Below, in pieces: positions 1 to 64,000 of a stretch of DNA of 64,000 nucleotides. Every line of letters starts with the position of its first letter. The first letter of the stretch is position 1. Under the pieces are notes generated by a model, which was given only the letters and a program-made list of their open reading frames with translations, searched no databases and was not told the DNA's origin. The stretch lies in assembly GCA_021792365.1 (NCBI GenBank), contig JAJYUT010000001.1, forward strand, positions 806,001 to 870,000. Reading direction: 5' to 3'. Position numbers and translations under genes: made by a program. Origin of the DNA: Pseudomonadota bacterium (GTDB lineage: Bacteria > Pseudomonadota > Alphaproteobacteria > Dongiales > Dongiaceae).

Positions 1-1
1 C

Positions 2-439
2 AAGGAAGAAGCCTCCCTCCAAAGCATCCGCGCCTATCTGAACGCTCACCCCGAGCAGATCGACAGCTGGCTGCACCGGAACCCGCGCTACGTCTTCTTC
101 CGCGAGGCCGCGGCGTCGGAGAACGAGGGGCCGCGCGGCGCCCTCAACGTGCCGCTGACGGCGGGACGCTCCATCGCGGTCGATCCGGCTTTCGTGGCGC
201 TGGGCCTGCCGGTGTGGCTGCGCACCACAGTGCCGGTGACAAATGCGCCCTTGCGGCGGCTGGTCGTGGCGCAGGATAAAGGCGGCGCGATCAAGGGCCC
301 CGGGCGGATCGACCTGTTCTGGGGCGCCGGGGAAGAGGCGGAGGCGATGGCCGGTCCGATGAGGCAGCAGGGCACGTATTGGGTGATCGTGCCGCGAAGC
401 GCCGCCGCGCGCTGGCTGGCACAGCAGGCGGGCTCATGA
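2..439 (+). CDS. mltA: Membrane-bound lytic murein transglycosylase A, C-terminal part (5' end outside window)
   Basis: The reading frame is open from base 2 and ends at TGA 437-439, leaving about 145 residues. Seen: a PLTAGRSIAVDP stretch, LGLPVWL, then QDKGGAIKGPGRIDLFWG and an IVPR tail. This is the barrel-shaped 3D domain that ends MltA lytic transglycosylases, which cleave peptidoglycan to 1,6-anhydromuropeptides from the outer membrane. The conserved aspartate of the QD(K/T)GGAIKG...DxFWG signature is present. The lipoprotein signal and most of the catalytic domain lie upstream of the window. The stop overlaps the next start by four bases (ATGA), suggesting co-translation with lutA. Confidence 0.9.
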   Translation, partial: KEEASLQSIRAYLNAHPEQIDSWLHRNPRYVFFREAAASENEGPRGALNVPLTAGRSIAVDPAFVALGLPVWLRTTVPVTNAPLRRLVVAQDKGGAIKGPGRIDLFWGAGEEAEAMAGPMRQQGTYWVIVPRSAAARWLAQQAGS

Positions 440-1206
440 ACGGGGCGGCGCGCAAGCAGGTCGGCCTGTTCGTCACCTGCCTGGTCGATCTCTACCGGCC
501 GGTGGTCGGCTTCGCCGCGATTGCGCTGATCGAGCGCAGCGGGCCCTTCACCGTCGTGGTGCCGGAGGCGCAGACCTGCTGCGGCCAGCCTGGCTACAAT
601 TCCGGCGACCGGGAGAGCGCGCTTGCCATCGCGCGCCAGGTGGTGCGGGCCTTCGAAAGCTTCGACTACGTGGTGGCGCCGTCCGGCTCCTGCGCCGGCA
701 TGATCAAGACGCATTATCCGGAGCTGCTGGCGGGCGATCAGATTTTCGCGGCGCGCGCGAAGGCGCTAGCGGACAAGACCTACGAGCTGACGCAGTTCCT
801 GCGCGACGTGGCCGGGTGGGACGGCCTCCATCCCGAATTCGCGAAGACCGTCACCTATCATGATTCCTGCTCGGCCCTGCGCGAACTCAAGGTGAAGCGG
901 CAGCCGCGCGAGTTGCTGGCGAAGGTCGGCGGCCTCAAGTTCAAGGAGCTGCCGGATGGCGAGCCGTGCTGCGGCTTCGGCGGCACGTTCTGCGTCAAGT
1001 TCCCCGACATCTCCAACCGCATGGTGGATGACAAGGTCGTCAATATCGAGGCGACCGGCGCGGAGGTGGTGCTGGCGGCCGACATGGGCTGCCTGCTCAA
1101 CATCGCTGGCAAGCTGAAGCGCAAGGGCAGCAGGGTCGAGGCGCGCCACGTCGCCGAGGTGCTGGCCGGCATGGCGCAGGATGCGGCGATCGGCGAAGGG
1201 CAATAG
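436..1206 (+). CDS. lutA: LutA-type (Fe-S) subunit of L-lactate oxidation complex
   Basis: 256 residues from ATG 436, chosen because it gives the ATGA overlap with mltA; the frame is open further upstream without a good start. Two cysteine-rich CCG motifs, TCCGQPG (C48-C49) and PCCGFGG (C178-C179), are the hallmark of the CCG domain found in LutA/YkgE, glycolate oxidase GlpC/GlcF and HdrB, where they bind an iron-sulfur cluster. LutABC converts L-lactate to pyruvate in the cytoplasm, passing electrons toward quinone. It lies 3 bases upstream of lutB in one operon. No lactate permease or LutR-type regulator is visible nearby. Confidence 0.9.
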   Translation: MNGAARKQVGLFVTCLVDLYRPVVGFAAIALIERSGPFTVVVPEAQTCCGQPGYNSGDRESALAIARQVVRAFESFDYVVAPSGSCAGMIKTHYPELLAGDQIFAARAKALADKTYELTQFLRDVAGWDGLHPEFAKTVTYHDSCSALRELKVKRQPRELLAKVGGLKFKELPDGEPCCGFGGTFCVKFPDISNRMVDDKVVNIEATGAEVVLAADMGCLLNIAGKLKRKGSRVEARHVAEVLAGMAQDAAIGEGQ

Positions 1207-1209
1207 CCG

Positions 1210-2622
1210 ATGCGATCGACCGCGCACCTCTTCAAGGACAACGCCGCCCGGGCGCTCACCGACCCGAACCTGCAGCAGGCGCTCACCCATGTGCGCACCA
1301 AGTTCATCGACAAGCGCCTCGACGCGGTCAAGGGCCTGCCGGAGTTCGATGCGCTGCGCGACGCGGCGCGCGATCTCAAGGATCATGTGCTGAGCCGGCT
1401 CGACGAGTATCTGGTCGAGTTCGAAGCCAACGTGGTGAAGAACGGCGGCCACGTGCATTGGTGCGCGACCCCGGCGGAGGCGCGCAAGACCATCCTCGAG
1501 ATCTGCCGGGGCGCAGACGCGAAGACGGTCACCAAGGGCAAGACCATGGTGGGGGAGGAGATCGGCATCAACGATCACCTCGCCGCCAACGGCATCGAGC
1601 CGATCGAGACCGATCTCGGCGAATACATCATCCAACTCCGCAACGAGCCGCCCAGCCACATCATCGCGCCCGCCGTGCACGTCACGAAGGATCAGGTCGA
1701 GGAGACCTTCCGCAGGATCCACAGCGATCTCGATCCCGCGCGCAACCTGACGGAGCCGGCGACCCTGCTGCACGAGGCACGGGTCAAATTGCGCGGGCGC
1801 TTCATTGCGGCGGATGTAGGGATCACCGGCGCCAATTTTCTGATCGCGAATACCGGCTCGACCACGATCGTCACCAACGAGGGCAATGGCGACCTCACCC
1901 AGACCTTGCCGCGCATCCACATCGTGCTGGCGGGAATCGAGAAGGTGGTGCCGAGCCTGGAGGACGCTTCTGTCCTGCTGCGCGTGCTGGCGCGCTCGGC
2001 GACGGGGCAGGAGATGTCCGCCTACACGACCTTCTCGACCGGGCCGCGCCGGCCGGGCGATCTCGATGGGCCGGATGCGTTCCACGTCGTGCTGGTGGAT
2101 AACGGCCGCAGCAAGTTGCTCGGCACCGAGTTCGAGGAGATGCTGCGCTGCATCCGCTGCGGCGCGTGCCTCAACCACTGCCCGATCTATCACAACGTCG
2201 GCGGGCACGCCTATGGCTGGGTCTATGCGGGCCCGATCGGCGCCATCACCACGCCGGCCTTGATCGGCATCGAGCATTCCGCGCCGCTGCCGGAAGCATC
2301 GTCGCTGTGCGGGCGCTGCGAAGCCGTGTGCCCCGTGCGCATCCCGATCCCCAGGATGCTGCGCCACTGGCGCGAAGAGGCGTTCGAGCGCCGCCTGCAC
2401 GGCGAACGTGCGCGTTGGGCGCTGAAGCTGTGGGCCGCATTGGCGACGCGGCCGGCGCTCTATCGCGTGGCGACGCGTATCGGAGCCGGCGTGCTCGGCC
2501 TGATGGGCGGCCGGCGCGGGCGGTTGTCTGCGCTTCCATTGGCGGAGGGCTGGACCCGGCACCGTGACCTGCCCGCGCCGCAAGGCCGCACCTTCATGGC
2601 GATGTACCGGGGAAAGCGGTGA
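1210..2622 (+). CDS. lutB: LutB-type iron-sulfur protein of L-lactate oxidation
   Basis: 470 residues. The N-terminal about 290 residues are a LUD domain (TVTKGKTMVGEEIG, ITGANFLIANTGS, DNGRSKLLG). It is followed by two 4Fe-4S motifs: CIRCGACLNHCP (C314, C317, C320, C324) and CGRCEAVCP (C367, C370, C374). Length and domain order match LutB/YkgF. It is the electron-transfer core of the LutABC complex. The C-terminal tail (about residues 380-470) is basic and rich in Arg. The stop overlaps the GTG start of lutC (GTGA). Confidence 0.92.
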   Translation: MRSTAHLFKDNAARALTDPNLQQALTHVRTKFIDKRLDAVKGLPEFDALRDAARDLKDHVLSRLDEYLVEFEANVVKNGGHVHWCATPAEARKTILEICRGADAKTVTKGKTMVGEEIGINDHLAANGIEPIETDLGEYIIQLRNEPPSHIIAPAVHVTKDQVEETFRRIHSDLDPARNLTEPATLLHEARVKLRGRFIAADVGITGANFLIANTGSTTIVTNEGNGDLTQTLPRIHIVLAGIEKVVPSLEDASVLLRVLARSATGQEMSAYTTFSTGPRRPGDLDGPDAFHVVLVDNGRSKLLGTEFEEMLRCIRCGACLNHCPIYHNVGGHAYGWVYAGPIGAITTPALIGIEHSAPLPEASSLCGRCEAVCPVRIPIPRMLRHWREEAFERRLHGERARWALKLWAALATRPALYRVATRIGAGVLGLMGGRRGRLSALPLAEGWTRHRDLPAPQGRTFMAMYRGKR

Positions 2623-3254
2623 CCGCGCGCGAGGACATCCTGGGGCGCATCCGCGCGGCGCGCGTGCAGGCGAAGCCGCATCCCGGACCTGGGCCGGTGC
2701 CGCAGCGGGGCCAGGTCGGCGGCGAGGAGCGCAAGGCGCTGTTCACGCGCATGGCGCTGCTGGCGGCGGCGACGATCGACCGTGCCGGCTCGCGCGCGGA
2801 GGTGCCGGGCCTGGTGAAGAGCTATCTCGGCCAGCACAATCTGCCGGCGGAGGTGCGCCTGGCGCCCGACCCGCGCATCACGGAACTCGACTGGGCCTCG
2901 CAGCCCTTGCTCAGCACCGGCGTCGGCGGCACCGATGGCTCGCACCCGGTTTCGGTGACCGGCGCCTTCGCCGGAATCGCGGAGACCGGCACGCTGGCGC
3001 TCACTTCGGGCGCGCCGTCGCCGACCTTGCTCAACTTCCTGCCGGAGACGCATATCGCAATCCTGGACGCCAGGGATCTCGCGGGTACCTACGAGGAAGT
3101 GTGGGCGAAGCTGAAGGCGCAATACGGCGATGCGATGCCGCGCACCCTCAACCTCGTGACCGGCCCGTCGCGCAGCGCCGATATCGAGCAGACCATCCTG
3201 ATGGGCGCGCACGGGCCGCGGCGCCTGCACATCATCCTGGTCGACGAATCCTAG
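2619..3254 (+). CDS. lutC: LutC-type LUD-domain protein of L-lactate oxidation
   Basis: 211 residues from GTG 2619, overlapping the lutB stop. A single LUD domain covers the C-terminal two thirds, with VGGTDGSHPVSVTGAFAGIA and ETGTLAL, the conserved block of LutC/YkgG. It ends with a GPRRLHIILVDES segment. It is the small third subunit of the lactate oxidation complex. It is four bases from the next gene (smr), so lutABC appears built into the mltA-smr transcription unit. Confidence 0.9.
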   Translation: MTAREDILGRIRAARVQAKPHPGPGPVPQRGQVGGEERKALFTRMALLAAATIDRAGSRAEVPGLVKSYLGQHNLPAEVRLAPDPRITELDWASQPLLSTGVGGTDGSHPVSVTGAFAGIAETGTLALTSGAPSPTLLNFLPETHIAILDARDLAGTYEEVWAKLKAQYGDAMPRTLNLVTGPSRSADIEQTILMGAHGPRRLHIILVDES

Positions 3255-3258
3255 GGAC

Positions 3259-3882
3259 ATGGCGAAGCGGCGCGCTACGCCCGAGGAGCTCGAACTCTGG
3301 CGCCACGTTGCCCAGACCGTGCGACCGATCAAGTCCAAGCGCCGCGCCGCACCGTCGAAGGAGCAGGCATCGGCGGCGGCGGCTTCCGCCCATGCCAAGA
3401 GCGGCAAGCCGGCGGCGCCCGCTGCGACCGTGGCAAAGCCCAAGCCCTCCGCAGCACCCAAGCCGCATGAGCTGACCCACGGCCTCAGCCACGGCATCGA
3501 CCGGCGCCAGGCGGCGCGCTTCCGCAAGGGCAAGCTGCCGATCGAAGGCAAGATCGACCTGCACGGCCGCACGCAGCAGGACGCGCATGACGATCTGCTC
3601 GCCTTTCTCAAGCGCGCCCACGGTGCCGGCAAGCGCACGGTCCTGGTGGTGACGGGCAAGGGCATGACCAAGGGGGGCATGACCAAGGGGGGCATGACCA
3701 AGGGGGGCATGACCAAGGGGGGCATGACCGGGTCCAAGACCGGCATCCTGCGCCAGGCGGTCCCGCGCTGGCTGAACGAGCCCGCCTTCCGCTCCCTGGT
3801 GCTGGCGTTCGACCATGCTGAGCCGCAGCATGGCGGCGAAGGCGCGCTCTATGTGCTGTTGAAGCGGGTGCGGGAGAGATGA
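3259..3882 (+). CDS. Smr-domain protein with repeat-expanded TGKG loop
   Basis: 207 residues. The N-terminal about 70 residues are basic and Ala/Pro/Lys rich and probably disordered. An Smr domain follows: KIDLHG (D100-L101-H102-G103), VLVVTGKG (132-135), then GILRQAVPRWL. Stand-alone Smr proteins resemble the MutS2 C-terminal domain and are DNA nicking or RNA-cleaving enzymes. Odd: between TGKG and GILR, where family members normally have a short loop, there is GGMTK repeated four times plus a partial copy, encoded by a perfect 15-base repeat. The gene overlaps the following regulator by ATGA. Confidence 0.88.
   Translation: MAKRRATPEELELWRHVAQTVRPIKSKRRAAPSKEQASAAAASAHAKSGKPAAPAATVAKPKPSAAPKPHELTHGLSHGIDRRQAARFRKGKLPIEGKIDLHGRTQQDAHDDLLAFLKRAHGAGKRTVLVVTGKGMTKGGMTKGGMTKGGMTKGGMTGSKTGILRQAVPRWLNEPAFRSLVLAFDHAEPQHGGEGALYVLLKRVRER
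3661..3729 (+). repeat. Four perfect 15-bp tandem repeats inside the Smr gene
   Basis: The unit ggcatgaccaagggg occurs at 3661, 3676, 3691 and 3706, and a 9-base partial copy follows at 3721. A 15-base unit keeps the frame, so gain or loss of copies lengthens or shortens the protein by five residues (GGMTK) without breaking it. Confidence 0.97.
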
Positions 3883-4235
3883 CGCCCTTCGGCCGGAAGC
3901 TGCGCGACCTGCGCGCGGCGCGGAACTGCCAGCTCAAGGACCTCGCCCGGGCGCTGAAGGTGAGCTCGGCCTATCTCTCCGCGCTGGAGCACGGCCATCG
4001 CGGCAAGCCCTCGCCTGGCCTGGTGCAGCAGGTCGCGGCCTATTTCAATCTCGCCTGGGAGGAGGTGGATGAGCTGAAGGCGCTGGCGGAATTGTCGGAC
4101 CCGCGCGTCACCATCGACACCGCGGGCCTCAGCCCCGAAGCGACGGAGCTTGCCAACCGCCTGGCGGCGCGGATCGATGGAATGAGCGAAGCGGAAATTG
4201 CGCGGCTTCTCGCGGTGCTGAAAAGCGGGCGATAG
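3879..4235 (+). CDS. XRE-family helix-turn-helix regulator
   Basis: 118 residues. An HTH of the XRE/Cro type lies at about residues 5-60 (FGRKLRDLRAARNCQLKDLA, then KVSSAYLSALEHGHRGKPSP). The C-terminal half is helical, without a recognised ligand domain, and ends in a SEAEIARLLAVLKSGR tail. The start overlaps the smr stop (ATGA). XRE regulators of this size commonly follow smr in alphaproteobacteria; the target is unknown. Confidence 0.85.
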   Translation: MTPFGRKLRDLRAARNCQLKDLARALKVSSAYLSALEHGHRGKPSPGLVQQVAAYFNLAWEEVDELKALAELSDPRVTIDTAGLSPEATELANRLAARIDGMSEAEIARLLAVLKSGR

Positions 4236-4240
4236 CGGAC

Positions 4241-4262
4241 GCACGCTCTTGCGCGAGCGTGT
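4241..4262. terminator. Hairpin between convergent genes
   Basis: gcacgctc (4241-4248) pairs with gagcgtgt (4255-4262) across a six-base loop. It sits exactly between two convergent genes. No T-run follows, so it would be a weak or Rho-assisted bidirectional terminator. Confidence 0.5.
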
Positions 4263-4750
4263 CAGCGCCGGCGCTGCAGGAAGTAGCGGCCGGGCTTGAT
4301 GCCGGCGGGCAGCGCCAGGGCTTCGAGCGCGGGATCCTCGACCGGCTGGTCGCTGATGAGGATGCCGCCGGACTTCAGCAATTGCAGGACGGAGGGCAGC
4401 ATGGCGCGGGCGAGGCGCTGGCTCGCCGCCTCGTCACCCGAGCCGACGTCGAGATTGGCGAGCGCGGTGTTCTGCCCGAGCTGCGCGATCGCGCGGGGCA
4501 GGCTGTCGAGGAAGTCGCCGAGGAACAGGCGATCATCGGGCGGGATGCAGTCCGGATGCGCCGCCACCTTGCGCTCGAACACATAGATGTCGCGGCCGGT
4601 CAGCGTCTCCCGCAAGTGATCGTAGGTGCGCCCGTTGCCGAGGCCGAATTCAAGCACGTTGCCCGGGAGACCCGCGATCAGGCGCGCCGCCGCGTTGAGG
4701 CAGGCGCGCTGCGCTTCCAGGCGGCGGATGAACGAGTCGAGCCGGCTCAA
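4262..4750 (-). CDS. Small class I SAM-dependent methyltransferase
   Basis: 162 residues if started at TTG 4750, which overlaps the upstream gene's stop as TTGA. The frame stays open further upstream, but that part lies inside the neighbouring gene and looks like shadow sequence. Motif I is NVLEFGLGNGRTYDHL (SAM-binding Gly-rich loop), with an acidic strand end at DIYVFERKV, and LANLDVGSGD and GGILISDQPV further on. It resembles the Methyltransf_17 family, short stand-alone SAM methyltransferases common in proteobacteria with unknown substrate. It forms an apparent operon with the cNMP-binding gene and the large ABC gene upstream. Confidence 0.78.
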   Translation of the reverse strand: MSRLDSFIRRLEAQRACLNAAARLIAGLPGNVLEFGLGNGRTYDHLRETLTGRDIYVFERKVAAHPDCIPPDDRLFLGDFLDSLPRAIAQLGQNTALANLDVGSGDEAASQRLARAMLPSVLQLLKSGGILISDQPVEDPALEALALPAGIKPGRYFLQRRR

Positions 4751-5190
4751 TGCTTGGTCGCTGCCAGGAGCTCGTTGGCATGCTCGAGGCGCTGGGCCAG
4801 CACGCGCATGACCTCGATGGAGATGGTGGGGAAATCGGCCATCATGCGGAAGAACAGGTCCTTGGTGATCTTGAGCGTGGTCAGATCCTCGGTCGCGACC
4901 ACGGTCGCGGTGCGCGGCACGTCGCACAAGATGCCGATCTCGCCCACGAAGTCGTCGCGTCCGACTTGAGCCACCTTCAAATTGCCGTTCGGCGTCTCGA
5001 CCAGCACGTCGGCCTTGCCTTCCAGGATGATATAGGCCGCATCCGCGGGATCGCCCTGGCGCACCATCTCCTCGCCCTTGCGGAACTGCGTGCGCTCCGC
5101 GGCGAAGGCCATCAGCTTCAGCTTGGCTGGCTCGACCTTCGCGAACAGCTCCATGCGCTTCAGCGCTTCAACGTCGTCCAGGATGCTCAT
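4747..5190 (-). CDS. Cyclic-nucleotide-binding domain protein
   Basis: 147 residues, essentially one Crp/PKA-type cNMP-binding beta-barrel. The phosphate-binding cassette GEIGILCDVPRTATV keeps the Glu and Arg that contact cyclic nucleotide phosphate and ribose. There is no C-terminal DNA-binding HTH, so it is not a Crp/Fnr transcription factor; it ends in a helix (EVMRVLAQRLEHANELL). It lies 48 bases downstream of the ABC gene and overlaps the methyltransferase start. It may sense cAMP/cGMP for this operon; two nucleotide-cyclase-type proteins are encoded elsewhere in the window. Confidence 0.85.
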   Translation of the reverse strand: MSILDDVEALKRMELFAKVEPAKLKLMAFAAERTQFRKGEEMVRQGDPADAAYIILEGKADVLVETPNGNLKVAQVGRDDFVGEIGILCDVPRTATVVATEDLTTLKITKDLFFRMMADFPTISIEVMRVLAQRLEHANELLAATKH

Positions 5191-5238
5191 GCCTCGGCCT
5201 CCGTCCCTGAAATTATGCCTCGTTTCTTCTGAACTTGG

Positions 5239-7968
5239 CTAGCTTGCCGCCATCTGCATGCCGATCCCGAGATCGGCCAGGGCGGTGCCCGGCCGCGCCA
5301 GCCGGTCCAGCGGACCCTGCTCGACCACCCGGCCCTCCCGCATCACCGCCACCCTATCCATGACGCTGCACAGCGCGGCGTTGTCGGCGATGAGGATCAA
5401 GCAGCGGTCCCTCATTTCGTTCCGCAGGGCCTTGGCGATGCGCGTCTGCACAGCCGCTTCCAGCGGGGCCAATGCGTTGTTGAGGATGAGGATCCTGGGC
5501 CGCCGCAGGAGCGCGCGGACAAGCGCCACCTTCTGGCGTTGCGCCTGGCTGAGTCGCCTGCCGCCGGTGCCCACGCCATGCTCCAGGCCGACCTCCAGCA
5601 CGGCGGGCTTGAGGCCGAGCTCGGTCACCACGTCAAGCAGCAGGCGGTGGATTCGTTGGGCGGCCTGGGCCTGGCCGTAGACCAGGCGGCCGAACAGCAT
5701 GTTGTCCTGAACCGTGGCGGCGGCGTTGTAGCGCTGCGGATCGAAGAACTCGATGTAGTCGTGATACTCCCGTGGCAACGTCTCCGCAAAGCGCCGCCGC
5801 GCCGAGAGCAGCCGCGCCTCCAGCTCCGCATCGATCAGGTCCAAGCGGTGCCGCGCCTCGATATAGGGGAAGGTGATGGCGACCAGGCGCTGCTGGTCGG
5901 CGGGCGAGGCGTTCTCCAGCCCGCCGCGCTGCACGCGGTTCAGCAATTGCTGGACCAGCGGCAGGTCGTCGGCGGAGACGAAGCTGAATTGCTCGAAGAA
6001 GGGATGGCCCGGCGGCAAGTCCGCGAACAGCTCGACCATGGTTTCGGCGATCTTGGCGCCCATCGCCATCAAGGCGGGCTTGAGGCCCTCCGCCTCTATC
6101 ACGCCGGCCAGCACCATGTTGTCGCGCAGGGCCGCATGGTCGAAGACCGGGCCGCGCGGCGTGCCGAACAGCAGGTTCTCCGCCACGGTCATGTTGCGGT
6201 TGTAGCGCGCCGGATCGAACTGCTCGACCAGGTGGTTGATGCCCGGTTCCTGCAGGCGGCGGCGCATGGCGGCACGGGCCTCCAGCAAGCGCCCGGCGAT
6301 CTCGGGCTGCGCGTCGGGGTCGACGCGGCCGCGCAGTCCGAACTGGTAGATGTCGTCCTCCAGCTCGACGGTCGGAAGCAGGTCGATGATGCGCGCCTTC
6401 AGGCCGGCGAAGTCGTCGGCGCCGGCAGCCCGGAAATCGATCCATTGCGCGTGGATGTCGAAGACGGGGTTGCCCGTGCGCTTCGCCTCCATGACGCGGC
6501 GCTGATAATGCACCAGCGCCCGGCCGTCATATTGCGCCGGCGCGACCGGCCGGTGCTTCAGGCCGTAGACCACGTTGTCGAGGATCGACATCGGAAAGAG
6601 ATAGGTTTCGTCGCCGACATAGGAGATGCTGCGCCCGATTGTGGCCTCCGGCAGCGTGGTCATGTCGGCATCGCCCCAGCGCAGCGTGCCACTGGTCGGC
6701 AGGATCAGCCGCGCCAGGAGGAGGCCCAGCGCCTCCTTCCCGGAGCCATTGAACCCGACGATCGCCAGGTGGTCCCGCGCGCCGACCTCCAGCGCGGCAT
6801 TGTCGAGCAGGCGCGCGCCGCCTTCCTCGTGATAGGCGACCGACTGGACGGAGAGGCCGCCTTCCGGCGTTGGCAGACCGTCGGCGATCCGCTGCAGCTC
6901 CGGCGGCATCATGTCGCCCGGCGTGAACTGCTCGATCACCTGCTCGTATTTGATCTGCACGTCCTGGCTCTGCTGCTGCCAGTCGATCAGCTCCTTGACC
7001 GGGCTCGGCAGGTCCTTGTAGGCGCCGATCACAGCGACCAGCGAGCCGACGTCGAACTGCCCCGTCAGCGCCAGATAGCCGCCGATCAGGTAGAACAGGA
7101 ACGGCGTCACCTGCGAGAGCATGTTGTTGATGTATTTGACGAAGAACTTGCGCTGGTAGAGCTCGAACCGGATCAGGAAGATCCGCTCCAGCAGGTTGAC
7201 GACATCCGCGCGCTCGTAGTTCGAGGTGTCGTTGGCGTGGATCTCGATCGTGCCGTCGACATTCTCAGCGATGCGGCCGGCAAGCTGGCGCGCCGTCAAC
7301 TGGCGCTGCCGCGCCAGCTCCAGGATGCGCCGCCGCAGGAGCGGGATGACGACCAGCTGCACGGACAGCACCAGCACCGAGATGAGGCCAAGCCATACGC
7401 TCTGCAGCATGATGAAGATGAGGGCGGTGAGGGCCTGCCCGCCCAGGAAGGCCGGCGTCACATAGGCATCGCCGATGAAGCCGCCCAGGGGCTCGACCTC
7501 GTCCTTGATCATGGTCGCCACCTCCGCCTGCTTCACCTTGCGGAAGTGGCTGAGGGGGAAGCGCAGGACGCGGTCGTACAGCTCGTAACGCAGGCGCCGC
7601 AGCATCCGCTCGCCGAGGCGGCCCTTCTGGGTGTTGACGACCTGCTTCACCCAGCCGTTGAGGACGACGAAGAACAGGAACGAGAAGCAGAGCGCCACCA
7701 GGTAGGCGATGCGGTCGAGGTCGAAGCCGGAGAACAAGGTCAGCTCGGGCAGGCCGATCGCCTCGATGGGGCCGATGGACAGGTGCAGGAACTTCGCGGT
7801 GGCGTTGCCGGCGACGAAGGCCTCGCCCTGGATGGCCTCGTTGACGATCTGCTTCGGCAGGTCGAGGGAGATGAAATAGAAGACGTAGGAGACCACGACG
7901 ATCGCCAGGATGACCGATTGGTCACGCCAGCTATTGCGCCAGATGTAGCGAAACAGATTGTGTTCCAT
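5239..7968 (-). CDS. ABC exporter-like protein with split, degenerate nucleotide-binding domain
   Basis: 909 residues from ATG 7968 (MEHNLFRYIW); an in-frame extension upstream looks non-coding. Residues 1-350 form an ABC type-1 transmembrane domain with helices near 20-35, 88-105, 170-210 and 285-305. The nucleotide-binding part starts near 370. The Walker A position reads GFNGSGKE (405-412, Glu for Ser/Thr), the signature LSQAQRQ (806-812), the Walker B ILILNNA (826-832, Asn-Asn for Asp-Glu), and the H-loop region ILIADNAAL lacks His. About 350 residues separate Walker A from the signature, far more than the usual ~100. A motif like TVxxNxLFG recurs at 461, 594 and 752. Hydrolysis is doubtful. 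Likely first gene of the operon with the cNMP-binding and methyltransferase genes. Confidence 0.8.
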   Translation of the reverse strand: MEHNLFRYIWRNSWRDQSVILAIVVVSYVFYFISLDLPKQIVNEAIQGEAFVAGNATAKFLHLSIGPIEAIGLPELTLFSGFDLDRIAYLVALCFSFLFFVVLNGWVKQVVNTQKGRLGERMLRRLRYELYDRVLRFPLSHFRKVKQAEVATMIKDEVEPLGGFIGDAYVTPAFLGGQALTALIFIMLQSVWLGLISVLVLSVQLVVIPLLRRRILELARQRQLTARQLAGRIAENVDGTIEIHANDTSNYERADVVNLLERIFLIRFELYQRKFFVKYINNMLSQVTPFLFYLIGGYLALTGQFDVGSLVAVIGAYKDLPSPVKELIDWQQQSQDVQIKYEQVIEQFTPGDMMPPELQRIADGLPTPEGGLSVQSVAYHEEGGARLLDNAALEVGARDHLAIVGFNGSGKEALGLLLARLILPTSGTLRWGDADMTTLPEATIGRSISYVGDETYLFPMSILDNVVYGLKHRPVAPAQYDGRALVHYQRRVMEAKRTGNPVFDIHAQWIDFRAAGADDFAGLKARIIDLLPTVELEDDIYQFGLRGRVDPDAQPEIAGRLLEARAAMRRRLQEPGINHLVEQFDPARYNRNMTVAENLLFGTPRGPVFDHAALRDNMVLAGVIEAEGLKPALMAMGAKIAETMVELFADLPPGHPFFEQFSFVSADDLPLVQQLLNRVQRGGLENASPADQQRLVAITFPYIEARHRLDLIDAELEARLLSARRRFAETLPREYHDYIEFFDPQRYNAAATVQDNMLFGRLVYGQAQAAQRIHRLLLDVVTELGLKPAVLEVGLEHGVGTGGRRLSQAQRQKVALVRALLRRPRILILNNALAPLEAAVQTRIAKALRNEMRDRCLILIADNAALCSVMDRVAVMREGRVVEQGPLDRLARPGTALADLGIGMQMAAS

Positions 7969-8314
7969 GCCCACGCCCCACACCGGCATGCGCCGGTCGC
8001 TTGATTTCATTGCGTGTCGGGACAATAGGGGGAAGTCGCAGATCAGAGAACAGTGATCAGACAAGAGGGAGGGACGCCTTGATCCGCCGCTGCTGTCCGC
8101 TATGTACTGTTCCCTGTCGTTCATGGGCCGCGACGCAGCCCCGCCGGGGCGCCGCGCCGGCGGGTTGTGATCTGGAAAGTAACATTAAATCAATGCTTTA
8201 ATGATATGGCGTGGCGTGGAGTCGATGGCGGATCATTTCACCGGTTCACACTTTTTTTCGGCAAAGGCCCTATGCCATACTCTGCGTGCTCGCCGCTGAC
8301 GGGGGACAAGGCGC
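7969..8314. other. Intergenic region between divergent ABC and glycosyltransferase genes
   Basis: 346 bases without a convincing gene. It must hold the start signals of both divergent units. An AT-rich island at about 8170-8210 carries the perfect inverted repeat attaaa (8184-8189) / tttaat (8197-8202), a plausible regulator site. A 7-base inverted pair gaacagt (8048-8054) / actgttc (8106-8112) lies further left. A gggggac Shine-Dalgarno (8301-8307) precedes the GTG at 8315. Confidence 0.5.
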
Positions 8315-9604
8315 GTGTCCGATAACGAGACCAAGAACAGGGACGTGCGCGTCCTCATCTATTCACACGACACGTTCGGACTGGGCCACCTCAGGCGCTG
8401 CCTGACCATCGCCCATGCCCTGGTCGACCAGAACAAGGACATGTCGGTCATCATCCTGACCGGCTCGCCGATCATCGGCAGCTTCAATTTCCGGGCACGG
8501 GTCGATTTCGTGCGCATACCCGGCGTGATCAAGCTGCGCTCGGGCGACTACACGCCCTTGAGCCTGCTGATCGACATCGACGAGACGCTGGCGATGCGCG
8601 ATTCCATCATCCAGCACACCGCCGAGATCTTCGATCCCGACATCTTCATCGTGGACAAGGAGCCGCTGGGGCTGCGCGGCGAAGTGCACAAGACGCTGAA
8701 GATGCTGAAGGAGCGCGGCGCCCACCTGGCGCTTGGCCTGCGCGACATCATGGACGACCCTGTGCACCTCGTCCCCGAATGGGAGCGCAAGAAGGCGGTG
8801 CCGGCGCTACGCGACCTCTACGACTCGATCTGGGTCTACGGCCTGCCGCAGATCTGCGACCCGCTCGAGGGGATCGAGCTTCCGAAATCGGTGCGGCGCA
8901 AGATGACCTATACCGGCTATCTGCACCGCTCCCTGCCGCACGGCACGCCGGCGCACTGGACCCTGCAGAAGATCGAGGCGCCGTACCTGCTGGTGACGAC
9001 CGGCGGCGGCGGCGACGGCGAGGAGGTGATCGACTGGGTGCTGCGCGCCTACGAGAACGACAAGGCGCAGCCCCATCCGGCGCTGCTGGTGCTCGGCCCC
9101 TTCATGCATTCCGATCGCCAGGCGGAGTTCATCCATCGCGCCAGCCGGCTGCCCAATATCGAAGCCATCACCTTCGACGCGCAGATCGAGCATCTCATGG
9201 CGCGCGCCATCGGCGTGGTTGCGATGGGCGGCTACAATACCTTCTGCGAGATCCTCTCCTTCGATAAGCGCGCGGTCATCATCCCGCGCACCCAGCCGCG
9301 CATGGAGCAGTATATCCGCGCCAAGCGGGCGGAGGAGCTCGGCCTCGCCTCCATGCTGGAGGATGACGGCCAGCGCGACTGGAAGCGCATGGCGACCGCC
9401 CTGCGCCAGCTGCCGCAGCAGGCGCTGCCCAGCGACGTTGTGGTGCCGGGCCTGATGGACGGTCTTGAGAACCTCAACCGGCTCGTCAACCACGCGGTCG
9501 AGCGCGTGCGCAAGAGCGGCCGTATCGGAGAGCGCGTGCGCGCGGTCAACAATGGCAACGGCCGTGCCCGCCTGCCCCGCCTCGCCGCGCGCAAGACGCG
9601 GTAG
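8315..9604 (+). CDS. Predicted glycosyltransferase (MurG/GT28-like, COG4671 type)
   Basis: 429 residues from GTG 8315, with gggggac eight bases upstream. The N-terminal VLIYSHDTFGLGHLRRCLTI block and the C-terminal GVVAMGGYNTFCEILSFDKR plus IIPRTQPRMEQYIRA match the GT-B fold of COG4671/MurG-like transferases; the C-terminal motif binds the sugar nucleotide. No signal peptide is visible, so it should act in the cytoplasm or at the inner face of the membrane. The C-terminus is basic. It is the first gene of a plus-strand cluster of glycan enzymes. Donor and acceptor cannot be read from sequence. Confidence 0.82.
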   Translation: MSDNETKNRDVRVLIYSHDTFGLGHLRRCLTIAHALVDQNKDMSVIILTGSPIIGSFNFRARVDFVRIPGVIKLRSGDYTPLSLLIDIDETLAMRDSIIQHTAEIFDPDIFIVDKEPLGLRGEVHKTLKMLKERGAHLALGLRDIMDDPVHLVPEWERKKAVPALRDLYDSIWVYGLPQICDPLEGIELPKSVRRKMTYTGYLHRSLPHGTPAHWTLQKIEAPYLLVTTGGGGDGEEVIDWVLRAYENDKAQPHPALLVLGPFMHSDRQAEFIHRASRLPNIEAITFDAQIEHLMARAIGVVAMGGYNTFCEILSFDKRAVIIPRTQPRMEQYIRAKRAEELGLASMLEDDGQRDWKRMATALRQLPQQALPSDVVVPGLMDGLENLNRLVNHAVERVRKSGRIGERVRAVNNGNGRARLPRLAARKTR

Positions 9605-9635
9605 GAACTGCGCTCGTTGTATGTACGCTCCGATA

Positions 9636-9738
9636 TGTCACCCCGGCCTTGAGCCGGGGCCCATGCGGCCGTTAGAGCGCGCTGGTGGAGGGCATGGGTC
9701 CCGGCTCTGCGCCGCTGCGCGGCTCGGCCGGGATGACA
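9636..9738. repeat. REP-like palindromic intergenic repeat, copy 1
   Basis: Runs from tgtcaccccggcc to ggccgggatgaca, so the two ends are inverted repeats. The middle contains tgggtcccggctctgcgcc. The same architecture recurs at 10986-11098 and 12908-13004, always between glycosyltransferase-cluster genes. Confidence 0.9.
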
Positions 9739-9754
9739 GTGAGATTGATCGTAG

Positions 9755-10972
9755 ATGTCCCGCCTGATCTTCATCCTCAAGGGTTATCCGCGCCTGTCGG
9801 AGACCTTCATCGCGCAGGAGATCCGCGCGCTGGAGCGGCGCGGCCTCGGCATCGACATCGTCTCGCTGCGCTTCCCGACCGACAAGCACGTGCATCCGGT
9901 GCATCGCGAGATTGCGGCCAAGGCGTCCTACCTGCCGGAATATCTCTACCAGGAGCCTTGGCGCGTCCTGTGCGCGTGGACCAAGGCGAAGCTCCGGCGC
10001 GGCTATTGGCGTGCGCTGTGGCAGTGGATCAAGGACCTGGCGCGCGATCCCACGCCCAATCGCGGGCGGCGCTTTGGCCAGGCCTGCGTGATGGTGGCGG
10101 AGCTGCCGAAGGATGCGACGCGCCTCCATGCGCACTTCGTGCACACGCCGGCCTCCGCGACCTATTACGCGCATCTCATCACAGGCCTGCCCTGGAGCTG
10201 CTCGGCGCACGCAAAGGACATCTGGACCTCGCCCGACTGGGACAAGCGCGAGAAGCTCGCGACCCTCGACTGGCTGGTGACCTGCACGCGCGACGGCTAT
10301 GAGCACCTGCGCGCGATCGCGCGGCCGGCGGACCGAGACAAGGTGCACCTCGTCTATCACGGCCTGGATTTCGCGCGCTTCCCCGAGCCGCCGCTGGCCA
10401 TGCGCGATCCGGCCGCGCCGCTGCGCCTCCTCTCGGTCGGGCGCGCGGTGCCGAAGAAGGGCTATGCCGACCTTCTGAAGGCCCTCGCCCTGCTGCCCGG
10501 CGGGGCCGGGTGGCGCTTCCATCACATCGGCGGCGGGCCCCTGCTCGACGATCTGAAAAACCTCGCCGACACCCTGCAGATCGCGGATCGCGTCACCTGG
10601 CAGGGCGCCGCCCCCCAGGAACAGGTCTTGGAGGCCTACCGGGCGGCGGATATCTTCGTCCTTGCGAGCTGCATCGCGGAGGACGGCGATCGCGATGGAT
10701 TGCCCAACGTGCTGATGGAGGCGCAGAGCCAGAAGCTGGCGGTGGTCGCGACCAGCCTTCCCGGCATCGCGGAACTGGTGGTGCCGGACGAGACCGGCCT
10801 GCTCGTGCCGCCCAACGCGCCCGCGGATCTGTCGGGCGCGCTGCTGCGCCTGATGCGCGATCCCGCATTGCGCCTGCGCCTCGCCGAAGCGGGATTCGCG
10901 CGCGTGCGCCAGCACTTCTCGCTCGAGCGCGGCATTGACGACCTGGAGCGCAGGTTTAAGGCGGACGGATGA
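9755..10972 (+). CDS. Glycosyltransferase family 4
   Basis: 405 residues. N-terminal FILKGYPRLSETFIAQEI is a common opening of GT4 enzymes that build surface polysaccharides. The C-terminal Rossmann domain holds RLLSVGRAVPKKGYADLLKA and the E-x7-E-like stretch ASCIAEDGDRDGLPNVLMEA, followed by SLPGIAELVVPDETGLLVPP. Retaining GT-B enzyme, cytoplasmic, nucleotide-sugar donor. It lies 17 bases after the first palindromic repeat. Confidence 0.9.
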   Translation: MSRLIFILKGYPRLSETFIAQEIRALERRGLGIDIVSLRFPTDKHVHPVHREIAAKASYLPEYLYQEPWRVLCAWTKAKLRRGYWRALWQWIKDLARDPTPNRGRRFGQACVMVAELPKDATRLHAHFVHTPASATYYAHLITGLPWSCSAHAKDIWTSPDWDKREKLATLDWLVTCTRDGYEHLRAIARPADRDKVHLVYHGLDFARFPEPPLAMRDPAAPLRLLSVGRAVPKKGYADLLKALALLPGGAGWRFHHIGGGPLLDDLKNLADTLQIADRVTWQGAAPQEQVLEAYRAADIFVLASCIAEDGDRDGLPNVLMEAQSQKLAVVATSLPGIAELVVPDETGLLVPPNAPADLSGALLRLMRDPALRLRLAEAGFARVRQHFSLERGIDDLERRFKADG

Positions 10973-10985
10973 CGTTCTCTCTTTC

Positions 10986-11098
10986 TGTCATCCCGGGCGA
11001 GCGAAAGCGAGACCCGGGACCCATGCGTACCCGCAGCGACGCCGATGGATCGCTTGGGTCCCGGCTCTGCGCCGCTGCGCGGCTTGGCCGGGATGACA
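10986..11098. repeat. REP-like palindromic intergenic repeat, copy 2
   Basis: Begins tgtcatcccgggcgagc and ends ggccgggatgaca. The right half (gggtcccggctctgcgccgc onward) is nearly identical to copy 1, while the left half has the gcgagcgaaagcgagac variant. It lies between two GT4 genes. Confidence 0.9.
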
Positions 11099-11135
11099 GT
11101 GAGAGCAGCAGTGAGAGAAGCGGAGTCTCGGCGCG

Positions 11136-12275
11136 ATGACCCGCCTGCTCTTCTTCGCGCCGTTGAAGGCGCCGGATCATCCGACGCCATCCGGGGACCG
11201 CACGATGGGGCGGCTGATCGTGCGCGCGCTGAAGCGCGCCGGCTTCGAGGTGGATCTGGCGAGCCGCCTGCGCACGCGGATCGCGGCGCCGAGCCTCTCC
11301 GCGCAATATGCCAAGCGCGACAAGTGCTTCGCGGCGGCGGACCGCGCGATCGCGCGTGCGCGCAGGCTGCCGAAGGCGCAGCGGCCGCGCGCTTTCGTGA
11401 CGTATCATCTCTACTACAAGGCGGTGGACTGGATCGGTCCGCGCGTGGCCGATGCGCTGGAGATCCCGTATCTGGTCGCAGAGGCGAGCCATGCGCCGAA
11501 GCGCGCAACCGGCGACTGGGCCTTCAACCACGAAGGCACGGAGGCGGCGATCAAGCGCGCGGATGCGATCTTCTGCCTCAATCCCGGCGACAAGGAATGC
11601 CTGGCGCTGGTGACGCAGAGGCGACGCCTCGTCGATCTGCCGCCCTTTCTGGATCTGGCGCGGTTCGCGCCGGAGGTGCCGGATCGCGACCAACCGCGCG
11701 CGGCGCTCGCAAAGCGGCTGAAGATCGATGCGGCCGCGCCCTGGCTGCTCGCGGTCGGCATGATGCGCGACGGTGACAAGCTCGCCTCCTATCGCGTGCT
11801 GGCCGAGGCGCTCAAGCGTGCAAGGCTGAAGCGGCCCATGCTGCTGATCGCCGGCGACGGCGCGGCGCGGCGCGACGTGCAGCGTGCCTTCGCCGATGCG
11901 CCCGGCCGGGTCGCCTTCCTGGGCCAGATCGCGCCGGACCGGCTCGTGCCGCTCTATGCCGCCGCGGACCTCATGGTCTGGCCCGCCATCAACGAGGCCT
12001 TCGGCATGGCGCTGCTGGAGGCGCAGGCCTGCGGCCTGCCGGTGCTGGCCGGCGCGTCGGGCGGCGTGCCCGGCATCGTCGCCGACGGCAAGACCGGCTT
12101 CCTGGTCGCGCCCGGCGATGCCGCCGCCTTCGCTTCCGGCCTCAAGCGCGCGCTGGCGAGCGATCTCGTGGCGCAGGGCCGCGCGGCGCGGCGCAAGGCG
12201 GAGCGGCGGCACGATATCCCGGCGGCGTCCGCGACCTTCGCGCGCGTGCTGGCGAAGCTGGGCGTCACGCCATGA
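11136..12275 (+). CDS. Glycosyltransferase family 4
   Basis: 379 residues. The N-terminal LLFFAPLKAPDHPTPSGDRT is the acceptor-side domain. The C-terminal half has WLLAVGMMRDGDKLASYRVL, a typical E-x7-E (NEAFGMALLEAQ) and GVPGIVADGKTGFLVAPGDA. It is a second retaining GT-B enzyme in the cluster, distinct from its neighbour. The stop overlaps the phosphatase start (ATGA). Confidence 0.9.
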   Translation: MTRLLFFAPLKAPDHPTPSGDRTMGRLIVRALKRAGFEVDLASRLRTRIAAPSLSAQYAKRDKCFAAADRAIARARRLPKAQRPRAFVTYHLYYKAVDWIGPRVADALEIPYLVAEASHAPKRATGDWAFNHEGTEAAIKRADAIFCLNPGDKECLALVTQRRRLVDLPPFLDLARFAPEVPDRDQPRAALAKRLKIDAAAPWLLAVGMMRDGDKLASYRVLAEALKRARLKRPMLLIAGDGAARRDVQRAFADAPGRVAFLGQIAPDRLVPLYAAADLMVWPAINEAFGMALLEAQACGLPVLAGASGGVPGIVADGKTGFLVAPGDAAAFASGLKRALASDLVAQGRAARRKAERRHDIPAASATFARVLAKLGVTP

Positions 12276-12862
12276 CTGTGATCGTCGCGCTGCGCCATGC
12301 GCCCACCGCCTGGAATCGCGACCGGCGTCTGCAGGGGCGCACCGACGTGGCGCTGGACGAGGAGGGCATCGCGGTTGCCGCGCGCTGGCGCATCGATCCC
12401 GACTGGGCCGGCTATCGGGTCCTGTCCAGCCCGCTGCAGCGCGCGCGGATGACGGCGGCCATCCTGTTTCCCGACGCGGAGATCGGCATCGATCGCCGGC
12501 TGATCGAGATGGATTTCGGCGCCTGGGAGGGGAAGAGCCTCGCGGAATTGCGCGCCGACCCCACCGGCGATACGGCCGAACGAGAGGCCCTGGGCCTCGA
12601 TTTCCGGGCGCCGGAGGGCGAATCCCCGCGCGAAGTGCAGGCCCGCATCCGGCCGCTGCTGGCCCGGCTGGCGGAGCTGGGGCGGTCGACTGTCCTGGTC
12701 ACGCATAAAGCTGTCATACGCGCCCTCTATTCCATGGCCACGGGATGGCCCATGATCGGCAAGCCGCCCGCCAAGCTGCGCCCCAACAGCGCGCAGCTCT
12801 TCCGGCTGGACACGGATGGAACGCCGGTGGTGAAGCGGCTGAATATGAGCCTGGAGGCGTGA
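12272..12862 (+). CDS. Histidine phosphatase family protein (phosphoglycerate-mutase-like)
   Basis: 196 residues. The RHG-type catalytic motif is present as LRHAPTAWN (R8-H9). The second half of the active site shows IEMDFGAWEGKSL (proton-donor Glu) and LVTHKAVIRAL (second His). The family removes phosphate from small molecules such as alpha-ribazole phosphate or sugar phosphates, or from proteins. The overlap with the upstream GT4 gene suggests a sugar- or glycan-phosphate substrate, but that is inference. Confidence 0.85.
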   Translation: MTVIVALRHAPTAWNRDRRLQGRTDVALDEEGIAVAARWRIDPDWAGYRVLSSPLQRARMTAAILFPDAEIGIDRRLIEMDFGAWEGKSLAELRADPTGDTAEREALGLDFRAPEGESPREVQARIRPLLARLAELGRSTVLVTHKAVIRALYSMATGWPMIGKPPAKLRPNSAQLFRLDTDGTPVVKRLNMSLEA

Positions 12863-12907
12863 TGTGAATTCGGATCCTGGGACGCGTGAACGTCGCAGTC
12901 TCTCAAC

Positions 12908-13004
12908 TGTCACCCCGGCCGAAGAGCCGAGGCATATGCGGCGTCACCCTTTCACCGATGGAACGCATCGGTCCCGGATCGCGCTTCGCTTGCCCGGGAT
13001 GACA
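12908..13004. repeat. REP-like palindromic intergenic repeat, copy 3
   Basis: Begins tgtcaccccggcc and ends tgcccgggatgaca. Internal sequence differs from copies 1 and 2 (ttcaccgatggaacgcatcg), but the inverted ends and the gcatcggtcccgg core are shared. It fills most of the gap between the phosphatase and the next glycosyltransferase. Confidence 0.85.
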
Positions 13005-13039
13005 GGAAGGGAGCGTGGCGCGCGGGAGCGCCACCTCCC

Positions 13040-14206
13040 ATGACGGCCCCCCGCGTCTTCTTCTACGTGCAGCATCTGCTCGGGATCGGGCATCTCAAGC
13101 GGGCGGCGGCGATCGCTGCGGCGCTCGTGGAAGCGGGCGCTTCGGTCGATTTCGTGCTGGGCGGCGCGCCGGTGTCGGGAATCGCGCCGCAGGGCGTGCG
13201 CGCGGTGCAGTTGCCGCCGGCCATTGCCTCGGACGCGCAGTTCACCTACCTGCTGGACGAGCATGGCGAGAAGGTCGACGAGCGCTGGAAGGTGCAGCGC
13301 AAGCAGGCGCTGCTCGATGCGTTCGAGGACGCCAAGCCGGACATTGTGCTGCTGGAGATGTACCCGTTCGGCCGGCGGCAGTTCCGCTTCGAGCTGCTGC
13401 CGCTGCTGGACGCGGTCGGCGCGCAATTCCCCAAGCCGCTGGTGGCGGTCTCGGTGCGCGACATCCTGGTGGACAAGGGGCGCATGGATCGCGCGCGCGA
13501 AGCGGCGGAGATCGTCAAGAAGCGGGTCGACCTGGTCCTGGTGCATGGCGACCCTGCGCTGACACGCCTCGACCTCACCTTCCCGCTGACCAGCGAGATC
13601 GCGGACAAGATCGTCTATACCGGCTTCGTGGTCGAGCGGCCGCCAACGCTTCCTGGCGCGGCCGATCCCTTCGCCGACCGTTCGGATGGCGAGATCCTGG
13701 TGTCGGCGGGCGGCGGGGCTGTCGGCTTCCCGCTGCTCGCCGCCGCGATCCGCGCCAAGAAGCTGACGCGGCACCGCAACCACCGCTGGCGCATCGTGAC
13801 CGGCGCCAACCTGCCGGGACCGCAGCGACTGGAGCTGGACAAGCTGGTCGCGCAGGACCCGGACATCGCCATCGACGGCTTCCGCCCCGATTTCAGCAGC
13901 CTGCTCTACGCGTGCCAGCTCTCTGTGTCCCAGGGCGGCTACAACACGGTGATGGAGCTGATCGCGACCAAATGCCCCGCCGTCATTATGCCCTTCGCGG
14001 AAGGCGGCGAGAGCGAACAGACCATGCGGGCGCGCATGCTGGAGGAGCGGCAGGTGCTGAGCATGGTCGATCCCGACTTCCTGACCCCCGGCACGCTGGC
14101 CGCCGCGATCGATGCGGCCAAGCCGCCCGCCGCGCTGGAGCTCAACCTCGACGGCGCGCGCCGGAGCGCGGCCAGGCTGATCGCTGCCTGGAACGAGCGG
14201 CAATGA
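13040..14206 (+). CDS. Predicted glycosyltransferase (MurG/GT28-like)
   Basis: 388 residues. N-terminal VFFYVQHLLGIGHLKRAAAI parallels the first gene of the cluster (SHDTFGLGHLRRC). The C-terminal VSQGGYNTVMELIATKCPAV and PFAEGGESEQTMRARML form the nucleotide-sugar pocket. It is a paralogue of the 8315 gene within the same cluster, so the two may add successive residues. The stop overlaps the deacetylase start (ATGA). Confidence 0.83.
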   Translation: MTAPRVFFYVQHLLGIGHLKRAAAIAAALVEAGASVDFVLGGAPVSGIAPQGVRAVQLPPAIASDAQFTYLLDEHGEKVDERWKVQRKQALLDAFEDAKPDIVLLEMYPFGRRQFRFELLPLLDAVGAQFPKPLVAVSVRDILVDKGRMDRAREAAEIVKKRVDLVLVHGDPALTRLDLTFPLTSEIADKIVYTGFVVERPPTLPGAADPFADRSDGEILVSAGGGAVGFPLLAAAIRAKKLTRHRNHRWRIVTGANLPGPQRLELDKLVAQDPDIAIDGFRPDFSSLLYACQLSVSQGGYNTVMELIATKCPAVIMPFAEGGESEQTMRARMLEERQVLSMVDPDFLTPGTLAAAIDAAKPPAALELNLDGARRSAARLIAAWNERQ

Positions 14207-15006
14207 GTGCCGGGGATGCTCAGCATCGGGATTCCCTGCACTGGGAGTCCCTGCACTGGGAGTCCCTGGCGCGCGAATGCGAGGCCTGGGCGGCCGGCGG
14301 CCGCCAGATCGAGTTGTGGTGGCGGGACGATGACGCGGTCGCGGACACGCCGGCCCTGCGCCGCCTGCTCGATCTTGCGACCGTGCCCCTGTCCCTGGCG
14401 GTGATTCCCGCGGGCCTCGAGGCCAGTCTGCCGACGCTTCTGAAAAGCCATCGTTCCGTCACCGTCCTGCAACACGGCTACGACCATGGCAATCGTGCGC
14501 CGGCCGGCGCGAAGAAGTCGGAGTTCCCGGCTACGCGCCCCTGGGCGGAGGCGGCGCGCGACCTCGCGCAAGGCCGCACGCGTCTAGCTTCGGCCTTCGG
14601 CGCGCAATTCGTGCCGGCCCTGACGCCGCCCTGGAACCGGATCGATACCGGTCATGCCGCGCGGCTCTCAGAGCTGGGCTATGAGGGATTAACCACTTAT
14701 CTCGCGCGAAAATCAGACCGAGTGGGAATTGCCCAGGTCAACACGCATGTCGACGTGATCAACTGGCACGGCGGCCGCCGCTTCCTTGGGGTCGCGGCCA
14801 GTCTCGACCTGCTGGTCCGGCACCTGTCGGACAAGCGCTTAGGAAACGCCGATCCCGGCGAGCCAACGGGTCTGTTGACGCATCATCTGGTCCATGACAC
14901 AGAGACGTGGGAGTTCCTGGGGGCATTGCTCGATTGGTGCGCCAAAAAGCCGATCATAAACTGGCGATGTGCCGCTGATCTGTTTCCGGAGTCTGGGAGT
15001 CGATGA
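14203..15006 (+). CDS. NodB-like polysaccharide deacetylase family protein
   Basis: 267 residues from ATG 14203 (ATGA overlap); the frame continues upstream across the previous gene but that part is shadow. Metal-site candidates are LWWRDDDAV (Asp pair) and LQHGYDHGNR (two His), with LTPPWNRID as a later catalytic-site motif. This is the order of NodB/CE4 enzymes that remove N- or O-acetyl groups from glycans. No signal peptide is visible, so it may act on a cytoplasmic lipid-linked sugar. Near the start, three 15-base repeats encode a (D/E)SLHW-like tract, an extension with no obvious role. Confidence 0.8.
   Translation: MSAGDAQHRDSLHWESLHWESLARECEAWAAGGRQIELWWRDDDAVADTPALRRLLDLATVPLSLAVIPAGLEASLPTLLKSHRSVTVLQHGYDHGNRAPAGAKKSEFPATRPWAEAARDLAQGRTRLASAFGAQFVPALTPPWNRIDTGHAARLSELGYEGLTTYLARKSDRVGIAQVNTHVDVINWHGGRRFLGVAASLDLLVRHLSDKRLGNADPGEPTGLLTHHLVHDTETWEFLGALLDWCAKKPIINWRCAADLFPESGSR
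14224..14268 (+). repeat. 15-bp tandem repeat in the deacetylase gene
   Basis: Two identical units cactgggagtccctg (14239 and 14254) preceded by a degenerate copy catcgggattccctg (14224). The repeat is in frame and encodes HWESL. Confidence 0.92.
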
Positions 15007-15533
15007 CCGAGCTGAGATACCCGGTGTCGTCCCTTGCCTGGGACTATGCGCGAGGGATCGCGGGCATCGTCATCTGCGTTGTGATCCTCGTCACAAACGA
15101 ATGGCATAATCAATTGCTTTGGCTTTTCGTGGGATTGACCATCTTGTTCGCCATCTACACGATGACGACGATTGCCAAGAACTTGGCATGGTTCCGGGTA
15201 TCGGAAGAGGGGATCGAATGCGGGGGCTTCCGGAGGCAATCCATTCGCTGGGTCGATCTCAGCGAAATGGCCTTGCGGTACTATCCGACATCTCGCAGCC
15301 GCAAAAAGGGATGGATGACGCTGACCCTGAGGGCCAAAAGTGGCCAGGCGCAGGGCGGCCGAGGACAAGCCGGCGGGGGGCAAGCTGGCGGCGAAGTAAG
15401 CGTGAGGATCGAGTCCAACCTGCCGGGTTTTTCCGAGATCGCCACCCGCGCCGCCTGGGCCGCAAAGGAAAACAAGCTTATCGTGGACCGGGTGACGGCG
15501 GACAACCTCGCCGCGCTCGGCGTTTCGGCGTGA
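15003..15533 (+). CDS. Two-helix membrane protein of unknown function
   Basis: 176 residues. Two hydrophobic helices (about 17-33 and 38-58) are followed by a soluble part with a PH-like pattern (WFRVSEEGIECGGFRRQSIR, then WVDLSEMALRYYP). A low-complexity GQ/GG stretch near residues 112-130 interrupts the predicted sheet. The start overlaps the deacetylase stop (ATGA), so it is the last gene of the glycan cluster. I do not recognise a named family; it may be an accessory membrane anchor. Confidence 0.7.
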   Translation: MTELRYPVSSLAWDYARGIAGIVICVVILVTNEWHNQLLWLFVGLTILFAIYTMTTIAKNLAWFRVSEEGIECGGFRRQSIRWVDLSEMALRYYPTSRSRKKGWMTLTLRAKSGQAQGGRGQAGGGQAGGEVSVRIESNLPGFSEIATRAAWAAKENKLIVDRVTADNLAALGVSA

Positions 15534-15550
15534 GCGACAGGCGCTAGCCG

Positions 15551-17533
15551 ATGGACCGCTCCGCACAACCGCCCCGGATGCCCTCGCATGAGGCGCTGCC
15601 GGGCGATGTCCAGCAGGGCAACCTGCTGACGGTGCGGGGCCTGAAGATCGCGTTCGATCTCGACACCGGCGTGCTGGAGGCGGTGCGCAGCATCGATTTC
15701 CGCGTGCCTCATGGCAAGACGGTGGCGCTGGTCGGCGAATCTGGATCGGGCAAGTCGGTGGTGGCGCAGGCCATCATGGGCATCCTGCCCAAGATCGCCC
15801 GCATCTCCGCCGGCCAGATCCTGTTCGACCGCGCCGGAACGCAGAACGGCAACGGCGCAGGCAACACGGGCGGTGGGAACGGGGGCGCGGGGATCGTGGA
15901 CATCGCCCAGCAACCGCGCAACGGGCCGGTGATGCGCGCGATCCGGGGCAGCGCGATCTCGATCATCTTCCAGGAGCCGATGACCTCGCTCTCGCCGGTC
16001 CACACGATCGGCGACCAGATCGGCGAGGCGCTGCGCCTGCATCGCAAGCTGTCGGCGCGCGAGGCCGAGGAAATGGTGAGGGAGATGCTGCGCCTGGTCG
16101 GCTTTCCCGATCCCCGGCGCGGCTTCAAGACCTATCCGTTCGAGCTGTCGGGCGGCCTGCGCCAGCGCGCGATGATCGCGATGGCGCTGATCTGCCGGCC
16201 GACCCTGCTGATCGCCGACGAGCCGACCACCGCCCTCGACGTCACCATCCAGGCGCAGATCCTGAAGCTGATGATCGATCTGCAGAAGGAACTGCAGATG
16301 GCGCTGCTGCTGATCACGCACGATCTCGGCGTGGTCGCGAACATCGCCGACGAGATCGTGGTCATGTATCACGGCGAAGTCATGGAATCCGGCACCATGG
16401 AGGATCTGTTCCAGGCGCCGGAGCATCCCTATCTCCAGGCGCTGCTGCGCGCGGTCCCGCGCTTCGGCATGGCGCCGGGCGAAAGGCTGACGCCGATCCG
16501 CGAGATCCCGGTGACCCAAGGCAAGATGTTCGCCGAGAAGAAGCCCTGGCCGGAAGGCGCGGGGCTCGGCGCGCCGCTGCTGCTGGTGGAGAACGTCAGC
16601 AAGAGCTTCTCGATCCGCAAGGGCGGCTTCCTCGGCGGCGAGGAGAAGCAGGTGCTGGCGGTCGACGACGTCAGTTTCGAGCTGAAGCGCGGCGAGTGCC
16701 TGGGTCTGGTCGGCGAGTCCGGCTGCGGCAAGACCACCTTGTCCAAGATCATCATGCGCGCGCTGACGCCCGATACCGGCCGCATCCTGTTCAACGAAGG
16801 CTCGCGCCTGGCCGACACGCTGACACTGCGCGGCAACCAATTGCAGGAGTTCCGCAGGCGCATCCAGTTCGTGTTCCAGGACCCGATGGGGTCCCTGAAC
16901 CCGCGCATGTCGGTGTTCGACATCATCACCGAGCCGCTGGTGATCCACAGGATCGGCACGACGCGCGAGCGCGAGGAGATCGCGAAAGAGCTGATGGCGC
17001 TGGTCGGGCTCGACATGCGGCATCTGCGGCGCTATCCGCACAGCTTCTCCGGCGGCCAGCGCCAGCGCATCGGCATCGCGCGCGCCATCGCCCTGCGGCC
17101 CGACGTGGTGATCTGCGATGAGCCGGTGAGCGCGCTCGACGTCTCGATCCAGGCGCAGATCCTGAACCTGCTGAAGGACCTGCAACAGAAGCTTGGGCTA
17201 ACCTACATCTTCATCTCGCACAACCTGGCCGTGGTCGAGTACATTGCCGACCGCATCATGGTCATGTGCGCCGGGCGCCTGGTGGAGATGGCGCCGGCGG
17301 ACCGGTTGTTCCACAACCCGGTCCATCCCTATACTCGGGCGCTGCTTGCGGCGGTGCCGGACCCGTCCTTGACCTGCCGGCTGAATTTCGACCGATTGAT
17401 GGAAGGCAAGGCCTCCATCCCCTCGGCCTGGCCGGCGCCCTTTACCATCGATCCCGATCGCCGGCCGGGCATGGTGGAAGTCTATGACGGACACTGGGTC
17501 CGCGCCGGCATCGACGTGAGGAGTGCAGCATGA
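15551..17533 (+). CDS. Fused DppD-DppF-type ABC transporter ATPase
   Basis: 660 residues with two complete nucleotide-binding domains. First: [31 protein letters not shown]. Second: [33 protein letters not shown]. Each ends in the oligopeptide-transporter C-terminal region ([23 protein letters not shown]). Fusion of the two ATPases is common in alphaproteobacterial peptide/nickel-class importers. Odd: an Asn/Gly-rich insert (NGNGAGNTGGGNGGAG) lies in the first domain between Walker A and the Q-loop. It overlaps the binding-protein gene (ATGA). Confidence 0.93.
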
Positions 17534-19452
17534 AACGCCGGGACTTTCTGTTGACCAGCCTGGGCGCCGGCCTGGTGATGGGGGCGCCGTCCGCCTTTGC
17601 CGAGTTCATCGGTGCGCCCATCTTCAAGGACGCGGAGGCGAAGGGCGAATTGCCGCCGGTGGCCGCGCGCCTGCCGAAGACCCCCGCCATCGCCAAGATG
17701 CCGGAGATCGGCGTGCAAGGCGGCGAGATCCGCATGCTGATGGCCAATGCCAAGGACACCCGCATCCTCGTCGCCTATTCCTATGCGCGCCTCATCTGCT
17801 ACGACCGGGACTACAAGCTGGTGCCGGACATCTGCGAGAGCTTCGCGGTGGAGGAGGGGCGCATCTTCACCTTCAAGCTGCGGGAAGGGCACAAATGGTC
17901 CGATGGCGCGCCCTTCACCTCCGAGGCGTTCCGCTATTTCTGGGAAGACGTGGCGAGCAACGAGGAGCTGATGCCGACCGGCGCCCCGGCGATCCTGCTG
18001 GTGGATGGCAAGCCGCCGAAAGTCGAATATCCCGATGAGCTGACGGTGCGCTATTCGTGGGAGAGGCCGAACGCCGAATTCCTGCCGCAGCTGGCCGGCG
18101 CCTCGCCGCTCTTCATCTACCGCCCCGGCCACTATCTCAAGACCTTCCACAAGAAATACCAGGACGCGGCGAAGCTCGAAGAAGCGGTGAAGGAGTCCGG
18201 TCAGCCGAGCTGGGCGGCGCTGCATAACCGCCGCGACAACCAGTATCGCAACGACAATCCGAAGCTGCCGACGCTCGATCCCTGGGTGCTGCAGAACAAG
18301 CCGCCAGCGGAGCGCTTCGTGTTCAAGCGCAATCCGTACTATTACCGGGTCGATGAGAACGGCCAGCAACTGCCCTATGCCGACCAGGTGGTGTTCGACA
18401 TCGCGGATTCGAAGCTGATCCCGGCGAAGGCGGCGGCCGGCGATTCCGATCTGCAGGCGCGCAACATCCGGTTCGACAATTACACCTTCCTGAAAGACGC
18501 GGAGGCGCAGAAGCAGAAGTTCTGGGTTCGCTTGTGGGATGACGGGCGGGGCAGCAAGCTGACGCTATATCCCAACCTCACCACCAACGACGCGGTGTGG
18601 CGCGGCATCCTGCGCGACGTGCGGTGCCGGCGCGCTTTGTCGATGGCAATCGACCGCGAGGAGGTAAACCAGGCGATCTATTACGGGCTCGGCGTTGCGG
18701 GCAACAACACGGTGCTGAACTTCAGCCCGCTCCACAAGCCGGAATACACCACCACCTGGGCCACCACCGATATCGACCAGGCCAACAGGCTGCTGGACGA
18801 CATGGGTCTCACCAAGCGCTCCAGCGAGAATTTCCGCCTGCTGCCCGACGGCCGGCCGATGGTCGTGATCATCGACACCGCGGGCGAGAGCACCGAGGAA
18901 ACCGACGTGCTGCAGCTGATCCGCGATTCGTGGCGCAAGATCGGCGTCGACCTCTTCACCAAGCCGTCGGAGCTCGAGGTCTTCCGCAACCGCATCTTCG
19001 CCGGCGATTCGATCATGTCGGTTTGGACGGGCGTGGACAACGGCTTCCCCAACGCGGACATGAGCCCGTGGGAGTTCACCCCGACCAGCCAGCAGCAACT
19101 GCAATGGGCGAAATGGGGTCAATTTTACGAGACCAAGGGCGAAGCCGGCGAGAAGGTCGACATGCCGGAAGCACAGAAGCTGGCGGATCTGATGGAGGCT
19201 TGGCGCGACGCCATCGATAGCGACAAGCGCGCCGCGATCTGGGAGCAGATCCTCGCGATCTGGACCGACCAAGTCTACACCTTCGGCACGGTTTCCCACG
19301 TGCCCCAGCCGGTGGTGGCGAGCCGCCACCTGCACAACGTGCCGGAGAAGGCGATCTGGTCGTGGGATCCCGGCGCGCAGTTCGGCGTCTACAAGCCGGA
19401 TACCTTCTGGTTCGACGAGAAGCGGCCGCTAAGCACCGTCGCAGAGCAGTAA
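17530..19452 (+). CDS. Periplasmic substrate-binding protein of peptide-type ABC importer (SBP_bac_5)
   Basis: 640 residues. The N-terminus [19 protein letters not shown] is a twin-arginine (Tat) signal, unusual for many but not all such proteins. The mature part has the family pattern: DICESFAVEEGRIFTFKLRE, KWSDGAPFTSEAF and a cluster-5 C-terminal lobe. It captures a peptide or other small ligand in the periplasm and delivers it to the two permeases downstream. Length is above the family average of 500-550. The actual ligand is not predictable. Confidence 0.92.
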   Translation: MKRRDFLLTSLGAGLVMGAPSAFAEFIGAPIFKDAEAKGELPPVAARLPKTPAIAKMPEIGVQGGEIRMLMANAKDTRILVAYSYARLICYDRDYKLVPDICESFAVEEGRIFTFKLREGHKWSDGAPFTSEAFRYFWEDVASNEELMPTGAPAILLVDGKPPKVEYPDELTVRYSWERPNAEFLPQLAGASPLFIYRPGHYLKTFHKKYQDAAKLEEAVKESGQPSWAALHNRRDNQYRNDNPKLPTLDPWVLQNKPPAERFVFKRNPYYYRVDENGQQLPYADQVVFDIADSKLIPAKAAAGDSDLQARNIRFDNYTFLKDAEAQKQKFWVRLWDDGRGSKLTLYPNLTTNDAVWRGILRDVRCRRALSMAIDREEVNQAIYYGLGVAGNNTVLNFSPLHKPEYTTTWATTDIDQANRLLDDMGLTKRSSENFRLLPDGRPMVVIIDTAGESTEETDVLQLIRDSWRKIGVDLFTKPSELEVFRNRIFAGDSIMSVWTGVDNGFPNADMSPWEFTPTSQQQLQWAKWGQFYETKGEAGEKVDMPEAQKLADLMEAWRDAIDSDKRAAIWEQILAIWTDQVYTFGTVSHVPQPVVASRHLHNVPEKAIWSWDPGAQFGVYKPDTFWFDEKRPLSTVAEQ

Positions 19453-19461
19453 CCAGACTCG

Positions 19462-20460
19462 ATGTTCCGTTATTTTGTCCAACGCCTGCTGGTGATGATC
19501 CCGACGCTGATCGTCATCAGCATGGCGATCTTCGCGATCATCCAGGCGCCGCCGGGCGACTGGATCGAGACCTATATCGCGGAGCTGCAGTCCCAGGGCG
19601 AGGCGGTGGACCCGGCCAAGATCGAGTTCCTGCGCCGGACCTACGGCCTCGATCAGCCGTTCTACATGCAATATCTCAAATGGGCCGGCGGCTTGTTGCA
19701 GGGCGATCTTGGCTACAGCTTCGCCCATTCGCTGCCGGTCAACGAGGTGGTGGGCGACCGGCTGTCACTGACCGTGGTGGTATCGCTCGCCTCAGTCCTG
19801 TTCGTGTGGATCGTGTCGTTCCCGATCGCGGTCTATTCGGCGGTGCGCCAATATTCGATCGGCGACTACTTCTTCACCTTCCTCGGCTATATCGGGCTGG
19901 CGACACCGAGCTTCCTCATCGCGCTCATCCTGCTCTATCTCGCCAACGTCTATTTCGGCATCTCGATCGGCGGCCTGATGGACCCCCAATACATGAACGC
20001 GCCTTGGAGCTGGGCCAAGTTCCAGTCAATCCTGTCGCATCTGTGGATCCCGGTCCTCGTCATCGGCCTGCCGGGAACCGCGGGCATGATCAGGCGCCTG
20101 CGCGCCAACCTGCTCGACGAGCTCAACAAGCAATATGTCGTGACCGGCCGCGCCAAGGGCCTGCCGCCGGGGCGGCTGCTGGTGAAATACCCGCTGCGCA
20201 TATCGCTCAATCCCTTCATCGCCGATATCGGCAGCCTGCTGCCGGAGCTGATCTCCGGATCGGTGATCGTGTCGGTGGTGATGTCGCTGCCCCTGACCGG
20301 GCCGATGCTGCTCGATGCGCTCAGGAGCCAGGACATGTATCTCGCCGGCTCGTTCCTGATGTTCATGGCCTTCCTGACGGTGATCGGCGTCTTCATCTCC
20401 GACATCCTGCTGGCGGTGCTCGATCCGCGCATCCGCCTCGGCGCCGGGGCCAGCAAATGA
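19462..20460 (+). CDS. ABC transporter permease, DppB type
   Basis: 332 residues with six predicted helices. The first is near the N-terminus (MFRYFVQRLLVMIPTLIVIS), typical of DppB/OppB. The EAA-like cytoplasmic loop reads YVVTGRAKGLPPGRLLVKYP. It starts nine bases after the binding protein and overlaps the second permease (ATGA). Confidence 0.93.
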   Translation: MFRYFVQRLLVMIPTLIVISMAIFAIIQAPPGDWIETYIAELQSQGEAVDPAKIEFLRRTYGLDQPFYMQYLKWAGGLLQGDLGYSFAHSLPVNEVVGDRLSLTVVVSLASVLFVWIVSFPIAVYSAVRQYSIGDYFFTFLGYIGLATPSFLIALILLYLANVYFGISIGGLMDPQYMNAPWSWAKFQSILSHLWIPVLVIGLPGTAGMIRRLRANLLDELNKQYVVTGRAKGLPPGRLLVKYPLRISLNPFIADIGSLLPELISGSVIVSVVMSLPLTGPMLLDALRSQDMYLAGSFLMFMAFLTVIGVFISDILLAVLDPRIRLGAGASK

Positions 20461-21647
20461 ACGAGCGCACCACGCCTCACGGCGCCCAGGCGTCCCTGCC
20501 GCCGCTGCCGCACTACGTCTCGCCGGCGCCGTTCGACCCCTATTCGATCGAGCGTACGACGCCGGAGCAGGAGAAGATCTACCTTGCCTCGCAATGGAAG
20601 CTGATGGCGCTGAAGTTCAAGCGCCACCGCATTGCGGTCCTGTCCGCGATCGTGCTCGGCATCATGTACGCGGCGGTTCTGGTGGTGGAGTTCCTGGCGC
20701 CCTATCACCAGGATACGCGCAACGTGCAGCATATCTATGTGCCGCCGCAGCCGGTCCACCTGTTCCACAAGGGCGAGCTCATCGGGCCGTTCGTCTATGC
20801 GCTCGACTACAAGCTCGACATGACGAACCTCAAGCGCACCTTCACCGAGAATCCGGAGAAGCCGCTGAAGCTCCGTTTCCTCTGCCGGGGCGACGAATAC
20901 AAGTGGTGGGGGCTCATCCCCGGCGACCTGCATCTCGTCTGCCCGCCGGAGGGCGGGCCGATGTTCCTGCTCGGCTCCGACCGGCTCGGGCGCGACATGC
21001 TCTCGCGCATCCTCTACGGCATGCGCATCTCGCTCACCATCGGCATCGTCGGCGTTGCGGTCTCGATCGTGCTCGGCATTTCGTTGGGCGGCCTTGCCGG
21101 CTATTACGGCGGCTGGGTCGACGACATCGTGCAGCGGGTGATTGAGGTGGTCCGCTCCATTCCGCATCTGCCCTTGTGGCTGGCGCTGGCAGCGATCCTG
21201 CCCGTCACCTGGTCGCCGCTGCTGATCTATTTCGGCATCACCATCATCCTCGGCCTCATCGACTGGACGGGCCTTGCGCGGGCAGTGCGCTCGCGCCTCT
21301 TGAGCTTGCGCGAGGAGGATTTCTGCGTGGCCGCGCAGTTGATGGGAGCAAGCCCAAACCGAATCATTTTCCGCCACCTGATGCCGAGCTTCATGAGCCA
21401 CCTGATCGCCTCGGCCACGCTCGCCATCCCCAACATGATCCTGGGCGAGACGGCGCTCTCCTTCCTCGGCCTCGGGATCCGCCCGCCCATCACCTCCTGG
21501 GGCGTGCTCTTGAACGAAGCGCAGAACATCAACGTGGTGGTGCTCTACCCCTGGCTGATGCTGCCGATCGTGCCGGTCATCATCGTGGTGCTGGCCTTCA
21601 ACTTCATGGGCGACGGGCTGCGCGACGCGGCGGATCCGTACCGGTAG
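20457..21647 (+). CDS. ABC transporter permease, DppC type, with enlarged periplasmic loop
   Basis: 396 residues from ATG 20457. After a cytoplasmic lead of about 55 residues and TM1 (IAVLSAIVLGIMYAAVLVV), there is a loop of roughly 95 residues before the core domain (GSDRLGRDMLSRILYGMR). In most DppC proteins this loop is 20-40 residues. The EAA motif is clear: CVAAQLMGASPNRIIFRHLM. The loop contains two Cys and Trp-rich segments (LCRGDEYKWWGLIPGDLHLV) and could contact the binding protein. Confidence 0.92.
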   Translation: MNERTTPHGAQASLPPLPHYVSPAPFDPYSIERTTPEQEKIYLASQWKLMALKFKRHRIAVLSAIVLGIMYAAVLVVEFLAPYHQDTRNVQHIYVPPQPVHLFHKGELIGPFVYALDYKLDMTNLKRTFTENPEKPLKLRFLCRGDEYKWWGLIPGDLHLVCPPEGGPMFLLGSDRLGRDMLSRILYGMRISLTIGIVGVAVSIVLGISLGGLAGYYGGWVDDIVQRVIEVVRSIPHLPLWLALAAILPVTWSPLLIYFGITIILGLIDWTGLARAVRSRLLSLREEDFCVAAQLMGASPNRIIFRHLMPSFMSHLIASATLAIPNMILGETALSFLGLGIRPPITSWGVLLNEAQNINVVVLYPWLMLPIVPVIIVVLAFNFMGDGLRDAADPYR

Positions 21648-21745
21648 GCGCAATCAGACTTCGGAATGGCTCCGTTTTGCTGAGGCGGCACCGACGGCTG
21701 GAGATTGGTCTCAGCGTGACGCGCCTGCAATGGGCCCAAGATGCA

Positions 21746-21785
21746 ATCGCCGGGCACTAGGCCCGGCGATCACAGCAATACTGTG
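21746..21785. terminator. Hairpins between convergent genes
   Basis: atcgccgggc (21746-21755) and gcccggcgat (21761-21770) form a perfect 10-bp stem with a 5-base loop. It is followed by cacag/ctgtg (21771-21785), a second small hairpin. They lie between the permease and the convergent protease gene. No long T-run is present. Confidence 0.65.
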
Positions 21786-21806
21786 CTGATGGACGGTGTC
21801 GGAGGC

Positions 21807-24041
21807 CTAGGTGCCCTGGCCATTCGCCGTACGGCGCCAAGTGTCGATCAGGGAATATTCCAGCCAGGTGCGATCGAGATACGGGGACGTCTCGAAGTAG
21901 CGGCGCGCGTCCTTCGTGTTGCCCTGGGCGTAGGCGAGCATCGCGACATAGGCGTGGGTCCAGCCGGCGCGCATCCAGCGCGTGTCCTCCGACCCGGCCT
22001 CCGCCGCCTTCAGCACGTCGTCCGCCGGAATCTCGCCCTGGAAATACTTCACCAGCTGGACCACCCAGTGCTTGGGGTCGTCATGGGGCTGGAGGACGTC
22101 CTTGAGCTGGCTCTTCGCCTCCGCGGCCTTGCCTGTCTTGGTCAGCGCGACCGAGAGCAGCAGCGCGGCGGCGATGTCGTGCTTGTCGTATTTGCGCGCG
22201 ATCTTCAGCGCCGCGATGGCGTCGGCGTCGCGGCCCTGCGCCAGCAGCATCGCGCCGAGCGCGACCGCCGGCGTGGCATCGTCGTCGGTCTGGGTGAGCG
22301 CCGTGCGCAGGTCCTTCTCCGCTAGCTCGAGGTGATGGCCTTCGTTGGCCGCGAACACCGCGCGCATCATCGGCGCCCAGGTGTCCTTCGGATACTCCTT
22401 GACGATGCGGCGCAGGTCCTCGCGCGCCGGCTCCGACTGGCCGGTGCGGAAGCGCACCATGGCGCGGCCGGCCAGCGCATGGGGGTATTCCTTCACGTAA
22501 TGCAGCATCTCGTCATAGGCGGCGAGGGCGGCGCGATGCTCGCCCGCGCAGGCCATGGCGTCGGCCCAATACATGCGGATGAACGGGCTGATGCCGAGGC
22601 GATCCCAGGACTTGCGATAAAGGTTCGCCGCGTTCTTGCACTGCCGGCCCACGAACAGCAGGTCGCCTTGGATGATCTGCAGCTCGTTGAACTCGGGGAA
22701 GCTCTTGCGGAACGCGACCATGTCGTCGACCGCCTGCCGCCACGCCAGGCTGTAGCCGAGCTGATCGTTGTAGACGATGTCGACGCGCACGCTGCGCAGC
22801 TCGCGCGATTCGGGGAACTGCTCGAGCAGCTTGTCCAGCTCCGTCAGCGCCGCTTCGGCCCCGCGGGCCTGGTAGAGGGCGATCAGCCAGCGCACCGCGA
22901 GGTGGACGTCCTCCGGCCGCTGCTCGCGCTGGGCCTCGAGCACCTTCACGAAGCCTTCGTCCTTCTTCGCATAAGGCTTGTTGCTGCCGGCGCCGATGAT
23001 GCGCGCGCCCTTGTCGTCCTTCAGGAAGGGCTTGATGCGGTCGATGAGGCCGGAAACCGGGTTGCCGAGCTGGGTGTGCTGCACGCGCCAGGGCCAGCCG
23101 GCGGGGCGATGGCCTTCGAGCAGCTCGTTGCGGATCGAGCCGCCGACCGGGCCGCGCACCAGGATGGCAACCGCGTTCCAGCCGCCGCTGCCGTCAGGCG
23201 TGAAGATCGGCGAGCCGGACGAGCCGGGCCGCGCAAAGCAGGTGCTGTTCCACAGCGGCAGCTCCACCTGCCCGTAAAGCTCGCACTGGTCGTCATCGAC
23301 CAGATGCGAGATGCCGGAGACCGGCGGACCGCTCACGTTGCGGGCAGGCAGCGGCTCGGCGCGCTTGGCCATTTCCTCGGTGGTGATGCCCTGGAGCGCG
23401 AAAGGGATGTAGCCCTTCGGGCCTTGGCCGAGGCACTTCTCGAGCTTCAGCAGCGCCCAGTCCTCGTAGTAGTTCTCCCACTCCGCCTTGCGGCGGCCGG
23501 CCGGGTCGTCCAGCTTCGGGAACTGGTACTGGCCCCAGGCCACCGGGATCGCCTTGGTCGAATCCAGGATCTCCGACAGGCGGGACATGTCGTTGGCCTT
23601 CTGGACCTTGCTCTGGTCGCGCACCGGTCCGATGACGAACTCGATCTTGCTTTTCATCGGCAGGTCGTTGGTCTCGACATCCGGATCGCTCGGGTCGATC
23701 ACATGGCGCGCGGTGAGGATGTGGCATTCGCCGATCAGGAAGGCGGTGCCCCAGCCTTCGTAGTTCGGCTCGCCGGGCTCGGCCTTCTTGCGCCGCGGAT
23801 GCTTCACCACCAGGTTGCCGATGCCGAGGCGGTCGTCGCGCCGCACGAGCTTGATGTCGTGCAGCTTGAGGATGTCCTCGATCAGGGGGTTCTGCGGGAT
23901 GGATTCGGCGGAAGCCGGCCGCGCCATCATCTGCGTCACGAAGGCCAGCGCAAAGGCCAGGAGGACGCCGATCGCCACTCGCACTGCGTACCGCACCGTT
24001 TCGCCATTGGAAATGTCAGCCGTGCGCATCGTCGAAGCCAT
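21807..24041 (-). CDS. Secreted trypsin-like serine protease with TPR domain
   Basis: 744 residues. A signal or anchor helix lies at about 19-38, with an ASA-E cleavage-like site. A chymotrypsin-fold protease follows: LTARHVID (His113), YYEDWALLKLEKC (Asp194) and RPGSSGSPIF (Ser275) give a complete triad. From about residue 350 there are tetratricopeptide-like helices (RFRTGQSEPAREDLRRIVKE, LKIARKYDKHDIAAALLLSV). The combination suggests a periplasmic protease with a protein-binding platform; no PDZ domain is seen, so it is not DegP. Six cysteines in the protease part could form disulfides. Confidence 0.82.
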   Translation of the reverse strand: MASTMRTADISNGETVRYAVRVAIGVLLAFALAFVTQMMARPASAESIPQNPLIEDILKLHDIKLVRRDDRLGIGNLVVKHPRRKKAEPGEPNYEGWGTAFLIGECHILTARHVIDPSDPDVETNDLPMKSKIEFVIGPVRDQSKVQKANDMSRLSEILDSTKAIPVAWGQYQFPKLDDPAGRRKAEWENYYEDWALLKLEKCLGQGPKGYIPFALQGITTEEMAKRAEPLPARNVSGPPVSGISHLVDDDQCELYGQVELPLWNSTCFARPGSSGSPIFTPDGSGGWNAVAILVRGPVGGSIRNELLEGHRPAGWPWRVQHTQLGNPVSGLIDRIKPFLKDDKGARIIGAGSNKPYAKKDEGFVKVLEAQREQRPEDVHLAVRWLIALYQARGAEAALTELDKLLEQFPESRELRSVRVDIVYNDQLGYSLAWRQAVDDMVAFRKSFPEFNELQIIQGDLLFVGRQCKNAANLYRKSWDRLGISPFIRMYWADAMACAGEHRAALAAYDEMLHYVKEYPHALAGRAMVRFRTGQSEPAREDLRRIVKEYPKDTWAPMMRAVFAANEGHHLELAEKDLRTALTQTDDDATPAVALGAMLLAQGRDADAIAALKIARKYDKHDIAAALLLSVALTKTGKAAEAKSQLKDVLQPHDDPKHWVVQLVKYFQGEIPADDVLKAAEAGSEDTRWMRAGWTHAYVAMLAYAQGNTKDARRYFETSPYLDRTWLEYSLIDTWRRTANGQGT

Positions 24042-24290
24042 GGTCCGCCTCAGAAGATTAACCTAAAGACCCGATTAAGTAGGGTAGGCGGAGAAATCCT
24101 AACAACCGGCTAATACAGGCGCGCGTGCAGCTCTTGCGGATGAGTGGCATCCTCTCGATTTAAGCAAAAATTGTGTGCGGGCGCCGGCCATCGGGCATCG
24201 ACAATCCAGACGGCACATGGATACTGGCCCTGCGACGGATGATTGATAATCTGGCCGCCGCTTCAATTCGGGGAATAATCTGAGGGCGAT

Positions 24291-24683
24291 ATGAAAGGTT
24301 TAGCATGGCGCGCCGCCGGGCTGGCGGCTTGGACGTTGCTTGTTGCCGGCTGCGCTCAGCAGGCGACGGAGGGAGCGGCACTTCCGGCCGGCAAGAAGCT
24401 ACAGATAAACCAGGCGGTCTGGAGCCAATACGAAGAATATGTGCGGGAGGGCCGCGAACTGGGACCCGACCGGCAGGGCGCCTTCGGCGTGCTGGTGGTT
24501 GGCGATCTCGGCCTCTATGGCCTATCCTCCTACAATTACTGCCCCCGCATGTATGACCGCTGCGGTCCCGGGCGCGAAACGCCGACCAGCCGAATTCTCA
24601 GCGCATGTCGGCGCGAGAATGTCGAATGCCTGATCTTCGCGCGCACCGAGAGCATCCTAGTGCCTTACGAGATCGTCGACTGA
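24291..24683 (+). CDS. Small lipoprotein of unknown function
   Basis: 130 residues. Lipobox LVAGC with Cys21 after a hydrophobic stretch marks it for lipid attachment; no Asp follows the Cys, so outer-membrane sorting is likely. The mature part contains GVLVVGDLGLYGLSSYNYCP and two further Cys (PRMYDRCGPG, MSACRRENVECL-like tail). No family is recognised. It lies between the minus-strand protease and a convergent GST gene, and is probably transcribed alone. Confidence 0.75.
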   Translation: MKGLAWRAAGLAAWTLLVAGCAQQATEGAALPAGKKLQINQAVWSQYEEYVREGRELGPDRQGAFGVLVVGDLGLYGLSSYNYCPRMYDRCGPGRETPTSRILSACRRENVECLIFARTESILVPYEIVD

Positions 24684-24689
24684 CGGCAA

Positions 24690-25307
24690 TCAATCTGTGA
24701 TCCGGATGTGCCCCGGCTGGCTCTCGACACGATGCAGCCAGGCGCGGATGCCGGGATAGCGCGCGAGGTCGAAGCCGCCCTCATGCGCGACATGGGTGTA
24801 GGCGTAGAGCGCCATGTCGGCGATCGAGTAGGTTTCCCCGGCGAACCAGGCATGGTCCTTCAGCCGCGTCTCCATCACGGACAGGGCGTGATAGCCGCGC
24901 TCGATGCGCATGGGCAGTTGCGGCTCGGTCGCGGGCGTCCTGCCGAGATGCGCCACCCAGTGGCGCACAACCGCGATATAGGGCTCATGGCTGTACTGCT
25001 CGAAGAACATCCATTGCAGTGCGCTCGCGCGGTCGCGCTTCGCTGCGGGCCAGTATGTCGTGCCCTCCGCGAAGTAGTAGAGGATGGCGTTGGATTCGGA
25101 GAGATGGGAGCCGTCCGCCAGGCGGATGGTCGGCACCTTGCCATTCGGGTTCCTGGCCAGGAATTCGGCCGTGCGGGTGGAGCCGTCATCGACGTCGAAC
25201 TCGATGCGCTGGAATTTGAGGCCGAGCTGGCTCAGCAGCAGGCGCACCTTGTAGGCGTTGCCGGAGATGGCGGAGTCGTAGAGCACGAGCTCGGGCTGGC
25301 TGGTCAT
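24690..25307 (-). CDS. Glutathione S-transferase family protein
   Basis: 205 residues. The N-terminal thioredoxin-like domain (LYDSAISGNAYKVRLLLSQL) has Ser where the catalytic residue lies, followed by GKVPTIRLADGSHLSESNAI, the gamma-glutamyl-binding Glu-Ser motif. The C-terminal domain is all-helical with SIADMALYAYTHVAHEGGFD. Cytosolic. Divergent from the LysR gene next door, with about 105 bases between, which fits control by that regulator. Confidence 0.9.
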   Translation of the reverse strand: MTSQPELVLYDSAISGNAYKVRLLLSQLGLKFQRIEFDVDDGSTRTAEFLARNPNGKVPTIRLADGSHLSESNAILYYFAEGTTYWPAAKRDRASALQWMFFEQYSHEPYIAVVRHWVAHLGRTPATEPQLPMRIERGYHALSVMETRLKDHAWFAGETYSIADMALYAYTHVAHEGGFDLARYPGIRAWLHRVESQPGHIRITD

Positions 25308-25412
25308 GGCACTCCCTCGGATGGGCTGAGGGTTAGTCCTACGGACCCTATCGTCGGCGCAACCCAGAAGTTATGATGCTGAGGCTTAGTTAAACTTGGC
25401 CTTGCCAGATCG

Positions 25413-26342
25413 ATGCGATCCCTGCCCCCGCTCACCGCCCTGCGCGCCTTCGAGGCCGCCGCCCGCCACGGCAATTTCGCGAAGGCCGCGGCGGAGCTTG
25501 GCGTCACCGCCGGCGCCGTCAGCCAGCACATCAAGGGGCTGGAGGAGCGGCTCGGCATCGCCTTGTTCCGGCGCTTGGCGCGCGGCGTAAGGCTGACCGA
25601 AGCGGGGCGCGCATACCTGCCCGGCATCGCGGAGGGGTTCGACCGCCTCGCGCGCGCCACCTTGCAGGTGCATGATTCCGGTCTGGCGGGGCGGCTCACG
25701 ATCACGGTGCTGCCGTCCTTCGCTGCGGGCTGGCTGGTGCGCCGGCTTCCCGGCTTCCGCACGCGCTATCCCGACATCGAACTCGTGATCCGGTCCGAGC
25801 GGCAGACGGTGGATCTGCATCGGGACGATGCGGATCTCGCGATCCGCTACGGCCTCGGCGACTTCCCGAATCTCGAAGCGACGCATCTGATGCGCGAAGA
25901 GATCTTTCCGGTTTGCGCGCCGGCCTTGCTCAACGCCGATCCGCCCCTGCGCACGCCCGCCGATCTTGCGCGCCACGAATTGCTGCATGATGCCGGCGCG
26001 CTGGGCAACGAGCCGTGGATCCGCTGGCAACCATGGTTGGACCAGTGGGGGTTGGACGCTTCCGGCCTGAGCGACGCCGGCAAGCGGCCGGCTTTGCATT
26101 TCACGGATTCGGTGCAGCTCTACCAGGCGGCGTTGCTGGGGCAGGGCGTCGCGCTCGGGCGCAGCGTGCTGATCGGCGATGAGCTCGCGGCGGGACGCCT
26201 GGTGCGGCCCTTCGCGGAGACGCGCCCATCCTCCTATGCCTACTACGCCGTGACGACCCGCGCAGCGCGCGTCAATCCGCGCGTCGCTGCGTTCATCGGT
26301 TGGGTGATTGCCCAGGTCGAGCCGCAGGAGATGGAAAGCTAA
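25413..26342 (+). CDS. LysR-family regulator (GcvA-like)
   Basis: 309 residues. The HTH at residues 4-65 reads LPPLTALRAFEAAARHGNFA and AAELGVTAGAVSQHIKGLEE, the GcvA subgroup opening. The C-terminal effector domain shows FRTRYPDIELVIRSERQTVD and PVCAPALLNADPP. Divergently placed from the GST gene, a likely target. The last four bases overlap the end of the convergent LysR gene. Confidence 0.9.
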   Translation: MRSLPPLTALRAFEAAARHGNFAKAAAELGVTAGAVSQHIKGLEERLGIALFRRLARGVRLTEAGRAYLPGIAEGFDRLARATLQVHDSGLAGRLTITVLPSFAAGWLVRRLPGFRTRYPDIELVIRSERQTVDLHRDDADLAIRYGLGDFPNLEATHLMREEIFPVCAPALLNADPPLRTPADLARHELLHDAGALGNEPWIRWQPWLDQWGLDASGLSDAGKRPALHFTDSVQLYQAALLGQGVALGRSVLIGDELAAGRLVRPFAETRPSSYAYYAVTTRAARVNPRVAAFIGWVIAQVEPQEMES

Positions 26343-27232
26343 AGCTCCGCGCACACGTCCTGGACGCACCCGCGCAGCCACCGATGCGCTGGATCGGCAT
26401 CCAGCCGCGGGTGCCAGAGCAGGGAAACCGTAACCTCGGGCGGGGGCACCGGAAGGGTAAAACTGTGCATTCCGGCGCGCAGGTTTCCAGTGTGTCGTTC
26501 GGGAACAGTCGCGATCAGATCGGAAGTCCGAGCTAGGGCTAGCGCTGCCGAAAAGCCGCCAACGATCGTGACAATCTCGCGTTCGAGTCCGAACGGATTC
26601 AAAGCTTCATCGATCGGTCCCTTGTCGAGACCCCGCCGCGAGACGCAGATATGACGGCCGGCCGCATAGCGGGTGGGCGTGATCTTGCCCCGGCTCAGCG
26701 CGTGCCCGATACGCACGACGCCAATGAAGCGATCCCGGAACAATGCCCGGGCGCGCACCTCCGGACCGGTTGTCGCTCCCACGACGCCGGTTTCCAGGTC
26801 GACGGTTCCGTCACGCAGGAATCCGCTGTTCTTGTCTGGCTTCTGAACGAAGCGAAGCCGCACGCCGGGAGCATCCTTGCCGACACGGGCAATGAGGTTC
26901 GGTCCGAAGGTTTCCACGAAGCCGTCGCCGGTCCGCAGCGTGAAGGTTCGGACAAGCTCTTTGAGGTTGAGCTTCTCGGCAGGCCGTAAGACCGCCTCGG
27001 CGTCCTGCACAAGCAGGCCAACCCGCTCGCGGAGTTCGAGCGCTCGCGGCGTGGGCACTAGACCGCGTCCGGCCCGGACCAACAGCGGGTCGCCCGTGGT
27101 CTTACGCAATCGTGCCAGCGCCCGGCTCATCGCCGAGGGGCTGAGCCGCAAACGCTGGGCTGCGCGCGCAACGCTGCCTTCTGCGAGCAGCACATCAAGA
27201 ACGGCCAGAAGATTGAAATCGGGTCTCGGCAT
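26339..27232 (-). CDS. LysR-family regulator next to a decayed MFS pump gene
   Basis: 297 residues. HTH FNLLAVLDVLLAEGSVARAA and RLSPSAMSRALARLRKTTGD is typical of the NodD/NahR-like LysR branch. The effector domain ends in TVSLLWHPRLDADPAHRWLR. It is divergent from the MFS remnant. An inverted repeat in the gap is a plausible shared operator. If the pump was its only target, the regulator may now be orphaned. Confidence 0.88.
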   Translation of the reverse strand: MPRPDFNLLAVLDVLLAEGSVARAAQRLRLSPSAMSRALARLRKTTGDPLLVRAGRGLVPTPRALELRERVGLLVQDAEAVLRPAEKLNLKELVRTFTLRTGDGFVETFGPNLIARVGKDAPGVRLRFVQKPDKNSGFLRDGTVDLETGVVGATTGPEVRARALFRDRFIGVVRIGHALSRGKITPTRYAAGRHICVSRRGLDKGPIDEALNPFGLEREIVTIVGGFSAALALARTSDLIATVPERHTGNLRAGMHSFTLPVPPPEVTVSLLWHPRLDADPAHRWLRGCVQDVCAEL

Positions 27233-27272
27233 GGATCGACCCTAGCACAGCTTAACGGTGACGTGGCGCCAA

Positions 27273-27300
27273 ACGCACGAATGCAGTGCAAATGGTGCGT
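27273..27300. promoter_or_regulatory. Inverted repeat in the LysR / MFS divergent gap
   Basis: acgcac (27273-27278) and gtgcgt (27295-27300) are perfect inverted arms flanking an inner tgcagtgca element. The position between divergent regulator and target matches a LysR-type operator. Confidence 0.45.
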
Positions 27301-27370
27301 ATTGCGGCATGTCTGGCATAGGGCTGCGTCTCTGACAGCCAGCTTCGGGCGCCAGAGAGAACGGAGTTCT

Positions 27371-28040
27371 GTGTTGAAGCCGGTCATTAAGGGACGAAAC
27401 GAGGCAGTAGCCGAAGGTGCGGAACGGCCGCCGCCTTCAGGCCCGTGGGCACTCGCCAGTCTTTCCATATCCATGCTGCTGTCCTCGCTCGGCGCCAGCA
27501 TCGCCAATGTTGGCCGAGGCGTTCTCCGCCTCCTTCCAGGAAGTCCAGTGGGTTGTCCTCGCATATCTCTTCGCCAGCACCACCCTGATCATCAGCGTCG
27601 GGCGGCTCGGTGACATCATCGGCCGGCGGCGGCTACTCCTCGCTGGAATTCTCCTGTTCACGGTGGCGTTTATCCTGTGCGGCGTCGCACCCACGCTCTG
27701 GCCGCTGATTGCGGCCGGGGCGGCGCAAGGTCTCGGCGCAGCCATTATGATGGCTCTGCGGGCCTTCGTCGGCGAGACGGTTCCAAAGGCAAGGAATGGT
27801 CGCGCCATGGGACTGCTCGGAACGATGTCCGCGATCGGCACCGCGCTCGGTCCTGATGGGCGCTGCGTTTGCGCTCGCATCGGGAGCGCTCGATATCACA
27901 ACGGCGCATCCCGAGGCGTTGCCACGGGCATGCGGGTTGCGTTCGGAGTCGCGGCGAGTCTGATCATCCTCGCGCGCGCGGTCGCGGTTGGAAGCCGTAC
28001 TCCGGCAAAACGCCCGTCGCTCCCGGAAAGCGCATCATGA
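27371..28040 (+). pseudogene. Broken DHA2-type MFS drug transporter gene
   Basis: Translation from GTG 27371 gives a typical MFS opening (WALASLSISMLLSSLGASIAN). The frame then shifts near 27510 to LAEAFSASFQEVQWVVLAYL, the family's next segment, so a few codons around the shift are missing. TM2-TM5 continue (RRLLLAGILLFTVAFILCGV, AAIMMALRAFVGETVPKARN) to IGTALGP. There the text jumps to LMGAAFALASGALDITTAHP in another frame and then to VATGMRVAFGVAASLIILAR in a third. About 250 residues of the middle are absent. Only about 220 codons remain of an expected ~480. It is divergent from the LysR gene. Confidence 0.85.
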
Positions 28041-28051
28041 CGAACTTGAGG

Positions 28052-28609
28052 CTAGTGTATCGGCGCGCCGGCCCTTGCCTGCGCCAGGGCGATGCGCAGA
28101 TCGGGCGCGGCGCACTTGCCGGCATCGAGCGGCTTCAAGGTGAGCTCCGCCTCGCGCAGCAGCACCGCCAGTGATATGAGGGAAGGCAACGCGTTGCGCG
28201 CGGCGGCCTGCGGCAGCAACCGGGTCAAGGCCGACCAGGCGACGCCATGCTGCGTGCGCTGGCTGGTGGCGACGGCGCCCAGCAGCAGCGCCTCGTCCGG
28301 GCTGACATAGGCGCAGCGCGGGCAGCGCACGTCGATCTCGCGCAAGGCCGCGACCGCCAGCGCCGAGAAGATGTCGTCGATCAGCTCCATGGCCTGGGGC
28401 ACGCCGGCGCGCCGGAAACCTTCGTCCGCGATACCGCAATCGGCCGTGGCGTCGTGCCCGCCGGATTGCCGCCTCTGCCGGAACGCGACCAACCAGGCGC
28501 GCATGCCCCACAGCAGGAACTGGCCCGGGAAATCCAGCTCGTCCGTGCGCAACCCGGTCTCGTGATCGCCGGCGGGCGCGGCCTGGGGTGGCGTGGGTCT
28601 GCCGGTCAT
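28052..28609 (-). CDS. Uncharacterised CxxC protein, probably Fur-regulated
   Basis: 185 residues, soluble. Central block PQAMELIDDIFSALAVAALR is followed by VRCPRCAYVSPDEALLLGAV, a single CxxC that could bind metal with residues elsewhere (Cys in TADCGIADEG). The C-terminal half is helical (RLLPQAAARNALPSLISLAV). No named family is recognised. A promoter overlapped by a Fur-box-like sequence lies about 110 bases upstream, so a link to iron is likely. The gene stands alone on its strand. Confidence 0.65.
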   Translation of the reverse strand: MTGRPTPPQAAPAGDHETGLRTDELDFPGQFLLWGMRAWLVAFRQRRQSGGHDATADCGIADEGFRRAGVPQAMELIDDIFSALAVAALREIDVRCPRCAYVSPDEALLLGAVATSQRTQHGVAWSALTRLLPQAAARNALPSLISLAVLLREAELTLKPLDAGKCAAPDLRIALAQARAGAPIH

Positions 28610-28714
28610 GCGGCCTCCGCCGATCTCGGAAGGATGGGGCGCTCGCGGGCCGGCATTGCCAGTGTTGGTCTCGGCGTTTCTGGGAGAAGCCGTCGCCGCC
28701 CCGCGAGCCCGATC

Positions 28715-28752
28715 CTTGTAGCAGGGCTCAGATGCAATTGCAAGTCATTCTC
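28715..28752 (-). promoter_or_regulatory. Promoter with Fur-box-like operator
   Basis: Read on the minus strand: -35 TTGCAA (28738-28743), 17-base spacer, -10 TACAAG (28715-28720). Overlapping the -35 is gagaatgacttgcaattgca (within 28731-28752), close to the proteobacterial Fur-box pattern gagaatgatttgcaattgca. It points toward the CxxC gene at 28609. Confidence 0.6.
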
Positions 28753-28863
28753 AAAAGGAAAGTCAGGGGACAGCGTGGCGGGTCGCGGGTACGCCAGATG
28801 CGCGCTTGCCTGGCGGTCGGCACTGTCTCGCACAAGAGGGGAGCGATGCCGGGATCGCCGGCA

Positions 28864-30600
28864 TCACGCCGGCAGTTCTGCCTTGCGCAGGGCTTCGGCG
28901 AGGTGGTCGCGGTCGGCGGCGAGGCGCAGGGGCTGGCGCGCCATGGAGCGGCCGATCGAGAAATCGGGCTTGAGGCGCATGGTCTCGGCGGCGTGATGGC
29001 GCGCGGGTTCCGCGTGCTCCAGCATGGCGTGGCTGGCCGCGAGGTAGACATGCACCCAATACGGCGGCTCGGTCGCGCGCTCGAGGGCGGCGATCGCCTC
29101 CTCATACTGGCGCGCCATGAAATGCGCGATGCCGGTGATCGGCCAGAGCCAGGTCGGGTCGAAAAACGGATCGAGCGCGCGGGCCTGCCTGAAGTAATCG
29201 AGCGCCTTCAGCGGCTCGCCCAAGGTGATGTGGAGGTCGCCGAAGCCCGCCATCAGGACCGCGCTGTTGGGGTTGAGCTCCAATGCCTTCCGGTAGTGAT
29301 GCTCCGCCAGGTGATAGGCGCCGCGCGCCTGGTGGATGCGTGCAACCGCCGTGTGCGATGACGGGTCGTTGGGATCGAGCGCCACCGATGTCTGCGCCAG
29401 CTCGAAGGCCGCGTCGAGCATGGAAAGCGGTGCGTCGAAATCGCGGTACCAGCCGGTGATCTCAAGATTCGCCAGCAGCGAATAGGCGCGGGCATAGGTG
29501 GGGTCGAGGGCGATCGCCTGCCGGAACAGCGCGCGCGCTTCCTCCGTCGCGCCGGGGCGATAGACCGGCAGCGCGTCGCCGCGCAGCACCAGCTCATAGG
29601 CCGCGAGGCTGGCCGGCGGCTTGCGCTGCGCGCGCTGGGTGGCGGCCGCGCTGAGGCGCCCGACGAGGGTCGCGGCGATGGTCTTCACCACCTGGTCCTG
29701 GACCGCGAACAGCTCCTCCTCGCCGCGGTCGAAGCGCTCAGCCCAGACATGGTGGCCGGTCGCGGTGTCGATCAGCTGCGCGGTGATGCGCATGCGATCG
29801 CCGATGCGGCGCACGCTGCCCTCGACCAGGTATTGCACGCCGAGCGCGCGCCCCACGCGCTGCACGTCGACATCCTGGCCGCGATAGCGGAAGGAAGAAT
29901 TGCGCGCCAGCACCTGCAGCTGCCGGAAGCGCGCCAGCTCGGTGATGATGTCCTCGGTGATGCCGTCGCCGAAATATTGCTGCTCCACATCGCCGCTCAT
30001 GCTGACAAAGGGAAGCACGGCGATGGACGGCTTGCTGGACGGCGCGAGCGCCGCTGCCAATGAAACACGCGGCAGGCCGGTGATGCGATAGACCCGTACC
30101 GGCGCGCCGATATTCTTCAGGCTCTGTTCGCCCAGCTCTTCGAAGCCGGCCGAAATCTTGTTCCTCACCTGGTCATAGGCCGGGCCGGAGATCAGGATGC
30201 CGCCGGGATCCGCAGCGCCTTCCAGGCGCGCGGCGATGTTGACGACATCGCCATAGAGATCGTTGCGCTCCACCATGATGTCGCCGAGATTGATGCCCAT
30301 GCGCAGCGCGATGCGGCGGTCCTCCGGCTGGCTCTGCGCAGCCCGCGCCATCGCTTCCTGCAGGTCGATGGCGCATTGCACCGCGTTCACGGCGCTGGCG
30401 AACTCCACCATCACGCCATCGCCGGTCACCTTGAAGACACGCCCCGCATTCCGCGAGACGAGCGGCCGCAGGATATCCGTCCACCGGCTCTTGAGGGCCG
30501 CGAGCGTTCCCTCCTCGTCCAGCTCCATCAGCCGGCTGTAGCCGACGACATCGGCGGCCAGGATGGCGGCGAGGCGGCGCTGCATGCGGAATTCGGACAT
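28864..30600 (-). CDS. Class III nucleotide cyclase-domain protein with TolB-like and TPR domains
   Basis: 578 residues from ATG 30600 (MSEFRMQRRLAAILAADVVG); two earlier ATGs are possible. Cyclase domain at about 1-170: AADVVGYSRLM and VFKVTGDGVMVEF carry the two metal Asp, and DVVNIAARLEG holds the transition-state Asn and Arg. From about 190 a TolB/FlgO-like domain appears (SIAVLPFVSMSGDVEQQYFG, DGITEDIITELARF), then TPR-type helices to the end. No transmembrane helix is seen, unlike the related gene at 38373. It may make cAMP or cGMP in the cytosol; activity is not certain in this subfamily. Confidence 0.85.
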   Translation of the reverse strand: MSEFRMQRRLAAILAADVVGYSRLMELDEEGTLAALKSRWTDILRPLVSRNAGRVFKVTGDGVMVEFASAVNAVQCAIDLQEAMARAAQSQPEDRRIALRMGINLGDIMVERNDLYGDVVNIAARLEGAADPGGILISGPAYDQVRNKISAGFEELGEQSLKNIGAPVRVYRITGLPRVSLAAALAPSSKPSIAVLPFVSMSGDVEQQYFGDGITEDIITELARFRQLQVLARNSSFRYRGQDVDVQRVGRALGVQYLVEGSVRRIGDRMRITAQLIDTATGHHVWAERFDRGEEELFAVQDQVVKTIAATLVGRLSAAATQRAQRKPPASLAAYELVLRGDALPVYRPGATEEARALFRQAIALDPTYARAYSLLANLEITGWYRDFDAPLSMLDAAFELAQTSVALDPNDPSSHTAVARIHQARGAYHLAEHHYRKALELNPNSAVLMAGFGDLHITLGEPLKALDYFRQARALDPFFDPTWLWPITGIAHFMARQYEEAIAALERATEPPYWVHVYLAASHAMLEHAEPARHHAAETMRLKPDFSIGRSMARQPLRLAADRDHLAEALRKAELPA

Positions 30601-30694
30601 TGCCATGGCCTGAAATAATGCAAGAATCATAGGAGCACCGCGGGCAGGTGTCTATCAGCACATCGCCGCGCTACTGACGGAAACAGGCAGGATC

Positions 30695-30985
30695 ATGATC
30701 GAGAAGCTGACGGCGGAGGAGCGCGCGGCCGCGCTGAAGGAGCTGGCCGGGTGGCAGGAAGTGAGGGGGCGCGACGCGATCCAGCGCTCCTTCAAGTTCA
30801 GGAATTTCAGCGAGGCCTGGGGCTTCATGACCCGCGTCGCGCTGATGGCGGAGAAGGCGGATCATCATCCGGAATGGTCCAACGACTACAACCGCGTCGA
30901 CATCCTGCTGACCACGCATGATTGCAGCGGCCTCAGCCAGCGCGATGTAAAACTGGCGAAGGGCATCGACAAGCTGGTCGCGTAG
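30695..30985 (+). CDS. phhB: Pterin-4a-carbinolamine dehydratase
   Basis: 96 residues, the normal length. The active-site signature is visible as [20 protein letters not shown], with the paired His, and [20 protein letters not shown] at the C-terminus. The enzyme dehydrates 4a-hydroxytetrahydrobiopterin during regeneration of the pterin cofactor for aromatic amino acid hydroxylation. No phenylalanine hydroxylase is seen next to it. Confidence 0.93.
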
Positions 30986-30989
30986 CGGG

Positions 30990-31751
30990 CTATTTCGGCG
31001 CCATCCTGAGCGCGCCGTCGAGGCGGATGACCTCGCCGTTCAGCATCACGTTCTCGATCATGTGCTGCACGAGGCGCGCAACCTCCGTGGGATCGGCGAG
31101 GCGCTGCGGGAAGGGAATGGACGCGGCGAGCGCGTCCTGCATCTCCTGCGGCAGCCCGGTCAGCATCGGCGTGGCCACCAGACCCGGCGCGACCGACAGC
31201 ACGCGGATCCCGTGGCGCGCCAGGTCGCGCGCGGCCGGCAAGGTCATGCCCGCCATGCCGGCTTTCGAGGCGGCATAGGCGATCTGCCCGATCTGCCCTT
31301 CATAGGCGGCGATCGAGGATGTGTTGACGATCACGCCGCGCTCGCCATCGGCCAGCACATCAAGCTGTGCCATGTCGGCGGCGGCGAGGCGCAGCAGGTT
31401 GAAGGCGCCGACCAGGTTGACCTCGACCACGCGCCGAAAGCTGTCGAGCGGCAACGGGCCGTCCTTGCCGAGGATGCGGCCCGGCGCAAGGATGCCCGCG
31501 CAATTGACGAGGATGCGCGCGGCTCCGTGCGCCGCGCGCGCCGCGGCGATTGCCTGTTCCGCGGATTCGGCGCTCGCGATATCGCAGGCAAAGGCTGCAC
31601 CGCCGCATTCCCGTGCGACCGCTTCCGCACCGTCGCCATTGACGTCGAGAACCGCCACCCTGGCGCCCAGGCCGGCCAGGTGGCGCGCCACGGCGGCGCC
31701 GATTCCCGATCCGCCGCCGGCGACCAGGGCGGCTTGCGTTGCGACCTGCAT
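30990..31751 (-). CDS. Short-chain dehydrogenase/reductase (3-hydroxyacyl-CoA dehydrogenase-like)
   Basis: 253 residues from ATG 31751; an ATG five codons earlier is possible. The NAD(P) loop is AGGGSGIGAAVARHL. An acidic residue after beta-2 (VAVLDVNGDG) favours NAD. Catalytic residues: IVNTSSIAAYEGQIG (Ser) and AYAASKAGMAG (Tyr-x3-Lys). It ends with GEVIRLDGALRMAPK. It resembles type II 3-hydroxyacyl-CoA dehydrogenases. The convergent phhB gene ends five bases away. Confidence 0.88.
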   Translation of the reverse strand: MQVATQAALVAGGGSGIGAAVARHLAGLGARVAVLDVNGDGAEAVARECGGAAFACDIASAESAEQAIAAARAAHGAARILVNCAGILAPGRILGKDGPLPLDSFRRVVEVNLVGAFNLLRLAAADMAQLDVLADGERGVIVNTSSIAAYEGQIGQIAYAASKAGMAGMTLPAARDLARHGIRVLSVAPGLVATPMLTGLPQEMQDALAASIPFPQRLADPTEVARLVQHMIENVMLNGEVIRLDGALRMAPK

Positions 31752-31832
31752 GGGCGGCTCCCGCATTGTCTGCGGTTCCGTCTTAGCAGAGAGCGGCGCC
31801 GAATCCGAGGCGCGGCAAGCGCGAGCGGGACG

Positions 31833-32306
31833 TCAGTTCAGCAATTCGGCCGCGTCGGCACGCTCGAGGCTGGAGACCGGGTCCAGGCGCTTGCTCGCCC
31901 GGTACTGGTTGAAGGCGTCGAGCGTGCGGGCGCCGGCGATCCCGTCGACCGGCCCGGGGTCGAAGCCGAGCATCACCAGCCAGTTCTGCAGCTTGCGGAT
32001 CTCCTCCGCCGTCATGGGCTCGCTCGCCGCCGCGCCGTCCGGCTGCGGTTGCGCGGTCGCCGGGGCGGACGCCGCCTGGGCGCTTTCCGCCACGCGGCCC
32101 CCGATCAGGTCCGCGGGGACCACCCGGCCGGCGAGCCATAGGCCGGCAAGCATGGCGCCCAGCAGCACAGCCGATCCGGCAAGCCGGTCCAGCGCATGCG
32201 CGCGAGCGGAGAGAGAAGGGCCGCCGCGGATCTGCCGACAGAACAGGGTCCCAAGGTCGGTCCTGAACTGCCCCCCGAAGCGGCGCGTGCGGGAGCGAAG
32301 GCCCAT
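31833..32306 (-). CDS. Membrane-anchored peptidoglycan-binding domain protein
   Basis: 157 residues from ATG 32306 (MGLRSRTRRF); the frame is open further upstream, but that part overlaps the divergent gene's promoter region. One transmembrane helix lies near residues 41-60 (AGSAVLLGAMLAGLWLAGRV), then an Ala/Pro/Gln linker. A PG_binding_1 domain follows at about 95-140 (EIRKLQNWLVMLGFDPGPVD, GIAGARTLDAFNQYR). It probably tethers the cell wall from the inner membrane. Confidence 0.78.
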   Translation of the reverse strand: MGLRSRTRRFGGQFRTDLGTLFCRQIRGGPSLSARAHALDRLAGSAVLLGAMLAGLWLAGRVVPADLIGGRVAESAQAASAPATAQPQPDGAAASEPMTAEEIRKLQNWLVMLGFDPGPVDGIAGARTLDAFNQYRASKRLDPVSSLERADAAELLN

Positions 32307-32442
32307 GGCATCGCCACCATTGCCCGTGATGGGCAGTACGCAAACACGCCGGCGGCCCGCCCGGTTCCTGGGTGCGCGAGCCGATTTAATTCGCCGCCGC
32401 CGCATGATTGCATTGATGCAGGCAGCAGGGGCGAGATGCGCC

Positions 32443-32892
32443 ATGCAAAGCGACGATCCGATCACCCGGCCCGTGCGCGAAGCGGATTTCGCGCAATGGC
32501 TGCCGCTCTGGCGCGGCTACCAGGCGTTCTATCGCGCGCGGATCCCGGAGGACGCGACGCAGGCCACCTGGAATCGCTTCTTCGACGATGCGGAGCCGGT
32601 CCATTGCGTGGTCGCGGAGCGCGAGGACCAATTGATCGGCCTGGCGCATTACCTGTTCCACCGCTCGACCTGGCTGGTCGGGCCGGCCTGCTATCTCAAC
32701 GACCTGTTCGTGCATCCCACCGGCCGGCGCTCCGGGGTCGCGCGCAAGCTGATCGAGGCGGTCTACGAGGCGGCCGACCAGCGCGGTGCCTCCAAGGTCT
32801 ATTGGCTGACCCACGAGAGCAACGCGGCCGCCCGCCTGCTCTATGACCAGGTCGCGCGCTATGGCGGGTTCATCGAATACCGGCGCGACTGA
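32443..32892 (+). CDS. GNAT family N-acetyltransferase
   Basis: 149 residues from ATG 32443 (MQSDDPITRPVREADFAQWL); the long upstream open frame is shadow. The acetyl-CoA loop is seen as HPTGRRSGVARKLIEAVYEA (R/Q-x-x-G-x-A). C-terminal YWLTHESNAAARLLYDQVAR is typical of GNAT beta-6/alpha-4. Probably acetylates a small amine or protein; the substrate is unknown. Confidence 0.9.
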   Translation: MQSDDPITRPVREADFAQWLPLWRGYQAFYRARIPEDATQATWNRFFDDAEPVHCVVAEREDQLIGLAHYLFHRSTWLVGPACYLNDLFVHPTGRRSGVARKLIEAVYEAADQRGASKVYWLTHESNAAARLLYDQVARYGGFIEYRRD

Positions 32893-32933
32893 TTGTCCGC
32901 GCGCGTGGGGGGAAGCCGTCGGCGGGCTATCCG

Positions 32934-33647
32934 TCACGCGATCCGCACGACATGCCCGTTGGCAGCGTCGCGATAGAGGTCCACGGTCTCGCCGTTCCAA
33001 TGATAGTCCAGGTGCCGCCCCTGGATCGGGTTCGAAGCGAGGTCCGGGTAGAACAACGCGACGCACGCGCCATCCGCATAGCGCACGCTGGGATAGACGA
33101 TGCCGTTCGAACCGATGCCGCGGAGCTGCTTGCCGAGTTGCTGACTGGGGGCATAATCGTCGGGATGGAGAGCCTCCGACACGTCCGGGTCCTTGGTTCT
33201 AAGATCATGCAGGCCGCCATCGACTTTCAGCACGATCTCTCTGAACTGCGAGGTCCAGCCGGGCTCCTGGCTGGTTTGCCGCATGAACCTGCCGTGGTGA
33301 TAAATGGTCTCGATCAGCGCGACCTCGAACATGTTCCCGGCATAGAGCACCCCATATGTCCCATCGCTGAATCGGCTCGGCCGATCCTCGCTCGCATGTG
33401 TGAACGGCGACATCAGATAGCTGGCGCCCGGGCCGCCGACGCGCCTTTCCGGCGGCACCAGGTCGATGTTTCCGATCGATTCCACGAGGCGCGGGTTCGT
33501 CTTCTGCTCGGCGGCGATGAGCAGCGGCCAGTCCGCCGGGTCGGCGATGTCCTCGAAGAGGTCGATGGGCGGATGGGCGCTCCGGATGATCCGGACGGCG
33601 CGATCCCATGTCACGGTCGAGAGGGCAAGCGCGGCGGCCTCGATCAC
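32934..33647 (-). CDS. RES-domain toxin (NAD+-degrading family)
   Basis: 237 residues from GTG 33647, which overlaps the antitoxin stop (GTGA); TTG 33650 is the alternative. The RES motif residues are visible: the Arg/Gly block RPSRFSDGTYGVLYAGNMFE, a Glu in VALIETIYHH, and the Ser in NGIVYPSVRYADG. RES toxins degrade NAD+ and are neutralised by Xre/MbcA/ParS partners. About 50 residues of N-terminal extension precede the domain, more than in the shortest members. Confidence 0.88.
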   Translation of the reverse strand: MIEAAALALSTVTWDRAVRIIRSAHPPIDLFEDIADPADWPLLIAAEQKTNPRLVESIGNIDLVPPERRVGGPGASYLMSPFTHASEDRPSRFSDGTYGVLYAGNMFEVALIETIYHHGRFMRQTSQEPGWTSQFREIVLKVDGGLHDLRTKDPDVSEALHPDDYAPSQQLGKQLRGIGSNGIVYPSVRYADGACVALFYPDLASNPIQGRHLDYHWNGETVDLYRDAANGHVVRIA

Positions 33648-34069
33648 CAAGCTCCGCGCTCGCTGTCCAGATAGCGGCGCACCCGCATCAGGTCGGTGAG
33701 CTCACCGCCAAGCATGACGTCAAGCGCGCTCCGTCCTCCGAAGGCCCGATTGGGCGCTTTGATCCACGAATAGGCGCGCTGCGGCTCGCGGAAGATCATG
33801 CGCAGCGCCTTGTGAATGCCCATCAGGTTGGACAGCCGCGCCTTGCCGTCGCGGCCAAAGCGCCCGATCTCCCCGCCCTTCCAGCGGCGATACGACCGGA
33901 CGGACATGTCGAGCAGCGTGGCGGCCTGTTCGTCCGTGAGACCCCACAGGCGAAACAGGTTGAGGGCAGCTCGGAACATCGCGGCTGCCTCCTCGTCCAT
34001 AATGGGCGCCGCAGAGAAGGCCTTGGGCGACGTATCGACCGGCAGGAGTTTCGGCATTTTTGGATCCAT
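33644..34069 (-). CDS. Xre/MbcA/ParS-type antitoxin
   Basis: 141 residues from ATG 34069. The N-terminal HTH region is helical (LFRLWGLTDEQAATLLDMSV, RSYRRWKGGEIG). The C-terminal MbcA/ParS toxin-binding domain shows NRAFGGRSALDVMLGGELTD and LMRVRRYLDSERGAW. Co-translated with the RES toxin. The predicted promoter puts the transcript start at or next to the ATG, suggesting a leaderless message and autoregulation. Confidence 0.88.
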   Translation of the reverse strand: MDPKMPKLLPVDTSPKAFSAAPIMDEEAAAMFRAALNLFRLWGLTDEQAATLLDMSVRSYRRWKGGEIGRFGRDGKARLSNLMGIHKALRMIFREPQRAYSWIKAPNRAFGGRSALDVMLGGELTDLMRVRRYLDSERGAW

Positions 34070-34076
34070 ATGGCCG

Positions 34077-34105
34077 TATATAGCAACTGTACTGCCAAAT
34101 GGCAA
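34077..34105 (-). promoter_or_regulatory. Toxin-antitoxin promoter and operator
   Basis: On the minus strand: -35 TTGCCA (34100-34105), 17-base spacer, -10 TATATA (34077-34082). A perfect 12-base palindrome tgccaaatggca (34093-34104) covers the -35. The -10 lies only seven bases before the ATG of the antitoxin. Confidence 0.6.
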
Positions 34106-34254
34106 ATCAAAAGGATCACTTGCTTTGCAAGGGCGCCGTCATTCGAAGCACGCTGATGCTCTTGACGTCAGACCAGTTGAGTCAGTCCATTGCTTTGATT
34201 TCCATGCGCGATTACGCTGTTCAATGAATGATCGTTCATTCTGTGGAGGCGTCG

Positions 34255-35394
34255 ATGAACAATCCCGCGCAGCCGCGGATCGCCCGCCTAACCGCCGATC
34301 CCACGCGGTCGGCGGCCTTGCCCGGCTATCTCTACAGCGATCCCGCCGTGTTCGCGGAGGAGAAGCGCCGCCTGTTCCACAAGAGCTGGCAGTTCGTGGC
34401 GCATGAGAGCGAGTTGCCGAACATCGGGGATTACGTCTGCGCCACCATTGTGGACCAAAGCGTGTTCGTGCTGCGCGGGCAGGACGGCGCGGTGCGGGCC
34501 TTCTTCAACGTGTGCCAGCACCGCGCCCACGAATTGCTCACGGGCCGCGGCAACGTCAGATCGGTGATCGTCTGCCCCTATCACGCCTGGAGCTATGAGC
34601 TGGACGGCAGCCTGCGCGCCGCGCGGGCGACGCGCTCCTTGCCGGATTTCGATCCGCAGGAATACGGGCTGGCGCCGGTGCGGCTGGAGCGGCATCTCGG
34701 CTTCCTGTTCATCAATCTTGATCCGGAGGCGCCCTCGCTCGCCACGCTGGCAGGCGAGATGTTCGCCGACATGGCGCGCGAATTGCCGTGGCTGGGCGAA
34801 CTGGCGGTCAATCCGGACGAGTCCTTCATCGCGGAGCGGGAATCCCTACTCTCGGCCAACTGGAAGGTGATGGCGGAGAACTGCCTCGAATGCTACCACT
34901 GCGCGCCGGCCCACAAGGCCTATGCCGATATGATCGATGTCGGCCACTACGAACTGACGCGCCACGGCGCATGGATGAAAAGCGCGGCGCCGCTGCGGCG
35001 CGGCGACAGCAGCGCCTATCGCGTCGGCCCCGATGAGCCGGTGCAATACAACGCCTTCTGGCACCTCTTCCCCAATATCGAGTTCGCCGTGATGCCGGGC
35101 TCGCGATCGCTGTCGGTGTTCCATTTCACGCCGGTCGATGCCGAGCGGACGCGGATCCATTGGGTCGCCCTGACCATGCCGGGCGAGACGCTGCCCCAGG
35201 ACCGGCTGAACTATCTCGGCAGGGTGCTGTGGCTGGAGGATGCGGCGATCTGCGAATCCGTGCATCGGGGCCTGAAATCGCTCGGCTATCGCCGGGGCCG
35301 CTTCGTCGCAGGGACGGATCACGCCAGCATCAGCGAGATCAACGTGCATGCCTTCCAGCGCCGCTACGCCGAAGCGATGGGACTCGCATTGTAA
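34255..35394 (+). CDS. Rieske-type aromatic ring-hydroxylating / amine oxygenase, alpha subunit
   Basis: 379 residues from ATG 34255, preceded by a ggagg ribosome site; an in-frame ATG at 34228 lacks one. Rieske 2Fe-2S ligands: CQHRAH and CPYHAWSYELDG (Cys-x-His, Cys-x2-His). The mononuclear iron site is near NCLECYHCAPAHKAYADMID. Length and motifs resemble the family containing choline and carnitine monooxygenases and ring-hydroxylating dioxygenases. No reductase or beta subunit is adjacent, so electrons must come from elsewhere. Substrate not predictable. Confidence 0.88.
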   Translation: MNNPAQPRIARLTADPTRSAALPGYLYSDPAVFAEEKRRLFHKSWQFVAHESELPNIGDYVCATIVDQSVFVLRGQDGAVRAFFNVCQHRAHELLTGRGNVRSVIVCPYHAWSYELDGSLRAARATRSLPDFDPQEYGLAPVRLERHLGFLFINLDPEAPSLATLAGEMFADMARELPWLGELAVNPDESFIAERESLLSANWKVMAENCLECYHCAPAHKAYADMIDVGHYELTRHGAWMKSAAPLRRGDSSAYRVGPDEPVQYNAFWHLFPNIEFAVMPGSRSLSVFHFTPVDAERTRIHWVALTMPGETLPQDRLNYLGRVLWLEDAAICESVHRGLKSLGYRRGRFVAGTDHASISEINVHAFQRRYAEAMGLAL

Positions 35395-35471
35395 GTCATC
35401 GGCGGCGTTGTAATCGCCTACTGGCGGGCGTACGCTTCCTCCAGGTCTCGTGAGCACAAGGGAGGAAGGCC

Positions 35472-35768
35472 ATGGCCAAATACATCCTTCTCGTGAATTG
35501 GACCGATCAGGGCGTGAAGGCCGTCAAGGACTCGCCCAAGCGCCTGGATGCGGCGCGCAAGCTGGCGGAGAGCGCCGGCGCCAAGCTGGGCGATTTCCAC
35601 ATGACCATGGGCGGCTACGACATGGTGGTGCATCTGGAGGCGCCGGACGACGCGACGGTGGCCAAGTTCGTCCTGAACCTGGCGGGGGCCGGCAACGTCC
35701 GGACCCAGACGCTGAAGGCGTTCTCCGAGGACGAATACCGGACGATCCTCGGCGCCCTGGAGCGTTAG
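35472..35768 (+). CDS. GYD-domain protein
   Basis: 98 residues, entirely one GYD domain: MAKYILLVNWTDQGVKAVKD, then FHMTMGGYDMVVHLEAPDDA containing the namesake Gly-Tyr-Asp. The fold is a dimeric alpha-beta barrel with unknown role. A strong gggagg site lies upstream. Stand-alone gene. Confidence 0.9.
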   Translation: MAKYILLVNWTDQGVKAVKDSPKRLDAARKLAESAGAKLGDFHMTMGGYDMVVHLEAPDDATVAKFVLNLAGAGNVRTQTLKAFSEDEYRTILGALER

Positions 35769-35872
35769 GCCTCGGTTAGGCATATCGGGCTAGGTTCTGG
35801 CAGCACGGCAACGGTGGCATTGCCGCGGCGGGGTGCGCTACTGTGCCCGGCGAGCGTGTGTATGGAACCGTC

Positions 35873-36910
35873 ATGAACCTGCCCGAGAGCCTGGCCCAGC
35901 GCACCAACCGGATCGAGATCGTCTCGCTGGTCCTGGCCGGGATCGCGCTGCTGATCGTGCTGCATCTGGGGTTGCTGGCGGCCTTGCTGGCGGGGCTGCT
36001 GGCCCATCAATGCGCCCATATGCTGGCCTCGCGCCACCGGCAGGTCGGGATCTCGCGCTTCGGCGGCAAGCTCATCGCGCTCACGCTGCTGGGCGGGCTG
36101 TTCGCGGTCGGCATCACCTACGGAACCGTGCGGATCGCGAATTTCGTGACCGGCAGCGAGGGCATCGTGCCTCTGATGCAGGAGATGGCGAACGCCATCG
36201 ACACGGCGCGCACCCACTTCCCGCCCTGGGCGCAGGAGTATCTGCCGGCCAATGTGGAGGAACTGGAGACCCAGGCGGCCGGCTGGCTGCGCGCTCACGC
36301 GGGGGCCATCGGCAATCTCGGCGAGACCCTGGGCAAGATGCTGGTCCATGTGATGATCGGCCTCATCATCGGCGGCATGATCGTGCTGGCCGATCCGACC
36401 CAGGGCTATAGCCAGGGAAAAGTGCCGGGCCCGCTGGCGCGCGCCATGGAAACGCGCGTCACGCTGCTCGGCCGCGCGTTCCGCCGCGTGGTGTTCGGGC
36501 AGGTGCGGATCTCCGCGCTCAACACCCTGCTGACCGGCATCTATCTGGCGGCGATCCTGCCGATGTTCGGGATCCACCTGCCGCTCGTGAAGACCATGAT
36601 CGTGGTGACCTTCATCGTGGGCCTGTTGCCGGTGCTCGGCAATCTCATCTCCAACACCGTGATCGTGGTGGTGAGCCTCAGCGTCTCGCTCTATGTCGCG
36701 ATCGGTTCGCTCGCCTTCCTGGTGGCGATCCACAAGCTGGAATACTTCATCAATGCGCGGATCATCGGCGGCCAGATCCGCGCCCGGGCGTGGGAACTGC
36801 TGCTGGCCATGCTGGTGATGGAGGCCGCGTTCGGCATCCCGGGCGTGATCGCCGCGCCGATCTTTTACGCCTATGTCAAATACGAACTGTCGGCGCGCGG
36901 CCTGATCTGA
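35873..36910 (+). CDS. AI-2E family transporter (PerM-like permease)
   Basis: 345 residues from ATG 35873 (MNLPESLAQRTNRIEIVSLV); an earlier start at 35843 is possible. About seven hydrophobic helices in the AI-2E transporter pattern: two near the N-terminus, a long soluble segment at about 85-145, then ALNTLLTGIYLAAILPMFGI, a multi-helix core and the C-terminal AMLVMEAAFGIPGVIAAPIF. Members export autoinducer-2 or act as Na+/H+ antiporters. Three bases before the next gene. Confidence 0.85.
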   Translation: MNLPESLAQRTNRIEIVSLVLAGIALLIVLHLGLLAALLAGLLAHQCAHMLASRHRQVGISRFGGKLIALTLLGGLFAVGITYGTVRIANFVTGSEGIVPLMQEMANAIDTARTHFPPWAQEYLPANVEELETQAAGWLRAHAGAIGNLGETLGKMLVHVMIGLIIGGMIVLADPTQGYSQGKVPGPLARAMETRVTLLGRAFRRVVFGQVRISALNTLLTGIYLAAILPMFGIHLPLVKTMIVVTFIVGLLPVLGNLISNTVIVVVSLSVSLYVAIGSLAFLVAIHKLEYFINARIIGGQIRARAWELLLAMLVMEAAFGIPGVIAAPIFYAYVKYELSARGLI

Positions 36911-36913
36911 CCC

Positions 36914-37717
36914 ATGGCAGGCGTGGTTTCCTCCGAACAGGTGCGCGGGTACCAGGTGGATGGCGCCGTGTATCTGCCCGGATTGTTCGCCGATTGGGTC
37001 GAAACGATCCGCGCCGGTATCGAGTTCAACATGCGCGCGCCCGGCCCCTATGCGGCGGAGAACCTGAAGCCCGGCGAGAGCGGACGCTTCTTCGACGATT
37101 ACTGCAATTGGCAGCGCATCCCGGAACTCGTCGCCGTGGTGCGGAACTCGCCGGCGGCGGAAGCCGCTTCTGCCTTGATGCAATCCAGGACCGCGCAGCT
37201 TTTCCACGACCATGTGCTGGTGAAGGAACCGGGCACGGCCAAGCTGACGCCCTGGCACCAGGATGCCCCGTACTACTTCATCGATGGCGCGCAGACGGTG
37301 AGCTTCTGGGTGCCGGTCGATCCGGTGAAGGAGGCGACGTTGCGCTGCGTCGCCGGCTCGCATCTTTGGCCCAAGCTGGTCCTGCCCGTGCGCTGGCTTT
37401 CGGAGGAGAGCTTCTACCCGGACAGCGATGCCTACATGGCGCTGCCCGATCCCGATGCCGAGCCCGACCGCTATCGCGTGCTGGAATGGGAGATGCAGCC
37501 GGGCGATGCGGTGGCGTTTCACTATCGCACCCTGCACGGCGCGCGCGGCAACTTCACCGCCGCGCGGCGGCGCGCCTTGTCGCTGCGCTTCGTGGGGGAC
37601 GATGCGGTCTATGCGACGCGCCCCGGCCGCACCTCGCCGCCTTTCCCCGGCCACGACATGAAGCCGGGGCAGCGCCTGCGCGAGGACTGGTTCCCGGTAG
37701 TCTATCCCGCGCGGTGA
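36914..37717 (+). CDS. Phytanoyl-CoA dioxygenase (PhyH) family oxygenase
   Basis: 267 residues. Fe(II)/2-oxoglutarate site: TPWHQDAPYYF (His-x-Asp), LHGARGNFTAARRRALSLRF (distal His and the 2-oxoglutarate Arg). The jelly-roll core is in between. Members hydroxylate fatty acyl-CoA or small metabolites. Immediately downstream of the AI-2E transporter, so co-transcription is likely, but no functional link is obvious. Confidence 0.88.
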   Translation: MAGVVSSEQVRGYQVDGAVYLPGLFADWVETIRAGIEFNMRAPGPYAAENLKPGESGRFFDDYCNWQRIPELVAVVRNSPAAEAASALMQSRTAQLFHDHVLVKEPGTAKLTPWHQDAPYYFIDGAQTVSFWVPVDPVKEATLRCVAGSHLWPKLVLPVRWLSEESFYPDSDAYMALPDPDAEPDRYRVLEWEMQPGDAVAFHYRTLHGARGNFTAARRRALSLRFVGDDAVYATRPGRTSPPFPGHDMKPGQRLREDWFPVVYPAR

Positions 37718-37726
37718 GCGCGTCCG

Positions 37727-38188
37727 CTACTGGAACGATTGCTCGACCCAGTTTCTATCGGCAACCTCGATGTTCTCGGCGGCGTGGCTCTTCCACTCGG
37801 CGAGATCGGCTTTGCTGCCGGACACCATGTACAGCTTGCCGTCGACGATCACCCAGTTGTCCGGATTGGCTGGGACCGAGACGCCCATCGCCATGCCGCC
37901 AGCGCAGAAGCCGCCATATTGCGGCAGATAGCGCTCCGGATTGGCGACGAACATCTCACGGTGGGCCGCGTTCTTGAACCACCACTTGGCATCATCGAAC
38001 GCGAACGCGTGGGCCGGGCTGCCTTTGACCGGCTTGCCCTCCGTGAAATAGGAGACGACGTCGTAGCCTTGGATGGCGACGTGGTCGGCCGGACCGCTCG
38101 GCTGGGTCTCGTCGGCGGTGACGGCGCCCACGTACAGGAAGAGTGCAGCGACGATCGCGAGCGGCCAGCGTGCGACGAAAGCTTGCAT
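37727..38188 (-). CDS. Secreted YHS-domain protein
   Basis: 153 residues from ATG 38188, which has ggggagg at the right distance; the ATG two codons upstream is too close to it. A signal peptide (residues 1-25, ending VGAVTA) precedes a YHS domain: VAIQGYDVVSYFTEGKPVKG, FKNAAHREMFVANPERYLPQ, YGGFCAGGMAMG. YHS domains are small metal-binding modules near heavy-metal transporters and oxidoreductases. Probably periplasmic. Confidence 0.85.
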   Translation of the reverse strand: MQAFVARWPLAIVAALFLYVGAVTADETQPSGPADHVAIQGYDVVSYFTEGKPVKGSPAHAFAFDDAKWWFKNAAHREMFVANPERYLPQYGGFCAGGMAMGVSVPANPDNWVIVDGKLYMVSGSKADLAEWKSHAAENIEVADRNWVEQSFQ

Positions 38189-38372
38189 GACCATCCTCCC
38201 CGGATGTCCTGTGCCGCATCAGAGCCGAGCCTGCCGGAATAGGAGCGATGGCGCTGGCTCGGCCAGGGCACATGTCTCTGCCCGAATTGTGTTAGATTCC
38301 AGCCGGTCTGTCTAATGGATTTATGCTGCCGTTGGCCCGTGGTGCCCATGGGTACGGCTCGCGAGGTGTCTG

Positions 38373-40244
38373 GTGGGCACGATTGAACCGGCACGCAAGC
38401 TGACAACGATCCTGTCCGCGGACGCGGCAGAATATTCGCGCCTGATGCGTGCCGACGAGGAAGGCACCTTTCGCGCCTTGGGGTTGTGCAGGGAAGCCAT
38501 TGACAGCCTGGTCGAAGGGCACCAGGGGCGCATCTTCGGCAGTGCGGGCGACAGCGTGGTGGCGGAGTTCGCCAGCCCGGTCGAAGCCCTGCGCTGCGCG
38601 GTCGAAATCCAGCGTGCAATCGAGCAGGTCGACGAAGGTCTGCCGGAACGAAACCGGATGAGGTTCCGGATCGGCATCAATCTCGGCGACGTCCTGGTCC
38701 AAGGTTCCGATTTGATCGGCGATGGCGTGAACGTGGCCAACCGCATCCAGACCTTCGCCCAGCCGGGCGAGATTTGCATCTCGGCGAGCGTCCACGAGAT
38801 CATCAGGACCAGGTCTGAGTTCGCGTTCGAGGCTCTCGGCCCCGTGACGGTCAAGAATATCGCGGAGCCGATCCGTGTCTACCGCGCGCGACCGCTGACA
38901 GGCGAGCATGCCCCGGCGAGGACAATCGCGCGCCGCTCCTTGCGTTCGGCACGCTGGGCACTGTTGGCTGCGGCGGTCGTCGCGTTTCTGGCAGGTGGTC
39001 TGGGCCTCGCCTTCTACTCCGGTTATCTGCGCTCTCCGCTGGAGACGGAGGTCACGAGCCCGGCCGTCCGCCAGGCCTCGATCGCGGTGCTGCCGTTCGA
39101 AAATCTGAGCGGCGATGCGACGCAGGACTACTTTGCCGACGGCATTACCGAGGACATGACGCTGGCCCTGGGGCGGTTTTCCGATCTGGCGGTGGTGGCC
39201 CCTGAAGCCGTCCGCCAGTACAAGGGCAAGCCGATCAAGCCCGGCCAGCTCAGCACCGATCTCGGCGTGCGCTATGTGCTGCAGGGCAGCGTGCGGAGGG
39301 ACGGTGACCGGGTTCGCGTCACCGCCACGCTCAGTGATGCCGAGACCGGTGTGCAGCTGTGGTCCGATCGCTACGACGGCGAGGTGAAGGACGTTTTCGT
39401 CGTCCAGGACGACATTACCCACGAGGTCGTCGGCACGCTCGCCATCAAGCTCAGCGCCATCGAGCGGCAGCGTGCGCTGGCCAAGCCGCCGGACAACCTG
39501 CAGGCCTACGATTACCTGCAGCGCGGCCGCGAATTCCTGCGCCGCTACACGCGGGCCGATACGCGCGAGGCGCGCCGACTGTTCGAGCGGGCAGTCGCGC
39601 TGGATCCCACCTACGCGTCGGCCTATGTGGCGCTCGCCAGGACTCTGCTGCTGACCGCCACATCGGGCTGGACCGAATTGACGGCGCAGTATCTGAACGA
39701 GGCGGAGCGCCTTGCGCAGAAGGCGCTGGAACTCGACAGCAGCAATGCCGGCGCGCATGCCGTGCTGGCGGAGATCTATCTCGGCCGCCAGCAATACGAC
39801 CTGGCGCGGGCCGAGAACGAGGAAGCGATCGCGCTCAATCCCAACGATGCGGCAAGCTATGCGACGCGCGGTGCCGTCCTGACCTTTTCAGGGGAGCCGA
39901 AGGAGTCGGTCAGATCCTTCGAGATCGCGATGCGGCTGGATCCGAGCGTGGCGATCGTCCGCCAGTATTCGATCGGCTGGCCCTACTACCTGGTGCGCCG
40001 CTATGACGAAGCGGCGCGATGGGCGGAGGCCGGCATACGCCAGAACCCGGTGGATTACTTCAATCCTGCGTGCCTTGCGGCGGCCTACGCGCAGCTTGGC
40101 CGCATGGAGGACGCGGCGCGGGCGGCCAGCGCGACATTGCGCGCCTGGCCCTTTTTCCACGTGGAAACGTTCGTCTCTCAGTTCCGGCGCGAGTCGGACC
40201 GCGTCCTGATCGCCGAAGGCCTGCGCAAGGCTGGGCTGAGATAG
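38373..40244 (+). CDS. Membrane-bound class III cyclase-domain protein with TPRs
   Basis: 623 residues from GTG 38373. Cyclase domain at 10-170: LSADAAEYSRLM (first metal Asp), GSAGDSVVAEF (second) and DGVNVANRIQTFA (Asn, Arg). The purine-specifying Lys position in the second motif is not Lys here, unlike in the 28864 gene. One helix at about 191-212 (WALLAAAVVAFLAGGLGLAF) is followed by a TolB/FlgO-like domain (SIAVLPFENLSGDATQDYFA) and TPR repeats. It is a paralogue of the minus-strand cyclase, with an added membrane anchor. Confidence 0.85.
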   Translation: MGTIEPARKLTTILSADAAEYSRLMRADEEGTFRALGLCREAIDSLVEGHQGRIFGSAGDSVVAEFASPVEALRCAVEIQRAIEQVDEGLPERNRMRFRIGINLGDVLVQGSDLIGDGVNVANRIQTFAQPGEICISASVHEIIRTRSEFAFEALGPVTVKNIAEPIRVYRARPLTGEHAPARTIARRSLRSARWALLAAAVVAFLAGGLGLAFYSGYLRSPLETEVTSPAVRQASIAVLPFENLSGDATQDYFADGITEDMTLALGRFSDLAVVAPEAVRQYKGKPIKPGQLSTDLGVRYVLQGSVRRDGDRVRVTATLSDAETGVQLWSDRYDGEVKDVFVVQDDITHEVVGTLAIKLSAIERQRALAKPPDNLQAYDYLQRGREFLRRYTRADTREARRLFERAVALDPTYASAYVALARTLLLTATSGWTELTAQYLNEAERLAQKALELDSSNAGAHAVLAEIYLGRQQYDLARAENEEAIALNPNDAASYATRGAVLTFSGEPKESVRSFEIAMRLDPSVAIVRQYSIGWPYYLVRRYDEAARWAEAGIRQNPVDYFNPACLAAAYAQLGRMEDAARAASATLRAWPFFHVETFVSQFRRESDRVLIAEGLRKAGLR

Positions 40245-40253
40245 GGGCTTCGA

Positions 40254-41705
40254 CTATTTTTCCCTTGCCGCCATCTGGGCCTTGAAGCCTTCGTCGAAAT
40301 CGCGCTCGGGATCGAGGCGCTGGACCCAGAAGATGATCGGGATGCGCCGGTCGCCTTCGCCGCCGCGCACGGGATTGATGAACTCCCACACGATGTCGCC
40401 ATTCGGCGCGACCTCGATGACGCGGCCGGCCATGGATTCGACGATCAGCATGTTGCCGTTGGAAAGGCGCGTCTGACTGGAGCGCGCCTTGCTGTCGAGC
40501 GGCTGGTCCGCGCTGCCGCCATAGCTCCACACGATCGCGGAGGAGGACGGCTCGATCTCGATGACGCGCGAGATGCCGGGCCCGCTCGGGTTGCCCTCGT
40601 TGTCGAACAGCAGCAGGTTGCCGCCGGGCAGTATCTGCGCGTCGTGCTGCCGCACGAACGGGCCGCTCTGCGCCCACACCACCTTGCGGCTCTGCTCATC
40701 GATCAGCGCGATGGTGCTGACCTCGCGGAACGAGATGAGCGCCTGGCCGGCGCGGCTGCCCGGAATGCCGGGGACGGGGCCCTTCAGCATGTCGACCGAG
40801 TTGGCGTGGAGATAATCGCCGTTGTTGAAGGATTCCCGCGAGGCGAAATAGAGCCGGCGTCCATAGGGCGATGCCGCGAAGATCTCCATCAGCGGGGTGG
40901 AGGCGATCTCTTTTCCGTCCGGCGACAGGGTCACGAGATAATCGTCGATGCGCGGCTTCGGCAGATGCGCGAAGCCTTCCAGCTCCGTCTCCGAGACTTC
41001 CTGGGTCAGGACATGGATGTTGCCCGCCGAATCCACCTCGAAATCGTGATGCGCGTGGCCGAGATACTTCCAGATCACCTCGGACCTGGCGTTCAGCCTG
41101 GCGATGCCATAGCCCCAGGGCGTGTCGCCGATCGCGGTGTAGAGCGCGATCAGATCGCCGTTGGGCAGCACCTGCGCCTTCTCGATGTAGATGAACTGGT
41201 CCGGCCGCGGATGCTTGACCGCCGCGCTCTCGTCCCACAGCCGGCTGAAATTCATCTGCCAGCGATGCACGACATGGCCTTCCATGTCGATGAGATAGGC
41301 CGCTTGCTCATGGGTGGAGCTGTAGAGCGTCAGGCCGTTCTGCGCCCGCGCCGGGTCATGAACCGTGACGCCCTTCCCGTCGGTGCGCGCGTCGGCCCAG
41401 AAATCCGTCATGTAGGGGTCGTCGTAGCCGACCGCCGCCTCATAGAGCGCCGCGCCGCCGGCGAAGGCGCGCCGCAGCGGATCCTGCGGGAACACGCCGA
41501 AATGCATCACCGCCGCACCGCCGATGAAGGCGAGGAAGAGCAGGCCCGCGATCGCCGCGAGGTTGGCCCAGAGCGGCGCCCTATCGGTCGCGTGCGCGCC
41601 ACCCGCCGAGGCGGGCCGACCCGCCGCGCGGCCATGCTCTCGTGAGTCGGGGTTCGGGCGGGGGGAGGGCTGAGGCTCCCTCGGCAAGACGTGCGACTGC
41701 TTCAT
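40254..41705 (-). CDS. Arylsulfotransferase (ASST)-like membrane-anchored protein
   Basis: 483 residues from ATG 41705, with gaggag upstream; the frame remains open past the start over the OsmC gene, which is shadow. One N-terminal helix (LWANLAAIAGLLFLAFIGGA, about residues 45-64) anchors it. The rest is a beta-propeller with repeats such as AQVLPNGDLIALY, HAHHDFEVDSAGNIHVLTQE, RQHDAQILPGGNLLLFDNEG and SNGNMLIVESMAGRVIEVAP. The HDAQ/HHDFE histidines fit the ASST catalytic region. Members move sulfate between phenolic compounds, but many are uncharacterised. Confidence 0.8.
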   Translation of the reverse strand: MKQSHVLPREPQPSPRPNPDSREHGRAAGRPASAGGAHATDRAPLWANLAAIAGLLFLAFIGGAAVMHFGVFPQDPLRRAFAGGAALYEAAVGYDDPYMTDFWADARTDGKGVTVHDPARAQNGLTLYSSTHEQAAYLIDMEGHVVHRWQMNFSRLWDESAAVKHPRPDQFIYIEKAQVLPNGDLIALYTAIGDTPWGYGIARLNARSEVIWKYLGHAHHDFEVDSAGNIHVLTQEVSETELEGFAHLPKPRIDDYLVTLSPDGKEIASTPLMEIFAASPYGRRLYFASRESFNNGDYLHANSVDMLKGPVPGIPGSRAGQALISFREVSTIALIDEQSRKVVWAQSGPFVRQHDAQILPGGNLLLFDNEGNPSGPGISRVIEIEPSSSAIVWSYGGSADQPLDSKARSSQTRLSNGNMLIVESMAGRVIEVAPNGDIVWEFINPVRGGEGDRRIPIIFWVQRLDPERDFDEGFKAQMAAREK

Positions 41706-41848
41706 TCCGGCTCCTCGGTCAGCAGTAATCCCGGCTCCGGCCCGTTTGTTCCACGCGGCACGATGCGCAACAGGCCCCCGACCGAAAGCGGAAACGGCCC
41801 GCGCGGCCGTCAACCACGCGAGCCGCATCGACACTCCGGCGAGGCCAC

Positions 41849-42424
41849 CTATGCCGCCGCCGCTGCCTCGACATCCTCCGACAACCGGCAGGAAACGGGC
41901 GTGCCGTTGGAGATGACGTCGAACACCGGCGAGAATCGCGGTCCCATCGCCATCAACTCGCGCTTCTGCTCGAGCGTCAAGTCGCCGTGGATGTCGAACA
42001 CGGCGCGAATCGCCTCGTAGCCGTTGCGCACCTCTCCGGACAGGCCGAGGAACCCGCGCAGGTCGAGATCGCCTTCGAAGCGCGTGCGAACGACGTCTAC
42101 GCGGATGCCCTTCGCCGCGGCATGATAGACGATCGTCGTCGTCAGGCACCCGGCGAGCGCATGGAGCAGGTTCTCGACCGGATTGGGACCGCGATCGCCC
42201 GACAGCAGGACCGGCGGCTCGTCGTTGTACAGCACGAACGGCGCCGCGTGCGCAATCTCCTGGCCCGTGCCGTGGAAGGCGCTCACGGTGGAGCGGTTGT
42301 ATCCGCCATCGATCCATTCGTTGCGGACCCGGAACTCGAACCTGGCGAGCGCGGGGTCGGCCTTCACGGCATCGATCGTGCCGAACAACGCCTGGCGATC
42401 CACGCCGTTGATCATCTTTGTCAC
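41849..42424 (-). CDS. OsmC family protein, TetR-controlled
   Basis: 191 residues from GTG 42424, seven bases after an aaggag site; ATG 42415 is also possible. OsmC-fold motifs: GPNPVENLLHALAGCLTTTI contains the conserved Cys, and the middle has VRTRFEGDLDLRGFLGL. The partner Cys is in GTPVSCRLSEDV. OsmC/Ohr proteins reduce organic hydroperoxides. Two palindromes in the promoter and a divergent TetR gene point to induced expression. Confidence 0.87.
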   Translation of the reverse strand: MTKMINGVDRQALFGTIDAVKADPALARFEFRVRNEWIDGGYNRSTVSAFHGTGQEIAHAAPFVLYNDEPPVLLSGDRGPNPVENLLHALAGCLTTTIVYHAAAKGIRVDVVRTRFEGDLDLRGFLGLSGEVRNGYEAIRAVFDIHGDLTLEQKRELMAMGPRFSPVFDVISNGTPVSCRLSEDVEAAAAA

Positions 42425-42456
42425 GTTCCTTCTCCTTTGCTGGTTTGAATCTGAAA

Positions 42457-42508
42457 ACAGACCGTTTGGTCTGTGACGGTAAACAAACCATTCAGTTTGT
42501 TTTGTCAA
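42457..42508 (-). promoter_or_regulatory. osmC promoter with two TetR-type operators
   Basis: acagaccgtttggtctgt (42457-42474) and aacaaaccattcagtttgtt (inside 42481-42502) are perfect palindromes with centres 26 bases apart. On the minus strand a consensus -35 TTGACA is at 42503-42508. The second palindrome fills the -35/-10 spacer, and the first covers the predicted start point. Confidence 0.7.
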
Positions 42509-42553
42509 GTCCTGAAATAGGCAGACTTCGGGGAGTCCAGAGGGAATGCACCC

Positions 42554-42581
42554 TTGCCAGAGGTCGAAAGGCGGCTAATTT
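42554..42581 (+). promoter_or_regulatory. Promoter of the tetR gene
   Basis: -35 TTGCCA (42554-42559), 16-base spacer, -10 TAATTT (42576-42581). It is followed at once by acagaccagtcggttc, which repeats one arm of the operator upstream of osmC and would allow autoregulation. Confidence 0.5.
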
Positions 42582-42608
42582 ACAGACCAGTCGGTTCATG
42601 AGGATGTC

Positions 42609-43220
42609 ATGGCGAACAAGGGCGAAGCGACGCGGGAAAGGATTGTGGCGGCGGCGGAACGCCTGATCCTGTCCAAGGGCTATGCGGGGACCACGCTCGA
42701 CGATATTCTCGCCGCGACCAAGCTCACGAAGGGCGCTTTCTTCCATCACTTCGCCGGAAAAGCCGAGCTGGCGCGCGCCGTCGTCGAGCGCTATGCGGGG
42801 ACCGATTTCGCGCTGTTCAAGTCCTGGTCGGAGCGCGCGGACCGCTTGTCCGACGATCCGCTCGAGCGCGTGCTTATCTTCCTCAAGCTGTTCGAGGAGT
42901 ATCTCGACGGCCTCGGCAAGCCGTTCCCGGGCTGCGTCTTCGCATCCTACACTTATGAGAGCCGTCAGTTCGGCCCGGAGGTGCACGAGTACATTCGCAC
43001 GCGCCTGCGCGCCTGGATCGGCCTCTACGAGAAAAAGCTCGCGGCGCTCATCCGCGCCCGCCCGCCCCAGCGCGCGGTGACGGCGCGCACGCTCGCGGAG
43101 ATGATCGCGACCATCGTCGAGGGGGGATTCGTCATGGCGAACGCTTTCGGCGATGCAACCTGGGTTCAGCGCCAGTCGGCGGAGTACCGGCGTTACCTGG
43201 AACTCCTGTTCAAGGCGTAG
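42609..43220 (+). CDS. TetR-family repressor, divergent from osmC
   Basis: 203 residues. HTH at residues 10-55: ATRERIVAAAERLILSKGYA, TTLDDILAATKLTKGAFFHH, FAGKAELARAVVERY. The ligand domain contains a Cys (PFPGCVFASYTYESRQFGPE) that could serve in redox or electrophile sensing. Two operator palindromes lie in the divergent gap, so it most likely controls osmC and itself. Confidence 0.9.
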   Translation: MANKGEATRERIVAAAERLILSKGYAGTTLDDILAATKLTKGAFFHHFAGKAELARAVVERYAGTDFALFKSWSERADRLSDDPLERVLIFLKLFEEYLDGLGKPFPGCVFASYTYESRQFGPEVHEYIRTRLRAWIGLYEKKLAALIRARPPQRAVTARTLAEMIATIVEGGFVMANAFGDATWVQRQSAEYRRYLELLFKA

Positions 43221-43223
43221 CCG

Positions 43224-43928
43224 CTAGCTCAGCCCCACCACCGGGATAGCCGCGCCATGGATGGCGCGCGCCGCGGGGGAGCAGAGGAACAGCAGCACGT
43301 CCGCCAGCGCCTCCGGCGCGACCCAGCGCTTGGGGTCGGCCTTGGGCATGGACGCGCGGTTCTGCGGCGTGTCGATGACGCTGGGCAGCACGCAATTGAC
43401 GTTGATGTTGCTGCCGCGCAGCTCCGCCGCCATGGATTCGGTGAGGCGGATGACCGCGCTCTTGGATGCGACATAAGCGCCCATCTCGGCCTTGCCGCTC
43501 AGCGCGGAGAAGGCGCCGATATTGACGATCTTGCCGGCGCCCGCCTTCAGCATGTGCGGCACCACCGCCTGGCTCATGCGCAGGACGGAGCCGGCATTCA
43601 GCTCCATCATGAAATTCCACGTGTCCGCCGGGATCGCGTGCACCTTGTCGCCCATCTGGAAGCCGCCGGCGAGGTTGCACAGGGCGTCGATGCGACCGAA
43701 GCGCGCGATGGCCGCGTCAACCGCGGATGCGATCGCGCTCGCATCCGCCAGGTCGACGCGTTGGCGCTTCACGTCAGCGGCCCCGGCCGTGGTGACCGTT
43801 GCCAGCGCCTCGTCGTCGAGATCGAGCAGCACGAGATTGGCGCCCGCCGCCGCGAACGCCGCCGCTACCGCCCGGCCCAGATTGCCGGCCGCGCCGGTGA
43901 TCATGACGGTCTGGCCCTTGAAGGTCAT
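43224..43928 (-). CDS. Short-chain dehydrogenase/reductase
   Basis: 234 residues. NAD(P) loop TGAAGNLGRAVAAAF; VLLDLDDEAL with an acidic residue suggests NAD. Active site: GKIVNIGAFSALSGKAEMGA (Ser) and YVASKSAVIRL (Tyr-x3-Lys). C-terminal ARAIHGAAIPVVGLS closes the domain. Substrate unknown. Convergent with tetR. Confidence 0.88.
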   Translation of the reverse strand: MTFKGQTVMITGAAGNLGRAVAAAFAAAGANLVLLDLDDEALATVTTAGAADVKRQRVDLADASAIASAVDAAIARFGRIDALCNLAGGFQMGDKVHAIPADTWNFMMELNAGSVLRMSQAVVPHMLKAGAGKIVNIGAFSALSGKAEMGAYVASKSAVIRLTESMAAELRGSNINVNCVLPSVIDTPQNRASMPKADPKRWVAPEALADVLLFLCSPAARAIHGAAIPVVGLS

Positions 43929-43969
43929 GAATGCCTCCCGCAGGAATGCTCGCGTTCGGCGCTACTATG

Positions 43970-44707
43970 TCATTCCTCGCGGTCGAGGAGAACACCGGTC
44001 GACCGGCCCATCCACCAGAGAAACAGGCCGAGCAGGCCGATGGTCGCGAAGGCGCTCCACGCGATGCCGCCGATACCGACCGTGTTGCACATATCGATCG
44101 CATGCTGGATCTGGCGGACCGCTTCAGGAGAGGTGCCAACGTGCAAAGTCCACTCGTCGATACGCCAATAGGCGGCGATGGGGATCGCGACGACCGGCAC
44201 GGGCACGAGGGCGAATGCGCGAATCCCGACGGCGAGCCAATGTCTTCGCATCGCGCGCCAGGAATGGCCGATGAGACCGTTGAAGCCGGATCGCATGGCG
44301 ATTGCCGGAGCGAAGATCGCGAGGATGAGGATGGCGACAAGGATCACGCCGAGTACGAGCGCGGCGGCAAAGGCCATCATCCCCGCCGCTCGATGCATTT
44401 CAAGCAGCGAGAGGATCTCCTGCCCCAATCCAAGCGCCACGGCGGCAATTCCCGCGACGCGAAAGCCGATATACCGCCGGCCGCGTCCCCATGGGCCGGT
44501 CGGCGTCGCCCCATCCACATAGACCGCGACCAGACACAGAATTGCGGCGACGAACAGAGCGGGATGGATCAGCGTCGCCCACGCACCCGTCGGGATGACG
44601 TGTCTCGCCAGATGCTCGCCATCGATGAAGGCCAGCGTTGCAGCGCAGAGCGTGAGCGCCCATACGCGCCCCGGCGGCCGCCAGGATTTCGTCTCGGGTT
44701 GTCTCAA
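43970..44707 (-). CDS. Polytopic membrane protein of unknown function
   Basis: 245 residues with about six hydrophobic helices (for example VWALTLCAATLAFI, LIHPALFVAAILCLVAVYVD, MMAFAAALVLGVILVAILIL, IAWSAFATIGLLGLFLWWMG). No conserved catalytic motif is evident and no family is recognised. Confidence 0.65.
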   Translation of the reverse strand: MRQPETKSWRPPGRVWALTLCAATLAFIDGEHLARHVIPTGAWATLIHPALFVAAILCLVAVYVDGATPTGPWGRGRRYIGFRVAGIAAVALGLGQEILSLLEMHRAAGMMAFAAALVLGVILVAILILAIFAPAIAMRSGFNGLIGHSWRAMRRHWLAVGIRAFALVPVPVVAIPIAAYWRIDEWTLHVGTSPEAVRQIQHAIDMCNTVGIGGIAWSAFATIGLLGLFLWWMGRSTGVLLDREE

Positions 44708-44829
44708 CCGATGCCCTCACCCGCGCCGCGCAAGCGCGCGACCAATGCACATCAGGATAAGCGGGAAAAAGTGGCCAGGGAATTAACGGTCGTTCAGAGC
44801 ACAGGCTCCTCTCGCATGGCGAGTGGAGT

Positions 44830-44905
44830 TGGTGGACCCGATCAGAATCGAACTGACGACCTCCTCATTGCGAACGAGGCGCTCTCCCAACTGAGCTACG
44901 GGCCC
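44830..44905 (-). tRNA. tRNA-Ala, anticodon CGC
   Basis: 76 nt including an encoded CCA. Acceptor arms gggcccg / cgggtcc contain the G3:U70 pair that marks alanine tRNAs. D arm gctcagttgggagagc; anticodon arm cctcg-ttcgcaa-tgagg gives CGC (reads GCG); T arm gtcag-ttcgatt-ctgat. No intron. A good promoter lies upstream. Confidence 0.97.
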
Positions 44906-44924
44906 GCCGGTTGGAACGGGCGGG

Positions 44925-44953
44925 AATATGAGGAGGCGCCGCCCCCCTGTCAA
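44925..44953 (-). promoter_or_regulatory. tRNA-Ala promoter
   Basis: On the minus strand, consensus -35 TTGACA (44948-44953), 17-base spacer and -10 CATATT (44925-44930), ending 20 bases before the mature tRNA 5' end. Confidence 0.65.
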
Positions 44954-45056
44954 GGACAAGACGGCCACCCCCGCCCCGGTCCGGCGGGTAGAAGGCCCGC
45001 TGTTTCAAACTGTTAGCCGGCGCGGCCCGCCGGGCGCGAGGGCCCGGCACGTTCGC

Positions 45057-45085
45057 TTGCGTCAAGGCCTTGGTGCGGCTAGGTT
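45057..45085 (+). promoter_or_regulatory. Possible promoter of yggT-yggU-folD
   Basis: -35-like TTGCGT (45057-45062), 17-base spacer, -10-like TAGGTT (45080-45085), about 70 bases before the yggT start. Confidence 0.4.
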
Positions 45086-45153
45086 TTCGCACCATATCCA
45101 AGCGGCGGCGGCGTTGAGTCGGCGGCGCCGCGCCACCCGGGGAACCACGCACA

Positions 45154-45474
45154 ATGGGCGTCGACGTCATTGGCTTCATCTTCTACGTGCTGCACTCGCT
45201 GGCCCGGTTCTATGCCATCATCGTGCTGGTGCATGTCATCCTCAGCCTGCTGCTGTCGTTCAACGTGGTGAATGCGCGCAACCAGTTCGTCGCGCTCATC
45301 TGGCGCTTCACCGCCAGCCTGGTCGAACCGGTGCTGGCCTATATCCGGCGGATGCTGCCGTTCCTGCGCAACCTGGGCGGGTTCGACCTCTCGCCGGTCA
45401 TCCTGCTGATCCTGATCCATGCGGTGGACATCTATTTCCTGCTTCCGCTGAGCATGTCCGGGCTGACGCTCTAG
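45154..45474 (+). CDS. YggT family membrane protein
   Basis: 106 residues with hydrophobic helices near 4-30 and 75-95. YggT-family pattern: YAIIVLVHVILSLLLSFNVV, then TASLVEPVLAYIRRMLPFLR and NLGGFDLSPVILLILIHAVD. YggT proteins are small inner-membrane proteins tied to division or osmotic response. The next gene, yggU, is its usual partner, nine bases downstream. Confidence 0.92.
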   Translation: MGVDVIGFIFYVLHSLARFYAIIVLVHVILSLLLSFNVVNARNQFVALIWRFTASLVEPVLAYIRRMLPFLRNLGGFDLSPVILLILIHAVDIYFLLPLSMSGLTL

Positions 45475-45483
45475 GCGTCGGGA

Positions 45484-45816
45484 TTGCCCTTCCGCGCCTC
45501 TCCCGACGGCGTGCGGGTGCGCCTCAAAGTGACGCCCAAGGCGAAACGCGCGCAAATCGGCGGGCTCCTGGACGAGCCGGAGGGCGGAAAGGCGCTCAAG
45601 GTCGCGGTGACGGCGGCGCCCGAGGACGGCAAGGCGAACGCGGCCGTGATCGCCCTGCTGGCCCGGGAATGGGGTGTCGTAAAATCGGCCATTTCGGTCG
45701 TCTCCGGCGCAACCGACCGGCGGAAGCTGGTGGAGATTCGCGGCCCATCGCAGGACTTGCTGGCGAGATTGCGGAACTGGCTCGCCGCCCGAGCAGATTC
45801 ACATCGAACAGATTGA
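45484..45816 (+). CDS. DUF167/YggU family protein
   Basis: 110 residues from TTG 45484. Pattern [20 protein letters not shown], then [20 protein letters not shown] and [18 protein letters not shown], typical of YggU. Small cytosolic alpha/beta protein of unknown role. Ten bases upstream of folD. Confidence 0.9.
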
Positions 45817-45826
45817 CGAGGATTGC

Positions 45827-46723
45827 ATGTCCGATCGCACCCCCACCGACCCGAAGGTGATCGACGGAAAGGCCTTTGCCGCCAAGCTGCGGGAGAAGAT
45901 CGCCCGCCAGGTGAAGACGTTGCAGCAGGCGCATGGCCTCACGCCCGGCCTCGCGGTCGTGCTGGTCGGCGAGGATCCAGCCAGCAAGGTCTATGTCCGC
46001 AACAAGGGCGAGCAGACCAAGGAATCCGGCATGGCGAGCTTCGAGCACAAGCTGCCGGCCACGACGAGCCAGGCCGAGCTGCTCGCGCTGATCGACCAGC
46101 TCAACAGGGATCCGAAGGTCAACGGCATCCTGTGCCAGCTGCCGGTGCCGAAGCAGATCGATCCGCAGGCCATCATCAACGCGATCGATCCCGACAAGGA
46201 CGTGGACGGGTTCCACGTGGTGAACGCGGGCCGTCTCGCGACCGGCGGTCAGGGGCTGGTGCCCTGCACGCCCTATGGCTGCCTGCTGCTGCTGAAGGAC
46301 CGGCTCGGCGATCTCTCCGGCAAGCACGCGGTGGTGATCGGCCGCTCCAACATCGTCGGCAAGCCGATGGCGCAATTGCTGCTCAACGAGAGCTGCACGG
46401 TGACGATCGCGCATTCGAAGACCCGCGATCTGCCGGGCGAGGTGCGCCGCGCCGACATCGTGGTGGCGGCGGTCGGCCGGCCGGAAATGGTCAAGGGCGA
46501 CTGGCTCAAGGACGGCGCCGTGGTGATCGATGTCGGCATCAACCGCATCGAGCGCGACGGCAAGGGCAAGCTGGTCGGCGACGTCGATTACGCCAGCGCC
46601 TATCCGAAGGCCTCGGCGATCACGCCGGTGCCGGGCGGCGTCGGCCCGATGACCATCGCGCTGCTGCTCAACAACACGCTGATCGCGGCCTGCCGGCAGC
46701 GCGGGGTTACGCTGCCGGAATAG
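45827..46723 (+). CDS. folD: Bifunctional methylenetetrahydrofolate dehydrogenase/cyclohydrolase
   Basis: 298 residues. Catalytic Lys region [54 protein letters not shown], cofactor loop [17 protein letters not shown] and the C-terminal [16 protein letters not shown]. It interconverts methylene-, methenyl- and formyl-tetrahydrofolate with NADP. It is the last gene of the yggT-yggU-folD set. Confidence 0.96.
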
Positions 46724-46844
46724 GCGAAAGCTGCGGCCGCGCGGCGCCTATTCCCATCGGCGCGCGAATCCGGCTGTTTTACCACTTCGTAAGAATGCGG
46801 GGCCTAGCCTCTCTCCCTTGGGAGAATCCGTCCAGGGGTGGGCC

Positions 46845-47315
46845 GTGCTGGAATCGAGCCGCAACAAGAAGCAGCGCCGCAAGATCGCCGTCAGTCTCGA
46901 CACCGGCGATGGCGAGGAACTGGTCTACATGTTCGTCTATCCGTCGGAGCGTGTGATCGACACGCTCAACGACGACCGCGAGTTCCTGCCGTTCGAGCGC
47001 CCGGACGGCGCGCTCACCATCGTCGCCAAGAAGATCATCCGCCGCCTGTCGCCGCTGGAGATGGGCAAGCCGGTCAACGAGCGCGACCCCTATGACCTGC
47101 TCGGACTCTCGATGGCGGCGAGCGATACCGAGGTGCAGGAGGCTTACCATCGTGCGATCACGGCCGTGCATCCGGACCGCGTGCACACCCTCGGCCTGCC
47201 CGCCGATTTCCTGGAACTGGCGACTCGCCGCGCCGCGGCCATAAACAACGCCTATCGCCGCATCAAGGCGATCCGCAAGGCGGAAGCCGACGGCAAGCCG
47301 GACGAAGCGGCGTAG
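46845..47315 (+). CDS. J-domain (DnaJ-like) protein with novel N-terminal region
   Basis: 156 residues from GTG 46845, preceded by aggggt; TTG 46818 is the alternative. Residues 1-75 (SLDTGDGEELVYMFVYPSER, FLPFERPDGALTIVAKKIIR) match no domain I know. The J domain is at about 82-145: NERDPYDLLGLSMAASDTEV, YHRAITAVHPDRVHTLGLPA with the HPD motif, AAAINNAYRRIK. The C-terminal J domain suggests a specialised DnaK co-chaperone. Confidence 0.8.
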   Translation: MLESSRNKKQRRKIAVSLDTGDGEELVYMFVYPSERVIDTLNDDREFLPFERPDGALTIVAKKIIRRLSPLEMGKPVNERDPYDLLGLSMAASDTEVQEAYHRAITAVHPDRVHTLGLPADFLELATRRAAAINNAYRRIKAIRKAEADGKPDEAA

Positions 47316-47408
47316 CGGCTCCATTCGCCCTTCCACGCAGACGCTCTCGCATTGTCATGGTCGTGCTGGATGACCTGACCAGATGCGAAGCGCCGGGTCT
47401 TACCGCCG

Positions 47409-48620
<1,212 letters not shown>

Positions 48621-48651
48621 CACGCCCCTCAAGTCCCAAAAAAACGGGCGG

Positions 48652-48679
48652 AGTATAGGGTGAACGGCCGCCCCTGCAA
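48652..48679 (-). promoter_or_regulatory. argG promoter
   Basis: Minus strand: -35 TTGCAG (48674-48679), 16-base spacer, -10 TATACT (48652-48657), leaving a leader of about 25 bases to the argG start. Confidence 0.6.
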
Positions 48680-48819
48680 GGGTTCCGCTGCCGCATTTCA
48701 TCCCAAAGGATGGGGAACCGGTGCCGGCGTCAATCGGTTCTTAAAGTCTCCGGAGGAGCATGGAAACGCAGGTGACCGCCCCAAACGGCGGCAAAGGCCC
48801 GAAATGGCGGGAGTGTACG

Positions 48820-48951
48820 ATGGCGAATAGAGTTGGGCGGTTGCGCCGCTGGTTAGCGGACCTGGACGTCTTCAGCGCTTTCTTGGCGTTCCTCACGGGG
48901 ACGTCGATGGAGCCGAGGCCTATCCCGGTCAAGACAGGCCGACGCCGCTAG
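48820..48951 (+). CDS. Possible 43-residue protein in the argG-side gap
   Basis: The 377 bases between argG (48620) and the next gene (48998) hold the argG promoter and this short frame. It starts ATG 48820, six bases after gggag, and encodes MANRVGRLRRWLADLDVFSA plus a basic tail. A longer in-frame start exists at ATG 48760 after ggaggagc. No family is recognised. It could equally be chance. Confidence 0.28.
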   Translation: MANRVGRLRRWLADLDVFSAFLAFLTGTSMEPRPIPVKTGRRR

Positions 48952-48997
48952 CATCCCTGATCCTGCAGCACGGCGACGCGGCGCCGGAGCGTTCGGC

Positions 48998-49261
48998 TTA
49001 TCGTTTCAGCCGGTCCAGCAGCGCCTTGCAGACCCAGATGCTGCCGGCGAAGAACAGCAGGAACGGCACCACGATCAGCAAGATGCCGAGCATCTCGCCG
49101 TAGAAGCCGTCCGCGAAAAAGGCCAGGAAGCAGAAGCCGCTCCCCAGCAGGCCGAGGATGCTGGCGATCATCACCAGAATTGCGACGACGCGCAGGGCGC
49201 CAGTGTTGTTGCCGGCCGGGTTGCCGGCATCCCTGCTGACGGTCGGCGGCTGATCGGACAT
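48998..49261 (-). CDS. Small two-helix membrane protein
   Basis: 87 residues from ATG 49261, preceded by ggggga. Two helices: ALRVVAILVMIASILGLLGS and GEMLGILLIVVPFLLFFAGS. The N-terminal 25 residues are polar and rich in Asn/Pro. It is located just downstream of the radical SAM gene on the same strand (22-base gap), so possibly part of that operon. Function unknown. Confidence 0.7.
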   Translation of the reverse strand: MSDQPPTVSRDAGNPAGNNTGALRVVAILVMIASILGLLGSGFCFLAFFADGFYGEMLGILLIVVPFLLFFAGSIWVCKALLDRLKR

Positions 49262-49283
49262 CGCGTTTCCCCCGATGGATCGT

Positions 49284-50708
49284 CTATTGCGCCGCGCTGG
49301 GCGCTTGGTCCGGCTGCCCAAGCTCGCGCCGGATGCGGCGGTCCGTCCCGTCGCGATAGAACAGGTTATAGGTGTCGAACGGGATGATGCGCTGCTCCGG
49401 CGTCACGAAGTGGATGCAGGAGCGCTTCACCTGCGCCACGCAGAAATTGAACCGGTCCAGGAACTGGATGCCGAGCACCCGGAACACGCGATCGTAGCCG
49501 ATCGCGTCCGGCACCTGGAACTGCGGCAGGCAGCACAGCAGTTCGCGCAATTTGAGGTCGGTCATCTCGCCGGCCGCGGACAGCGACATGAGCTGGAACA
49601 GCCGCTCCTTCAGCGCCGGGAATTTCTCATAGGCGATGGTATTGGGCCCGTCGCGCAGCAAATCGGCGCGCGGCAGCAGGCTGGTGATGGGCGTCAGCCT
49701 GCGCCCGTCGCGCAGGGCATAGCCGATGGTGATGGATTCGGGGTTGCAGGGCAGGGGGATGATGTCCTCCGCCGCGAAGCCGCAATCCTGCTCGATCAGG
49801 CCGCGCCGGATGTCGGAGAGCAGCACGCGGTCGCGGTTCTTGTCGAAGCCGAGATTGCGCCCGGCATCCTGCACCGGCTGGAAGGTGACGCCGCGCACGC
49901 AGTTCCAGGTGAGGGCATGGCGCACGATCTCGCCGATTTCGTCGTCGTTTGCGCCCTTCTTGAGCACGGCGACGAGGGTGGTGGAGATGTTGTGCCGCTC
50001 GAGGTTTTCCAGCGCCTGCTGGCGGACAGCGCGCAGATCCGCGCCTCGGATCTGCATCAGCGCGTCGCGGCGCAGCGAATCGAATTGCAGATAGACCTCG
50101 AAGCCCGGCGTGAACTCGGCGAGCCGCGCGACGAAGTCCGGATCGCGCGCCAGGCGGATGCCGTTGGTGTTCAGCATCAGATGCCGGATCGGCCGCCGCT
50201 TCGCCATCCGCAGAACTTCGAGGATGTCGGGATGCAAAGTCGGCTCGCCGCCGGAGATCTGCAGCAGGTCCGGCTCGCCCTCGCTCACGATCAGGGTATC
50301 GAGCATCCGCTCGATGGTCGGCAGGTCCAGATGCTTCGGCCGGTGCGGCGCGGAATCGGCGAAGCAGACCGGACAGGTCAGGTTGCAATGCTCGTTGATC
50401 TCGATGAGGGCAAGGCAGGAATGCTGCTCATGGTCCGGGCACAGGCCGCAATCGAACGGGCAGCCGTATTGCGTGCGCGACTGGAACTTGAGCGGGATGT
50501 CGCCGGGCTTCAGCCAGTCGCGGCACTGCCGGTAATAGGCGGCGTCGGTGGAAACGAGCGTCTTCTGGACGCCGTGCGCCTCGCAGCGCTTCTGGAAGAA
50601 AACGTCGTCGCCCTCGATCAGGATCTTGGCCGGGACCGGATGCAGGCAGGTTTCGCACAGCGACTGGGTCTGTCCGTAGAACAGGTACGACTTCAGCGCG
50701 CGCTGCAT
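49284..50708 (-). CDS. COG1964-type radical SAM enzyme (tetraether-lipid-synthase-like)
   Basis: 474 residues. The N-terminal Cys-rich segment SLCETCLHPVPAKILIEGDD and KRCEAHG (C18, C21, C42) is followed by GCPFDCGLCPDHEQHSC (C83, C87, C90, C98). The radical SAM motif HCNLTCPVCFA (C108-x3-C112-x2-C115) follows, then SGGEPTLHPDILEV. This order of one core and extra cluster sites is what I know from COG1964, which includes archaeal Tes/MJ0619 that joins lipid tails. The gene overlaps the Lgt-like gene by 16 bases. Bacterial members have largely unknown function; lipid or fatty-chain chemistry is inference. Confidence 0.83.
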   Translation of the reverse strand: MQRALKSYLFYGQTQSLCETCLHPVPAKILIEGDDVFFQKRCEAHGVQKTLVSTDAAYYRQCRDWLKPGDIPLKFQSRTQYGCPFDCGLCPDHEQHSCLALIEINEHCNLTCPVCFADSAPHRPKHLDLPTIERMLDTLIVSEGEPDLLQISGGEPTLHPDILEVLRMAKRRPIRHLMLNTNGIRLARDPDFVARLAEFTPGFEVYLQFDSLRRDALMQIRGADLRAVRQQALENLERHNISTTLVAVLKKGANDDEIGEIVRHALTWNCVRGVTFQPVQDAGRNLGFDKNRDRVLLSDIRRGLIEQDCGFAAEDIIPLPCNPESITIGYALRDGRRLTPITSLLPRADLLRDGPNTIAYEKFPALKERLFQLMSLSAAGEMTDLKLRELLCCLPQFQVPDAIGYDRVFRVLGIQFLDRFNFCVAQVKRSCIHFVTPEQRIIPFDTYNLFYRDGTDRRIRRELGQPDQAPSAAQ

Positions 50709-51424
50709 GTGCCCCCCACGATCGTCCCCCGCCGACGCGACAGCATGAACAGAGCGTAGCCGAAGAGCAGGATCGCGCCAATCTGAAACACGTCGAGCCC
50801 GGCGAAAGCCTCGCCATAGGGCTTGGTGAACTCGATCAGGAAGCGCTGCGCCGCGTAATAGGCGATGAAAACGTAAAAGCCGATGGCAGCCACCGCCTGC
50901 GGTGCGCGGCGAAACCAGAGCAAAAATCCAGCCAGGAAGGCCAGCATCGCCAGGGATTCATAGAGCGGCGCGGGATGCCGTCCGATGCCGTCGCCGAAAT
51001 CCCACGCCCAGGGCAGCGATGTCGGCGCGCCGTAGGTCATGTCGTCGAGCCCGGCGAACTGGCAGCCGATGCGGCCCAGGATCATGCCGACCGTGAGCGG
51101 CACGACATAGACCACGCCGGTCGACCCGCCGCGGCCCTTGATGCGCTTCCAGATCTCGACTCCGAGAACCCCGCCAAAGACCGCACCGAACGCGCTGCGC
51201 CCGATCCCGGGGATGTCCGAGAGATAGAGATTGGCCGTGCCGAACCAGAGCGCGCCCAGCAGGGCGGCGAAGGCAAGAACGGCCCAATAGCCCAGCTCCC
51301 GCTGCGCGCTGGCGACGTAGCCGGCGGGTTTCAGGTGGAACCGATAGAACGCCCATCCGCTGAGCGTGCCGCACGTGGCGGCGAAGAGATCGGTGAGGAG
51401 GTGGAGATGCGGGGGGAGAATCAA
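50693..51424 (-). CDS. Lgt-like membrane protein (prolipoprotein diacylglyceryl transferase family)
   Basis: 243 residues from TTG 51424, six bases after ggaaggag and overlapping the upstream stop (TTGA). About seven helices. Lgt landmarks: ILGRIGCQFAGLDDMTYG (117-, Arg kept, but the Asn of GRxGN is Cys here), RHPAPLYES (149-157, equals HPxxLYE) and QRFLIEFTKPYG (193-). The essential HGG-type His of Lgt is replaced (AVFGGVLG). So it is an Lgt relative that may not acylate lipoproteins; it may move another lipid group. It overlaps the radical SAM gene. Confidence 0.8.
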   Translation of the reverse strand: MILPPHLHLLTDLFAATCGTLSGWAFYRFHLKPAGYVASAQRELGYWAVLAFAALLGALWFGTANLYLSDIPGIGRSAFGAVFGGVLGVEIWKRIKGRGGSTGVVYVVPLTVGMILGRIGCQFAGLDDMTYGAPTSLPWAWDFGDGIGRHPAPLYESLAMLAFLAGFLLWFRRAPQAVAAIGFYVFIAYYAAQRFLIEFTKPYGEAFAGLDVFQIGAILLFGYALFMLSRRRGTIVGGTCSAR

Positions 51425-51813
51425 GAAAGCTCCTTCCCCCCTAGTGGGGGAAGGTTGGGATGGGGGGTGACGCCGCACGATGTTTGGTCATTGATCTCCG
51501 CAACGATCACTTGCCAAACACCACCGATATTGCTCAGCACTTCGTTGTTCCAGAATCGGAGCACACGAAATCCCTGGCCACGCATGAAATCATCGCGTCG
51601 CGAATCGTATGCGCGTGCCTCGGCGTGTTGACCTCCATCCACTTCGACCACTATCAATGCCTTCACGCAGGCGAAGTCGGCGATGTAGGGGCCGAGGCGT
51701 ACCTGCCTGCGGAATTTGTGGCCATCGAGCTGGCGTAGACGCAGATAGTGCCAGAGCTTACGCTCGGCATCTGTCATGTTCTTGCGCAAGTGTCGTGCAC
51801 GCGCGTCAGCCAT
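51421..51813 (-). CDS. DUF559 endonuclease-like protein
   Basis: 130 residues from ATG 51813. Pattern LRKNMTDAERKLWHYLRLRQ, FRRQVRLGPYIADFACVKAL, IVVEVDGGQHAEARAYDSRR, GFRVLRFWNNEVLSNI: the Vsr/PD-(D/E)xK-like fold with the Asp and Glu of DFAC...VEVDG. The C-terminal HPNLPPLGGKELS is encoded by the right inverted repeat. The gene lies between two inverted copies of a 38-bp palindromic repeat, and its stop overlaps the Lgt-like start (TTGA). Confidence 0.82.
   Translation of the reverse strand: MADARARHLRKNMTDAERKLWHYLRLRQLDGHKFRRQVRLGPYIADFACVKALIVVEVDGGQHAEARAYDSRRDDFMRGQGFRVLRFWNNEVLSNIGGVWQVIVAEINDQTSCGVTPHPNLPPLGGKELS
51432..51469. repeat. Inverted-repeat copy at the 3' side of the DUF559 gene
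   Basis: Starts ccttcccccctagtggggg and ends with gggatggggggtg. It is itself palindromic (cttccccc / gggggaag). Its reverse complement matches 51824-51862 with only a few differences. Confidence 0.9.
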
Positions 51814-51823
51814 TGTGCGGCGG

Positions 51824-51862
51824 CACCCCCCCATCCCAACCTTCCCCCACAAGGGGGGAAGG
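51824..51862. repeat. Inverted-repeat copy at the 5' side of the DUF559 gene
   Basis: Runs cacccccccatcccaacctt to aaggggggaagg, the reverse complement of the copy at 51432. It sits just upstream of the DUF559 start. Confidence 0.9.
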
Positions 51863-51891
51863 GGTTCCCTACTATATAGGAAGCACTGAAA

Positions 51892-53751
51892 CTACGAAAA
51901 CGCCCTGCTGAGCACCTCGCCCAGCCGCTTGGCGAACGCGGTGGGATCGTCAAGCACCTCGCCTTCCTGGATGCGGGCCTGGTCGAGCAGAAGCCGGGAG
52001 GCATCGGCGACCGCGTCGCCCTTGCCGTCGGAGATGGCCTTGGCGAGGGCGGCGATGACGGGGTGCGATCCGTTGACCTCCAGCACGCGCGGCACCAGCG
52101 TCTCGATGCGCTTGTGCTGCTGGAGCAGGCGGGCGAGGCGCATGTCCATGTCGCCCTCGTCGGCAACCAGGCACACGGCGCTGTCGGTCAGGCGCTGCGA
52201 GACGCGCACGTCTTTCACCTCGTCCTTCAGCGCCAGCTTCATCATGGCGACGAGATTGTCGATGCCGGCGGCGGCCGGCTCGGGCTTGTTCTCCTCGGCG
52301 TTGGCGTCGCCCTTGACGGAATCGAGATCGGCGCCGCCGCGGGTCACGGACTTGAAGCTCTTGCCCTCGTATTCGCCGACTGCCGGCACCCAGAACTCGT
52401 CCACCGCGTCGGTGAGCAGCAGCACCTCGACGCCCTTGGCGCGATACCCCTCGATCTGCGGCGAGCGCGATGCGGCCTGCAGCGACTCGCCGGTCAGGTA
52501 GTAGATCGCGGTCTGCCCCTCCTTCATGCGCCCGATATAATCGGCAAGGCTGACCAGTGAATCGCCGTGGGTGGATCGGAATCGCGTGAGCTTGAGCAGC
52601 GTATCCTTGTGCTCGGCGTCCTCGTAGATGCCCTCCTTGAGGACGGCGCCGAAGTTGTTCCAGAACGCGGCGTAGGAATCAGGCTCGTTCTCCGCGCGCT
52701 TCTTCAGATAGTCCAGCACGCGCTTGACGACGCCCTGGCGGATCTTGGTCAGCACCGGATTGCGCTGCAGCATCTCGCGGCTGATGTTGAGCGGCAGGTC
52801 CTCCGAGTCCACCAGGCCCTTTACGAAGCGCAGCCACTGGGGCAGCAACTCCTCGCAGTGGTCGGTGATGAAGACGCGCTTCACATAGAGCTTCAGCGAT
52901 TGCTTGCGGTCGGGATGGAACAGATCGAACGGCTTCACCGTCGGGATGAAGACGAGGCCGGTATACTCGATCTTGCCCTCGGCTTTGAAATGCAGCGTGC
53001 CCCAGGGGTCGTCGAAGGCGTGCGCGACGTGGCGATAGAAGTCGCGATACTGCTCCTCGGTGATGTCGGACTTGGCGCGGGTCCACAGCGCCGCGGCCTG
53101 GTTGACCTTCTCTTCCTGGTCGCCCTCGATCAGCTTGATGGGCAGGGCGATGTGGTCGGAATACCTGGTGACGATGGCGCTGACGCGCGCCTTCTCGAGG
53201 AACTCCTCGGCGTCCTTCTTGATGTGGAGGATGATATCGGTGCCGCGTCCCGGCCGCTCGGCCTCGCCGATCTCGAACTCGCCCTTGCCGTCGCTGGCCC
53301 ACTTCCAGGCTTGGTCGTCGCCGGCCTTGCGGCTCACCACCGTCACCTGGTCCGCCACCATGAAGGCGGCATAGAAGCCGACGCCGAACTGGCCGATCAG
53401 GGATACGTCCTTGGACTTACCGTCTTCGAGCGCCTGCACGAACTGCGCGGAGCCGGAGCGCGCGATGGTGCCGAGATGGGAGATCAGGTCCTCGCGGTTC
53501 ATGCCGATGCCGTTGTCGGACACGGTCAGCGTCTTGTTCGCCTTGTCCAGGGTGACTGTGATCCCGAATTCAGGATCGTCGGCGAGGAGGCCGGGCTCGG
53601 TGAGGCTGAGATAGCGCAGCTTGTCGCAGGCGTCGGAGGCGTTGGAGATGAGTTCGCGCAGGAACACCGCGCGGTCGCTGTACAGCGAATGGGCGACGAT
53701 ATCCAGGAGCCGCGAAACCTCGGCCTGGAAACCCAGCTTTTCCATTTTCAT
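51892..53751 (-). CDS. htpG: HSP90-family chaperone
   Basis: 619 residues from ATG 53751 (MKMEKLGFQAEVSRLLDIVA). ATP site: FLRELISNASDACDKLRYLS, TVSDNGIGMNREDLISHLGT and IGQFGVGFYAAFMVA. Middle-domain Arg loop GLVDSEDLPLNISREMLQRN. C-terminal dimerisation domain present. Full length for HtpG. Cytosolic ATP-driven folding factor. Divergent from the IalB gene. Confidence 0.97.
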   Translation of the reverse strand: MKMEKLGFQAEVSRLLDIVAHSLYSDRAVFLRELISNASDACDKLRYLSLTEPGLLADDPEFGITVTLDKANKTLTVSDNGIGMNREDLISHLGTIARSGSAQFVQALEDGKSKDVSLIGQFGVGFYAAFMVADQVTVVSRKAGDDQAWKWASDGKGEFEIGEAERPGRGTDIILHIKKDAEEFLEKARVSAIVTRYSDHIALPIKLIEGDQEEKVNQAAALWTRAKSDITEEQYRDFYRHVAHAFDDPWGTLHFKAEGKIEYTGLVFIPTVKPFDLFHPDRKQSLKLYVKRVFITDHCEELLPQWLRFVKGLVDSEDLPLNISREMLQRNPVLTKIRQGVVKRVLDYLKKRAENEPDSYAAFWNNFGAVLKEGIYEDAEHKDTLLKLTRFRSTHGDSLVSLADYIGRMKEGQTAIYYLTGESLQAASRSPQIEGYRAKGVEVLLLTDAVDEFWVPAVGEYEGKSFKSVTRGGADLDSVKGDANAEENKPEPAAAGIDNLVAMMKLALKDEVKDVRVSQRLTDSAVCLVADEGDMDMRLARLLQQHKRIETLVPRVLEVNGSHPVIAALAKAISDGKGDAVADASRLLLDQARIQEGEVLDDPTAFAKRLGEVLSRAFS

Positions 53752-53893
53752 GGCCTGATCCCGTGGGTAAGACAATCCGCGCGCTGATATGAGCTATCGC
53801 GCGCAGCGGTTCAAGAGGTGATCGGGCGCAATCCGGTGGCATTTCCCCGCGCGTTGCGGCATAGGTGGGGAGCGGGCGCCTGCGAGGGGGATC

Positions 53894-54445
53894 ATGGCTC
53901 ATCGGCGGAAAATAGTGCTGGCGGGGCTGGCAGCAGGCGCGGTCACGGTCTGGGCTGTTGCGGCCGGGGCGCAGGAGGCGCAGTCCCCTGGGGTCGCACC
54001 CGAAAAGTTCAAGGCTTGGGAACTGTTGTGTCCCCAATCAATGGCCAAGGACAAGCCGCGCATCTGCGAAGTGCGGACCTTCATCACCAGCAATGAGGGC
54101 GTCCGGCTGGGTGCGCTGGCCATCGCCCTCAATCCCGACCCGGGCGCTCAGGAAATGCCGATGATCGCAACGGCGCTGCTGCCGCTGGGCGTCGATCTGA
54201 CGTTGATGCCGACCCTACAGGTGGGCGAGGGCAAGCCGCTGCCCCTGCAATTCCGACGCTGCCTGCAGCGCGGCTGCGAGGCAGTGGCGGCGGTCGGCGC
54301 GGAACACCTCACGGTCCTTCGCGCCGGCACCCTTGCCAAGGTGGCGGTGGGGATCGGCGGCGGCAAGAACGCGGTCTTCGAGTTCTCGCTGGCCGGGTTC
54401 ACCGCCGCGCATGACGAGATCAAGCGCCGGGCGCGCAAATCGTGA
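53894..54445 (+). CDS. Invasion-associated locus B (IalB) family protein
   Basis: 183 residues. Signal peptide to about 26 (VAAGAQEA), then FKAWELLCPQSMAKDKPRIC, LLPLGVDLTLMPTLQVGEGK and RCLQRGCEAVAAV: the Cys pairs and LPLGVDL block of the IalB family. Periplasmic, first described in Bartonella as needed for red-cell entry, but widespread in free-living alphaproteobacteria. It overlaps the next gene (GTGA). A paralogue is at 60016. Confidence 0.88.
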   Translation: MAHRRKIVLAGLAAGAVTVWAVAAGAQEAQSPGVAPEKFKAWELLCPQSMAKDKPRICEVRTFITSNEGVRLGALAIALNPDPGAQEMPMIATALLPLGVDLTLMPTLQVGEGKPLPLQFRRCLQRGCEAVAAVGAEHLTVLRAGTLAKVAVGIGGGKNAVFEFSLAGFTAAHDEIKRRARKS

Positions 54446-55530
54446 CCGAGGAGCCGGGCAAGGCGCCCGCGCCGCAGGACATCGCCGCCAAGACCGAGAT
54501 CACCTGCTCACGCGGCCTTGCCGGCTGGCTGGTGGCGCACGATGTCAGCCTCGCCTTCACGTCCTATCAGACCGGACAGCTCTTCCTGGTGGGCGTGCAG
54601 CAGAGCGGCGTGCTGTCAGTCAACCAGATCGGCTTCACGCGTGCGATGGGGCTGTGGGCCAACGAGCAGCGCATCTATCTGGCGGCGCTGGCGCAGATCT
54701 GGCGCCTCGAAAACATGCTGCGGCCGGGCGAGCGGGCGAACCAGCATTTCGACCGCTGCTATGTGCCGCGCAACGCGCAGACCACCGGCGATATCGACGC
54801 GCACGAGTTGGCCGTGCAACCCAGCGGGCGCGTGATCTTCGTCAACACCTCCTATTCGTGCCTCGCCGAGTTCGACCTGACCCACTCCTTCCGCCCGATC
54901 TGGAAGCCGCCTTTCATCAGCAAGCTGGCACCGGAGGATCGCTGTCACCTCAACGGCCTCGCCATGCAGGACGGCAAGCCACGCTACGTGACGGCGGTGT
55001 GCCGCAGCGATGTGGTGAATGGCTGGCGCGACCGGCGGGCGCAGGGCGGCATCCTGCTCGATCTCAAAGACGATCGGGTCGTGACCGAAAAGCTCTCCAT
55101 GCCGCACTCGCCCCGAGTTTCGAATGATAGGCTCTGGGTGCTTGATTCCGGCCGCGGCTATCTGTGCGAGGTGGATGCGCAAAGCGGCAAGGCGCGCGAC
55201 CACGCGTTCCTGCCCGGCTTCCTGCGCGGGCTTGCGTTCCACGCCGGGGCGGCGATCGTCGGCCTTTCGCTGCCGCGCGACAAGAGCTTCTCGGGTCTGG
55301 AACTCGACGACAATCTCAAGGAAAAGGATGCCGATCCCTGGTGCGGAATCCAGATCGTTGATCTTCGCACCGGGGACGTCCTGCAGTGGCTGCGGCTCGA
55401 AGGTCTGGTGCGCGAGCTGTTCGATGTCGCGGTCATTCCGCGCGTACGCTGTCCGATGGCGGTCTCGCCGCAGAGCCAGGAATTCGCCAGCACAGTAACC
55501 CGGGTGGAGGAATTCGGGTCACTCGAGTGA
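54442..55530 (+). CDS. TIGR03032-type (DUF4915) protein
   Basis: 362 residues from GTG 54442. Beta-propeller-like pattern: VSLAFTSYQTGQLFLVGVQQ, FTRAMGLWANEQRIYLAALA, DIDAHELAVQPSGRVIFVNT, RCHLNGLAMQDGKPRYVTAV, PHSPRVSNDRLWVLDSGRGY. I recognise this as TIGR03032, a conserved family of unknown function. No signal peptide, so cytoplasmic by default, although translated from the same message as a secreted IalB protein. Confidence 0.8.
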   Translation: MTEEPGKAPAPQDIAAKTEITCSRGLAGWLVAHDVSLAFTSYQTGQLFLVGVQQSGVLSVNQIGFTRAMGLWANEQRIYLAALAQIWRLENMLRPGERANQHFDRCYVPRNAQTTGDIDAHELAVQPSGRVIFVNTSYSCLAEFDLTHSFRPIWKPPFISKLAPEDRCHLNGLAMQDGKPRYVTAVCRSDVVNGWRDRRAQGGILLDLKDDRVVTEKLSMPHSPRVSNDRLWVLDSGRGYLCEVDAQSGKARDHAFLPGFLRGLAFHAGAAIVGLSLPRDKSFSGLELDDNLKEKDADPWCGIQIVDLRTGDVLQWLRLEGLVRELFDVAVIPRVRCPMAVSPQSQEFASTVTRVEEFGSLE

Positions 55531-55550
55531 TGAGCGGCCCGAAATCGACG

Positions 55551-56042
55551 TCAGAACCGCAGCGGCAGGGCTGGCGTATCCTTGTAGGAGGTGAGCGTGA
55601 TCACCGTGTGGGTACGGACCACGCCCGGCACGGCCTTCAGGTGCTTCGTGAGCAGTGCTTCGAATGCCGCCGTGTTCCTGACGCGCACCTTCAGCACGAA
55701 GTTCCACTCGGCCGCGACGTGATGGCATTCCTGGATTTCCGGAATCTGGCTGACCAGGTCCAGGAAAGCGGGTGAGTTCTCCGGCCGGTCGATCAGGACA
55801 TAGACAAAGGCCAGCAGGTCCAGTCCGAGCTTTTCCGGCGCCAGGCGTACTTGCCAGCCCAGGATGACGCCACGCTGCACCAGCTTGCGGATCCGTTCGT
55901 TCACGGAGGAGACGGCGAGCCCCACCAGCTTGCCGATCTCTGCATGCGAGAGGTGTCCGTCCCGCTGGATTGCGTCGAGGATCATCACGTCGGTTGCATC
56001 AAGCGGCTGATTCGAGGCCGCCAAGTCCAGCTGATCGCGCAC
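55551..56042 (-). CDS. Lrp/AsnC-family regulator
   Basis: 163 residues. HTH near 20-60: DVMILDAIQRDGHLSHAEIG and AVSSVNERIRKLVQRGVILG. RAM ligand domain: FVYVLIDRPENSPAFLDLVS, IQECHHVAAEWNFVLKVRVR, VPGVVRTHTVITL. Amino acid-responsive. It is divergent from the autotransporter across a 326-base gap and convergent with the TIGR03032 gene. Confidence 0.92.
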   Translation of the reverse strand: MRDQLDLAASNQPLDATDVMILDAIQRDGHLSHAEIGKLVGLAVSSVNERIRKLVQRGVILGWQVRLAPEKLGLDLLAFVYVLIDRPENSPAFLDLVSQIPEIQECHHVAAEWNFVLKVRVRNTAAFEALLTKHLKAVPGVVRTHTVITLTSYKDTPALPLRF

Positions 56043-56368
56043 CCGTCACCCCCATTGAGTCGCTCGGCTGAACCGACCCGGAACTTTGCGGTTGCTTGCG
56101 ACGAGGCAAAAGCCCCTCCGTTGAGGGGACTACATCAAATCACCGATTCGCCGAAAGAGGCGGATAGCCGAAAGAATTTCGTCTGGGGCCTGCCTGCGCG
56201 CGGCATTTCCGAAGATTTTTCGACGCGACCGGGCTCTCCGGCGCTTTTTCAAACTCACCGCTTGAGTTGCGCATGGCTGATTCAAATCATGCGCGCGGCT
56301 GCCAGGGTCGGGAATCCCGGTCGAGTCCGTCGACCGGAATCCGCGCCTTGAGATGGGGGGTGAGGGGA
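56043..56368. other. Gap between lrp and the autotransporter
   Basis: 326 bases without a gene. It contains a perfect hairpin cccctc-cgtt-gagggg (56113-56128) and the direct repeat gccgaaag near 56150-56180. A gagggga ribosome site precedes ATG 56369. No clear promoter was found. Confidence 0.5.
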
Positions 56369-59300
56369 ATGAAGAAATCTCTGCTGGGCTCGAGCGCGCT
56401 CGCCGGCGCATCGGGCCTGACGCTCGTCATCGCGCTGGGCCTCGCCCAGGACAGCCGCGCCGATGACGAGTGCGGCCCCGCCAATGCGGGCGACACCGTT
56501 ACCTGCACGCCGGCCGGAAACGACTTCCCGGGGGGCATCCAGTACCAGGTCGTCGATCTTACCATCGTGGTCGAGGACGGGGTGATCATCGACACCACGG
56601 GCGTCGCGGGCGAGCCGGGGGGCATCGTCTCCGGGGACTTCAATTTCGGCGATCTGGTCGTGAAAGCCGGCACCAGCGGCGGGACCGGTGTCACGATCAC
56701 GACGGACGGGTCGGGCGCCGAAGGCATCGACGTAAGGACCGTCGGAACCGCCACGATCATCTCGTTCACGGACATCTCGACCTCCGGCACCGGCGCCGAA
56801 GGCATCTCCAGTTATGGAGACGCCGGGGTCGCAATTTCGTCGACCGGCACCATCACCACCAAAGGCACCGGCGCCGATGGCATCCATGTGTATAGCGTGG
56901 GTGGCAGTGTCTCGGTCACCTCGGCGGGCGCCATCGCGACCTCCGGTGAACAGTCGTACGGCATTACGGCTATCGGCTATCTCGGCGCCACGGTGATCTC
57001 GAACGGCGACATCGCGACGAAAGGCGGGTTCGGCGGCGCCATCCTGGGATTCTCGAGCAAGAGGGCGGTCTCAGTGACGTCAACGGGCGACCTGTCGACC
57101 GAAGGCAAGGCCTCTGCCGGCATCTACGCCTACTCCAAGGGCGCCGGGACAGGCGTGACGGTGACATCAACCGGCGACATCACGACGCAGAGCAACGATT
57201 CCCGCGGGATCCTCGCCCGGTCAGACTCGGGCGGAGTCAGCGTTTCCTCGACGGGCGATGTTGCAACCCAAGGGGCCTATGCCAGCGCCATTTTCGCCGA
57301 CGGGTACACCTTCTCGACCGTTTCCTCGAAAGGGGATATCTCGACCCAAGGCGCATTTTCGACGGGTATCTCAAGCTTCAGCTCTTCTGGCACATCGGTC
57401 GTTTCTGTCGGAGATATCACGACAAGCGGCTCGCTTGCCGCCAGCGGCATAACGGCCGCTGCCGTGGGGGGCACGGTCACGATTTCCTCCAACGGCGATA
57501 TTTCCACCGCTGGCATCAATTCATTCGGCATCTCCGGCAGTGTACTCGGCGGCACGGTGGTCATCATTTCGAGCGGCAAGATCTCGACCGGGGGAATCGG
57601 AGCGGCAGGTATCGGCGGCGGCGCATTCGCAGGGTCGATCGTCGTCTCTTCCGACAGCGATATCTCCACGATGGGAAGTGAGGCGCATGGTATTTCCGCA
57701 GGTAGTTCCAGCGGTGCCTCCGCCACGGTGGCATCCGGCGGCGACATTTCGACAAGGGGCGAGGAAGCGGATGGCCTTCACCTCTTTTCAAGATCCGGCG
57801 ATCTCGAGGCCACTTCTGCGGGTAACATTACGACCGCAGGCAAGGGCGCGGATGGCATCTCGGCCAACGCCGACGGCATCATCGTCGTCACGTCGACCGG
57901 GACAATCTCGGCAACGGGGCAATATGCGAGCGGCATCCTCGCCCAGAGCTACAAGTCGACGACCCAGATCTCAGTGAATGGGCGCGTCCAGGGCGGTTGG
58001 GATGGCGCCGCCGCCGGCATCTTCGTGGGGTCCGATGCCGGCGCCACATTGGATGTGCTGACCGATGGGACAGTTGGGGCGCTCAGCGATCGGGCGATTT
58101 TCAGTTCGGCCGGGGCCGTACAGATCACCAATAGCGGCACGATCACGGGTTATGTGCAGCTGAGTGATGGCGCCGACATGCTGAAGAACGTCTCCAGTGA
58201 TTCTTTCAACTTGCGCCATTTCGAGGACACGGACGGCGACGGGGTGCGGGACAAGGAGTTCGTGGCGATTGCGGATTTCGGGGCCGACGTGGACGATTTC
58301 GACAATGTGGGCACGCTGCGGCTGTCGAACGTCTCCGGCGCGTCGGCGTGGGACACGACCGGGCAGATCACGCATCCCGGCGGCGGGAATGCGGAGATCA
58401 CGCAGGACGGGGTGGAGCAGGGCTTCCTCACCAACCTCGAGACCTTCACCCATTCCGGCCTGATCACCTTGCAGGACGGGGTTGCGGGCGACCTGCTGGT
58501 GATCACCGACCAGGCAGATGGCGCGACGGCGGGGACCAATACCTTCACCAGCAACGGCGGGCGTCTGGCGCTGGACGTGACGCTGGATGACGGGGCGAGC
58601 GGGCAGTCCGACGTCCTGGTCCTGGACAAGGCGGTAACGGGAACGGGCGCAACATCCATTCTCGTGGCGGGGGTCGGCAGCTCGGGTGGCGACACGGGAA
58701 CGGGCGACGGAATCCTGGTCGTCAACGTGCGGACGGCGTCGGACGCAGATGCCTTCGTGCTGGGCAACAATCCGGTCGCCGGCGCCTATCAGTATGACCT
58801 GTTCTTTCAGAACCAGGCCGCGACCGACCAGAACTGGTATCTGCGCTCGAGCTTCTTCGAGGGCGCGCTGGAGTATCCCGCGATCACGACCGGCGCGCTG
58901 CTGACCTGGTATTCGGATCTTGGCCCGTTGCACGAGCGGCTGGGCGAGGTGCGGCGCGCCACCGAAGCGGGGCAGACGGCAACGTTTCCGCTGGTCACCA
59001 CCGCGGCCGGCGACACCAGCGCGGTGCGCATGAGTGACGGCGGCCAGGCGGGGTGGTTCCGCGTCATGGGCGCGGACATGGATATCGAACAGGATGGGCC
59101 GGCCGACTTCGATCTCGATACCGTGCGGGCTGAGGCCGGGTTCGATGTCGGGTTCGACAATCTGCTGGATCGGAGCGACTGGCTGGTGCTGGGTGCCTTC
59201 GCTGGCTACGGCTGGTCATCCCTTGGGTTCCAGAGCGGCGCCGATATCGATTTCGACATCGCGACAATCGGGGCCTACGCCACCTACTTCCGTGGGCCGT

Positions 59301-59854
59301 ATTATCTCGACGCGCTGGTCAAGTTCGACTGGCTGGACGGCGACTACAACTCTGATGCCGTCAGCCAGGACGGGGATGTGGAGATCCCGGTCATCGGCCT
59401 TTCGCTCGAGACGGGCTACCGGTTCGACCTCACCGACGGCGGGCTCTATCTCCAGCCGCAGGCGCAGCTCGCCTATGCCCATGCGGGTGGTGATGGCATC
59501 ACCGATGACAGCGGAGCCGAGATCAAGCTGGAGGATGCGGATTCCCTGCGCGGCCGCCTCGGTGCGCGACTGGGCCAGGAACTCGGCACCATCGCCGGCG
59601 CAGCGGCGGAGCCGGTCAAAGGCAACTTCTACGTCGAGGCCTCGGTCAACCAGGAGTTTCTCGGCGAGACCGAGGCCAAGGTCAGCGGCCTGAGGCTGGA
59701 GCAGGATCTGCCGGACACCACCTTCGAGATCGGCGCCGGCTTCGACATTGCCTTGCCCAAGAACGGCGTCACCTTCACGATCGATGCCGATTACACCTTC
59801 GGCGACGATATCGACGGTATCGGCGCGACCGGCGGAATCCGCATCAACTGGTAG
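56369..59854 (+). CDS. Type V autotransporter with repeat-rich beta-helix passenger
   Basis: 1161 residues from ATG 56369, after gagggga. Signal peptide of about 32 residues (MKKSLLGSSALAGASGLTLV). The passenger holds about 15 imperfect repeats of roughly 24 residues around the motif STGDISTQG-x-ASGI, the pattern of a right-handed beta-helix. A calcium-loop-like DTDGDGVRD follows near residue 610. The last about 280 residues are a beta-barrel (GWFRVMGADMDIEQDGPADF, ending IGATGGIRINW with C-terminal Trp). A surface adhesin or enzyme; no catalytic motif is seen. Confidence 0.88.
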   Translation: MKKSLLGSSALAGASGLTLVIALGLAQDSRADDECGPANAGDTVTCTPAGNDFPGGIQYQVVDLTIVVEDGVIIDTTGVAGEPGGIVSGDFNFGDLVVKAGTSGGTGVTITTDGSGAEGIDVRTVGTATIISFTDISTSGTGAEGISSYGDAGVAISSTGTITTKGTGADGIHVYSVGGSVSVTSAGAIATSGEQSYGITAIGYLGATVISNGDIATKGGFGGAILGFSSKRAVSVTSTGDLSTEGKASAGIYAYSKGAGTGVTVTSTGDITTQSNDSRGILARSDSGGVSVSSTGDVATQGAYASAIFADGYTFSTVSSKGDISTQGAFSTGISSFSSSGTSVVSVGDITTSGSLAASGITAAAVGGTVTISSNGDISTAGINSFGISGSVLGGTVVIISSGKISTGGIGAAGIGGGAFAGSIVVSSDSDISTMGSEAHGISAGSSSGASATVASGGDISTRGEEADGLHLFSRSGDLEATSAGNITTAGKGADGISANADGIIVVTSTGTISATGQYASGILAQSYKSTTQISVNGRVQGGWDGAAAGIFVGSDAGATLDVLTDGTVGALSDRAIFSSAGAVQITNSGTITGYVQLSDGADMLKNVSSDSFNLRHFEDTDGDGVRDKEFVAIADFGADVDDFDNVGTLRLSNVSGASAWDTTGQITHPGGGNAEITQDGVEQGFLTNLETFTHSGLITLQDGVAGDLLVITDQADGATAGTNTFTSNGGRLALDVTLDDGASGQSDVLVLDKAVTGTGATSILVAGVGSSGGDTGTGDGILVVNVRTASDADAFVLGNNPVAGAYQYDLFFQNQAATDQNWYLRSSFFEGALEYPAITTGALLTWYSDLGPLHERLGEVRRATEAGQTATFPLVTTAAGDTSAVRMSDGGQAGWFRVMGADMDIEQDGPADFDLDTVRAEAGFDVGFDNLLDRSDWLVLGAFAGYGWSSLGFQSGADIDFDIATIGAYATYFRGPYYLDALVKFDWLDGDYNSDAVSQDGDVEIPVIGLSLETGYRFDLTDGGLYLQPQAQLAYAHAGGDGITDDSGAEIKLEDADSLRGRLGARLGQELGTIAGAAAEPVKGNFYVEASVNQEFLGETEAKVSGLRLEQDLPDTTFEIGAGFDIALPKNGVTFTIDADYTFGDDIDGIGATGGIRINW

Positions 59855-59902
59855 GTGCCCGCACGGTCGCTCTTACCCACGACGGCCGATCGCTGATCAG
59901 GA

Positions 59903-59920
59903 AGCGGCGCACTCGCCGCT
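59903..59920 (+). terminator. Possible autotransporter terminator
   Basis: agcggcg (59903-59909) pairs with cgccgct (59914-59920) across cact. Further outward pairing atca/tgat is possible. No T-run. It lies 49 bases after the autotransporter stop. Confidence 0.4.
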
Positions 59921-60015
59921 GATCCCTAAATGTCTTGGCAGATACCGCCTACTTGGGGCATAGCTGCGGCCGGGGCCAGTCAGCCGGGGGCTGAATTGCA
60001 AGACCGAGGCGCTTA

Positions 60016-60579
60016 ATGACTCCGATGAATCTGACCAAGGCCACAGCACTGGCGGCGCTCGCCGCACTCACGATCGGCACCGGCGCAAGCGCGCAGGAAA
60101 CACAGCAAGCTCCCGCAGCACCGGCGGTCAAGGCAGAAAGCTTCCAGGAATGGGAGCTGTTCTGTCCCGAACCCAACGCCGCGGCGGAAGTGCGGGTCTG
60201 CGAGATCCGCACCCTCATGTCCGGCGAGGGCGGAAAGAAGCTGGGCGCCCTGGTGGTGGCCGCCATCACGCAATCCGGGACGGACAGGTCGGAGATCATC
60301 GCCAGCGCGCTTGTGCCGCTGGGGGTCGACCTGACCAGGGACCCGGCACTCAGGATCGACGAAGGCCAGCCGCTCTCACTGAATTTCGTGCGCTGCCTGC
60401 AGCGCGGCTGCGAAGCCATGATGCCACTCTCCGCCGCCCAACAGGCTTCGATGCAGGCCGGTCGCAAGGCCCAGGTCGCGGTGGGGGTCGGCGGCGGCAA
60501 GCATGCGGTGTTCGAGTTCTCGCTGAGCGGCTTCACGGCGGCGCTCACCGCAATGAAGGAGCGCACCGGCGCCAAGTAA
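60016..60579 (+). CDS. IalB family protein, second copy
   Basis: 187 residues from ATG 60016, after gagg at suitable spacing. Signal peptide to about residue 26 (GTGASAQE). FQEWELFCPEPNAAAEVRVC, ALVPLGVDLTRDPALRIDEG and VRCLQRGCEAMMPLSAAQQA parallel the 53894 gene. A periplasmic protein downstream of the autotransporter. The shared RCLQRGCEA block shows recent common origin. Confidence 0.88.
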   Translation: MTPMNLTKATALAALAALTIGTGASAQETQQAPAAPAVKAESFQEWELFCPEPNAAAEVRVCEIRTLMSGEGGKKLGALVVAAITQSGTDRSEIIASALVPLGVDLTRDPALRIDEGQPLSLNFVRCLQRGCEAMMPLSAAQQASMQAGRKAQVAVGVGGGKHAVFEFSLSGFTAALTAMKERTGAK

Positions 60580-60673
60580 AGCGGCGCCGGATGGCGTGGC
60601 GGCGCAACGCAGCCGCCGCATCCCGTGCAGCATAGATGTTCCCTCTTTGTTCGCGAAAGTGCGCCTAATTCCC

Positions 60674-60701
60674 TTGCCTTTCGGATGGCGATGGCTATAG
60701 T
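60674..60701 (+). promoter_or_regulatory. rimP-nusA operon promoter
   Basis: -35 TTGCCT (60674-60679), 16-base spacer, -10 TATAGT (60696-60701). The transcript would start near 60708 and pass through the leader hairpin before rimP. Confidence 0.65.
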
Positions 60702-60743
60702 CCCGGCCAAATCCCAGGTTCGACGGACGAGCCATAAAAAATA

Positions 60744-60770
60744 GGGTGGGCCAACGGCCCGCCTTTTTTA
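60744..60770 (+). terminator. Leader terminator/attenuator ahead of rimP
   Basis: ggtgggcc (60745-60752) pairs with ggcccgcc (60756-60763), loop aac, followed by a run of six T (60764-60769). It lies between the operon promoter and the rimP start, so it most likely acts as an attenuator, consistent with NusA control of its own operon. Confidence 0.75.
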
Positions 60771-60824
60771 TTGCCGCGAGGGCGGCCGGGATCGGGACGG
60801 ACTTATCGAGGCACACCGGACTTC

Positions 60825-61334
60825 ATGCTGGCAGAGCGTATCGCCGAACTCGTCACGCCCGCGGTAGAGGCCATGGGTTTCGAGCTGGTGCGCGTCCAGG
60901 TGTCGGGCAGCCAGCGCCCGACCGTGCAGATCATGGCGGAGCCGGCGAGCGGACGCGCCATGTCGGTCGACGATTGCGCGGAGATCTCGCGCGCGGTCTC
61001 GGCGGTGCTCGATGTGGAGGATCCGATCGCGGGCGCCTATTCGCTGGAGGTGAGCTCGCCCGGCATCGACCGGCCGTTGACCCGGCGGAAGGATTACGAG
61101 CGGTTCCTCGGCCACGAGGCCAAGGTAGAGACGAATGCGCCGGTGGACGGGCGCAAGCGTTTCAAGGGGCCGATCAAGTCGGTTTCGGCCGACGCGGTGG
61201 AATTGACCGTGGAGGGCGCGGAGCTCCGTATTCCCTTCGCCGCCATCCACAAGGCCAAGCTGGTCCTGACGGACGCGCTGATCGCGCTCCATCAGGCCCA
61301 GGAGCAGAACGATACGGAACAAGAGGAAGCCTAG
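60825..61334 (+). CDS. rimP: Ribosome maturation factor RimP
   Basis: 169 residues from ATG 60825 (MLAERIAELVTPAVEAMGFE). LVRVQVSGSQRPTVQIMAEP, CAEISRAVSAVLDVEDPIAG, YSLEVSSPGIDRPLTRRKDY and the C-terminal SH3-like domain. Required for 30S subunit assembly. First gene of the operon with nusA. Confidence 0.95.
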   Translation: MLAERIAELVTPAVEAMGFELVRVQVSGSQRPTVQIMAEPASGRAMSVDDCAEISRAVSAVLDVEDPIAGAYSLEVSSPGIDRPLTRRKDYERFLGHEAKVETNAPVDGRKRFKGPIKSVSADAVELTVEGAELRIPFAAIHKAKLVLTDALIALHQAQEQNDTEQEEA

Positions 61335-61346
61335 AGGCACAAAGTC

Positions 61347-62876
61347 ATGGAACAAGCCATTGCCATTCCGCGCATGGAATTGCTGCAGGTCGCCGACGCG
61401 GTGGCCCGTGAGAAGAGCATCGATCGCGATGAAGTGCTGACCGCAATGGAGCAGGCCATCCAGAAGGCCGGCCGCTCCAAATACGGCCACGAGCATGACA
61501 TCCGCGCCAACATCGATCGCAAGACAGGCGAGATCCGCCTGACCCGCGTGCGCGAGGTGGTGGAGAACGTGGAGAACGAGGCGACGCAGATCCCGCTCGC
61601 CTGGGCGCAGAAGCGCGACCCGAACATGAAGGCCGGCGACCTCATCGTCGACGAGCTGCCGCCGATCGATTTCGGCCGCATTGCCGCGCAGACCGCCAAG
61701 CAGGTGATCGTTCAGAAGGTGCGCGAGAGCGAGCGCAAGCGCCAGTTCGAGGAATTCAAGGACCGCAAGAACGAGATCATCAACGGCCTCGTGAAGCGCG
61801 TGGAGTTCGGCAACGTGACCGTCGACCTGGGCCGCGGCGAGGCCCTGCTGCGGCGCGACGAATTGCTGCCGCGCGAGACCTTCCGGAACGGCGACCGCGT
61901 GCGCGCCCTCATCATGGACGTGCGGGAGGAGCCGCGCGGGCCGCAGATCTTCCTCTCCCGCACCCATCCGCAGTTCATGGCCAAGCTGTTCGCCCAGGAA
62001 GTGCCGGAGATTTATGACGGCATCATCGAGATAAAGGCGGTGGCGCGAGATCCGGGCAGCCGGGCCAAGATCGGCGTGGTGTCGCGCGACAGCGGCATCG
62101 ACCCGGTGGGCGCCTGCGTCGGCATGCGCGGCAGCCGCGTCCAGGCCGTAGTGCAGGAGCTGCAGGGCGAGAAGATCGACATCATTCCCTGGTCACAGGA
62201 CCAGGCCACCTTCGTGGTCAACGCCCTGGCGCCGGCGGAGGTCTCCAAGGTCGTGCTGGACGAGGATTCCGGCCGTATTGAAGTCGTGGTGCCGGATGAC
62301 CAGCTATCACTGGCGATCGGCCGCCGCGGCCAGAATGTGCGCCTCGCGTCGCAGCTCACCAATCTCGAGATCGACATCCTGACCGAGGCGCAGGAATCCG
62401 AGCGCCGGCAGGAAGAATTCCGCACCCGCTCGCAGATGTTCATGGATGCGCTGGACGTCGACGACGTGATCGCGCACCTGCTCGTCACCGAGGGCTTCAC
62501 GGCTGTGGAGGAAGTGGCCCTGGTCCCGACCGAGGAATTGACCTCGATCGAAGGCTTCGACGAGGACGTGGCGACGGAGCTTAAGGCCCGCGCCCAGGCC
62601 TGGCTGGAGGCCGAGAGCGAGCGGCTGACCGCCCGGCGCAAGGAGCTGGGCGTGGAGGATGCGGTGGCCGAGATCGCAGGCCTGACGCCGGCGATGCTGG
62701 CGGCGCTGGGCGAGAAGGGCGTGAAGACGCTGGACGACCTCGCCGATCTCGCCGCCGACGAGCTGACCGACGAAAAGGACGGCATCCTGAAGGACTTCGA
62801 GCTGAGCCTGGAGGACGCCAACGCCATCATCATGGCGGCGCGCGCCCACTGGTTCGACGGCGAAGAGACGAAGTAG
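61347..62876 (+). CDS. nusA: Transcription termination/antitermination factor NusA
   Basis: 509 residues. NusA N-terminal domain ([20 protein letters not shown]), S1 domain near 130-200 ([20 protein letters not shown]), two KH domains ([40 protein letters not shown]) and two C-terminal acidic helix-hairpin-helix repeats ([20 protein letters not shown]). The C-terminal repeats are typical of alpha- and gammaproteobacteria. Binds RNA polymerase. Confidence 0.97.
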
Positions 62877-62892
62877 AGGAGCAGAGGCAGCC

Positions 62893-63609
62893 TTGCTGCA
62901 GGCGATGACAGCGATGGTGGACGAATTGGATGCCGGGATGGAGGAGGCGGAAATGGCCGCCCCCGCCTTGCGGCGCTGCATCGTCACGCGCCAGGCGCTG
63001 GAGAAGCCGGCCATGATCCGGTTCGTGATCGACCCCGAGGGCCGGGTCGCGCCGGATCTGAAGGAGCGGCTGCCCGGGCGCGGCCTGTGGGTGACCGCGG
63101 ACCGCGCCATCCTGGACCAGGCGATTGCGAAGCACGCTTTTTCCAAGGCGGCCAAGCAATCGGTCAAGCTGGCGCCCGACCTCGCGGATCGCGTGGTCGC
63201 GCTCGCCCGCCGCGAGGTGGCGGAATTGCTGGGCCTGGCGCGCAAATCCGGCCAATTGGTCGCCGGGTTCGAGAAGGTCGAGGCGGCCCTCAGGGCAAGC
63301 AGGACCACGGGCAAGGTCCGGGTTCTGGTGGCCGCAAGCGACGGGGCGGAGGATGGGCGCGGAAAACTGGCGCGCCTGGCCGGTTCTGGGGTAGAGATAT
63401 GCGCACCCCTGACGGCAGCCGAGCTCGCCCAGGCCTTGGGCCGCGAGCACGCCGTCCATGCCGCCATCAAGGCGGGCGGCATTGCGGAGAAGACGATCAT
63501 CGCCTCGCGCCGCCTCGCCGGCTTGACTGAAGGGAGCGCCCCCGCGGGGAGCGCCCCTGAGCAGGGGCCACCGGCGGGCGCGCACGCAGACGTAACGAAG
63601 TCGAATTGA
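62893..63609 (+). CDS. YlxR-family RNA-binding protein fused to L7Ae-like domain
   Basis: 238 residues from TTG 62893 (gaggag and agagg sites upstream; ATG 62905 possible). The N-terminal YlxR part has [20 protein letters not shown], and [20 protein letters not shown]. The second half, [20 protein letters not shown], is L7Ae-like. The C-terminal tail is a low-complexity [18 protein letters not shown]. Position between nusA and infB is standard; YlxR (RnpM) modulates RNase P in Bacillus. Confidence 0.9.
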
Positions 63610-63629
63610 AGCGGACGAACTGAAGCAAC

Positions 63630-64000
63630 ATGACCGATACGACGGAAACACCGACCCGCAAGCCGCTGAAGCTCTCTTCCTCGGGCAAGCTCGAGCTGAA
63701 GAAGACGATCGACGGCGGGCAGGTGAAGCAGAGCTTCCCGCATGGCCGCTCCAAGGTCGTCGCGGTCGAGGTGAAGAAGAAGCGCACCTTCGCGCCGGGC
63801 GCGGGCGGCAAGATGGAGGCCGTCAGCGAGTTCGACGCTAGGCTCCACCCGCAGGCCGAGCCGACCGCCGCCGAGGCCGCCGATCACCATGCCCTGACCG
63901 CCCATGAGCGCGCCGCCCGCCAGAAGGCGCTGGAGCAGGCGCGCAAGGACGAGGACGTTCGCAAGATCGAGGAGATCAAGCAGGCCCAGGCAGCAGCGGA
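63630..64000 (+). CDS. infB: Translation initiation factor IF-2, N-terminal part (3' end outside window)
   Basis: At least 123 residues from ATG 63630; open to the window edge. MTDTTETPTRKPLKLSSSGK, LELKKTIDGGQVKQSFPHGR and SKVVAVEVKKKRTFAPGAGG are the conserved IF-2 N-terminal opening of alphaproteobacteria, then a charged Ala/Glu/Lys helix. The GTPase domain lies beyond the window. Last visible gene of the rimP-nusA operon. Confidence 0.93.
   Translation, partial: MTDTTETPTRKPLKLSSSGKLELKKTIDGGQVKQSFPHGRSKVVAVEVKKKRTFAPGAGGKMEAVSEFDARLHPQAEPTAAEAADHHALTAHERAARQKALEQARKDEDVRKIEEIKQAQAAA

Follow-up and report, generated by a model that had tools for sequence, protein, structure and literature searches.

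An Lgt-like membrane protein, a Tes/TrsS-type radical SAM enzyme and small G-x-C membrane proteins form an evidently mobile gene module of possible lipidation function

The window, the 64,000-nucleotide stretch of DNA that was analysed, encodes an Lgt-like membrane protein and a Tes/TrsS-type radical SAM enzyme whose genes are inherited as a pair, together with a small two-helix membrane protein that belongs to the same module. Among the explanations that were weighed, we tentatively prefer a mobile three-part module in which the Lgt-like enzyme lipidates the Cys of a G-x-C motif in the small proteins and the radical SAM enzyme tailors the lipid or the protein; we regard this reading as only slightly less probable than its being wrong. 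The features of the locus are listed in Table 1.

Table 1. Features of the module in the window (positions are those of the window)
Feature	Position	Strand	Description
Lgt-like membrane protein gene	50693..51424	minus	~243 aa from TTG 51424; 261 aa from GTG 51478
Tes/TrsS-type radical SAM gene	49284..50708	minus	474 aa
Overlap of Lgt-like and radical SAM genes	50693..50708	minus	16 bp
Small two-helix membrane protein gene	48998..49261	minus	87 aa, SGFC (G-x-C) ending helix 1

Locus, gene pair and co-inheritance

The overlap of the two larger genes, described in the initial annotation, was reproduced with both open reading frames (ORFs) on the same strand, and the gene of the small protein begins 22 bases past the stop codon of the radical SAM gene. 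The listed start of the Lgt-like ORF, the GTG, falls inside a repeated palindrome, and the downstream TTG, which is preceded by GGAAGGAG, is the more likely start of the gene, in agreement with the end coordinate given in the initial annotation. The palindromic repeat, GGGGAAGG, contains this upstream GTG and translates as NLPPLGGK or SPTRGEG; copies of it flank a DUF559-like ORF at 51421-51852. Elsewhere in the window, positions 56267-59854 encode an autotransporter-like protein of 1195 aa with many imperfect repeats. A search upstream of the module for FNR/FixK-type boxes returned a single weak match, and regulation was not conserved.

A scan of genome contigs retrieved 80 related loci, all from Alphaproteobacteria or unplaced Proteobacteria. 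The Lgt-like gene was located immediately upstream of the radical SAM gene and on the same strand in 79 of the 80 loci, and in the sole exception (L003) the contig breaks off 18 bp away from the radical SAM match. The commonest arrangement among these relatives is a 20-bp overlap, measured from the first start codon to the stop. Of 80 Bradyrhizobium genomes, 34 were matched by the radical SAM profile and 33 by the Lgt-like profile, at adjacent coordinates, with both genes carried by the identical 33 genomes (Fisher 3e-23); the additional radical SAM match (G798) is a divergent protein followed by a methyltransferase gene. Similarly, the 12 of 398 Pseudomonadota genomes with the radical SAM gene were the same 12 that gave a strong Lgt-like match. 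The pairing is not due to chance, and the co-occurrence across genomes that the initial annotation had proposed as a check was borne out. The Lgt matches of two genomes (G516 and G193) were considered as exceptions to the pairing and turned out to be canonical Lgts with HGG/HGA motifs. Inspection of 25 diverse loci revealed no other conserved gene of at least 90 aa near the pair, antisense shadow ORFs excepted. One Bradyrhizobium locus still has the Lgt-like gene and four small proteins, but its radical SAM gene (G831:C52 41447-42819) is broken across two frames, either by a sequencing error or through decay of recent date.

The close radical SAM type was present in 4 of the 385 genomes sampled from the class, and the Lgt-like gene was missing in three congeneric genomes, one of which is just 68% complete. 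The distribution is thus patchy and the module evidently mobile. Outside the class, the pair was found in other Pseudomonadota (G404, G452, G543), and with overlapping genes in Persicobacter (Bacteroidota, L108) and Nonomuraea (Actinomycetota, L112). In M. avium and M. branderi the pair is plasmid-borne and separated by two small genes (L111, L133), and in two small alphaproteobacterial genomes (L117, L118) its order is reversed. In a phylogeny of 23 radical SAM proteins, every Lgt-linked protein fell on one side of a branch (support 95/91), with a core of 12 Lgt-linked proteins at support 100/96; the placement of L111/L112/L133 and of L117/L118 is unsure owing to long branches.

Several loci presented additional neighbours. 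In a sister arrangement (L109, L110, L134, L135, L136), which is without the Lgt-like gene and without small G-x-C genes, a Tes/TrsS-type radical SAM gene overlaps a methyltransferase gene; its hosts are mycobacteria (including M. vanbaalenii), haloarchaea and one Bradyrhizobium, and redoxin, CcdA or DUF547 genes are often nearby. In G543 (L115 4835-5653) the Lgt-like gene is separated from the radical SAM gene by that of a 272-aa Sel1-repeat-like protein, whose N-terminal helix ends in IGGTGC and which occupies the site of the small G-x-C proteins at other loci. The reversed module is adjoined by a membrane protein that resembles isoprenylcysteine methyltransferases and is rich in Cys at one end (L117 2435-3412, L118 7754-8755), and on the M. 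branderi plasmid (L133 3066-4180) two DUF3558 proteins with lipoprotein-like N-termini are located just upstream of the Lgt-like gene.

Folds and site residues of the paired proteins

The Lgt-like protein matched the Lgt profile PF01790, against which the initial annotation had suggested searching it, with 58.5 bits (cut-off 24.9), and scored 25 bits with the TIGR00544 equivalog, under its cut-off of 118.9. The AF2 model of the protein (pLDDT 88.8) aligned to E. coli Lgt (5AZB) over 211 residues with a Z of 11.6, and the next match reached Z 7.4; Lgt was alone above Z 8 in this comparison, in which the missing of other folds is uninformative. The seven-helix Lgt fold is confirmed at the level of this predicted model.

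Equivalents of the Lgt residues R143, Y235, R239, E202 and E243 were retained in the window protein and invariant across the 88 closest homologs, with Lys substituting for R143 in L117 and L118 only. Of these residues, R143, R239 and Y235 bind phosphatidylglycerol (PG) in Lgt. Three residues that are each essential in E. coli Lgt, namely Y26, H103 and N146, are all changed. A helix-1 His replaces Y26 in nearly all of the 95 pair-linked Lgt-like proteins, the position of N146 is Cys (GRxGC) in all 95, and H103, the His of HGGL, is Phe in the window protein and variable across the family; E151 is also lost. The pair-linked proteins further share Lys at position 92 (95/95), which together with the TM1 His and GRxGC makes up a signature that was absent in the canonical Lgts compared, and they have private conserved residues at E91, K94, D129, T131 and KPY (A1 numbering). 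A separate, canonical Lgt is encoded in the same genome (247 bits), with its HGGL and GRxxNF motifs intact.

The initial annotation had correctly noted the loss of the key His and the Asn-to-Cys change, but its description of an Lgt relative without its catalytic residues was too strong in view of the residues retained. H103 is poorly conserved and often replaced among natural Lgts, and natural homologs with N146C exist, of which the Leptospira N146C Lgt partly complements E. coli (PMC13251419, 2026). It has also been proposed that H103 may position the protein substrate (PMC13251419), a role that would fit a changed acceptor motif. Given that the PG-binding residues are retained and that new, family-specific polar residues are invariant, the protein probably still works as a transferase, in altered form and on a different acceptor, and the notion of a dead enzyme is disfavoured.

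The radical SAM protein matched PF04055 (E=1.8e-22) and PF23545, the 'HMPTM zinc ribbon' (E=5.7e-17); among relatives with a solved structure, GDGT-MAS came closest (7TOL, E=3.7e-64). The best NCBIfam profile was TrsS (NF045646), which was matched over nearly the full length with 312.6 bits against a cut-off of 490, and the Tes profile (NF045702) gave 264.5 bits, under its cut-off of 450. A structural model with a pLDDT of 74, weak in a C-terminal part (360-403), matched GDGT-MAS 7TOM over its whole length (TM 0.75, E=4.3e-34). For the comparison of residues, the site positions of GDGT-MAS were taken from PMC9433317. The Cys motifs quoted in the initial annotation were all present, and the corresponding ligands are conserved across the family: the rubredoxin-like site is C18/C21/C42/H45 (C9/C12/C33/H36 in GDGT-MAS), the N-terminal cluster, [Fe4S4]N, is C83/C87/C90/H93 (C73/C77/C80/His in GDGT-MAS), and the radical SAM cluster is held by C108/C112/C115. 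In the region of the C-terminal cluster, Met439 is lost and GDGT-MAS positions 438, 455 and 470 are not Cys, the Cys of position 456 being retained as C431. Unlike GDGT-MAS, the core group of the radical SAM proteins carries C98, C321, C392 and C393 without variation. As the GDGT-MAS variants M439A and Y459F remain active (PMC9433317), the C-terminal losses alone do not exclude a tail-coupling chemistry.

The scores under the Tes and TrsS cut-offs and the different C-terminal Cys set indicate, on the evidence of sequence, that the protein lies within the Tes structural family but is not Tes. The relation to COG1964 and tetraether lipid synthase put forward in the initial annotation therefore holds for the structural family and not for the enzyme itself. 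Orthology to TrsS with a methyltransferase partner was ruled out by the Lgt-like partner and by the tree.

Small membrane proteins as the third component

The region downstream of the radical SAM gene was searched without reference to any motif for an ORF of 45-140 aa with a transmembrane stretch, starting between -15 and +150 nt from the radical SAM stop. Such an ORF was found in 83 of 88 loci. The G-x-C motif was present in 79 of these 83 positioned ORFs. Of the 267 small membrane ORFs situated elsewhere at these loci, 33 had it (Fisher 4e-46); shuffled sequences contained it in 17.7 cases on average and in 30 at most. Since the loci are not independent and Bradyrhizobium contributes over half of them, the safer figure is the one outside Bradyrhizobium, where 28 of 30 positioned ORFs carry the motif. 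A motif-bearing ORF was found within 800 bp at 80 of 89 loci, as opposed to 1 of 703 control genes. Three of the five loci (of 88) that fail the strict position test have a copy further downstream; in L073 and L115, no small G-x-C protein was found downstream of the radical SAM gene.

The small proteins occur in tandem arrays of one to four copies per locus and are under purifying selection (median dN/dS 0.44), and neither Pfam nor NCBIfam holds a family for them. The Cys of the motif sits 21 residues (IQR 20-22) after the start of helix 1, and the C-terminal tail has a net positive charge. In an alignment of 29 small proteins with a mean column identity of 23%, just three residues were invariant, namely the initiating Met and the Gly and Cys of the motif; these proteins had been preselected by the motif, and the unbiased evidence is that of the motif-free position test. 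The motif takes the form [SPATC]-G-x-C, which is not a standard lipobox, and only some copies (LAGGC, LSGGC) come close to the classical lipobox [LVI][ASTVI][GAS]C. The small proteins of Bradyrhizobium (e.g. L005:9413-9709) have a proline-rich N-terminus, like the actinobacterial versions, and a second invariant Cys (RxGCLTA) at the start of helix 1; as this lies 18 residues before the G-x-C Cys, one Cys is expected at each membrane face.

Small proteins at more distant loci are comparable to the alphaproteobacterial ones by their features, not by demonstrated homology. They comprise a 59-aa TGIC protein in Persicobacter, whose gene overlaps the radical SAM gene, small membrane proteins at three actinobacterial loci that end in GxCTG(L/I)NP, with the motif near the C-terminus, and proteins with AGTC and FGTC in L117 and L118.

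The small protein of the window is the sole clear copy in its own genome (E=6e-10; next 0.12). In Bradyrhizobium, the small-protein profile matched the same 33 genomes as the pair and 2 genomes without it. Of these two orphan copies one is frameshifted and the other truncated, with no radical SAM or Lgt-like remnant nearby; as both have decayed, the small protein is apparently useless without the pair. The small membrane proteins are thus the third component of the module, and the 87-aa protein of the window, which the initial annotation had suspected of belonging to it, is included on the strength of the position and motif tests. An earlier assignment of this protein outside the module, based on a tblastn search with it that gave no matches, was overturned by the position-based search.

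Proposed function, alternatives and known systems

The small hairpin proteins would most likely be dedicated substrates of the module. In the proposed mechanism, the small protein would insert into the membrane with both termini in the cytoplasm, and the G-x-C Cys would then lie where helix 1 reaches the periplasm, in the position that the lipobox Cys has in the signal peptide of a lipoprotein. The Lgt-like enzyme, which retains the PG-binding arginines and is changed on its peptide-binding side, would move a diacylglyceryl group or a related lipid onto this Cys. The cytoplasmic radical SAM enzyme would activate a C-H bond in acyl chains, whether of the donor lipid or of the attached one, or in the protein; tailoring of acyl chains is favoured by its modelled fold, and the enzyme may also act on the small protein itself. 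We infer this topology and the order of the steps. Lipid transfer to the motif is favoured by the position of the Cys, by the retention of the PG-binding residues, by the change on the peptide side and by the tandem small proteins that depend on the pair. The canonical Lgt site is periplasmic and radical SAM enzymes are cytoplasmic, which makes a shared substrate or a single-step scheme hard to explain, and the small proteins could be subunits instead, which counts against reading them as substrates. The non-standard form of the motif, the changes at Y26, H103 and N146, the C-terminal position of the motif in the actinobacterial proteins, the Sel1-repeat-like protein of G543 and the five loci that fail the position test also weigh against the proposal.

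Should the module amount to a new class of modification, uncleaved hairpins would carry on their G-x-C Cys a lipid that an Lgt paralog had attached and a Tes-type radical SAM enzyme had altered or cross-linked, and the system would be mobile across phyla; we consider this fuller proposal rather unlikely at present. The initial annotation had suggested that the pair performs a lipid or lipoprotein modification not yet described in bacteria. Our results are consistent with this, and no account of one turned up in the searchable literature, from which most subscription papers are missing, on Lgt together with radical SAM enzymes, on COG1964 or on radical SAM enzymes in the lipidation of small membrane proteins; the loss of catalytic residues on which the suggestion partly stood was not supported.

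The module might instead make a free membrane lipid, with the radical SAM enzyme coupling or altering acyl tails, the Lgt-like protein moving a diacylglyceryl or head group, and the hairpins serving as lipid-presenting or stabilising subunits. We hold this to be unlikely, though with an appreciable share of the probability. The GDGT-MAS fold and the retained cluster ligands agree with it, phospholipids were bound in the hydrophobic tunnel of GDGT-MAS (PMC9433317), and bacterial Tes homologs have been proposed to make membrane-spanning lipids (Zeng et al., PMC8941075). However, the one to four divergent tandem copies, with little in common beyond G-x-C, resemble substrates, the orphan copies decay, the Cys set of the C-terminal cluster is unlike that of Tes, and no further lipid genes travel with the pair in the 25 diverse loci. 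The tandem small proteins beside a radical SAM gene also recall peptide-maturation clusters, which raises the idea that the radical SAM enzyme acts on the small protein itself, for instance by forming a thioether or C-C link at a Cys, with the Lgt-like protein as a non-transferase chaperone or docking partner. The changes at H103, Y26 and N146 and the second invariant Cys in Bradyrhizobium would accord with this. It is nevertheless improbable, for the radical SAM protein resembles Tes/TrsS far more than peptide maturases, R143, R239, Y235 and E202 are kept together with invariant family-specific polar residues, as in enzymes, and the universal Cys is predicted to lie on the periplasmic side, where helix 1 ends.

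Lower in probability, and doubtful in our view, is the transfer by the Lgt-like protein of a group other than diacylglyceryl, such as a lipid or head group made by the radical SAM enzyme, to the small protein or another acceptor. The altered active site, with a Cys beside a PG-binding Arg, and the suggestion that divergent Lgts may use other substrates (PMC13251419) speak for it, whereas the keeping of both PG-binding Arg in nearly all members speaks against it. That the Lgt-like protein is an ordinary paralog acting on ordinary lipoproteins, with the radical SAM gene as an unrelated passenger on the same mobile segment, is very improbable. Such a view draws on the patchy, evidently mobile nature of the module and on the fact that extra Lgt copies are common and sometimes plasmid-borne (PMC13251419), but it conflicts with the strict co-occurrence, the overlapping genes and the similar pairs in several phyla, with the canonical Lgt of the same genome, and with the private signature of the pair-linked Lgts. 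Lipidation of the small proteins by the Lgt-like enzyme remains our preferred, tentative reading. If lipid transfer is true, the module would represent a second dedicated bacterial lipidation route, independent of a cleaved signal peptide.

Compared with known systems, the Lgt-like protein is like E. coli Lgt, the phosphatidylglycerol:prolipoprotein diacylglyceryl transferase, in its predicted fold, its PF01790 match and the five retained site equivalents, and unlike it in the Y26-to-His and N146-to-Cys changes, the loss of H103 and E151 and its linkage to a radical SAM gene. MSMEG_5408, an Lgt homolog of Mycolicibacterium smegmatis, has the same Y26H and N146C signature as the pair-linked proteins and has been described as a second Lgt homolog of presumed low activity (PMC13251419); our results suggest a role for such homologs, which have been set aside as low-activity copies. 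The radical SAM protein shares with GDGT-MAS/Tes the fold, the rubredoxin-like site, [Fe4S4]N and the radical SAM ligands, and differs in its ~30% identity, its other C-terminal Cys residues and its Lgt-like and small-protein partners. Bacterial Tes homologs are known as a group whose role is unassigned (Lloyd et al., PMC9433317; Zeng et al., PMC8941075), and a large group of them is now tied to a specific Lgt paralog and to candidate substrates with a universal Cys. TrsS provides the closest NCBIfam profile, whereas the radical SAM protein scores under its cut-off and is partnered by an Lgt-like protein. TrsS has a methyltransferase partner, TrsM, and in the tree methyltransferase partners are found in other branches only. 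As in RiPP-type radical SAM clusters, tandem small partner proteins adjoin the radical SAM gene; unlike in those clusters, the partners are membrane hairpins, the radical SAM enzyme belongs to the Tes/TrsS type and an Lgt paralog is always present.
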